A DNA stretch of 33,769 bases from a virus. The notes under the pieces were generated by a model. That model did not search any database. It had not been told where the DNA came from and worked only from the letters and a program-made list of their open reading frames with translations. Position 1 is the first letter of the stretch. Each line of letters opens with the position of its first letter. The stretch lies in the IMG/VR virus record IMGVR_UViG_3300033571_011898, positions 1 to 33,769 of that record; one strand, 5' to 3'. Positions 1 through 33,769 of this stretch are shown here, one piece after another. The position numbers and the translations under genes were made by a program.

Positions 1-87
1 TAGAATTAGATTAACAATACTTGCACAGAGACACCAAGATTGGGGACACACACCAAGACAATACGGATTGGATAATGCAACAGAGGA
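1..87. repeat. Left copy of 87-bp terminal direct repeat (circular join)
   Basis: The first 87 bases are identical to the last 87. The repeat lies inside one glycosyltransferase reading frame that is continuous across the join. An exact overlap of this size is what a circular genome looks like when an assembler writes the closing k-mer twice. A genuine 87-bp terminal repeat of a linear virion genome is possible but less likely. Confidence 0.95.
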
Positions 88-409
88 ATGGGTATGTATG
101 AGTGGTGAAGATAATTATTATGCTCCAGTCTTTGTTGAGAAGATGTTAAAGGCAGGAGAGAACCATCACTTTGTTTATTGTGATATGGTCCACAATTGGA
201 TGAATCAAGAATATATTCCAATCAAATCAACATTACAATACGGAACAATAGATATTGGAAACTTTATGTGTAAGACCAATATGGGTAAAAGAATAAAACT
301 ACAAACAACAATCTCAGAAGCAGACTGGTTATTCATAGAGGAGTTTAGAAGAAAGTTTGAACACGCAAAAATAAAAAAGGTCAACGGAGTATTGTATGTC
401 CACAATTGA
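1..409 (+). CDS. GT2-like glycosyltransferase, C-terminal part (gene spans the circular join)
   Basis: This is the 3' part of the gene that begins at 33507; joined across the repeat, the protein is 194 aa. The frame is open from base 2. The join region contains an acidic SGEDN motif (about residues 93-97 of the joined protein) where GT-A enzymes carry the metal-binding DxD. The tail (SEADWLFIEEFRRKF) resembles the C-terminal helices of short phage GT2 proteins. It is short for the family and probably contains only the nucleotide-sugar domain. The last 14 bases overlap the start of the large terminase, so the two are probably co-translated. An internal ATG at 68 is not the real start. Donor and acceptor cannot be read from the sequence. 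Confidence 0.75.
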   Translation, partial: RIRLTILAQRHQDWGHTPRQYGLDNATEEWVCMSGEDNYYAPVFVEKMLKAGENHHFVYCDMVHNWMNQEYIPIKSTLQYGTIDIGNFMCKTNMGKRIKLQTTISEADWLFIEEFRRKFEHAKIKKVNGVLYVHN

Positions 410-1727
410 TATAACTCCAACCAAGAGACAGAGTGAAGCGTGGCGTTACCTCACAGATGACAAGACCAATATAGTTTTATTTGGTGGGTCAGCTGGTGGA
501 GGAAAGTCTTGGTTGGGTTGTTTATGGATTGCAACAATCTGTTTAAGATATAAAGGTGTCAGATGTTTGGTTGGTAGAAGTGTATTAACACAATTAAGAT
601 TAACCACACTCAATACATTATTTGAATTACTTAATACTATGGGATTAAAGAGTGGTGAACATTTCAATTACAATGGACAAAGTAATGTTCTTACATTCTA
701 TAACAAGAGTGAGATTATATTCAAGGACCTTGCGTACAACCCATCAGATCCCAACTATGATAGTCTTGGTTCATTAGAGGTATCGGCTTGTTTCATAGAT
801 GAGGCCAGTCAAATTTCGTCATTAGCGTACAACATCGTTAAGTCTCGTATAAGATATAAACTAAATGAATATAAACTTATACCAAAAGTCTTAATGACTT
901 GTAACCCTGCAAACAATTGGATTAAGAAGGATTTTTATTTACCACATACACAAGGAAGATTGGATGAGAACAAAGTGTTTATTCCTTCCTTACCTATGGA
1001 CAATCCACACTTACCACCAACCTATATTGATATGTTAAAGGAGTTACCTCCACAACAAAGAAGAAGATTATTGGAAGGAGATTGGGATTATTTGGATGAG
1101 ACAGATAGTCTATTCAAGTTTGATGAAATATCAAATAGTGTATTTAGATATAGTCCAAATACAACTGATAAGAAGTATATGACAATAGACGTAGCAAGGT
1201 TTGGTGATGACAGGTCCGTGGTGATGGTGTGGGTGGGACTGGTTCTCGTAGAATGTCACGTGTATAGGAAACTATCAACCACAGAATTATCGTCCAATAT
1301 ACAGGACCTAATGCGTTCACACGGGATACATCCAAATAATTGTATTGTGGATAGTGATGGTGTAGGAGGCGGAGTTAGTGACCAATTGAGAGCAACCAAC
1401 TTTGTCAACAACGCAAGACCATTACACGAACAGAACTTCTCCAATCTAAAATCACAATGTTATGTAAAACTATCTGATATGTTTAGGGAAGGTAAACTAA
1501 GTTTGAATATATTGGAACCAAGTGTGATAGATGACTTGACACAAGAGTTACTTAGTGTTAAATTAAAAGATATAGATAAAGATAATAAAGTACAGGTACA
1601 ATCAAAGGATGAAATGAAAAGGATATTAGGAAAGTCTCCTGACCTTTCAGATTGTATGATGATGAGAATGTTACCTGAAATAAAAACCCAAAAGACAACG
1701 GGTAGATACGCAATAATGCAAATATAA
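396..1727 (+). CDS. terL: Terminase large subunit (packaging ATPase/nuclease)
   Basis: This 443-aa protein is the packaging motor that pumps DNA into the prohead and cuts it. The N-terminal ATPase has a Walker A motif GGSAGGGKS (residues 30-38), a Walker B ACFIDEAS with acidic residues D135 and E136, and a coupling motif LMTCNPAN (about 166-173). The C-terminal RNase H-like nuclease begins with TIDVARFGDDRS (263-274, D265 and D272), followed by CIVDSDGVGGG and, near the end, PDLSDCMMMRM, which supplies the third acidic position. Length and motif order are normal for TerL. It overlaps the upstream glycosyltransferase by 14 nt. The small subunit candidate lies at 31273, with the HNH/methyltransferase/glycosyltransferase cassette between the two, which is unusual. 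Confidence 0.95.
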   Translation: MSTIDITPTKRQSEAWRYLTDDKTNIVLFGGSAGGGKSWLGCLWIATICLRYKGVRCLVGRSVLTQLRLTTLNTLFELLNTMGLKSGEHFNYNGQSNVLTFYNKSEIIFKDLAYNPSDPNYDSLGSLEVSACFIDEASQISSLAYNIVKSRIRYKLNEYKLIPKVLMTCNPANNWIKKDFYLPHTQGRLDENKVFIPSLPMDNPHLPPTYIDMLKELPPQQRRRLLEGDWDYLDETDSLFKFDEISNSVFRYSPNTTDKKYMTIDVARFGDDRSVVMVWVGLVLVECHVYRKLSTTELSSNIQDLMRSHGIHPNNCIVDSDGVGGGVSDQLRATNFVNNARPLHEQNFSNLKSQCYVKLSDMFREGKLSLNILEPSVIDDLTQELLSVKLKDIDKDNKVQVQSKDEMKRILGKSPDLSDCMMMRMLPEIKTQKTTGRYAIMQI

Positions 1728-1728
1728 C

Positions 1729-2460
1729 ATGTTAAAATTCAAACTAAATGAAATAGAATATAAACTACCTGACTTTATATCTATTGAGAATTATGCAAAG
1801 ATTTACAAGGTAAAAGATTTATTCAGTGATGATTATTTTGCAGCAAAGATTATTAACATAATCACAGACGCACCATTAGAAGAATTATTGGAGGCAGACT
1901 ATGAGGAAGTATCATACTTAGCCGCATACATCATGTCACAGATACCATTAGAAAAACCAAAGTTCGTAGATAGATTTGAATTGGATGGTGTTCACTATGG
2001 GTTCTTTCCTAATTGGAGGGAGTTAACTTTTGCAGAGTTTGTGGATATGGATACCATCTCAACAAAGAAACCTGATGAGTTATTGAATATGTTACACATA
2101 CTTGCTGCAGTTATGTACAGACCAATCGTAGAAGAAAAGTCAGAACATGATTATAAAATAGAAAAGTATAATGTGGAAACGATGAAAGACAGGTCGGAAC
2201 TGTTCAAAAAGAAATTAGATATTAAGTACGTTCTCGGAGCACAGTTTTTTTTTATCAACTACGCAAACAGATTTTTAAATTATTCCCATCTGTCTTCGAT
2301 GCCGACACTCTCGATTTGGATGAAACTGAAACTAATGTGGGTGATGAGGAGATGGATATTCGCAGCAATTTTCAAAAGACGTATGGATGGTTCGTTGTCG
2401 TCAACAGAATTGCTGGAAACGATTTTACGAAACACGAAGTTATCTATCAAAAGAAACTAA
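1729..2460 (+). CDS. Tail-assembly-chaperone-like protein, zero-frame product
   Basis: The first 175 codons look genuine: an N-terminal helical region, then a conserved-looking block (FELDGVHYGFFPNWRELTF, LNMLHILAAVMYRP, YKIEKYN) that I associate, from memory, with a family in uncultured Bacteroidota phages next to tail genes. At a run of nine T (2245-2253) the character changes. In this frame the last 68 residues become Trp- and Met-rich and shadow-like, whereas the -1 frame continues as a normal protein for 97 residues. The zero-frame C-terminus is therefore either the short product of a slippage pair, as in lambda G/GT, or an artefact of a miscounted homopolymer. It starts 1 nt after the terL stop. 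The chaperone role is inferred from position and frame change. Confidence 0.6.
   Translation: MLKFKLNEIEYKLPDFISIENYAKIYKVKDLFSDDYFAAKIINIITDAPLEELLEADYEEVSYLAAYIMSQIPLEKPKFVDRFELDGVHYGFFPNWRELTFAEFVDMDTISTKKPDELLNMLHILAAVMYRPIVEEKSEHDYKIEKYNVETMKDRSELFKKKLDIKYVLGAQFFFINYANRFLNYSHLSSMPTLSIWMKLKLMWVMRRWIFAAIFKRRMDGSLSSTELLETILRNTKLSIKRN
2245..2253 (+). other. T9 slippery run / frame-change site
   Basis: Nine consecutive T follow a CAG codon. Read in zero frame they give FFF then INYAN; slipping back one base gives FFF then YQLRKQIFKLF, and the -1 frame stays open to 2546. Such runs support -1 ribosomal or transcriptional slippage and are also the place where a base can be lost in sequencing. 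A tenth T would restore the long frame. Confidence 0.7.
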
Positions 2461-2546
2461 TTGAGATATTAAACCAACTATCGTATTTATTAGATTACGA
2501 TAGGGAACAAAAGAAATTACAAAATAAACAGGTCAAAACAATATAA
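2253..2546 (+). CDS. Minus-1 frame extension of the chaperone-like gene
   Basis: This segment is the -1 frame continuation of the gene starting at 1729; the fused product would be 272 aa. It reads as a normal soluble domain: FYQLRKQIFKLFPSVFDAD, an acidic linker (DLDETETNVGDEEMD), then KTYGWFVVVNRIAGNDFT and a helical C-terminus (KKLIEILNQLSYLLDYDRE). The GW...AGND..K pattern resembles, from memory, the C-terminal part of the same family in other phages where it lies in a single frame. It has no good start of its own; the ATG at 2316 falls inside the domain. It ends 17 nt before the next gene. I consider it truly translated, by slippage or because the true T run is longer. Confidence 0.65.
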   Translation, partial: YQLRKQIFKLFPSVFDADTLDLDETETNVGDEEMDIRSNFQKTYGWFVVVNRIAGNDFTKHEVIYQKKLIEILNQLSYLLDYDREQKKLQNKQVKTI

Positions 2547-2563
2547 TTTTATATTTATAGTAT

Positions 2564-3568
2564 ATGATAGTTAATTATAAAACAATAATCCAAGATTTAA
2601 GTGGGATTGCGTACTATCACAATCAGATTAATTCCTTCGGATATGGTGACATAACACAAATCACCATGGATATTGAAACAAAACAAGAACCCCTATATAC
2701 AAAAATGTATGTAGTACCTGGTTCTGTACAACTAGCACAAAACAGACTATTATATAATCTTTCAATTATAATATTAGACCAAATTAATGATGACTATTCC
2801 AATCAGGAAGAAGTTATGTCAGATACACTTGAGATTTGTAAGGACGTATTTACAATACTCTACCAATCCTACACAGCCAATTATGGTGGTTTTTCTATTG
2901 ATTATACTCCACTATGGGGTCCAAATGTTACACCGTTTACAGAAAGATTTGAAACGATTTTAGGTGGATGGACGATGAACTTAACAATAGAACAACCCTT
3001 CGATTATAATACTTGTGTACTTCCAATATCAGGATTCACAGTACCAGCAAGTGTAAACAAAGTAACTTACTATCAAATTATAGATGATCTAAGAGATTTA
3101 TCTGTAGCACACGAACAAATCAATTCATTTGGATTTGGTGACATTACCCAATTAACTATGGATATTGAAACCAAACAATCACCTATATATACAAAATTAT
3201 ATGTGGTTCCGAATGATACAGTATTAGCACAAAATCAATTAACATATAATTTCCAAGTAATAGTAGCCGATAGGTTAAAGGATGACTACTCCAATCAGAG
3301 AGATGTAATGAATGACACACTTGAAATAATGAAAGATGTGTTCACCTTCTTATATTTATCAGAGTATGAAAGTGAGTGGGACGCCACAGTTGAACCATTT
3401 TTAGAAAGATTTGAGGATGTACTGGCAGGGTGGACAATGAGTTTAACACTAACACAACCTTTTGACTACAATAGATGTAATGTCCCTGAAAGACCCTTCG
3501 TAAATAAGAAGTGGTATGAACTAGCAGAATTATGGAACACTATATCTACTGACTGGAAAAACGTATAA
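2564..3568 (+). CDS. Tandem-duplicated tail-terminator/neck-like protein
   Basis: This 334-aa protein consists of two copies of one domain of about 150 residues (roughly 3-152 and 170-313). In the core, from INSFGYGDITQ to FTILYQS in copy 1 and INSFGFGDITQ to FTFLYLS in copy 2, 56 of 81 aligned residues are identical by my hand count. Both copies end with a PFxERFExxxxGWTM block followed by QPFDYNxC. Single-domain relatives occur, as far as I recall, in Bacteroidota phages beside tail genes, where a tail terminator or head-tail joining role is plausible. The start is preceded by an AT-rich leader containing TATATTTATAG and no Shine-Dalgarno site. The function is inferred from neighbours; the duplication is directly visible. 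Confidence 0.55.
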   Translation: MIVNYKTIIQDLSGIAYYHNQINSFGYGDITQITMDIETKQEPLYTKMYVVPGSVQLAQNRLLYNLSIIILDQINDDYSNQEEVMSDTLEICKDVFTILYQSYTANYGGFSIDYTPLWGPNVTPFTERFETILGGWTMNLTIEQPFDYNTCVLPISGFTVPASVNKVTYYQIIDDLRDLSVAHEQINSFGFGDITQLTMDIETKQSPIYTKLYVVPNDTVLAQNQLTYNFQVIVADRLKDDYSNQRDVMNDTLEIMKDVFTFLYLSEYESEWDATVEPFLERFEDVLAGWTMSLTLTQPFDYNRCNVPERPFVNKKWYELAELWNTISTDWKNV

Positions 3569-3588
3569 TATAAAAATATTCAAACACT

Positions 3589-5829
3589 ATGGGTCAACTT
3601 ACCAATCAATATGTTTCACAATCTTATCAAGGTTTATTAAACCTTGAAAATCCATTTACAGGAGTTACCAATTCTTTACAATATGTAACGGATGGTCTTG
3701 GTGGAAATACATCATTACAAATATCATCTACGGAAACTAAAGTTACAGGTTCTTTATATGTAACAAATGTTCCAAGTGGTAGTTCTTCAAATCAAGTATT
3801 GGTTTGGAACACAAGTACTAATAAAGTAGAAAGAAGAACTGACGCAGGAACTTCAGGAACTAGTGGTACGTCAGGTACCAGTGGAAGTAGTGGTACCTCA
3901 GGTTCATCAGGAACTAGTGGAAGTAGTGGTACCTCAGGAACTAGTGGAAGTTCAGGAAGTAGTGGTACGTCAGGTTCTTCAGGAACGAGTGGTAGTAATG
4001 GTTCAAGTGGTACGTCAGGTACTAGTGGAAGTTCAGGAAGTAGTGGTACCTCAGGAACATCGGGTTCTTCAGGTACCAGTGGTAGTGATGGAAGTAGTGG
4101 AACTTCAGGAACAAGTGGAAGTGATGGAAGCAGTGGTACGTCAGGAACAAGTGGTACATCAGGAACAAGTGGTGATAGTATATTTGCACAAACAGGAAGT
4201 TTTTGGGCTACAACAAATAATATACAAATTACAGGTTCTTTAATAGTATCTGGTTCAGAAACTATTACTAGTAATTTACAAATGTTCTCACCATCTTCAA
4301 TACTGAATGCATCTGTTCAGCCAGGTGCATACATTACATCTTCTTTACCTGTATCACAATCAAATGTAATATTTGCAAATGTAACAACCGCAACATCACA
4401 AGGTTCTTTACTTGCTAGCTTTACAGGTTCAATTGTAATATCAGGTTCAAATAATATTTTATTTAACTCAAATAGAACTAATACATTAGTTTTAGCAGGA
4501 AGTTATGGATATATTGGTGGTAATAATAATACGTTAATTCAAATACCAACATTAAATACTGGTTCTGTTTATAGACCAGCGTTTAATGGAAATTATTCAA
4601 ATGCTGCAACAATTTTAAGATTTACATCAGGATCTTTAGCACAACCATCAATTGCAAATAATGTGATATATGGTACATATAACATCACACACGATAGTAG
4701 TTCAGTAAGTCACGCAAATAATCTAATTTTTGGTACATTCACAACAATTCATACAGGTAGTCAAGCGGTTGCACAACAAACATTTGCAAATAATATTGTA
4801 AATGGAACTTTAACTCATACAGATTATACATCATCGATTGTTAATATGAGTAATAATAATATCGCTGGTGCATCACACACACTAAACAACTTTTACCATA
4901 CTACAGTCGGTTCAAATACAATAGCATTCAATAGAAACTTTTTAGCAGGACAATTAAATACTGTAACTATATCGGGATCAACAATAACAGGTGGAGCAAG
5001 AGCAGTAAGTGATAGTATATTTGGTGGTTTTACAAATGAAATTATTTCATCAGTATCAGGAAGTAATAGTGGTAGTCTTTCTGCAACTCTTTTATATGGT
5101 CGTCAACTTGTTTTAAGAGGTAATAGTGCACCCACTACAGGAGGTAGTGCTTTCTTAGGTAGATTTAATGACTCAGGTTCTTTATCAAATTCAGAAGATA
5201 TTGTATTTGCAGTTGGTACAGGTACAGGAGCAGGAAACAGAAGAACAGGTTTCTATATTGATAGTGGAAGTAATGTTGTTACATCAGGTTCACTTACAAG
5301 TATTGGTAATGCAACAATCACAGGTTCATTAAATGTGACTGGTTCAGTTACAATTGCAAACGCAGGTGACCTTACGATGTATGGACACAAGATGTTTAAT
5401 GCTGCTGAGTTTTGGTCTAATACGACACAAAGCGGAAGTGCTGGTGTAAGTGGTTCATTAAACTTTGATGCTTCGGGTAGTGCTGTAGGTGTATCATTAG
5501 TAAGTGGTTCAAGATTAACTGTTGCGAATGGTGGTACATATAATGTACAATTCTCAGCACAGATTGAAACATCTGCTGGTTCTGATACAGCATATGTATG
5601 GTTTAAGAAAAACGGAACTAATGTTAGTGATAGTGCAACAAAAGTTGTATTAGCAAATAATACTGCACAGGTAATGACGGTGAATATATTGGATGAAGCA
5701 GCTGCAAATGACTACTATGAATTGGGTTATCAGTTTACAAACGGTAACGCAACCGTATTAGCAGAAGTGGCATCAGGTAATATACCAGCAATACCATCAG
5801 TAATAGCAACAGTAACACAAGCAAGATAA
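3589..5829 (+). CDS. Collagen-like tail fibre protein (Gly-Thr-Ser repeats)
   Basis: This 746-aa structural protein begins with about 85 residues of likely virion-attachment domain (MGQLTNQYVSQSYQGL...). Residues 87-195 have glycine at every third position without a break (37 glycines), mostly GTS and GSS with occasional GSN and GSD. Such repeats can form a collagen-like triple helix and suit a trimeric fibre shaft. The middle is rich in Ser, Asn and Gly with repeated beta-strand-like NNI/SGS segments, suggesting a beta-solenoid or repeated-strand shaft. The last 150 residues (from about GDLTMYGHKMF) look like a jelly-roll head of the C1q/TNF type, with SAQIETSAGSDTAYVWFKKNG. It lies upstream of the baseplate genes. 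The fibre role is well supported; the receptor is unknown. Confidence 0.75.
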   Translation: MGQLTNQYVSQSYQGLLNLENPFTGVTNSLQYVTDGLGGNTSLQISSTETKVTGSLYVTNVPSGSSSNQVLVWNTSTNKVERRTDAGTSGTSGTSGTSGSSGTSGSSGTSGSSGTSGTSGSSGSSGTSGSSGTSGSNGSSGTSGTSGSSGSSGTSGTSGSSGTSGSDGSSGTSGTSGSDGSSGTSGTSGTSGTSGDSIFAQTGSFWATTNNIQITGSLIVSGSETITSNLQMFSPSSILNASVQPGAYITSSLPVSQSNVIFANVTTATSQGSLLASFTGSIVISGSNNILFNSNRTNTLVLAGSYGYIGGNNNTLIQIPTLNTGSVYRPAFNGNYSNAATILRFTSGSLAQPSIANNVIYGTYNITHDSSSVSHANNLIFGTFTTIHTGSQAVAQQTFANNIVNGTLTHTDYTSSIVNMSNNNIAGASHTLNNFYHTTVGSNTIAFNRNFLAGQLNTVTISGSTITGGARAVSDSIFGGFTNEIISSVSGSNSGSLSATLLYGRQLVLRGNSAPTTGGSAFLGRFNDSGSLSNSEDIVFAVGTGTGAGNRRTGFYIDSGSNVVTSGSLTSIGNATITGSLNVTGSVTIANAGDLTMYGHKMFNAAEFWSNTTQSGSAGVSGSLNFDASGSAVGVSLVSGSRLTVANGGTYNVQFSAQIETSAGSDTAYVWFKKNGTNVSDSATKVVLANNTAQVMTVNILDEAAANDYYELGYQFTNGNATVLAEVASGNIPAIPSVIATVTQAR
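3847..4173 (+). repeat. Coding tandem repeat for collagen-like Gly-x-Ser triplets
   Basis: This stretch is built from 9-base-period units such as GGTACGTCA, GGAAGTAGT and GGAACTAGT, encoding uninterrupted G-[TS]-[SND] triplets of the fibre protein. Synonymous codons vary between units, so the protein pattern is better conserved than the DNA. The number of units could vary by recombination or be miscounted in a short-read assembly. Confidence 0.85.
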
Positions 5830-5830
5830 T

Positions 5831-6316
5831 ATGGATTATACTATAATCGCACCAATCATAAAAGATACCATACAGGATGTACTCTCACAAAGGGTGTATC
5901 CTTTTGGATTTGCAAAGAATAGAGGATTGAGTGATAAGGTTGCGAGTGGTAAGTTAAGAAGAAGTGTGACAGTAGATGTGGTCCCAAGTGAAGATAGACC
6001 TATCATAAGGATATTTATGGAAGACTATTGGCAGTGGGTACAGAGTGGTAGAATGCCAGGAAAAAAGGATGTACCACTTAGTGCAATTGAAGAATGGATT
6101 AAGTCAAGAGGGTTGACAGGTAGGGATAAAAAAGGTAAATTTATAAAAAGAAAAAGTTTTGCTTTCGCAATACGAACAAACATAAAAAAATTCGGAATAA
6201 GACCATCCAATTTCTTGGACAAAACAATTAATCTATTGGAGACAGACCAAAGGATTATTGATGCGTTAGGACAGGAAGCCTTTGAAGAATTGATAAACAG
6301 ATTAGAAGGAATTTAA
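5831..6316 (+). CDS. HK97-gp10-like tail completion / head-tail joining protein
   Basis: This 161-aa protein follows the fibre gene after 1 nt. The central block EDYWQWVQSGRMPGKK, then AIEEWIKSRGL, then FAFAIRTNIKKFGIRPSNF and a C-terminal amphipathic helix is the pattern of HK97 gp10-like completion proteins, where a short WxxVxxGR segment precedes an alpha-helix. Such proteins close the tail or join it to the connector. The length fits the family. Its place beside tail rather than head genes reflects the rearranged order of this genome. The exact place in the virion is inferred. Confidence 0.6.
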   Translation: MDYTIIAPIIKDTIQDVLSQRVYPFGFAKNRGLSDKVASGKLRRSVTVDVVPSEDRPIIRIFMEDYWQWVQSGRMPGKKDVPLSAIEEWIKSRGLTGRDKKGKFIKRKSFAFAIRTNIKKFGIRPSNFLDKTINLLETDQRIIDALGQEAFEELINRLEGI

Positions 6317-6317
6317 A

Positions 6318-7901
6318 ATGAGTTTTGGATACCCACAATTATACGCAAACGGACTAAACAGTAATACACAAATCAGAAGGTCCACTGACATGATTTATCA
6401 AAGAGGTGGAACCTATGAGGTTGTATTAACAGGTAGTACCTACCAATCATCTATGCAGTTGGATGTAGAGTTATTTTCTGATGATGAAAAGGTTGGTACA
6501 ATGACACTTGTTCCGTATGACGTAACACAATCAGGTGCAACATTTACATATCGTTTTAATATAAGACCATACGAGTACTTATCAAACTTTATAGAATCGG
6601 AACACTACCAATACTATTGGTTATATGACTGGTACACAACCAATCAAGATATTAACATTAATAATCCATATCCAAATAAGATTAAGGCGAATTTTAGATA
6701 TGGGTACAAATACTATAGTGGTTCAACACTAATTCCTGAATTTACAGGTGTATCAACCAATAATTTAAATCACTATACAGACATTCCATTCTGTGCAACA
6801 AGTACAGGATTCACTGCAAGTGGATTTACAAACACAGGAAACTATTTTGATTATATCGGTGGTAGTTTCCAAATGGGTAAGGAGAAATATTACTTATCAA
6901 ACTTTGATCAAGAATTGGGTACAGTAATAGGTACAGGTCTTACAATTAATACAATAGATGTTAATAGAAGATTGTCACCTATGTCTCAGTATCTATTGGA
7001 TGGACCATCTGTTCCTGAGATGAGTGAGACTGGTAGATTCTTAACAGACGCACCAAGGATACAAACCATACAAGAACACGAAAACTATGTATTGTCTTTC
7101 TTAAATGGTCAGACAGGAGATAGACAAGTAATTGAGGCAGACTTTGCGGTGTTTGAATTTTTTGATATTAATAATAATCAGATTGTTTATTTTGAACAAC
7201 AAATTAATTTTAGTGGTACAACATACCAATCTCCAACAGGATATACCGATACTTTGAGGATATTCAATTTACCTTGTGGTCCAAAAGATATTACAAATAT
7301 TTATTCTTCTGTTCTATGGCAAAATGTTGCATATTATAGAGTACAATTATTTTATGCATATCCAACTAATACTGCATTTAGAACAACATTAGGACCAATA
7401 GGTCCTGTATCAGAGGCATTCTATTTTTATCTATATGATAACTGTGGACCTGAAGATACAAGACTATCCTTTATTAACGCAAGAGGTGGATATGATTATT
7501 TTACATTTACAAGATTTAGACAAGACATAAAGAAAATAACAAGACAAACATATAACAACAGATACTACGCAACAAACCTATCATCTCCTGATAGGAATAT
7601 AGGTAGAACAGTTAAGACTTTTGATACAAATGTTGAAAGAGAATTTGTATTGGAAAGTGACTTTTTAAGTGAGGCGTATGGTAATTGGTTGGAACAATTA
7701 TTTTATTCTCCTATTGTCTATGAGATGAAAGAAGATTATATTTCTCCATTAGACAGACAGGATAAAATATATAAAGACTTAAGACCTATACAAATACTAT
7801 CAACAGAAGTTGAGACTATTAACACAAAACACAAAAAATTAAATAAATACAGAATCACTTGTAAATACGCAGATGGTTTCTTCGTAAATAAAGGTTTCTA
7901 A
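6318..7901 (+). CDS. Virion structural protein, probable distal tail/baseplate component
   Basis: This 527-aa protein is rich in Tyr, Thr, Asn and aromatic residues with predicted beta-structure throughout and no signal peptide or membrane segment. The N-terminal 110 residues (SFGYPQLYANGLNSNTQIRR, then TFTYRFNIRPYEYLSNFI) look like a beta-sandwich. A central block FLTDAPRIQTIQEHENYVL and a C-terminal block (RQTYNNRYY, LEQLFYSPIVYEM) resemble proteins I recall between completion proteins and tail hubs in Bacteroidota phages. It lies 1 nt after the gp10-like gene and 3 nt before the hub candidate, so the three are translated together. A distal-tail or baseplate role is inferred from this position; no catalytic motif is visible. 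Confidence 0.5.
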   Translation: MSFGYPQLYANGLNSNTQIRRSTDMIYQRGGTYEVVLTGSTYQSSMQLDVELFSDDEKVGTMTLVPYDVTQSGATFTYRFNIRPYEYLSNFIESEHYQYYWLYDWYTTNQDININNPYPNKIKANFRYGYKYYSGSTLIPEFTGVSTNNLNHYTDIPFCATSTGFTASGFTNTGNYFDYIGGSFQMGKEKYYLSNFDQELGTVIGTGLTINTIDVNRRLSPMSQYLLDGPSVPEMSETGRFLTDAPRIQTIQEHENYVLSFLNGQTGDRQVIEADFAVFEFFDINNNQIVYFEQQINFSGTTYQSPTGYTDTLRIFNLPCGPKDITNIYSSVLWQNVAYYRVQLFYAYPTNTAFRTTLGPIGPVSEAFYFYLYDNCGPEDTRLSFINARGGYDYFTFTRFRQDIKKITRQTYNNRYYATNLSSPDRNIGRTVKTFDTNVEREFVLESDFLSEAYGNWLEQLFYSPIVYEMKEDYISPLDRQDKIYKDLRPIQILSTEVETINTKHKKLNKYRITCKYADGFFVNKGF

Positions 7902-7904
7902 TAT

Positions 7905-10900
7905 ATGTCGCAATTACAACAAACAGTCCTTAGAGTTAAAACAAATGTATTAAGTGATTTAAATGTTACTGGTACAACATCAATATCTCTTACAGGAAAC
8001 ACAGGAGGATTTGTATATTCAGGTGGAACAGGTACATCAAGTTCACCATATACAGGTAATTACCCAACAGTCCCATCATTTTTAACAGTTAATGTTACAG
8101 GTAATGGTACATTATATTTTGATTTTACATTATATAGTGTGAGTGTTGGTGGTAACTATCTACAAATATATATACAACATGCTGGTGAGACCTTCTCAAG
8201 AAAGGTTTTAACAAGTTATCCTCTTAGTGCAAATAGTTATGCTGATTATTTTAAAGTACAAGGTGGAGATATTGTTACATTTAAACAAGGAGGTTCACCA
8301 GTTACAGGAACAAATTATAGTATATATATGGTTCCTGATACAGAATTTATTAAACAAGGGGTATATGAATATGATAATTTAGATTTATATACCGATATTC
8401 CAATTAAAATTAATAAGTCATTTGCTGAATTACAGGACATTTCAAAGAAAAATTCTAATTATTCAGTGGGTCTTAGATTACCTGGTAGTAAAAAGAATAA
8501 TAGATTCTTTGAAAATTTCTATGATGTTGATCAAACATCTTTATATTTTGATGTTACAAAAAAGGTACAATGTGATGTATTAATAAATGACCAAAGTTAT
8601 TTTACAGGTTATTTAAGACTCAATAGTGTTGGTGTACAAAATTCCAAAGTAGAGTATGACGTTACATTATATTCATCTGTTGCAGATTTATATGGTAATA
8701 TTGGAACTAAATTATTAAAGGATTTGAACTTTAGAGATGCTGATTATTTTTATAATCATCAGTTCAACAGGGACAACACATTATATGGTTGGAGATATGA
8801 AAGTCTAAGGTCATCAAATGTAATTCCCTCAACATGGTTTTATCCTGTTGCACATAACGGATATGTTTATGTAAATACAGGAAACACTTTAACAGTACAA
8901 ACAGGTACAACATCAGGTACATCAATATATACAACAACTAAATTAGGTAGTTTTGCAACTGCTGCGGCTGCATACGCTGCGGGTTCTCAAAGAGGACATA
9001 TCAATTCAGTTGAGGATGGTGTAAGAGATAATCAATTAAAACCAGCACTTAATGTTTATGGTTTGATACAATTGATTTTCAAAGAAAACGGATATTCAAT
9101 TAGTTCAGATTTTTTTAATTCTCCATGGTTTAAATTATTATATACCTATGGATATTTTTCTGATAATAATCCTAAGTTATCTTTTACAGCACCAGTTTTA
9201 TCTACATTTGGTCCATCAGGTGTTGATGTATTATATACACAAACTGGTACAACAAACATAACTATGTATGTTGTTAAAGCAGGAACAGGTACACCTGCAC
9301 TATGTAATACAAACATTACAGGTACATTAACAATTAGAAATAATTCTTTTGGTTTTCTTATTCCCGTTGGGTTTACAATACCAGCAAATACACCTGAATA
9401 TGCAATAAATTGGAGTGCCGGTAATTCATTATATAATTTGACAACTTCGGTTGGTGTGGTTAACAGACCGTTAAACTATCTACCATCTCAAAGTGGTACA
9501 ACTGTGGATATGGTTGATGGTGAGTATTTGGATATGAATTTATTGATAAATCCTGATATAAAACAAATTGATTTTCTTTCATCAATTGCAAAGAAATTTA
9601 ATTTAGTTTTTGTTCCAAATAACAATAATCCAAATGAAATAATAATTGAACCATACGAATATTATGTAGGTAAAGGTAGTGTATATGATTGGACAGATAA
9701 ATTAAGTTATGATAAAGGATTTACTGTACAACCAGCACAGAACTTTGTTGAGAGTGAGTTATATCTTTCAGAAAAAGAAGATGGTGATGCAGGTAATGAC
9801 GAGTTTAAAAAGACAAACAATAGGATATATGGTAGAAATTTAATACCAAACCCAACTGATTTTAAATCTACAGAGAAAAAGATTGAGACAATATTCTCAC
9901 CACAATTATTAAGAAAGTGGAATCCTTCGTCTTTAACAGGGGTTACAAACGATGTGGGTATCCCACTTATGTTAAATTATGCGGAAACTTCTCAAGAGAA
10001 TGATAATGTCGTAGATTGGACATATTCAGGTGTTAAGACAAACCCAAGATTAATATATAACATGGGTAACTTCTCACCATTCTTGGATAATCCACAAGAG
10101 ATTATTACTCTTACAGGTTTCACATCATATTATTATAAAATTGAAAAGAATGATGGTACAGATCCTCAGGGTAGTTTGGTAAATCCTGTGGTATCTCATA
10201 CAATACCATTAGGTAATCCTGATAGTAATAAAATTAATAACGATAGTATATCTATCCTTTTTAATTGTGAACCACAAGTAGATATACAAGGTAAGACTGT
10301 ACAATTATTAGGTAGTGGTTCCACATTAAATATTTTCACAGAACAAAACGCATATAATTTATTCTATTTTGATAGAGTACAAAATTCATATAATAAAAAT
10401 ACAAGATTTTTATCAGGGTATTTTGATTTGAATATAAATGATGTAAATAATTTGGAAGCAGATGATTTAATTAAAGTAAATGACCAATATTTTACTTGGA
10501 ATAAAGTTGAGGAGTTTAACTTATCCAATCGTGAACTTACAAAAGTTGAATTGGTACAATTTAATAATAATCCAAATTATTATCCGTCAAGATATTTTAA
10601 ATATCAGTATTGTTCGGGTGATACTACAACTTATAGGTTTAAAACAGATTTTACAGAATCTCAAAGCATTCAAGGTACGAGATACTATTGGTCAATCTTC
10701 TACGATTATATGGTAGGAGCATTAGGTGGTAATGTGAGTGGTTTCACATCATCAATACCATATACTGGTAACACATATGTACCATATTCCATTCGTGAAG
10801 TTACAGAAGCAGATTATAATGCAAGTGGTACAACATTCCTTTCTGACCCATTAAAAAATTATTTTATTGATTCAGTAGAGGAAGCACCCGATGGTAATAT

Positions 10901-11243
10901 ATATAACCAAAGGAATCCTGTCTTTTTATTAAGTTCAGGACAAACAAAGGCTACCCTAAACGTATTTACAGGATGTACGGACTTTAATACACAAGCAGCA
11001 AATATTGGTGCAATTGTATATGGTTCACCAGCATCCTCACCTTATACAACGGGTATAACCATAAACGTAACAGATACAGGTTACATCAAATATTCAACAT
11101 CATCTTCAACAATTTATCAATATGTTGGTACATTAGGAAACTACGATATTCCTGATTGTGCATCTTGTTTATCAGTTGCTGTTGGTATCCCATTTGCAGA
11201 CCTTGCATCATTTACAATTGTTGATTGTGGAAACCCTTGTTAA
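7905..11243 (+). CDS. Large tail-tip / baseplate hub candidate
   Basis: This 1112-aa structural protein is one of the two longest in the genome. The segment around residues 550-610 (IDFLSSIAKKFNLVFVPN, then IIIEPYEYYVGKGSVYDWT, then KLSYDKGFTVQP) resembles the gp27/tail-hub fold, in which a strand-rich domain contacts the tail tube. The N-terminal 160 residues are Gly/Thr-rich beta-structure. The C-terminal 150 residues contain several cysteines (CASC, then CGNPC at the end), resembling the small Cys-containing C-terminal domain of the protein at 13319. No protease or lysozyme motif is visible, so any cell-wall cleavage at the tail tip cannot be read from it. The hub assignment is moderate; structural nature is near certain. 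Confidence 0.55.
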   Translation: MSQLQQTVLRVKTNVLSDLNVTGTTSISLTGNTGGFVYSGGTGTSSSPYTGNYPTVPSFLTVNVTGNGTLYFDFTLYSVSVGGNYLQIYIQHAGETFSRKVLTSYPLSANSYADYFKVQGGDIVTFKQGGSPVTGTNYSIYMVPDTEFIKQGVYEYDNLDLYTDIPIKINKSFAELQDISKKNSNYSVGLRLPGSKKNNRFFENFYDVDQTSLYFDVTKKVQCDVLINDQSYFTGYLRLNSVGVQNSKVEYDVTLYSSVADLYGNIGTKLLKDLNFRDADYFYNHQFNRDNTLYGWRYESLRSSNVIPSTWFYPVAHNGYVYVNTGNTLTVQTGTTSGTSIYTTTKLGSFATAAAAYAAGSQRGHINSVEDGVRDNQLKPALNVYGLIQLIFKENGYSISSDFFNSPWFKLLYTYGYFSDNNPKLSFTAPVLSTFGPSGVDVLYTQTGTTNITMYVVKAGTGTPALCNTNITGTLTIRNNSFGFLIPVGFTIPANTPEYAINWSAGNSLYNLTTSVGVVNRPLNYLPSQSGTTVDMVDGEYLDMNLLINPDIKQIDFLSSIAKKFNLVFVPNNNNPNEIIIEPYEYYVGKGSVYDWTDKLSYDKGFTVQPAQNFVESELYLSEKEDGDAGNDEFKKTNNRIYGRNLIPNPTDFKSTEKKIETIFSPQLLRKWNPSSLTGVTNDVGIPLMLNYAETSQENDNVVDWTYSGVKTNPRLIYNMGNFSPFLDNPQEIITLTGFTSYYYKIEKNDGTDPQGSLVNPVVSHTIPLGNPDSNKINNDSISILFNCEPQVDIQGKTVQLLGSGSTLNIFTEQNAYNLFYFDRVQNSYNKNTRFLSGYFDLNINDVNNLEADDLIKVNDQYFTWNKVEEFNLSNRELTKVELVQFNNNPNYYPSRYFKYQYCSGDTTTYRFKTDFTESQSIQGTRYYWSIFYDYMVGALGGNVSGFTSSIPYTGNTYVPYSIREVTEADYNASGTTFLSDPLKNYFIDSVEEAPDGNIYNQRNPVFLLSSGQTKATLNVFTGCTDFNTQAANIGAIVYGSPASSPYTTGITINVTDTGYIKYSTSSSTIYQYVGTLGNYDIPDCASCLSVAVGIPFADLASFTIVDCGNPC

Positions 11244-11258
11244 AACTATTTATATAAT

Positions 11259-13304
11259 ATGAGAGGAAGTATTTTAGTAACATTTGACGAATATTTGGAT
11301 GGTAGAGGTGGACAAAACTATTCTTTAACTGTTGGTGGAGAATCAAGGGATTCACATTTTACAGATGCAAATAATCTTTATTCTACATTTGTAACAACAG
11401 GTCAAACAGTAGTTTTTACTATTAATAGGGCAAGTTATATATATAAATCAGAAGTTGTAATAAAAAGATTAGATTTTACAAATGATGATGAGGCGGGAGA
11501 TAGAGGTATTAAGGAAACAATTATAAGTCCTGTTATTACTCATCCAAGTGCAGATTCATCTGTTTATACTTTTACTGCAACGACAATAAATTCAGCATAT
11601 AATTATCATTATGTAATTGATGCTGGTATATCGATTTGTTATAATAATGCTAGTGGATTCACAGGTGGGTCTGGTTCAGAAGTAACAGATATAGATTTAT
11701 TATCAACAGGAAAAATAATTATAAGTGGTGAATATACGGCATACAGTGGTATTAGCGCAAATAGAATTGTTCAATTAAATGATGATGGTACTGTATATTC
11801 AGGATTCAGTTATGGTTCAGGATTTACACCTGATACAACAAATGAAATTGCAGAATTATCGGATGGTAAATTAGTAATAGTAGGACAATTTACAAACTAT
11901 AATGGAACATCTTGTAACAGAATTATTGGATTAAATGCTGATGGTACTGTTAATACAGGATTTACAACAGGTACAGGATTTAACGGAGACCCTGGCCCAA
12001 TAGAAAAACAATCTGATGATAAAGTTATTATTGGTGGTAGATTTTGGGAATATAATGGTACAACATCACCAAAAATTATTAGATTAAATACAGACGGTTC
12101 ATATGACAATACATTCGTTGTAGGTTCAGGATTTACAAGTGGAGGTACATTTAATGATTTAAATTCTGAAGTAAGTTGTTTAGCAATTCAATCAGATGGT
12201 AAAATAGTTGTTGGTGGTAACTTTGATGCCTATAGTGGTACAAGTATTACAAGAATTTGTAGATTAAATTCTGATGGTTCTTTGGATAATACATTTAGTA
12301 CGGGTACAGGATTAAATGGTTTACCTGTTGAAATTAAAGTACAGTCTGATGGTAAGATATTAGTTGGTGGATTCTTCACGTCTTATAATGGAACTACATC
12401 AAATAGAATTATAAGATTAAATACTGATGGTTCTATTGATGGGACATTTTCAATTGGTACAGGTTTTAATAATCCTGTTTATGCAATTGAATTTACTTAT
12501 GATTTTAAAATTATAGTTGGTGGACAATTTACAAACTATAATGGAACATCAAGACAGAATTTAATTTCTTTAAATTCAAATGGATCGATAGATACACAAT
12601 TTATCGCTACAGCAAATAGTATTGTTTATTCAATTTTAGTATTACCTGATGGTGATGTAATGGTTGGTGGTGCTTTTGGTGTTGTTAATGGTGTTGCAGT
12701 ACAAAGAATTGTAAGATTAGGACGTACAGGTAGTTTATATAGTTGTTTAGAACCAACTCCAACACCTACTCCTACACCAACGATGACTATAACACCAACG
12801 ATGACTATAACACCAACACCTGGTACACCAACACCAACGATGACACCTACTTTTACTATAACACCTACTTTTACTATAACACCGACCATAACTCCAACAT
12901 TTACACCCACACCAACAATAACTCCAGGATTTTGTCCTGAACTTACTGTTAGTAATTTAGTACTTACAAATATTAGATATTATAGGGGTAAATATTTAAA
13001 TTCAGATTTAAGTGTTACTGTTAATTTAGGACCAACTTGGTATAATGTTTATACTTTTCCTAATGATGGTAATATGTATGTATTTGCACAGTATAGGAAT
13101 CAGAATTTTGGTCAATGGAATGATGTAATGGGAGTATTATTACCACCTATACAAACATTTACATTTAGTGACTTTTTTGGTCCTGCTTTACCAGTTACTG
13201 AAAGTGGGGACTTAATATATCTAAGATGGTTAACTTATTGTAATGATGGCGGACCAAGTTTTGTAATATCTAATGAATTGATTATTGATAGAAATAATCC
13301 TTAA
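11259..13304 (+). CDS. Tail fibre with seven delta-60-type repeats (beta-propeller) and Pro-Thr linker
   Basis: This 681-aa protein has four parts. Residues 1-140 form a beta-rich N-terminal domain, probably the attachment to the tail tip. Residues 145-497 hold seven copies of a unit of about 45-50 residues with the pattern QSDGKIxVGGxFTxYNGTxxNRIxRLNxDGSxDxTF, which matches the delta-60 repeat family; seven copies suggest a complete seven-bladed propeller. Residues 499-557 are a Pro-Thr linker, and 558-681 a compact C-terminal domain (LVLTNIRYYRGKYLNSDLSV...). Copies 1, 6 and 7 are the most diverged, as expected at propeller edges. A receptor-binding role is inferred. It lies between the hub candidate and a second Pro-Thr fibre. 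Confidence 0.7.
   Translation: MRGSILVTFDEYLDGRGGQNYSLTVGGESRDSHFTDANNLYSTFVTTGQTVVFTINRASYIYKSEVVIKRLDFTNDDEAGDRGIKETIISPVITHPSADSSVYTFTATTINSAYNYHYVIDAGISICYNNASGFTGGSGSEVTDIDLLSTGKIIISGEYTAYSGISANRIVQLNDDGTVYSGFSYGSGFTPDTTNEIAELSDGKLVIVGQFTNYNGTSCNRIIGLNADGTVNTGFTTGTGFNGDPGPIEKQSDDKVIIGGRFWEYNGTTSPKIIRLNTDGSYDNTFVVGSGFTSGGTFNDLNSEVSCLAIQSDGKIVVGGNFDAYSGTSITRICRLNSDGSLDNTFSTGTGLNGLPVEIKVQSDGKILVGGFFTSYNGTTSNRIIRLNTDGSIDGTFSIGTGFNNPVYAIEFTYDFKIIVGGQFTNYNGTSRQNLISLNSNGSIDTQFIATANSIVYSILVLPDGDVMVGGAFGVVNGVAVQRIVRLGRTGSLYSCLEPTPTPTPTPTMTITPTMTITPTPGTPTPTMTPTFTITPTFTITPTITPTFTPTPTITPGFCPELTVSNLVLTNIRYYRGKYLNSDLSVTVNLGPTWYNVYTFPNDGNMYVFAQYRNQNFGQWNDVMGVLLPPIQTFTFSDFFGPALPVTESGDLIYLRWLTYCNDGGPSFVISNELIIDRNNP
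12753..12929 (+). repeat. Coding Pro-Thr repeat in fibre linker
   Basis: This low-complexity run (units such as ACACCAACACCT and ACGATGACTATA) encodes the TPTPT/TITPT linker of the propeller fibre. A closely similar run occurs about 1 kb downstream in the next gene, including an almost identical ACACCTGGTACACC stretch, so the two could recombine. Confidence 0.8.
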
Positions 13305-13318
13305 AATATTTATAAATT

Positions 13319-14191
13319 ATGAGTAGAAAATATATAAGACAACAAATTTTACAGGATTTTGTCTACCCAAATAACGAAGTATCACAATATGATATTGATA
13401 ATATTGTACATGACCTGAATGGAAATAGTGTTACTGGTGTTGTAAACTCATTCAGTGCAACAACTTTCACATCATCAAGTCTTTCAATAAGTTATAATAT
13501 AACTTGGAATTTAAATGGTGCTGAGCCTTGGATTAGAAACTCAAATACTTTAGGAATTGTATCTGTACATATGTTGGCACCAACTCAAAATTATTACAAA
13601 CCTTGGAGGGTGGTTAGTTCTTTATCTAATTCAACTTTAACATTAACAGGTCTTACTGCAACACAAACCGCAACAATAACTCCTTCAGATGTTGGTTTAA
13701 CAACATTTACAAGTGGAACATATTATTTTGAGGTAAGATTTATTGGTCATAGAAGTATCTATCCTGTATGTGTTAATTTAAGTTTGACACCAGCTACACC
13801 TACACCAACTCCTACTTCAACAATAACACCAACACCAACATTTACTCCGACACCTGGCGTTACGACAACACCTACCCCTACAATAACCCCAACACCTGGT
13901 ACACCTACTCCTACACCTACTCCTACACCTACACCAATACCTTTAAATGAATATGGTTTCTGTGGTAGAGGTAATAGTGTAAGTGAATCTTGTAACGATG
14001 CGGGTCTTAACAATAGAACATTCTATTCTGATTGTGATAGTGGTTCATTCGGTGCAGGTTGTACAGTTTATGTGGATTCCGCAGGTAATACACCATTAAC
14101 AGGATATACAAACATATTTATGAATGGTGCTAATTATGATATAAATTCATCAACAGGAGTTGTAACAGCATACTCATCAATACAGTGTTAA
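13319..14191 (+). CDS. Second Pro-Thr-linker fibre with Cys-containing C-terminal knob
   Basis: This 290-aa protein has a beta-sandwich-like N-terminal domain (1-155; FSATTFTSSSLSISYNITW, then YYFEVRFIGHRSIYPV), a Pro-Thr linker (157-208) and an 82-residue C-terminal domain (209-290). The C-terminal domain has cysteines at 215, 225, 239, 248 and 290 and the pattern TFYSDCDSGSFGAGCTVYVD, TPLTGYTN, INSSTGVV. I recall similar small knobs in Bacteroidota phage and surface proteins, with a variable binding role. The architecture parallels the preceding gene. It begins 14 nt after it behind an AT-rich leader (ATATTTATAAATT). A receptor-binding or decoration role is inferred; no enzymatic motif is seen. 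Confidence 0.6.
   Translation: MSRKYIRQQILQDFVYPNNEVSQYDIDNIVHDLNGNSVTGVVNSFSATTFTSSSLSISYNITWNLNGAEPWIRNSNTLGIVSVHMLAPTQNYYKPWRVVSSLSNSTLTLTGLTATQTATITPSDVGLTTFTSGTYYFEVRFIGHRSIYPVCVNLSLTPATPTPTPTSTITPTPTFTPTPGVTTTPTPTITPTPGTPTPTPTPTPTPIPLNEYGFCGRGNSVSESCNDAGLNNRTFYSDCDSGSFGAGCTVYVDSAGNTPLTGYTNIFMNGANYDINSSTGVVTAYSSIQC
13787..13942 (+). repeat. Coding Pro-Thr repeat in second fibre
   Basis: Units such as CCTACACCAACT and ACACCAACACCT encode (TP)n with inserted TIT, TFT and PGV. The DNA closely matches the run at 12753-12929, and synonymous changes show that the two have diverged. Confidence 0.8.
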
Positions 14192-14202
14192 AAATAATAT
14201 AT

Positions 14203-14400
14203 ATGAATATATACGTAGTAATTGAAAAAGACCATTTAAATGAGATTGTGGTTAGAAACCATAAAGAAAGTTTATTAAGAAACAGAGAACTATTTGAAGA
14301 ACATCATTTAGATTTTAGTTCAATTAATAAACTTAAAGGAGATAAAAATCTTTTGAACAAAGCGTTCTTAGAGGAACTATCTCTACATATAACAGACTAA
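14203..14400 (+). CDS. Small protein upstream of tape measure, unknown function
   Basis: This 65-aa protein (MNIYVVIEKDHLNEIVVRNH...) has an initial beta-strand-like segment and then charged helices ending in KAFLEELSLHITD. I chose the ATG at 14203; a GTG at 14185 would overlap the previous gene and add six residues of poor character. It lies 7 nt before the tape-measure gene, where small chaperones or minor tail proteins often sit. I do not recognise a family. Confidence 0.55.
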   Translation: MNIYVVIEKDHLNEIVVRNHKESLLRNRELFEEHHLDFSSINKLKGDKNLLNKAFLEELSLHITD

Positions 14401-14407
14401 TTATAAT

Positions 14408-17086
14408 ATGGCTGGTAAAAAGATTTTTATTGAGTATGACATTGATAGTAGTGACTTAAAGATTGCTAATGGGGAAACCTTATCACTTACTCAACAACTC
14501 CGTTTATTAAAGAAAGAATTACAAAGGGGTGATTTAAAACCTGAACAATTTGATATTCTTCGTAAAAAGATTGGTGATACTGAGGACCAAATTGCTAGAA
14601 CAACCGTAAAGTCTAAGGACTTTTTTGGTGTTTTATCAACCTTACCTGGCCCTGTTGGTCAGTTTGGTGGTTCACTATTGGCGGTAGTAGATACACTTAA
14701 AGTTTTTAGTTCGTTCTCTTTCAAAGACATTAAAAACTCTTTAAGTGATATTGGTGATGATGTTGTAGAAATTACAAGAAATTTTACAGGATTAGGTAAA
14801 TCAACTCAAGACGTTGGTCAAGCAAATAAAGATTTAGTTACATCAAATCAAGAACTTGCATCATCATCAAATCAGTCAGCAATTGCGGCGGGTGCAACTG
14901 CGGGTGCAATATCAACACAAAAGAAAGAAACTCAATTATTAAGAATTGAAACCGACCAAACAGGTCAAGCGATGATTAAGGCGGTCAAACCTATTAAGGA
15001 TATGACCAAAGAGGAACTTGAGTTATTTAAACAACAAAGAAATAGAGTTGTTCATACAAAAGATTTAACTCAAGCAACCAATGCACAAGCTGTGGCAAGT
15101 GAGACTGCAACTGTCGCAACAACTACTCAAACTGTTGCAACACAGACATTAACTGTTGCACAAAGGGCGGCAACATTTGCAACAAACGCGTTAAAAATTG
15201 CGTTGGCTTCTTTAGGTATTGGTTTGATTATTATTGCGGTATCTGAATTGGTTAGTTTAATTTCTGAATTTGCTTCAGGTACAAAAGAGGCGGAAAGGGC
15301 ACAAAAACAATTTAATGATGAATTGGAAAGAACCAATACATTATTGGATTTAGATTTAAAGGCAGCAAAAAGAAGACAAGATTTAAGGGTTGCAGAACTT
15401 AAGGCGAGAGGTGCATCAGAGAAAGAAATTAATGACCAAACACTTGAAGGGTTAAAAGAAAACTTCGCCTTAAAACAACAGGCGTTGGAAGATGCAAATG
15501 CGTTATACAACAAAACATTAAAAAGAAATGATGAGAACGCATTAAAGGATTTAGAAACCATCGGTAAAAAACAACTTGATTTGGACCAAGAGGTTAAAGA
15601 CCTTAGAAACCAAATTAAGATTGCTGAATTACAAGATGATATTAAGGCTGCAGAAAAAAGAAAAGAACAAGATAAGGCCGCAGCAGATAAACTTGCACAA
15701 CAAAGAAAAGAAGCAGAACAAAAAAGAATTAACGATACTAAGAGTGCAGAAGATCAACTTGCTGAGTTAATTAGAAGTAATTCTGAACTTAGAATAAGAG
15801 ATGAGAGAGAAAGACAATTCCAAGAGTTAAAGAATCAGAAACAAGTAGAAGAAGAAAAGATTAAGGCGTTATCAATATCTGAGGAGTTAAGAGGTAAACT
15901 ACTTGAACAAGTAAGATTGAAGTACGGATATAAGTTACTCAACATGAACCAAAAGTTCGTTGAGGAGGATTTGAAAGCGTTAAAAGAATTTCAAAGAAAG
16001 AGAGAGGATATTGAAATTTCTGCAATTGAAGATACAAGAAAGAGAGAAGATGCAGAAAGAGAAGTAAAATTAAAAAGAGATTTAGAGGATTTAGAGGAGG
16101 ATAAAGAATTTGCAAAGTTATCTGAGGAAGCAAAAGAGGAAATAAGAAAGAATATCCGTCAAAGATATGCGAATGAGGCAAGAGAAGAAACTAAATCAAG
16201 AAATAAAGAAGACCAAGATGACAGATTAAAGAAACTTGATGATGAGTTAAGATTCTTACAAATACGTCAAGAGGCGATTAGGGCAGGTACCAAAGCATTC
16301 TTTGATAGTCAAAGAGAAATTCTTGCGGTTGCAGAAAAGAGAGAAATAGAACTTGCTGAAGGTAAGGAGCAAGAAATTACCGCAATCAAAGCGAAGTATG
16401 CGAAGTTAAGGAAGGATATTGACCAACAAGAGAAGATGGCTACATTATCAGCCATCGGTGAGACAATCGGTGCGATTGGAAACTTAACCGCAGCAATTGC
16501 GGCATCTTATGATGAAGAAGCCAAGACAAGTAAAGAGGCGTTTGAAAAGAGAAAGAAATTACAGATTGCAACTGCGGTAATGTCAGCTGCATCAGGTATT
16601 ATACAAATCTTAACTCAACCTTCAACACTTCCTTCACCATTCGATTGGATTGTAAAAGGTATTAACGCAGCTGCACTTGCAGTAACAACCGCGGTACAGA
16701 TTAAGAATATCAAGAACACTAAGTTTGAAGACCAAGGTGGTGGAACAAGACAGGCTGGTACTGTAAGAGGTATGGCTAATGGTGGTATCGTAAGAGGACC
16801 TGGTGGACCTAAATCCGATAGTGTTCCAACTAACCTATCAAATGGTGAGGCGGTAATGACAAGCGGTGCAGTGACCATGTTTGCACCATTACTATCTATG
16901 ATGAATCAAATGGGTGGTGGTGCATCGTTCAGTTCTGACATTAGTGTTGCATCTGCTGATAACCCAATTAGAAATAATCCATCACAGGAACAAACACCTG
17001 TAATAATGAAGACCTATGTAGTTGAAAGTGAATTAACAACCTCTCAACAGAAACAGGCTAGGTTAAAAGAATTATCAACTTTATAA
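14408..17086 (+). CDS. Tail tape measure protein
   Basis: This 892-aa protein sets tail length and is ejected with the DNA. Long charged coiled-coil stretches (about 290-700; Glu/Lys/Arg-rich with heptad character) flank a hydrophobic segment at about 261-290 (LASLGIGLIIIAVSELVSLI). Further hydrophobic segments lie near 718-770 (AVMSAASGIIQIL, INAAALAVTTAVQI). The C-terminus is Gly-rich (MANGGIVRGPGG, then LSNGEAVMTSGAV), a pattern common in tape measures of Bacteroidota phages. At about 1.5 angstrom per residue, the usual rule, the tail would be about 130 nm, consistent with a siphovirus. The start follows a TATAATATG leader without a Shine-Dalgarno site. Confidence 0.9.
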   Translation: MAGKKIFIEYDIDSSDLKIANGETLSLTQQLRLLKKELQRGDLKPEQFDILRKKIGDTEDQIARTTVKSKDFFGVLSTLPGPVGQFGGSLLAVVDTLKVFSSFSFKDIKNSLSDIGDDVVEITRNFTGLGKSTQDVGQANKDLVTSNQELASSSNQSAIAAGATAGAISTQKKETQLLRIETDQTGQAMIKAVKPIKDMTKEELELFKQQRNRVVHTKDLTQATNAQAVASETATVATTTQTVATQTLTVAQRAATFATNALKIALASLGIGLIIIAVSELVSLISEFASGTKEAERAQKQFNDELERTNTLLDLDLKAAKRRQDLRVAELKARGASEKEINDQTLEGLKENFALKQQALEDANALYNKTLKRNDENALKDLETIGKKQLDLDQEVKDLRNQIKIAELQDDIKAAEKRKEQDKAAADKLAQQRKEAEQKRINDTKSAEDQLAELIRSNSELRIRDERERQFQELKNQKQVEEEKIKALSISEELRGKLLEQVRLKYGYKLLNMNQKFVEEDLKALKEFQRKREDIEISAIEDTRKREDAEREVKLKRDLEDLEEDKEFAKLSEEAKEEIRKNIRQRYANEAREETKSRNKEDQDDRLKKLDDELRFLQIRQEAIRAGTKAFFDSQREILAVAEKREIELAEGKEQEITAIKAKYAKLRKDIDQQEKMATLSAIGETIGAIGNLTAAIAASYDEEAKTSKEAFEKRKKLQIATAVMSAASGIIQILTQPSTLPSPFDWIVKGINAAALAVTTAVQIKNIKNTKFEDQGGGTRQAGTVRGMANGGIVRGPGGPKSDSVPTNLSNGEAVMTSGAVTMFAPLLSMMNQMGGGASFSSDISVASADNPIRNNPSQEQTPVIMKTYVVESELTTSQQKQARLKELSTL

Positions 17087-17087
17087 T

Positions 17088-17216
17088 ATGTCAAAGGGTA
17101 AATCCAATAATAGTCACAAATTATCCTTCGGTAAAAGACGTAGTCAACCAACAGGAAAAAAATCTTATGGTCCGAAAGCACAAAGACCAAAGAAGTATCG
17201 TGGACAAGGTAGATAG
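17088..17216 (+). CDS. 42-aa highly basic small protein
   Basis: The reading frame begins 1 nt after the tape-measure stop (TAATATG) and encodes MSKGKSNNSHKLSFGKRR, then SQPTGKK, then SYGPKAQRPKKYRGQGR. Fourteen of its 42 residues are Lys or Arg and none is acidic. The Ser/Gly/Lys-rich composition and the terminal PKKYRGQGR look like a nucleic-acid-binding or capsid-interior peptide; I recall similar short basic proteins in other Bacteroidota phages. It is too short for many gene callers. Packing between the tape measure and protease genes, with normal codon use, supports it being real. Function unknown. Confidence 0.7.
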   Translation: MSKGKSNNSHKLSFGKRRSQPTGKKSYGPKAQRPKKYRGQGR

Positions 17217-17245
17217 TATAAACCGAATTATTTATATTTTAGTAT

Positions 17246-19156
17246 ATGAAGAAAGATAAAACATACGAATTAAGGATAGAAGAAGATGATGAAATATCAG
17301 GTATCGACAGTATATCTTTAGTTTCTGAACCAGCAATTGAGATAAATTGGGTTGCGTTCAATAAAGTCAAACCTGAGGACTTTCATATCCCTGATGGTGA
17401 AGACGACAAATACATACAAAAATTAGTTGCAACCGCACAGAACGAACAGGAATTGTTTGACGAAGGATGGGTTGTAGATAGTGTTGAGATATTGGATGGT
17501 AAGAATAGTTTTATTTCTACAGATCCTAATGGACCTTCTATGGAAGATGAATTGGAATATAATGTTAGATACAAGTATATTCTAAATCCTCGTATATCAG
17601 GACAAGGACCTATCATCAATACCACAAGAGATTTTTGTAAGACTCTTATCAATCGTAATTACGTTTGGAGAGTTGAGGATATGGAAAGAACACAGAATGA
17701 CTTTGGTCAGGCTGCTATGGTTTGGAGAGGTGGTTACAATTGTAGACACGTATGGTCTCGTATCAAATACAGAAAGGATGCTACAATTGTAAACAAGGCG
17801 TCAGTTAACAAAGGTAAAGTAGAAGTTAATGGATTCCCAAATGACTTAGTTCCTGATACAAGAGTATTAGGATATTCTGAACCTGATACAGTTACAAACA
17901 AAACTCTTGCAAATCCATCACCTTCTACAATTAGAAACTTAGGATTGTCAAAAGAGAAAATGGAAATAGATGACCAAAACGTAAATGTATTTGGTTATCA
18001 TACAAGATACTTTGCACTATGTCCATCAGCACAAGAACTATTCAGACACCTTGTAACTATGGAAGTAGATGAAGATACACAAGGAATGATTAGAAGTGCG
18101 GCACGAGCGGCAGATAATGTTTTTAAAATTGAAATTGAAGTAGTTAAATCAGAAGAAGTAACACAACATCAATACGAAGAAGCACTCATATCAGTTGATG
18201 ATATAAAAGATATTATGTCTGAGGTTGATAAAAGAGTAGGTATGGAACACGACTTATCTTTTATGGATGACCATATTGAACTAATTTCTGAGTATCTAAA
18301 AGAGGATTTGGGTTATGACAATAACTTACCTCCTTTCGTTGATGAAGGTATTAGAAAGAAAAAGAAGAAGAAACAAGAAATGGAAAGTTATTCTGACTAT
18401 CCTGATTCTGTTAAGAACAACGCTAAGGCGGTACTTAAATGGGTTGATGAAAATGGATGGGGTTCTTGTGGCACTGATGTGGGAAAACAGCGTGCAAACC
18501 AACTCGCAAATGGTGAAGCCATTTCGGAGGACACGATTAGGCGCATGTATAGTTACCTATCAAGACATAAAGTAGATTTAGAAAGTTCTAAAGGTTATGG
18601 TGATGGTTGTGGTAAGTTGATGTACGATAGTTGGGGTGGTTTATCTGCATTAAGTTGGTCTGAGAGTAAAATCAATTCTATTGATAGGGAGAAAATGTCA
18701 AAACAAATGTTCCAAGCAGACGATGATAAACGTATTGTTGTTGGTCCAGCTATGGTTCCTGATTTGAAGATATTCCGTAAAGATAAAAAGGGTAACCCTT
18801 ATTATGTTACGTTCAAAGCCGATACAATTAAAATGATTATGGAGAAGTATATGAGAAACAAATATACTGACAATAACGACACAGAACATGATGGTAAAGC
18901 TGCTGACGATGTATATGTAATTGAGTCTTGGATTAAGGAAGATAAAGAAGATAAGTCCAACAAATATGGATTTGAAGACCTACCCATAGGTACATGGTTT
19001 GTATCTATGAAAGTTAGAAATGACGAGGTATGGCAGAAAATAAAGAACAAAGAATTGAATGGATTTAGTGTCTCAGGATACTTTGAGGAGATAGAACAAT
19101 TCTACAGAGAACAAGAGTTTTTAAGAGAAGTAGCTAAAATCATAAAAGATTTATAG
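17246..19156 (+). CDS. XkdF-type head maturation protease with inserted head-protein domains
   Basis: This 636-aa multidomain protein ends in an XkdF-like prohead protease: GPAMVPDLKIFRKDKKG, an EHDG motif (catalytic His near 548) followed by DDVYVIESW, then GTWFVSMKVRNDEVW and GFSVSGYF (Ser near 607). The N-terminus carries the associated strand ISGIDSISLVSEPAI (18-32). Between lie a Mu-F-like block (RDFCKTLINRNYVWRVEDM, then GGYNCRHVW, about 127-171) and a helical domain YPDSVKNNAKAVLKWV to DTIRRMYSYLSRH (about 385-445) that is common in phage head proteins. It therefore seems to fuse a minor head protein with the protease. It is followed by the scaffold candidate and major capsid protein, the usual order. 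Its leader is TTATTTATATTTTAGTATATG. Confidence 0.8.
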   Translation: MKKDKTYELRIEEDDEISGIDSISLVSEPAIEINWVAFNKVKPEDFHIPDGEDDKYIQKLVATAQNEQELFDEGWVVDSVEILDGKNSFISTDPNGPSMEDELEYNVRYKYILNPRISGQGPIINTTRDFCKTLINRNYVWRVEDMERTQNDFGQAAMVWRGGYNCRHVWSRIKYRKDATIVNKASVNKGKVEVNGFPNDLVPDTRVLGYSEPDTVTNKTLANPSPSTIRNLGLSKEKMEIDDQNVNVFGYHTRYFALCPSAQELFRHLVTMEVDEDTQGMIRSAARAADNVFKIEIEVVKSEEVTQHQYEEALISVDDIKDIMSEVDKRVGMEHDLSFMDDHIELISEYLKEDLGYDNNLPPFVDEGIRKKKKKKQEMESYSDYPDSVKNNAKAVLKWVDENGWGSCGTDVGKQRANQLANGEAISEDTIRRMYSYLSRHKVDLESSKGYGDGCGKLMYDSWGGLSALSWSESKINSIDREKMSKQMFQADDDKRIVVGPAMVPDLKIFRKDKKGNPYYVTFKADTIKMIMEKYMRNKYTDNNDTEHDGKAADDVYVIESWIKEDKEDKSNKYGFEDLPIGTWFVSMKVRNDEVWQKIKNKELNGFSVSGYFEEIEQFYREQEFLREVAKIIKDL

Positions 19157-19212
19157 TCTACTGATAATAATTTATATTTCTATATATAAACACAATAATA
19201 AATTTAAGTATT

Positions 19213-19950
19213 ATGTCAAATCCAAACAAAGCAATCCAAGAGATTAAATCTTTGATGAGACAATTCGGATTTTTATCTGACAAAGAAGTTACTATGGCGT
19301 CTTTTAAACTTGAAGACAATACAATCGTTGAAACTCCTGAACTAAAAGTAGGTAATAAAATTACCAAAATTAGTGAGGAATTTGAAAGAGTTGCATTGGA
19401 AGATGGTTCTTACAGACTTGTAGAAAACTTTGAATTGAAAGTTAAAGATGGTGAGATTGTATCAGTAAAAGAAATTTTTGTTGATGCTAAATTAGTTGAC
19501 GGAACAGCAATCAAAGTTGAAGGTGATTCAGTAATTGAAGGTGCTAAGGTAGTAGTAGTAACCGAAGACGCTGAAATTCCTGCACCAGATGGTGTTCACG
19601 AATTGGAGGATGGTAGTAAAGTTGAAACCAAAGATGGTGTAATTGTTAAGGTTGAAGGACCTAAAGAAGAAGAACCAAAAGCAGAGGTGGAAATTGAAGT
19701 TAAATCCGAAGAAGATATGGGTGGTATGAAGGAACTATATTCTTTATTAGAAGATATGATGAAAAAAGTATCTGAGAAAATGAAAAATATGGAAGACAAA
19801 ATGTCGTCTATGGAAGCTGATTTTAATTCATTCAAAAAACAACCAGCAGGTAAGAAAATATCTGATGGTAAAACAGATTTTAATAAACAAGAAAATGTAA
19901 ACTCAGATGATGCAAGAATCGCAGCAATCATGAGTTTAAGAAAAAAATAA
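19213..19950 (+). CDS. Capsid scaffold candidate (acidic, C-terminal coiled coil)
   Basis: This 245-aa acidic protein sits directly before the major capsid gene. Residues 30-150 contain repeated short strand motifs of the form LEDGSxV, VKDGEIV, VEGDSVI and LEDGSKVETKDGVIV. Residues about 170-205 form a Met/Lys/Glu-rich coiled coil (MKELYSLLEDMMKKVSEKM), and the C-terminus is basic (AAIMSLRKK), as expected of a scaffold tail that binds the capsid shell. It is probably a substrate of the upstream protease. A long AT-rich leader (TTTATATTTCTATATATAAA) precedes it. The scaffold role is inferred from position and composition; no family signature is decisive. Confidence 0.55.
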   Translation: MSNPNKAIQEIKSLMRQFGFLSDKEVTMASFKLEDNTIVETPELKVGNKITKISEEFERVALEDGSYRLVENFELKVKDGEIVSVKEIFVDAKLVDGTAIKVEGDSVIEGAKVVVVTEDAEIPAPDGVHELEDGSKVETKDGVIVKVEGPKEEEPKAEVEIEVKSEEDMGGMKELYSLLEDMMKKVSEKMKNMEDKMSSMEADFNSFKKQPAGKKISDGKTDFNKQENVNSDDARIAAIMSLRKK

Positions 19951-19974
19951 ACTAATTAAAAAAATAGTAAAAAA

Positions 19975-20952
19975 ATGAAAAATTATTCAAAAGAAGAATT
20001 TGGATACGTAGTTTCAAGTATTACTGGTTTCACAGACCAAACTTCAACTGAGTTGATGATGAAAGCACTTGTAGGTGCACAAACACCAAAGGTGGCAAAT
20101 GTGAAATTGGGACTAAAAGGGACACAGCAAATCCAAGTATTAGACAGTACTCCAGCATTCCAAGCAGGTGCCTGCGGATGGAACGCATCTGGTACAACAT
20201 CTTTCTCTCAAGTATCATTAACAGTATGTCCTGAGAGAATTAACGAGTCTTTATGTCCTGACTCACTTTACTCAACTTATCAGTCTTTATTGTTGACTAA
20301 AGGTGAAACTGAGGAATCAGTTCCATTTGAACAACAAATTGCTGAATTAAAAGTAAAACAAATTCAACAAAGAATTGAACAAAAATTGTGGCAAGCTACT
20401 GTATCAGGTGGTGATTGTTTCGATGGTTTCAAAACATTAATCACTTCAGGTGCAACAGGTGTAGCGGTATCTGCTTCAGGTACAACTTTCTCTGCAAGTG
20501 CTGCATATGGTTCTAACGGTAACCCAATCACTGAGGTAGACAAATTAATCTCTGCACTTGATGACAACGCACAAGCGATGGAAGATTTAGTAGTGTTTAT
20601 GTCTTATTCAAACTTCAGATTGTATGTACAAGCGTTAACAAGAGCTAACTTCTTCACTAACTACATCGGTGGTAGTCAAGCAATTGGTTCTGATGCTAAC
20701 TCTTACGCAGTACATCCAAATACTAACGTAAAAATTTACCCAACTATCGGTTTAAATGGTTCTAACAAAGTAACTATCGGTCCAGCATCTTACACATTTG
20801 TGGGATTTGATTTGTTATCAGATCATGAAAAATTGGATATGTGGTGGTCTCGTGATAACGATGAGATTAGAATCCGTGGTAATTACAACTATGGTGCCGC
20901 TATCTTAACGTTCTCAGGTGTGAACTACTTCGCGGTAAATGGTTTATCATAA
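19975..20952 (+). CDS. Major capsid protein
   Basis: This 325-aa protein is the HK97-fold capsid candidate. It follows protease and scaffold genes and precedes a hairpin. The N-arm region (MKNYSKEEFGYVVSSITGF), a middle segment with FEQQIAELKVKQIQQRIEQKLW (a long spine-like helix) and the C-terminal WWSRDNDEIRIRGNYNYGAAI resemble capsid proteins of Bacteroidota siphophages. Codon choice looks more restricted than in its neighbours (many GGT, AAC, TCT), as expected of a highly expressed gene. The leader is a purine/A-rich run (TAAAAAAATG) with no Shine-Dalgarno site, typical of strong translation in Bacteroidota. If maturation cleavage occurs its site cannot be placed. Confidence 0.85.
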   Translation: MKNYSKEEFGYVVSSITGFTDQTSTELMMKALVGAQTPKVANVKLGLKGTQQIQVLDSTPAFQAGACGWNASGTTSFSQVSLTVCPERINESLCPDSLYSTYQSLLLTKGETEESVPFEQQIAELKVKQIQQRIEQKLWQATVSGGDCFDGFKTLITSGATGVAVSASGTTFSASAAYGSNGNPITEVDKLISALDDNAQAMEDLVVFMSYSNFRLYVQALTRANFFTNYIGGSQAIGSDANSYAVHPNTNVKIYPTIGLNGSNKVTIGPASYTFVGFDLLSDHEKLDMWWSRDNDEIRIRGNYNYGAAILTFSGVNYFAVNGLS

Positions 20953-20977
20953 TCGTTTAAGTTCATATAAAAAAACA

Positions 20978-20996
20978 GGGAGGTGAAAGTCCTCCC
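20978..20996 (+). terminator. Hairpin after major capsid gene (weak terminator or mRNA-stabilising element)
   Basis: GGGAGG, a 7-nt loop TGAAAGT, and CCTCCC form a perfect 6-bp GC-rich stem 25 nt after the capsid stop. It is followed by AAATTTAAAATAA rather than a clear T tract. It is more likely a partial terminator or 3'-end stabiliser that raises capsid mRNA relative to downstream genes than a full stop. Confidence 0.55.
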
Positions 20997-21033
20997 AAAT
21001 TTAAAATAAACGAAAAAATTAATAATAAATAAT

Positions 21034-21585
21034 ATGAGTTGCTATATTTCAGAAGGTGTAAGTTTAAACCAATGTAGTGATAGTATTGGTGGTATCCAGA
21101 AAGTTTATATCGCAGGTGGAACAGGTACAACCGTTGGTGGTGTTACAGGTTTTACATATAATGCAGATGATGCAATCACGGGTGCTACTGCCGCTGCAGG
21201 AACAATATTCTATGGTTTTGAACTTAAGAGAGGTACCAGCCAATTGACCCAGAACATACAAAAGAGCTTCGAGAACGGGACCGTTTTTTTTGAGGAAGTA
21301 TTGGAAATGGTCTTATTCAAATATGATGAAGATAAAAGAAACATTATATTGAATTTGGCACAGAAGGACAACTTGCAAGTAATTGCAATTGACCAAAATG
21401 GTACACAATATATGTTGGGTCAAGTGAGAGGTATGTACGTATCAGCAGGTGCGTTAACTTCAGGATTGGCACTAGGAGACAGAAACGGCATGAATTTCAC
21501 GTTAACAGGTCAGGAACCAGTTCCTGCAAGAGTTATCAGTGGAACTTTGGCTACTGTGTTCTCAGGTGCTACATTCAACGGATAA
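21034..21585 (+). CDS. Major tail tube protein candidate
   Basis: This 183-aa beta-rich protein has a tube-like pattern: NIQKSFENGTVFFEEVLEM, then KRNIILNLAQKDNLQVIA, then YMLGQVRGMYVSAGALTSG, LGDRNGMNFTLTGQEPVPA. These match, from memory, tail tube proteins of Bacteroidota phages, where a strand pair with DxNG and a terminal GxExxPA segment are typical. No membrane segment is present. It lies between the capsid gene and a strong terminator, in a separate high-expression block. Alternative: a head decoration protein. The tube assignment is moderate. Confidence 0.6.
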   Translation: MSCYISEGVSLNQCSDSIGGIQKVYIAGGTGTTVGGVTGFTYNADDAITGATAAAGTIFYGFELKRGTSQLTQNIQKSFENGTVFFEEVLEMVLFKYDEDKRNIILNLAQKDNLQVIAIDQNGTQYMLGQVRGMYVSAGALTSGLALGDRNGMNFTLTGQEPVPARVISGTLATVFSGATFNG

Positions 21586-21630
21586 ATAAATTTGGGTGGA
21601 TTAAACCTCCAATTACTACATATATCCTAC

Positions 21631-21658
21631 AAAAAGGGGTCTTCGGACCCTTTTTTTT
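21631..21658 (+). terminator. Rho-independent terminator with UUCG loop
   Basis: AAAAAGGGGTC, tetraloop TTCG, then GACCC followed by eight T. The GGGTC/GACCC stem is extended by A-T pairs. The very stable UUCG loop and T tract make this a strong terminator on the + strand, and the A run preceding the stem could let it act on the - strand as well. It closes the capsid/tail-tube block. Confidence 0.9.
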
Positions 21659-21714
21659 ATAATATATCAATTCAATTTTAATTTTTTTATATTTATTATT
21701 ATACAGACAGATAT

Positions 21715-22089
21715 ATGTTATTATTAAATAAAGGTCAACAGAATGAGTTGATATTAAACATCAACAATAATTCAAGAACAGATTTTACAGGATACACTTT
21801 GACATTCACACACGTGGTGTCACAAGAGGTAAAATCATATACAATTAATTTATCAAATTCTGCAGTATATGCAGAGAATGATAGATACTGTGAGATAATT
21901 CTCAATTTACAAAACGCGGGACAAGACCTAAACTACTTAGGACAATATAACCTTCAAATATTTGGTAATGGTACAAACCTTGTTTATACAGGTATGGCAC
22001 AATTAAATGGTTCTGAGGAGTCAAATCCGTTTACAGAATATGTTTCACCAGATGAAGATAATTCCAATTATATTTATATACAAGATTAA
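21715..22089 (+). CDS. Virion-associated protein next to portal, unknown function
   Basis: This 124-aa beta-rich protein (MLLLNKGQQNELILNIN, then FTGYTLTFTHVVSQEVKSY, then RYCEIILNLQNAG, LGQYNLQIFGNG, ending YVSPDEDNSNYIYIQD) resembles a short immunoglobulin-like or strand-rich protein that I recall beside capsid or portal genes of Bacteroidota phages. It lies 2 nt before the portal gene behind a leader with TTTTATATTTATTATTATA. It could be a head decoration or neck component; no motif decides. Confidence 0.45.
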   Translation: MLLLNKGQQNELILNINNNSRTDFTGYTLTFTHVVSQEVKSYTINLSNSAVYAENDRYCEIILNLQNAGQDLNYLGQYNLQIFGNGTNLVYTGMAQLNGSEESNPFTEYVSPDEDNSNYIYIQD

Positions 22090-22091
22090 TT

Positions 22092-23255
22092 ATGAGTGAG
22101 GAAAAACAAAAATACCAATTAAACAGGGTTAACTTTAGACAAGAACCAATTCTACCAAAGTTTACAGAAGTGTTCCAAAGAGTACCTTGGGTATATTATG
22201 GTGACAACAATTTGATGCCACAATACTTAATTACAAGATTTAATAATAGTGCAATCCACAAAGCAATCGTAACAAGCAAGGTTAATCAGATTATGGGTGA
22301 TGGAGTTGTATCCATCAATAATCCTTTCGCGTCTATTAACTTGATTAACAAGAAAGAAAACGTTTCCGAAGTGATGAAGAAATGTGCGTTAGACCTTGTT
22401 TTGTTCGGTGGATATAGTTTAAATATAATTTGGAGTAGAGATAGACAAACTATCGCAGAGATATACCACATAGATTTTAGTAGAGTAAGATGTGGTAAGA
22501 TTAATCCTGAGACAGATGAAATTGAAAAATATTATTATTCAGCAGATTGGACAAATATAAAAAAATACCCTGTTGAAGAATTTGATACATTCAATCAGGA
22601 AGATGGTGAACCATCTCAAATCCTTTATTACAAACAATATCAACCTTCTAATTCTTATTATCCAAATCCTGATTATAGTGGTGCACTTGCAGCTATTGAA
22701 ATAGATGTAAACATTAAGGAGTTTCACAGTAACAACTTAAAGAATGGTATGTTACCAAGTCTTTGGATTGATTTTGTGAACGGTATCCCTGATGAGGAGA
22801 ATCAAAGATTAATGACTCGTGCGTTAGAAGAACAATATAGTTCTGTAAACAACGCAGGTAGACCAATCATATCCTTTAACGAGAGTCCTGAACTATCACC
22901 AAAAATCACACAGATTGCACCATCATCAAATGATGGGTATTATCAAGCGATATACGATGACATTATCAGAACCATCCTGTCAGGTCATAGGATTAGTTCT
23001 GGTGAGTTATTTGGTATCAGTACAAGTGGTAAGTTAGGAACGAGAAACGAGATTGTAGACCACTCAGAATATATTAGAAAGATGGTTATTATGCCATATC
23101 AAAATGAATTACTTCCAACATTCAACAAGTTGGTAAGTTTAAAATCACAGAAACCAACAACATTTGAAATTAAACCATTATCAATCTATGAAGTGGGTGA
23201 TGTTGTGGAACAACCTGTTGTTGAAAATAAACCTGAACAACCAACACAACAATAA
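22092..23255 (+). CDS. Portal protein
   Basis: This 387-aa protein is the dodecameric head vertex through which DNA is packaged. Typical portal features: YYGDNNLMPQYL near the N-terminus, a CALDLVLFGGYSLNIIW segment, a wing region with HIDFSRVRCGK and ILYYKQYQP, a helical stem-like part DYSGALAAIEIDVNIKEFH, and LSGHRISSGELFGI(S)TSGKLG before a C-terminal helix (IRKMVIMPYQNELLPTF). The C-terminus is Pro/Gln/Glu-rich. It is somewhat short for a portal but fits this lineage. Its place after the capsid and tail tube genes, rather than next to the terminase, is unusual. Confidence 0.85.
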   Translation: MSEEKQKYQLNRVNFRQEPILPKFTEVFQRVPWVYYGDNNLMPQYLITRFNNSAIHKAIVTSKVNQIMGDGVVSINNPFASINLINKKENVSEVMKKCALDLVLFGGYSLNIIWSRDRQTIAEIYHIDFSRVRCGKINPETDEIEKYYYSADWTNIKKYPVEEFDTFNQEDGEPSQILYYKQYQPSNSYYPNPDYSGALAAIEIDVNIKEFHSNNLKNGMLPSLWIDFVNGIPDEENQRLMTRALEEQYSSVNNAGRPIISFNESPELSPKITQIAPSSNDGYYQAIYDDIIRTILSGHRISSGELFGISTSGKLGTRNEIVDHSEYIRKMVIMPYQNELLPTFNKLVSLKSQKPTTFEIKPLSIYEVGDVVEQPVVENKPEQPTQQ

Positions 23256-23258
23256 CAC

Positions 23259-23888
23259 ATGGGAGTATTATTAATATCGGAGACCAAGCTGAAACAATTC
23301 AGTGTAATCAATAAAAATATGGATATGGACGTTCTCAGGGGACAAATTCAAATCACTCAAGATACAGAATTACAACCACTATTGGGAACAAAGTTCTATA
23401 ATCATTTATTGAGTCAAGTATCTTCAACAGGTAATACATTTAATAATGATGAACTTACTTTGGTAAATGAGTACATAAGTCCATATCTTATACAAGCAAC
23501 CTATTTTCGTGCCATGCCGTTCTTACATTATAGAACGATGAATCGATCTATTGTTGAAGGTCAAATGGAAAGTGCTGCACCTGTGGATATTGAAACTATG
23601 AAGTATCTAAGGTCAATACAAAAACAAACTGCAGACTTTTATAAAATGAGGTTACAAGACTGGTTAATTACTGGTCAAGGTCAAAACTTATATCCTCAAT
23701 ATCTATCTACATCAACTATTGATGGTATGATTCCTGATAAGTCAGCAAAATACAATAACCCGATTGTTCTAAATCACACCACACGTTACGGTTACGCAAA
23801 GAGAGGTTATCCTGGCGGTGGTATTGGAAACTTACCATCATACAGTGAAATAGAATCATCATCACCTCCTTGTTACGATTGTTATTAA
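23259..23888 (+). CDS. Head-tail connector / adaptor protein
   Basis: This 209-aa mainly helical protein follows the portal after 3 nt. The N-terminal ISETKLKQFSVINKNMDMD, then a helical repeat DTELQPLLGTKFYNHLL, YISPYLIQATYFRAMPFL and QKQTADFYKMRLQDWLIT match the helical-bundle adaptor (gp6-like) family that stacks under portals. The C-terminus is Gly/Pro/Ser-rich and ends with CYDCY. Assignment rests on pattern and position. Confidence 0.65.
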   Translation: MGVLLISETKLKQFSVINKNMDMDVLRGQIQITQDTELQPLLGTKFYNHLLSQVSSTGNTFNNDELTLVNEYISPYLIQATYFRAMPFLHYRTMNRSIVEGQMESAAPVDIETMKYLRSIQKQTADFYKMRLQDWLITGQGQNLYPQYLSTSTIDGMIPDKSAKYNNPIVLNHTTRYGYAKRGYPGGGIGNLPSYSEIESSSPPCYDCY

Positions 23889-23925
23889 TGACAATCTCGG
23901 TAATAAAATTGAGACAAATACGGAA

Positions 23926-24186
23926 ATGAGTACAGAATTATTATTAATTATATCAAACGCCTTAACAGGTATTGCTGGTTGGTTTGTAGGTCGTAGAAGA
24001 CAACAAGCTGATACGGACAATCAAGTATTACGTAACCTTGAATTATCTATCAATATCTATGTTAAGATTATTGAAGACCTTAAGAAAGAAATACATGATT
24101 TAAATTTAAAAGTTAACGACCTTGAAAAGATGGTTGAGAAACTGATGGATGAGAACAAGAAACTTAAACGACAAAAAACTATATGA
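23926..24186 (+). CDS. Membrane-anchored coiled-coil protein (holin/spanin-like candidate)
   Basis: This 86-aa protein has one N-terminal hydrophobic segment (about 4-22, LLLIISNALTGIAGWFVG) followed by a basic stop-transfer RRRQQ and a long coiled coil (36-83, heptad Leu/Ile/Val with Lys/Glu). Topology suggests the N-terminus in the membrane and a rod-like domain. Short proteins of this type at the end of the morphogenesis block of Bacteroidota phages are often candidates for holin or spanin functions. It lies downstream of the connector gene and overlaps the next start by 4 nt (ATGA). No other lysis gene is recognisable. Confidence 0.45.
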   Translation: MSTELLLIISNALTGIAGWFVGRRRQQADTDNQVLRNLELSINIYVKIIEDLKKEIHDLNLKVNDLEKMVEKLMDENKKLKRQKTI

Positions 24187-24371
24187 CATTACCAAGACCA
24201 AACGAAGAAGAATTAAAACCATATAATAAGGTGAACTACTTTAATAGACTCTTGTTAGAAATGAATTTATCTCAAGTATTAAAAATTAACCATTTTATTC
24301 TTTCAGATTGGATTAGTCAAAACTATGATAGTGTCTATTTATATGACAAAGAATTAAACTTTAAGAAATGA
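24183..24371 (+). CDS. Small protein, unknown function
   Basis: This 62-aa protein (MTLPRPNEEELKPYNKVNYF...) has helical, charged and aromatic character and no membrane segment. It overlaps the genes on both sides by 4 nt (ATGA in each case), so translational coupling is likely and supports it being a real gene. No family recognised. Confidence 0.55.
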   Translation: MTLPRPNEEELKPYNKVNYFNRLLLEMNLSQVLKINHFILSDWISQNYDSVYLYDKELNFKK

Positions 24372-24700
24372 AAAATAGATTAGAAATGGTAAGAAACATC
24401 AGATTGGAATTATCTGGTGTTAAGGTTAACAAACCTAAAGAGAACCTACAAGATGACGGATTAGAGGGTGCATGTTGGGAAGGGTATGAACCTATAGGTA
24501 TGAAGGAGAAAGACGGTAAAATGGTCCCTAATTGCGTACCAGTGGAAGCCAAGAAGGTTAAGGAAGGTTTCCCTATTCCATCACCTGAAAGTGGTGAGGA
24601 TGAAAATAGTTTTATCTCAAGATGTATGAAAGAGATTGGTGGTGAGTACGACCAAGACCAAGCGTTAGGAATTTGCTACAGTAAACTACGTGGCGAATAA
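24368..24700 (+). CDS. Small protein with PNCVP and Cys-containing head-protein-associated motif
   Basis: This 110-aa protein holds two motifs I recall from phage head proteins: CWEGYEPIGMKEKDGKMVPN followed by CVP (about 36-57), and SFISRCMKEIGGEYDQDQAL followed by GICYSKL (about 81-107). These usually sit inside larger protease, portal or head proteins; here they make up a free-standing gene. It is coupled to the previous gene by an ATGA overlap and ends the + strand transcription unit. Function unknown; four cysteines may bind metal or each other. Confidence 0.55.
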   Translation: MKNRLEMVRNIRLELSGVKVNKPKENLQDDGLEGACWEGYEPIGMKEKDGKMVPNCVPVEAKKVKEGFPIPSPESGEDENSFISRCMKEIGGEYDQDQALGICYSKLRGE

Positions 24701-24713
24701 TGAATGGCCCAAG

Positions 24714-24741
24714 ATTATGTCTGGCCCAAGCCAGTCATAAT
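24714..24741. repeat. Inverted repeat / hairpin copy 1 in convergent region
   Basis: ATTATG-T-CTGGC-CCAA-GCCAG-T-CATAAT forms an almost perfect 28-nt hairpin with one T-T mismatch and a CCAA loop. A second copy lies 51 bases further on, and a partial left arm (ATGAATGGCCCAAG) at about 24699 abuts the stop codon at 24698-24700. Confidence 0.85.
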
Positions 24742-24764
24742 TCAGTGATTACAAAAAAAAACCA

Positions 24765-24792
24765 ATTATGAATGGCCCAAGCCAGTCATAAT
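24765..24792. repeat. Inverted repeat / hairpin copy 2 in convergent region
   Basis: ATTATGA-A-TGGC-CCAA-GCCA-G-TCATAAT forms the same hairpin shape as copy 1, with an A-G instead of a T-T mismatch. The right arms of the two copies are identical over GCCAGTCATAAT. A related string (ATGACTGGCCCAA) recurs at 27722-27735. Confidence 0.85.
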
Positions 24793-24817
24793 CGGACAAA
24801 ATAAATAAATGAACACA

Positions 24818-24855
24818 AAAACGAAACCCCTTCCATTACTGGTCGGGGTCGTTTT
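24818..24855. terminator. Bidirectional terminator between convergent operons
   Basis: AAAACGA and ACCCC on the left arm pair with GGGGT and CGTTTT on the right arm; the left arm begins in an A-rich run and the right arm ends in a T-rich run, so a T tract follows the stem on either strand. It lies between the + strand morphogenesis genes and the - strand gene ending at 24881. Confidence 0.8.
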
Positions 24856-24880
24856 GTTTAAGGGGAAGATATGAATAACC

Positions 24881-25705
24881 TTAAACAATATCTTTATATT
24901 TCCAAATATATCCACAAGTATGGTTTCTTTTACCTGTTAAAACAGAAGAAAGATTGCTACCAACTTTAAATTTTTTTTGAATATCTGAACAACAATCCCA
25001 TTCTTTTATAAAATTACCATTTAAATCATATTGTAAAATTTTTCTATGTCTACTATCGACATGTTTTTCTAATATGTTTTTAGGTAAAGATTTATAATAA
25101 TCTGTTCTAAAAATAAAATTTTTTAAAACTTTATTTCTAATACCATTTAATGCGTTGGAAATTGAACCTACTTTAATTTTTAATTCTTTACTAGCTATTC
25201 CAACACTATTAAATTCTTTTAAAAATTTACCATCTTTGGTATATTGATAAACTTTAGAAGAATTTTTCCTTAAATGTTTTTTTAAAATATTATCAGGCAA
25301 TTTTTCAAAATATTCATTTTTCCAAATATGATCATATGAAATTTTATATCTACCTTCTAATACACGCAATATATTATTTTTAACCAGATTGTCTTTTGAA
25401 ACATCATTTATATTATTATATTCAGTTACAAAATTACCATATAAATCATATTTATATATTTTATTATTTTTATATTTTTTTGTTTTAATTGTTTTACTAT
25501 TTTTAATTTTTTCTAATGAATCATTTGGATATTTTATATAATAATCATAACTCCAAATGTAACCACCAGAATGTACATGTTTATTAACAACAGAAAAATA
25601 TACTTCTTTACCAAATAAAAATGATGCGGCATTTATATTATCATATTCTTTAACGAAATTACCATTTAAATCATATTGATAAACTTTTCTAAATCCTGCT
25701 GGCAT
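24881..25705 (-). CDS. Four-repeat NUMOD1-like DNA-binding protein without nuclease domain
   Basis: This 274-aa protein is four copies of a NUMOD1-type module (about 7-53, 83-132, 151-203, 222-270). Each begins K[VI]xxYDLNGNF[VI]KE[YW], continues with a small helical region (for example SKELKIKVGSISNALNG) and ends GYIWKY-like. Linkers between modules also repeat (YFEKLPDNILKKH, YYKSLPKNILEKH), so the unit is about 70 residues. NUMOD1 modules normally lie behind a GIY-YIG or HNH domain of homing endonucleases and contact DNA. None of the nuclease motifs is present here. The gene starts 5 nt after the ATPase gene and looks AT-richer than its neighbours. It may be a relic of a homing endonuclease or an exapted sequence-specific DNA-binding protein. 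Confidence 0.7.
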   Translation of the reverse strand: MPAGFRKVYQYDLNGNFVKEYDNINAASFLFGKEVYFSVVNKHVHSGGYIWSYDYYIKYPNDSLEKIKNSKTIKTKKYKNNKIYKYDLYGNFVTEYNNINDVSKDNLVKNNILRVLEGRYKISYDHIWKNEYFEKLPDNILKKHLRKNSSKVYQYTKDGKFLKEFNSVGIASKELKIKVGSISNALNGIRNKVLKNFIFRTDYYKSLPKNILEKHVDSRHRKILQYDLNGNFIKEWDCCSDIQKKFKVGSNLSSVLTGKRNHTCGYIWKYKDIV

Positions 25706-25710
25706 GTTAA

Positions 25711-26562
25711 TTATATTTTATTGGTAAATCTACGTTCCCAAATTGTTTTATAATTTTTAGGATTTTGTACTGCAGTTTCTAACATACCTTCAACAAAACG
25801 TACATTTCTACCGTGTACATTAGACCAATTATCCCATAAAAATTGACAAGCATCTACCTTAAGTTTTTTTGTAATTTTAGAAGATAAATAAGGACTATTC
25901 ATTATTTTATCAGTAATAAATCCCCATAATGTTGTTGGAGGTAAAGAAAAATCATAATAGTTACCACCAAATCTTGAACGAAGTGCATGTAAATGTGGGT
26001 CAAGATTTTTATAAATTTCATTTTGTGATGGTAATTTTTTATTTGATGTGAAAACAAATATAAAATTATCGACAGGTACTTTCATACCCTCACCTTCCCT
26101 TATAAATTTCTTTACTGCAATTAATTCTTTTTCATCACATGCACTGTAAATGTTTTGCATTTTTTTATTGTAAACGTAAGTTCTTTCATCACTTAAAAGA
26201 CCTTTTAAAATGTCACACCATTCTTCATTCTTCATTAAATTACAATCATCAACATATATTACCACAGGTTTATTTTTAAATTCATCCTTATACACAGCAC
26301 AAGAAATACCAAATTTAAAAATAGAATTTGAACCTGTTGTTAATCTATGGTCAATTTTCTTATTTTTCAATAAATTTTTAATGGTAACACTTTTAGTCAT
26401 ACCAGCTGAGGATACGATATAATAATGAGGAAACTTATCAGATGATTTAGATTTTAATAAACCATTAATGAAAGTATCAAATTGTTCAGATTCTATTTGA
26501 CCTTCTTTGATGTAACCCATTAGTTCATCAGTGAACGGTTGAGTTGTTTTTTTAGTTGCCAT
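25711..26562 (-). CDS. AAA+ family ATPase with non-canonical P-loop
   Basis: This 283-aa protein has AAA+ features: a P-loop-like SSAGMTKS (51-58), a Walker B VVIYVDDCN (D105, D106), a sensor-1 strand IFVFTSN (N174) and an ALRSRF segment (R195, R197) in the arginine-finger position. The P-loop differs from GxxGxGKS: the first glycine is Ser and the one before Lys is Thr, while Lys57 and Ser58 remain. Alternative roles include helicase loader, replication initiator or transcription-related ATPase. It lies in the - strand early block near the candidate origin and directly precedes the NUMOD1 gene (5 nt). The upstream gene ends 2 nt before its start. Confidence 0.7.
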   Translation of the reverse strand: MATKKTTQPFTDELMGYIKEGQIESEQFDTFINGLLKSKSSDKFPHYYIVSSAGMTKSVTIKNLLKNKKIDHRLTTGSNSIFKFGISCAVYKDEFKNKPVVIYVDDCNLMKNEEWCDILKGLLSDERTYVYNKKMQNIYSACDEKELIAVKKFIREGEGMKVPVDNFIFVFTSNKKLPSQNEIYKNLDPHLHALRSRFGGNYYDFSLPPTTLWGFITDKIMNSPYLSSKITKKLKVDACQFLWDNWSNVHGRNVRFVEGMLETAVQNPKNYKTIWERRFTNKI

Positions 26563-26564
26563 AA

Positions 26565-26804
26565 TTAAACAGTTCTTAATTTATTTTCAAGTTTCTTAAT
26601 CTTCTTACAATAACCATAATCATCATTCTGACTCTCGTTATCGTAGAAACATTCTAATGCTAATAGTAATGTATCAACCTCGTCTTCAGTAAATTTCTTG
26701 GTGATGTATTTGACGCGTGGTCTCTTTGGTTTCTCTGTTAACATTCTATCAACCTTGTCGATGGTGTTAACCAATTTGTTTAAATCGTTAAAGAAGTTTG
26801 TCAT
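26565..26804 (-). CDS. Small protein, unknown function
   Basis: This 79-aa protein is helical and highly charged, with KPKRPRVKYITKKF followed by TEDEVDTLLLALECFY and an acidic/Asn stretch. I see no motif of known function. Its start is preceded by the shared leader (hairpin at 26823-26847, then TTTACAAAAACAAAAGATATG), and its stop lies 2 nt before the ATPase start, so it belongs to the ATPase operon. Confidence 0.6.
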   Translation of the reverse strand: MTNFFNDLNKLVNTIDKVDRMLTEKPKRPRVKYITKKFTEDEVDTLLLALECFYDNESQNDDYGYCKKIKKLENKLRTV

Positions 26805-26822
26805 ATCTTTTGTTTTTGTAAA

Positions 26823-26847
26823 GGTAGGGACTTTTTACATCCCTACC
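26823..26847 (-). promoter_or_regulatory. Leader hairpin upstream of 79-aa gene
   Basis: On the - strand GGTAGGGA, a 9-nt loop and TCCCTACC form a perfect 8-bp stem, followed by TTTACAAAAACAAAAGATATG at the start codon. The same arrangement precedes the gene at 27326. A role in mRNA processing, stability or translational control is more likely than full termination, because the gene downstream is close and has no other promoter I can see. Confidence 0.7.
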
Positions 26848-26861
26848 AAATAAATTATGAA

Positions 26862-27326
26862 TTATTTTAATTCAAGGTTTTTATAAACATAGTTCATACC
26901 GTTATACTCGTCATTAGGAATTGTTCCCCACTGAGTCATATAATAAATTTGAAAATTTATCAAACTGATTACTTGCATAATCTCATTTGTAATTTCAATA
27001 TTCATAAACTCTTGTTCCATAGGTTTACCATTTGGATAACCACATATTTCTTGAAAATGTTTAATGTATGACTCACATCTCTGTTTAGTCAAATGTTGAA
27101 ACTCAAGTAATGTTTTACAATCATGATGATTACCAATTTCAAGTAATCTCATTTCGTCTTTGAAACATCCATCAATTAATCTGTGTTGTTCATAGGTAAT
27201 ATCCCATAAAGGACCTTCACGTTCCATTTGAAACCATGCATAACCATCGGGTTGGTTTTGTTTGTAGAAATAACCAATACCCATAATGTCTGCTTTCTTT
27301 ACGTTTTCTTTTAAAAATTGTGACAT
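26862..27326 (-). CDS. Protein of unknown function in early operon
   Basis: The start at 27326 gives 154 aa. An upstream in-frame ATG at 27365 would add 13 residues (MNNPLPLHSKKKD) that are simply translation of the leader hairpin, and the shared leader sequence AAAAGATATG ends exactly at 27326. The protein is rich in Gln, Glu, Tyr and Met with blocks such as YFYKQNQPDGYAWFQMEREG and LLEFQHLTKQRCESYIKHF, mostly helical, with no membrane segment. No family recognised. It is the second gene of the - strand operon that starts at 27598. Confidence 0.6.
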   Translation of the reverse strand: MSQFLKENVKKADIMGIGYFYKQNQPDGYAWFQMEREGPLWDITYEQHRLIDGCFKDEMRLLEIGNHHDCKTLLEFQHLTKQRCESYIKHFQEICGYPNGKPMEQEFMNIEITNEIMQVISLINFQIYYMTQWGTIPNDEYNGMNYVYKNLELK

Positions 27327-27348
27327 ATCTTTTTTTTTAGAATGTAAA

Positions 27349-27373
27349 GGTAGGGGATTATTCATCCCCCACC
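27349..27373 (-). promoter_or_regulatory. Leader hairpin upstream of 154-aa gene
   Basis: GGTAGGGGAT and ATCCCCCACC (+ strand) form a 10-bp stem with one A-C mismatch and a 5-nt loop. Downstream on the - strand the sequence continues CCTACCTTTACATTC and an A-rich run to AAAGATATG, matching the leader at 26804-26847. It contains the false upstream start of the gene. Confidence 0.7.
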
Positions 27374-27382
27374 AAATTTAAT

Positions 27383-27598
27383 TTACTTTAATTGAAACCT
27401 CTTGGGTGATATTACATGATACATCTTCTCACCATTTTTATACTCGTTAATAAAATCAACATAAAAGTCTTGGTTTGATGGTAACTTAGTCTGAACTAAT
27501 CTTCTTAGTTCTAATGTACCTAACTCACTGATGACAACTGCAACTGAGATAAATTTACCCAATTGGTCTAATGATGTTGTTTGATTTAAAACTCTCAT
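27383..27598 (-). CDS. Small protein, first gene of leftward early operon
   Basis: The start at 27598 gives 71 aa (MRVLNQTTSLDQLGKFISVA...). A longer frame from 27715 would translate the DnaA boxes and run through the promoter and leader, so it is rejected. The start fits the shared AAAAGATATG context, and the predicted transcription start lies about 35 nt upstream. The protein is short and mixed alpha/beta, with RRLVQTKLPSNQDFYVDFIN and a basic C-terminus. No family recognised. Confidence 0.65.
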   Translation of the reverse strand: MRVLNQTTSLDQLGKFISVAVVISELGTLELRRLVQTKLPSNQDFYVDFINEYKNGEKMYHVISPKRFQLK

Positions 27599-27639
27599 AT
27601 CTTTTGTGTTCAGAACGCTGTCCCCCGTTTTTGTTGACA

Positions 27640-27671
27640 CAAAGTTACAGCGACATTTCGGAATATCCAAA
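27640..27671 (-). promoter_or_regulatory. Bacteroidota-type promoter for the leftward early operon
   Basis: On the - strand TTTG (27671-27668), a 20-nt spacer and TAACTTTG (27647-27640) match the primary-sigma consensus of Bacteroidota (TTTG, N19-20, TAnnTTTG) exactly. It would transcribe the genes from 27598 down to 24881. It is the best promoter match in the window. Confidence 0.85.
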
Positions 27672-27716
27672 TTTATTTTAAAAATATTTAAAAAAGTTTT
27701 CCACAGGTTATCCACA
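27669..27716. other. Candidate replication origin: two DnaA boxes beside AT-rich tract
   Basis: TTATCCACA (27708-27716) is a perfect DnaA box; TTTTCCACA (27697-27705) differs by one base and is separated from it by two bases, in the same orientation. Immediately alongside (about 27669-27695) is an almost pure A/T tract that could unwind. The pair lies just upstream of the early promoter, beside a terminator, outside any supported gene. This is a typical small host-dependent origin; function is inferred. Confidence 0.6.
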
Positions 27717-27734
27717 TCAAAAATGACTGGCCCA

Positions 27735-27768
27735 ATAAAAAACCCCCATCGTAGAAACGACAGGGGTT
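27735..27768 (-). terminator. Rho-independent terminator, - strand
   Basis: On the - strand AACCCC and TCGT pair with ACGA and GGGGTT (loop TTCT, two mismatched positions inside), followed by TTTTTTATTGGG. It would stop transcripts from the 44-aa membrane protein gene just before the candidate origin. Confidence 0.8.
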
Positions 27769-27799
27769 AGTTGGAAAATCAAATCAATTATAAGAACAA

Positions 27800-27934
27800 T
27801 TAAAATATAATACTAAAAAGTGATTTAAACAAGGCGTAGACAAAAGAACTTACAAAATATATTAAGAACATACCTACCGTAAATGCTACCATAGTAAGAA
27901 CAACTTCAACAATTTCTTCTATGTGTTTCTTCAT
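27800..27934 (-). CDS. 44-aa single-pass membrane protein
   Basis: The frame encodes MKKHIEEIVEVVLTMVAF, then TVGMFLIYFVSSFVYALF and KSLFSIIF. After a charged N-terminus (KKHIEE) residues about 9-38 are hydrophobic, enough for one transmembrane helix, with a short C-terminal tail. It has its own upstream promoter and hairpin leader (27944-28048) and a terminator downstream, so it forms a one-gene unit. Too short for many gene callers. Functions known for such phage peptides (superinfection exclusion, host membrane modulation, holin) are guesses here. Confidence 0.6.
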   Translation of the reverse strand: MKKHIEEIVEVVLTMVAFTVGMFLIYFVSSFVYALFKSLFSIIF

Positions 27935-27943
27935 AATAAAAAC

Positions 27944-28010
27944 GAGGACAGGGTAGTAATCAAAAAAAATGGCAGTTTAGATGAATATATAGGAACCAAT
28001 CCCTGTCCTC
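27944..28010 (-). ncRNA. Structured leader or small RNA upstream of 44-aa gene
   Basis: On the - strand GAGGACAGGG (28010-28001) and CCCTGTCCTC (27953-27944) form a perfect 10-bp stem around a 47-nt loop, followed by GTTTTTATTATG at the start codon. The promoter at 28018-28048 would start transcription next to the 5' arm, so the RNA begins with this hairpin. It could be a 5' leader controlling the small gene or a separate RNA ending at the T run. Confidence 0.5.
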
Positions 28011-28017
28011 TTAAATA

Positions 28018-28048
28018 TAAATATATACAAATCATAAAAAAGTTTCAA
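28018..28048 (-). promoter_or_regulatory. Promoter upstream of structured leader, - strand
   Basis: TTG (28048-28046), 20 nt, TATATTTA (28025-28018) on the - strand. The -7 element differs from TAnnTTTG at the last base; the spacing is exact. It points into the hairpin at 28010 and the 44-aa gene. Confidence 0.6.
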
Positions 28049-28057
28049 GTTCATGTT

Positions 28058-28092
28058 AAAAAAAAAGGCCGAGGACACACCAATCCCCGACC
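28058..28092 (-). terminator. Rho-independent terminator, end of regulator operon (- strand)
   Basis: On the - strand GGTCGGGG, a 10-nt loop and CCTCGGCC form an 8-bp stem (two G-T pairs) followed by nine T. It closes the operon of the genes at 28117-28808. Its arms and the CCAATCCC loop part resemble the leader hairpin at 27944-28010, as if one were derived from the other. Confidence 0.85.
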
Positions 28093-28116
28093 TTACACGT
28101 CTGTCAGAACGCAAGT

Positions 28117-28341
28117 TTATATAATTTCTTCAAACTTCTTTTGAAGATGTTGGTCAATCTTATCCAACCTATCTCCTAATTCTTTTGAGTATCCTTCCTG
28201 ACAATATTCTGTAAGGACGTTTGTGATACCCACAATCTCCTTTAAAGTCATAGGAGTACCGATAATTCTACAATAGTCACCAACAAACTTTAGTGTTGAT
28301 TGACGAACAATACTTTCTTGATTTTTTTGATAGTCTGCCAT
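28117..28341 (-). CDS. Small protein in regulator operon, unknown function
   Basis: This 74-aa mainly helical protein (MADYQKNQESIVRQSTLKFV...) contains MTLKEIVGITNVLTEYCQEG and ends with a charged amphipathic helix (RLDKIDQHLQKKFEEII) that may dimerise. It starts 2 nt after the winged-helix gene stop, so the two are probably co-translated and may act together. No DNA-binding motif is certain. Confidence 0.6.
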   Translation of the reverse strand: MADYQKNQESIVRQSTLKFVGDYCRIIGTPMTLKEIVGITNVLTEYCQEGYSKELGDRLDKIDQHLQKKFEEII

Positions 28342-28343
28342 TT

Positions 28344-28808
28344 TTAATCGATTTTAATGTTTATATTAAATTTAACTGAAATTTTTGATAATAACAAATC
28401 CATGTCATCAATCATTTGTAAAAAATCTATTTCACCATCTTCAGTGAATTTTAATTCAACCTTGATTGCGGTAGGTATTTGTTGAGATTGTCTTCTTTCA
28501 ATTACATCAGGTAAGGTTTCAGATAACTCATATAAGTTAACTGGTCTACCATTATCGCCAGGTATTGTACCAAGAGAATAAATAATGTTATTGTTGATTA
28601 AGGTGTTGATACTCCTTCCAACTGATGATGGTAGAATATTTCCGACCATTTCGTTGTAAACTTCATACACATCCCATGTGGTCATACATCCATACTTCTT
28701 AAAGATTTGGAAGATTCTGTTTTCTTGATCCTTCGCACTTGCGATGGCTTGTGCCAATAACTCATCGGTTATTGGTGTCGTTTTGTAGTAAGATTTGATA
28801 ACTGGCAT
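28344..28808 (-). CDS. Winged-helix DNA-binding regulator candidate
   Basis: I place the start at 28808 (154 aa); an ATG at 28856 would lie inside the operator and promoter. Residues about 28-95 form a winged-helix pattern: helices around IFQIFKKYG, MTTWDVYEVYNEMV, SSVGRSINTLINNN, then a wing (IIYSLGTIPGDNGRPVNLYE). The C-terminal part (KVELKFTEDGEIDFLQMIDD) is mixed and may oligomerise. It is the first gene of a two-gene - strand operon facing the divergent + strand early genes, a usual place for a phage control protein. Repression of its own promoter is inferred from the palindrome at 28844-28856. Confidence 0.65.
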   Translation of the reverse strand: MPVIKSYYKTTPITDELLAQAIASAKDQENRIFQIFKKYGCMTTWDVYEVYNEMVGNILPSSVGRSINTLINNNIIYSLGTIPGDNGRPVNLYELSETLPDVIERRQSQQIPTAIKVELKFTEDGEIDFLQMIDDMDLLLSKISVKFNINIKID

Positions 28809-28825
28809 AATTAATTTGTTTTTTA

Positions 28826-28857
28826 ATAATATAGATAAATATCTTGGAAATTCCAAA
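28826..28857 (-). promoter_or_regulatory. Promoter with overlapping palindromic operator candidate
   Basis: On the - strand TTTG (28857-28854), 20 nt, TATATTAT (28833-28826) is a weaker Bacteroidota-type promoter. The palindrome TTGGAA-A-TTCCAA (28844-28856) overlaps its upstream element, so a dimeric repressor bound there would block RNA polymerase. The gene it controls encodes the winged-helix protein. Confidence 0.55.
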
Positions 28858-28881
28858 TGTTATAAAAAAAATTTTAAAGAT

Positions 28882-28912
28882 TTTGAAATTTAGGAAAAAT
28901 TGGATATATTTA
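28882..28912 (+). promoter_or_regulatory. Rightward promoter candidate in divergent control region
   Basis: TTTG (28882-28885), 19 nt, TATATTTA (28905-28912) on the + strand. It lies 25 nt from the leftward promoter and would transcribe about 140 nt of gene-free DNA ending at the hairpin 29051-29077. Confidence 0.6.
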
Positions 28913-29005
28913 TTAATGATGGTGGAGTAGGATACCATTTCAATATAAACTACTATACTTCAGGTAAACTCCTGTTGGACCGTGTACATATTTTTTACCC
29001 AGCAT

Positions 29006-29077
29006 TTATCCAGTATCTAGCACCAGCAATAAACAAATATAAAAAAAGTTATCCAGTATCTAGCAAGCATACTGGAT
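29006..29077 (+). repeat. Direct repeat pair and hairpin in control region
   Basis: TTATCCAGTATCTAGCA occurs at 29006-29022 and again at 29049-29065. The second copy is part of a hairpin ATCCAGTAT, 9-nt loop, ATACTGGAT (29051-29077) followed by TTGTTTGTT. A related CCAGTATGACTAG lies at the start of the gene at 29131. Control sites for a regulator or a weak terminator are the likely roles. The surrounding 28857-29130 holds no convincing gene. Confidence 0.65.
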
Positions 29078-29108
29078 TTGTTTGTTGAATTAATTTTATC
29101 TATATTTA
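29077..29108 (+). promoter_or_regulatory. Rightward promoter for gene 29131
   Basis: TTTG (29077-29080), 20 nt, TATATTTA (29101-29108). The predicted transcription start is about 15 nt before the start codon. Its TTTG shares a base with the hairpin that ends at 29077. Confidence 0.65.
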
Positions 29109-29130
29109 TATATATAAAACAATAACCAGT

Positions 29131-29334
29131 ATGACTAGTAATTACAGAGAAGGACAATTGAGTTTAAAACAATTCTACTCAATACCATACGAAGAAAAGA
29201 AAAAGTATATCAACTTCTTACTAGAACTAGATGCTAGTACCAGAAGTGAATTGGATGAATATATCCTTAACCATTTTCATAAGGCTAGTGATACTGGAGC
29301 AAAAGTAAAATTTCTTCAACTTGAAGATAGTTGA
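29131..29334 (+). CDS. First rightward early gene, unknown function
   Basis: This 67-aa protein (MTSNYREGQLSLKQFYSIPY...) is charged and helical with EEKKKYINFLLELDASTRSE followed by LDEYILNHFH; no membrane segment or motif is recognised. It has its own promoter at 29077-29108 and is followed by a second promoter and an attenuator-like terminator, so it is the first and separately controlled gene of the rightward unit. Small early phage proteins in this position often act on the host, but nothing here shows that directly. Confidence 0.6.
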   Translation: MTSNYREGQLSLKQFYSIPYEEKKKYINFLLELDASTRSELDEYILNHFHKASDTGAKVKFLQLEDS

Positions 29335-29361
29335 CTTTTAATTTTATTTGCAGTATATTTA
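29331..29361 (+). promoter_or_regulatory. Second rightward promoter candidate
   Basis: TTG (29331-29333), 20 nt, TATATTTA (29354-29361). The upstream element overlaps the stop codon of the preceding gene. A transcript starting here would meet the terminator at 29391-29434 within about 65 nt. Confidence 0.55.
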
Positions 29362-29390
29362 TTAATGATTTAAAACAGTCATTCCAAATT

Positions 29391-29434
29391 AATCCCGCCA
29401 AGGTTTCTCCCAGTTTCCTAGCGGGATTTTTTAT
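29391..29434 (+). terminator. Terminator or attenuator ahead of zinc-finger gene
   Basis: AATCCCGC and GCGGGATT form a perfect 8-bp stem with a 22-nt loop, followed by TTTTTTATTTATT. It stands between two promoters and the gene at 29450, so it either ends the first early transcript or acts as an attenuator that must be passed to express the rest of the unit. Confidence 0.85.
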
Positions 29435-29449
29435 TTATTCTAGATATTT

Positions 29450-30160
29450 ATGATTTGTAGAAAATGTAACTTAGATAAACCTTTGGACCAGTATGGTACT
29501 TATTTCCATTCTACTCAACAAAAGATGCGTATTAGAAAGTATTGTAAATCTTGTTATAAAGAACAAAAAAGATTATGGAAGGAAAGTATCAAAGAATTAA
29601 AAATAACTCAACCAGTGTCACCAGAACCAGCCACAATCGATTATAGTAACAACCCTGACTATTACAAATGTATTATGTGTGAAGAATGGAAATTATTGAT
29701 GGTGGATTATTATTTGCACAAAGGTTTGAAACCAATTACAAAAAGGTGCAAGGATTGTCAAAGGGTATTAGACCAAAAAGAAGCTGACGAATATAAGAAG
29801 GAAAATGGTGGAAGTTTGATGGTCCCACAACGAGTTGGAGTTTACTTTGATTCTTACCAACGAGAGAACACATTTATACTTATGGGTATAATGGGATATT
29901 TATATGATGAGGATACTGGTATTTGGTGGAAACCTGGTGTAAAAGAAATTGTTGATGGTAAACCAAAGTTCTTAAAAGTTAAGAAACATAAAACAAAAAG
30001 ACTAAGGGTGGTAAATCCTGAGTTATGGAAACAGATGGTTGAACTTAGAAATAGAAACTTGACTTATGTTCAAATTGCTGATAAATTAAATCTAAGTGAT
30101 ACCACTGTTAGAAAATATTTGGTAGAGTATGGCGAAGACGGAACACATAAAGGTGGGTGA
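29450..30160 (+). CDS. Double zinc-finger protein with C-terminal HTH
   Basis: This 236-aa protein has two four-cysteine zinc motifs: C3/C6 with C32/C35, and C74/C77 with C100/C103, each CxxC, about 22-25 residues, CxxC. The first resembles zinc domains of endonuclease VII-like and phage recombination proteins (YCKSCYKEQKRLW), but I see no nuclease residues that would confirm this. Residues about 199-228 (LTYVQIADKLNLSDTTVRKY) form a helix-turn-helix like those of sigma region 4 or resolvases. A DNA-binding regulator is the most likely role. It lies directly after the attenuator and overlaps the next gene by 32 nt. Confidence 0.6.
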   Translation: MICRKCNLDKPLDQYGTYFHSTQQKMRIRKYCKSCYKEQKRLWKESIKELKITQPVSPEPATIDYSNNPDYYKCIMCEEWKLLMVDYYLHKGLKPITKRCKDCQRVLDQKEADEYKKENGGSLMVPQRVGVYFDSYQRENTFILMGIMGYLYDEDTGIWWKPGVKEIVDGKPKFLKVKKHKTKRLRVVNPELWKQMVELRNRNLTYVQIADKLNLSDTTVRKYLVEYGEDGTHKGG

Positions 30161-30392
30161 ATTGGAAATTCCTCTAACCTATTGGGAAATGACAGAACAG
30201 GATAAGAATGACTTATGTCTTACCATAATGGATAGTATGTTAATTATATTGGATAAACATCTCAACGAGGGACTCAACAGAATGGATGTATTGGATAAGA
30301 TGTTAGAGTCAAGCATAATGGTCAACAGACAAGAAGAAGAATATGAAATTTGTGAGGTGATGACCAGAATTAGAAAACTTATTAATGAATAA
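30129..30392 (+). CDS. Small helical protein, unknown function
   Basis: This 87-aa protein (MAKTEHIKVGELEIPLTYWE...) starts inside the zinc-finger gene (32-nt overlap) and its stop overlaps the next start by 8 nt. The body is helical with LCLTIMDSMLIILDKHLNEG, KMLESSIMVNRQEEEYEICE and VMTRIRKLINE. A later ATG at 30189 is possible, but the packed overlaps favour 30129. No family recognised. Confidence 0.55.
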   Translation: MAKTEHIKVGELEIPLTYWEMTEQDKNDLCLTIMDSMLIILDKHLNEGLNRMDVLDKMLESSIMVNRQEEEYEICEVMTRIRKLINE

Positions 30393-30924
30393 AACGATTG
30401 AACTGTTCATAACCAAAAACTACTATGAACTATTAAAGATAGCAAAGAGGATAACCAAGAATCATGATTTAACTCAGGATTTGTTGCACGAGGTTATTAT
30501 ACAATTATACGCCAAAGAGAATATAGACCTTAAATTTTACGATGACAGTAGTATCAAGTATTACATCGTATCAATCATCCGAATCAATTGGATAAGTAAA
30601 ACATCACCATTCTATTATAAGGTTCGTAGGGAGTTTCTAAAGTACACAGACTTTATACATAATGTTAATACAGATTGTTTCTTTGAACTATCTGAAGATC
30701 AGAAGTACTTTGAAAAACAAAAACTTTTTGATATATTAGAAAAAGAATATAGTGAACTAACATGGTTTCACAAATCTTTAATGGAATTATATTTAACCTT
30801 GGGTAGTGTAAACAAAGTAGCAAAACATACAGAGATACCCAAGTCATCAATAATAAAATATATAAAAGAAAGCAAGGACCAAATAAGAAATAATGTTATA
30901 GATAAACTTAAAGAAGATGAGTAA
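30385..30924 (+). CDS. Sigma-70-like RNA polymerase sigma factor
   Basis: This 179-aa protein has a region 2 pattern at about 16-42 (LLKIAKRITKNHDLTQDLLH, then EVIIQLY) and a C-terminal HTH at about 132-170 (LMELYLTLGSVNKVAKHTEI followed by PKSSIIKYIKESKDQI) typical of region 4 of sigma factors. It is short, like ECF-type factors. It probably redirects host RNA polymerase to phage late genes or modulates early genes. It overlaps genes on both sides by 8 nt, so it is made with the early block. Its target promoters may be the AT-rich leaders with TTTATATTT seen before several late genes; that link is speculative. Confidence 0.65.
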   Translation: MNKTIELFITKNYYELLKIAKRITKNHDLTQDLLHEVIIQLYAKENIDLKFYDDSSIKYYIVSIIRINWISKTSPFYYKVRREFLKYTDFIHNVNTDCFFELSEDQKYFEKQKLFDILEKEYSELTWFHKSLMELYLTLGSVNKVAKHTEIPKSSIIKYIKESKDQIRNNVIDKLKEDE

Positions 30925-31273
30925 CGATATTTTGGAAAAGTTCAACCAAGCAAAACAAGAAGCAATAGATAACCCACCAAAGAGAAAGAAAGGTTGTACA
31001 AGTTGCAAGAAGAAGAAAGAGGTAATAGAATTACCAGCAGTGGATTTAAACCCTGAACCAATCTATATATATGACGAAGAAGATATTGTTAAAGCATATC
31101 ACGAGATGGTAAGAAGGGAAGGAATTAAAGAGGAATCAAAAGTATTTATAAGTGGTGTGTATAAACAACTATTCAATGAGGAATTTATATTTGATAGATG
31201 TATGAGTTGTAAAAATACACAATACCATAAATTAAGAAACTATATCTTATATAAACTTAAGAAAAGAATATAA
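30917..31273 (+). CDS. Small protein with CxxC motifs, unknown function
   Basis: This 118-aa protein has two CxxC pairs: GCTSCKKKKEV (about 27-37) and CMSCKNTQYHKLRNYILYK (about 95-113), which could together bind one zinc. Between them is EDIVKAYHEMVRREG, a helical part. It overlaps the sigma gene by 8 nt and the next gene by 1 nt (TAATG). The N-terminal CxxCKKKKE resembles the start of the 54-aa peptide at 32126, suggesting that they share an ancestor or partner. Function unknown. Confidence 0.55.
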   Translation: MSNDILEKFNQAKQEAIDNPPKRKKGCTSCKKKKEVIELPAVDLNPEPIYIYDEEDIVKAYHEMVRREGIKEESKVFISGVYKQLFNEEFIFDRCMSCKNTQYHKLRNYILYKLKKRI

Positions 31274-31674
31274 TGGAAAAGGAAAATAAAGGTGGTAGAA
31301 AATCTAACATAGCAACCTATGAGGAAAGGATACCCGAAGCATTTGAAATGATACTCTATGACAAACTCAGCTACACCGAATTTAGACAACAAGGAGCAAA
31401 GAGATGGGGAATCTCAGAGCGTGCGGCTGAATCTGTTTGGAAAGACGTTAAGGATCGTATTAAAGCAAGGTTTGACGAAAAGACGGAAGAAATTATTAGT
31501 GAACAACTTTCAAGGTATTTTGACTTACTTCAGAGGGCCAGAGAATCAAATAACAAGAGGGTTGAAAGGGAGACGTTAGCAGACATAAATAAACTATATG
31601 GATTGGAACAAAGAAAGATTGATATTACATCTAACGGAGAACCAATCTCAATAAACATTAATCTAACAGATTAA
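31273..31674 (+). CDS. terS: Terminase small subunit candidate
   Basis: This 133-aa protein has an N-terminal helical part with an HTH-like block (LSYTEFRQQGAKRWGISERA), a central helical oligomerisation part (EKTEEIISEQLSRYFDLLQR) and a C-terminal tail KLYGLEQRKIDITSNGEPIS followed by ININL, a pattern common in phage terminase small subunits that bind the packaging site. The length fits. It is separated from terL (at 396, through the join) by about 2.4 kb of accessory genes. Alternatively it could be another HTH protein, but the tail favours TerS. Confidence 0.7.
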   Translation: MEKENKGGRKSNIATYEERIPEAFEMILYDKLSYTEFRQQGAKRWGISERAAESVWKDVKDRIKARFDEKTEEIISEQLSRYFDLLQRARESNNKRVERETLADINKLYGLEQRKIDITSNGEPISININLTD

Positions 31675-31716
31675 TATTTTTTTTAATATAATACTCGTAA
31701 AACTTCGTTTTTGACT

Positions 31717-32133
31717 ATGTGTAAGATAACAACAAGAAAAGATGGATACCAAGTTGTAACAATTAATGGTAAGATAAAATATCTACATAGATTGTTAGCG
31801 GAAGAACACATCCCAAATCCAAATAATTTACCCTGTGTTAATCATATAAATGGAGACAAGACAGATAATCGTATTGAAAATCTTGAATGGACAACAAAAA
31901 GAAAGAACTGTGAACACGCAAGATTAAATGGTTTAAGTGAATTAAAATCGCAAGGTGTAAAAGATTTAACTTGGGAACAACATCAAGAAATATTTAAATT
32001 AAGAGAAAGTGGATTATCATATAGAAAAATTGGATTAATAATGGGATTAGAATATAGAAGAATAAATGAAACCTATAATGGTAAAAGATATAAAGATTAT
32101 TATGAAAAAAGAAAGGAGGTAAAACTTGTGTAA
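31717..32133 (+). CDS. HNH homing-type endonuclease
   Basis: I use ATG 31717 (138 aa; a TTG at 31711 is possible). The N-terminal domain is the HNH_3 type: YLHRLLAEEHIPNP (His24), CVNHINGDKTDN (His43, N-rich), NLEWTTKRKNCEHA (His67). Residues about 85-118 form a helix-turn-helix (WEQHQEIFKLRESGLSYRKI) that could direct target recognition. Homing genes of this type insert in phage genomes as free-standing elements; this one sits between terS and a small peptide gene. HNH proteins next to terminases are also used in packaging by some phages, so a role with the terminase is an alternative. Confidence 0.8.
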   Translation: MCKITTRKDGYQVVTINGKIKYLHRLLAEEHIPNPNNLPCVNHINGDKTDNRIENLEWTTKRKNCEHARLNGLSELKSQGVKDLTWEQHQEIFKLRESGLSYRKIGLIMGLEYRRINETYNGKRYKDYYEKRKEVKLV

Positions 32134-32290
32134 TTGTAAAAAGAAAAAAGAGGAACCAATTGTAGTTCCACAAACACCTGAACAACAGCACGCAATTGAA
32201 ATAACTGAGTGGGATGGTGGAATGAACATTGAAATAAAAGATTTAAATACACAAAATGATGAGAGTAATAATGAGGGACCAACACAGTAG
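32126..32290 (+). CDS. 54-aa peptide with CNCKKKK start, TTG-initiated
   Basis: The frame starts at TTG 32126, following AGGAGG (32114-32119) at 6 nt, the best Shine-Dalgarno match I noticed here; there is no ATG upstream because a TAA lies at 32120-32122. It encodes a Cys-x-Cys-Lys4 start followed by EEPIVVPQTPEQQ and ITEWDGGMNIEIKD. It overlaps the HNH gene end by 8 nt and the methyltransferase start by 35 nt. The original start may have been displaced by insertion of the HNH gene. Function unknown. Confidence 0.5.
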   Translation: MCNCKKKKEEPIVVPQTPEQQHAIEITEWDGGMNIEIKDLNTQNDESNNEGPTQ

Positions 32291-32798
32291 TGAAGGTCTA
32301 TTAGATTTAATTAAAGAATTAGGAGATGTATCCGATAAAACGATGGTAGAAATTGGTTCATTTATCGGTGAATCAACAATCATCTTTGCAAAACATTTTA
32401 AACATGTTACAGCAATTGACCCATTCTTACCTGACTATGACCCACAAGACCCAACCTGTAATAGTGGATTTAATTTTGAAGAAGTGTTTCAAGAATTTAA
32501 AGATAGGATTGAAGAAGAAAAGGATAAGGTCACAATTATTAGAATGAAAAGTGATGATGCGGTCCCACTACTAAAAGACAAATATGATTTTATCTACATT
32601 GATGGTTTACATACATACTTTGGTGTAAGAATGGATATATTAGATTATCTACCATTAGTTAAAGAAGGTGGTGTAATTGGTGGTCACGATTATGGTACAT
32701 CACATCCACATTTACAAGGTGTAACCAAAGCCGTTGACGAGGTGTTAGGTAAACCCGATAAAACATTTAAGGATGGTAGTTGGATAAAATTTTTATAA
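32256..32798 (+). CDS. SAM-dependent methyltransferase (Methyltransf_24-like)
   Basis: This 180-aa protein shows a class I methyltransferase core: motif I VEIGSFIGES (31-40), an acidic post-I strand HVTAIDPF (50-57), and the catalytic-domain stretch DFIYIDGLHTYFGVRMDILD (111-130) with EGGVIGGHDYG (137-147). The family includes sugar O-methyltransferases acting after glycosyltransferases, which suits the two glycosyltransferase genes that follow. Start choice is uncertain: ATGs at 32256, 32259 and 32271 are in frame. The stop overlaps the next start by 1 nt (TAATG). The acceptor is unknown; methylation of a glycan is the preferred inference. Confidence 0.75.
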   Translation: MMRVIMRDQHSSEGLLDLIKELGDVSDKTMVEIGSFIGESTIIFAKHFKHVTAIDPFLPDYDPQDPTCNSGFNFEEVFQEFKDRIEEEKDKVTIIRMKSDDAVPLLKDKYDFIYIDGLHTYFGVRMDILDYLPLVKEGGVIGGHDYGTSHPHLQGVTKAVDEVLGKPDKTFKDGSWIKFL

Positions 32799-33520
32799 TG
32801 AAAGTAGGATTAGTTTGTGTAGCTAAGTGGGAAGACTATTACTTAGATGAATGGTTAGAGTATAACAACAAGTTAGGTTTTGATAAGATTATTATGTACC
32901 AAAATGATTGGAGAACAGATATTGAGAAACCTTATCTAATCAAAGAAGTTTGTGATGGTAGGTCAATACAGGTTTCACTATACAATCAAGTATTAAGAAC
33001 TAACACAGATTATGACTGGCTTGCGTTCATAGATTGTGATGAGTTTATCGTTTTAAAGAGACATAAGAACATCAAAGAATTTATTGAGGAGTATGGTCCA
33101 AAACATAATGTCCTGTCTTTAAATTGGTTTATACACGGTAATATGGGTATAGAAAAAAGAACCAGTAATTCATTACTTAAAATGTTTCCTATGAGAAACA
33201 AAGATGTTGACCAACATATCAAAGTAATTGTCAACGCAAGAACAGGACAACAAATGATATTACCACACAACTGTCACTTACCATCTATGGATACAAATGG
33301 TCGTTTATTCACAGGACCGTTCAATCCAAACGGACCAACAGATGTTGCATACATCAGTCACATCCACAACAAAACAAAAGAGGATTGGGAGTTAAGATGT
33401 AAGAGAGGTAGAGTAGATTGTGAAATAGAACATGACCCACACAGGTGGGATAACGAAGTAGGTCATAACCAAGATATAGAAGACCTATCAGCATTTAATT
33501 TTATGTATGGCAAAGATTGA
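32798..33520 (+). CDS. GT92-like glycosyltransferase
   Basis: From ATG 32798 (240 aa; the TAATG overlap supports this start over TTG 32780). The N-terminal domain KVGLVCVAKWEDYYLDEWLE followed by YNNKLGFDKIIMYQND and the motif WLAFIDCDEFIV, with the DCD metal-binding residues near 79-81, match the family 92/GT2-4 type that uses a nucleotide sugar. The C-terminal ISHIHNKTKEDWELRCKRGR and HDPHRW segment is conserved in this group. It lies between the methyltransferase and a second glycosyltransferase, which starts within its last 14 bases. Confidence 0.75.
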   Translation: MKVGLVCVAKWEDYYLDEWLEYNNKLGFDKIIMYQNDWRTDIEKPYLIKEVCDGRSIQVSLYNQVLRTNTDYDWLAFIDCDEFIVLKRHKNIKEFIEEYGPKHNVLSLNWFIHGNMGIEKRTSNSLLKMFPMRNKDVDQHIKVIVNARTGQQMILPHNCHLPSMDTNGRLFTGPFNPNGPTDVAYISHIHNKTKEDWELRCKRGRVDCEIEHDPHRWDNEVGHNQDIEDLSAFNFMYGKD

Positions 33521-33769
33521 GTTTATTATTCCAACTTATTCAAGGATTCACCATTTGGTTACAATCCTTGGTTCATTAAAGGCACAATCAAGTCCTGATT
33601 GGACGGCACACGTTGTTGCAGATTGTCCACCTGAAGATATTCAGGAAGAAATTAAAAAGGTTCTAACATTCTTTAATGATGATAGAATTAGATTAACAAT
33701 ACTTGCACAGAGACACCAAGATTGGGGACACACACCAAGACAATACGGATTGGATAATGCAACAGAGGA
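33507..33769 (+). CDS. GT2-like glycosyltransferase, N-terminal part (gene spans the circular join)
   Basis: From ATG 33507 the frame encodes MAKIEFIIPTYSRIHHLV and continues without a stop to the end of the window and on at base 1 through 409 (194 aa in all). The opening IEFIIPTYSR and the following HHLVTILGSLKAQSSPDW with HVVADCPPED are the nucleotide-binding start of family 2 glycosyltransferases. The overlap with the GT92-like gene by 14 nt points to one operon with the methyltransferase. The gene is complete once the circle is closed. Confidence 0.8.
   Translation, partial: MAKIEFIIPTYSRIHHLVTILGSLKAQSSPDWTAHVVADCPPEDIQEEIKKVLTFFNDDRIRLTILAQRHQDWGHTPRQYGLDNATE
33683..33769. repeat. Right copy of 87-bp terminal direct repeat
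   Basis: The last 87 bases equal bases 1-87 exactly, so the unique circle ends at 33682. See the left copy for interpretation. Confidence 0.95.

Follow-up and report, generated by a model that had tools for sequence, protein, structure and literature searches.

A T-run junction kept throughout a terL-adjacent phage gene family points to programmed −1 frameshifting into a long dual-coding overlap

Does a run of nine T in the gene next to a viral terminase mark a frameshift that belongs to the normal reading of that gene, or a base that has been lost from a single reading frame? The question is raised by IMG/VR virus record IMGVR_UViG_3300033571_011898, of which the whole stretch of 33,769 nucleotides (the window) was analysed. 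A sequence-only reading had placed the run at 2245–2253 and a continuation of 97 codons in the −1 frame up to 2546, and both placements hold. The T9 lies on the plus strand with its in-phase heptamer T_TTT_TTT at 2247–2253, and the −1 frame translates as FFFYQLRKQIFKLF across the run, followed by 97 codons from 2253 and a TAA that ends at 2546. The zero-frame ORF at 1729–2460 encodes 243 amino acids (29.0 kDa) and closes with TAA at 2458–2460, and a slip at T9 would, as computed from the sequence, give a fusion of 175 + 97 = 272 amino acids (32.5 kDa). The features referred to below are the following.

396–1727, plus strand: terminase large subunit (TerL), directly upstream, with PHROG and Pfam matches
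1729–2253, plus strand: shared N-terminal domain, G-like, 175 codons including the T run, conserved in relatives and homologous to phrog_32199/Nonlabens phage gp40
2245–2253, plus strand: putative slippery site T9, kept in 176/176 family and 81/81 sister-clade loci
2253–2546, plus strand: T-like domain in the −1 frame, 97 codons and stop, acidic overall, with a conserved motif and a predicted fold; would complete the 272-aa fusion
2254–2460, plus strand: C-terminal tail of the 243-aa form in the zero frame, 68 codons and stop, basic (about +9), open in the family, where stops are avoided and synonymous change is reduced
2564–3568, plus strand: next gene, phrog_30964 family by PHROG match, function not known, same order in Nonlabens phage P12024L
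5831–6316, plus strand: phrog_29822, whose P12024L relative also matches tail completion/Neck1
14408–17086, plus strand: tail tape measure protein, from the PHROG/Pfam search

The T9 by itself is at chance level in the window, where four T9/A9 runs were observed and 5.1 are expected from shuffling of this 33% GC sequence. In-phase T7/A7 heptamers are found also in five other window genes, and in the two of these five whose −1 frame was followed it is not long, stops being reached after 4 and 19 codons. What exceeds chance is the conservation of the site. An N-domain query extending up to the T run retrieved 78 viral contigs with 61–96% identity, and profile searches with the N and T domains added more. 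In all 176 family loci carrying both domains, T7, T9 or T10 with an in-phase T_TTT_TTT marks the junction; 174 of them encode the T domain in the −1 frame, and the other two have an upstream indel and the same junction. These loci include overlapping cuts of the same contig and near-copies, and number 82 once similar genes are removed. The sample consists mostly of metagenomic contigs, several of the counts include related loci, and the non-redundant test sets are still partly dependent. The N domain has 75% mean column identity among 35 aligned representatives and the T domain has the conserved motif YQxRKEIFxLFP...FQKxYGWF...NDFTKHE...EVLNQLS. AlphaFold predicts the −1 T domain alone to be mostly helical (mean pLDDT 77) and models the 243-aa form with a mean pLDDT of 78.

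One of the two explanations offered in the sequence-only reading was a lost T, by which sequencing error, mutation or phase variation would have disrupted a single-frame gene. Homopolymers are error-prone and one extra T would join both domains; moreover, some predicted viral proteins of 258–267 aa, the BFVD entries A0A6J5N0W0, A0A516L5A8 and A0A516L611, match both the N and the T models, and single-frame versions may exist elsewhere. The −1 relation, however, was found in all of the 176 family and 81 sister-clade loci, none of which is fused in a single frame, and no run length that would join both frames is present among the 82 non-redundant clade-1 loci. A dual-coding overlap in which the zero frame avoids stops (see below) is inexplicable by error. 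With the −1 phase kept in every relative, the lost T is rejected as next to impossible. The other explanation, a programmed switch to the −1 frame, is supported by the conservation of both site and phase, and we estimate at roughly four in five the probability that programmed −1 frameshifting at T_TTT_TTT would yield two G/GT-like products, of 243 and 272 aa.

With T_TTT_TTT in phase, the site has the form classically associated with tandem −1 slippage. In the proposed mechanism most ribosomes would stay in the zero frame at T9 and terminate at 2460, giving the 243-aa protein. A fraction would move back by one base on T_TTT_TTT, where the tandem Phe-tRNAs could again pair perfectly with UUU UUU, and would then translate the −1 frame up to 2546, giving 272 aa. 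An abundant short form and a rarer T-domain form would then set a ratio for assembly of the virion, probably of its tail, as do gpG and gpGT of lambda. In E. coli, frameshifting on U_UUU_UUU is less efficient than on A_AAA_AAG (PMC5009743). Downstream of the site no conserved RNA structure was found (24 aligned sequences gave no pseudoknot or hairpin consensus, and the folding energy was not unusual in any of five), nor any consistent Shine-Dalgarno-like stimulator. Because the heptamer is weak and no stimulator was found, the efficiency of the shift in the window may be low; the shift measured for two tail chaperone genes of an HK97-like cluster was 6–7% (PMC3711429).

The same two proteins could arise if RNA polymerase added a U on T9 and thereby produced a mixed pool of mRNA. 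A/T runs are avoided in many bacterial genomes at length nine, and some IS elements make use of 9T sites (PMC1088944). The sister clade has T9 or T10 at every site, T8 is absent in clade 1, and the lack of a detected RNA stimulator is likewise consistent with slippage of the polymerase. The run lengths in clade 1 argue against it. The 82 non-redundant loci comprise 70 T9, 11 T7 and 1 T10, always with T_TTT_TTT in the zero-frame phase, and the 11 loci with only T7, which is short for efficient transcriptional slippage, belong to several separate lineages. A T8 would be made by one first-codon change (Phe to Leu, Ile or Val). On the N-domain tree there are at least seven T7/T9 interchanges, at least three of which are forced by well-supported branches, and the heptamer appears to suffice because T7 and T9 repeatedly interchange. 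The first codon varies among T7 loci (ACT, TCT, AGT, CGT) but always ends in T, so that the exact in-phase heptamer is kept. The ribosome is favoured over the polymerase because these recurrent T7 sites keep the heptamer while the first codon changes. We infer slippage itself and its ribosomal nature from such sequence comparisons; ribosomal frameshifting is the probable mechanism, and transcriptional slippage would be an improbable one, though a serious rival.

The −1 ORF could, thirdly, be expressed without fusion, as an overlapping gene in its own right that starts internally, and in P12024L the end of the T domain is indeed annotated as a separate small gene. In clade 1, however, none of the 82 loci has an ATG, GTG or TTG in the −1 frame between the preceding stop and the junction, and an independent internal start is rejected there on this ground. 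The first −1-frame start codon is usually 21 codons past the junction and beyond conserved residues, and conservation of the T domain starts at the first codon 3′ of the T run. A separate gene is thus very unlikely. In clade 2 a start codon was found in the −1 frame upstream of the junction in 11 of 136 loci.

The frame that a ribosome would follow without slipping had been described in the sequence-only reading as turning Trp/Met-rich past the run. In nearly all relatives this frame has no stop for about 68 codons, and 35 of 35 representatives are stop-free in it up to a common end. When the −1 protein was redrawn synonymously with the codon usage of the family, the overlap was expected to contain 2.5–6.6 zero-frame stops, and by chance 0–3.6% of the draws for the 35 representatives, with a mean of 0.5%, left the zero frame free of stops; the average for 70 sister-clade loci was 0.36%. 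The +1 frame, used as a control, closes within 34 codons. In the closest pairs, wobble differences of the −1 frame affect 15% of sites in the overlap as opposed to 42% past the zero-frame stop. The ratio of synonymous diversity to expectation in clade 1 is 0.72–0.96 in the N part, 0.25–0.78 in the overlap and 0.81–0.97 beyond it, and in the sister clade it is 0.34–0.62 in most of the overlap (one stretch has 0.83) against 0.85–0.98 in the N part.

From the avoidance of stops and the reduced synonymous diversity in the overlap, we infer that the zero-frame tail is real and under purifying selection, and that about 68 codons are dual-coding over an overlap of about 205 nt. By the same evidence of selection, the zero frame past the run is no dead sequence. 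The related suggestion that the 243-aa product is not the sole protein is upheld as far as a second product is concerned; the by-product status that it implied for the zero-frame tail is not, both frames being selected. Both C-termini are conserved among homologues, and not the zero-frame one alone. The substitution pattern is that of the zero frame at codons 21–30 and 51–60 (the W-K-I-K-rich and SSTELL segments) and that of the −1 frame at codons 41–50 and 61–70. Across the family, the zero-frame tail has a median charge of about +10 and the T domain one of about −5; this opposition of a basic and an acidic tail may in part be a product of the genetic code itself. The locus could act as a two-tailed switch, in which one N domain carries either the basic zero-frame tail or the acidic −1 tail, both overprinted and functional and kept across a large superfamily of aquatic phages, and we give this an even chance. 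A zero-frame tail can evidently match the shifted tail in conservation, and gene callers retain one of the two products only. The overlap also provides natural replicates of overprinting, in which selection on each frame is measurable.

Beyond clade 1, the family of the window gene, a remote sister clade (phrog_32199, here clade 2) includes cultured phages. The AlphaFold model of the 243-aa form matches viral models, including that of a 175-aa protein of Nonlabens phage P12024S. In Nonlabens phage P12024L, gp40 lies directly after terL and has a T9 in the context ATA CTT TTT TTT TAT, past which the −1 frame runs on as FRERLRDLYPELY...WGWYHTFNVIAAS... to 24640; the T9 site of P12024S is the same. 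The N and T domains are annotated in both phages as two hypothetical genes. As annotated, gp41 of P12024L (24473–24640) corresponds to the C-terminal portion of the T domain in −1, so that a single frameshifted gene probably lies behind gp40 and gp41 and accounts for the two hypothetical genes; no description of phrog_32199 or gp40–gp41 as frameshifted was found in the literature searched. The protein gp40 is phrog_32199 (E 1e-125), which 26 of 35 family members also match (best E 7e-6). Homologous N domain, T9 junction, −1 T domain, location directly after terL and structural gene order are common to the window and P12024L, the difference being a zero-frame tail of only 25 codons in gp40 as compared to 68 in the window gene. 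With the Nonlabens phages in culture, the choice between ribosome and polymerase is directly testable.

The sister-clade N-domain profile, which ends before the site, aligns to the family with an hhalign probability of 99.4%. A scan with the sister-clade profile, the site being omitted from the query, found 80 viral contigs and another 5 in binned genomes, and all 81 loci that reach the junction have T9 or T10 with the T domain in −1, none of them fused. An earlier sister-clade sample, found partly via a pattern spanning the site, was excluded as independent evidence. The zero-frame tails of clade 2 are mostly 54–84 codons long, and 16–39 in a few. No clade-1 relatives were found in GTDB genomes, and tblastn revealed no isolated phages with relatives other than the Nonlabens phages. 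Some relatives are on contigs binned as Epsilonproteobacteria, Pseudooceanicola and Euryarchaeota; these are probably misbinned phage contigs, but the host range may exceed Bacteroidota.

The G/GT-like architecture that had been proposed finds support in the N-coterminal short and −1-extended forms with an in-phase heptamer. As in lambda-type G/GT genes, a shared N-terminal protein has a conserved −1 extension (176/176 and 81/81) behind an in-phase heptamer of the X_XXY_YYZ type, T_TTT_TTT. The early zero-frame stop of such genes is not found here, where it comes 68 codons past the slip site; from shift site to stop, the SEA-PHAGES tail chaperone set averages 26 nt (PMC10885494). Lambda gpG/gpGT likewise have one start, a −1 slip on a heptamer, and a short form beside a T-domain form (PMC5009743). 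They differ in having another heptamer and no detectable homology, and lambda slips near the end of G whereas 68 codons remain in the terL-adjacent gene. Unlike in lambda, the short form encoded in the window appears to have a basic C-terminal tail that is itself under selection and whose codons overprint those of the acidic T domain. Membership in the lambda-type G/GT class is not claimed, because position, overlap length and similarity all speak against it.

T-run slippage in such a gene had been called unusual, which is overstated. P2-like tail genes have T-run shift sites of T6G, T7G or T7C, P2 having T6G and Smp131 T7G, and phage morphogenesis genes with a T-run frameshift are a kind already known. 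P2 E/E+E' and Smp131 orf27/27.1 resemble the window gene in having T-run shift sites in tail genes, and no RNA stimulator was found in the P2-like cases either. P2 differs in its overlap of 37 nt (about 205 nt here), in the absence of detectable homology and in the location of the gene between tail tube and tape measure. Genes with transcriptional slippage on 9T, such as those of IS elements, are alike in outcome and in the run length that most loci have (PMC1088944), and differ from the window family, which has T7 variants and a strict heptamer phase. New within the reach of our searches are a family with no curated Pfam or PHROGs function, its aquatic breadth, its fixed place by terL and the long dual-coding overlap, and a widespread unannotated family is thereby added to the phage frameshift genes.

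It is the architecture that suggests a putative tail-chaperone role. No similarity to a known tail chaperone was found by Pfam, PHROGs or PDB fold search, and the PDB fold search with the 243-aa model gave nothing significant. TetR_C_19 was rejected as an identity, its matches being below the cut-off, and only phrog_32199 (function not known) was matched in Pfam/PHROG. Where a locus reaches far enough upstream, TerL directly precedes the gene in 164 of 164 cases in clade 1 and lies upstream of it in 130 of 132 in clade 2. The tape measure gene at 14408 is about 12 kb from the frameshift gene, which is therefore not at the expected position between tail tube and tape measure. The frameshift could thus be real and the protein serve packaging or the neck instead of the tail, as the terL neighbourhood, the distant tape measure and a Neck1/tail-completion relative among the downstream genes would suggest. 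On the other hand, a short and a long protein with the same N-terminus, made by a −1 frameshift, are a hallmark of tail chaperones, and a non-exhaustive search recognised no other frameshift pair near the tape measure. A role in packaging or the neck is a minority possibility in our view, though one to be taken seriously.

The structural gene order common to the window and P12024L is TerL, G/T, phrog_30964, phrog_29822 (Neck1-like), tape measure, protease, major capsid (phrog_11320), phrog_19091, portal and phrog_35048. By TerL the nearest phage is Flavobacterium phage 11b (46%), in which, however, the portal comes after TerL. Flavobacterium phage 6H gp10 was rejected as a further relative, the match being weak (E about 0.005) and a stop being found in −1 just after T_TTT_TTC. 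The weak N-domain relative lies at 10352–10927 on the minus strand of this phage and ends at T_TTT_TTC; beyond the stop that follows at once, its −1 frame meets no further stop for about 105 codons, in a gap that has no annotation. The window gene at 2564–3568 harbours two copies of a unit of about 165 residues, of which its P12024L relative (phrog_30964, 138 aa) has one. The long protein encoded at 17246–19156 has an XkdF-type protease at its C-terminal end and about 100 residues near its N-terminus that resemble part of a portal (phrog_33693), the P12024L relative being 349 aa. The genes at 3589–5829, 11259–13304 and 13319–14191 contain low-complexity repeats, SGTSGTSG and PTPTPT, and probably encode fibre or tip proteins.
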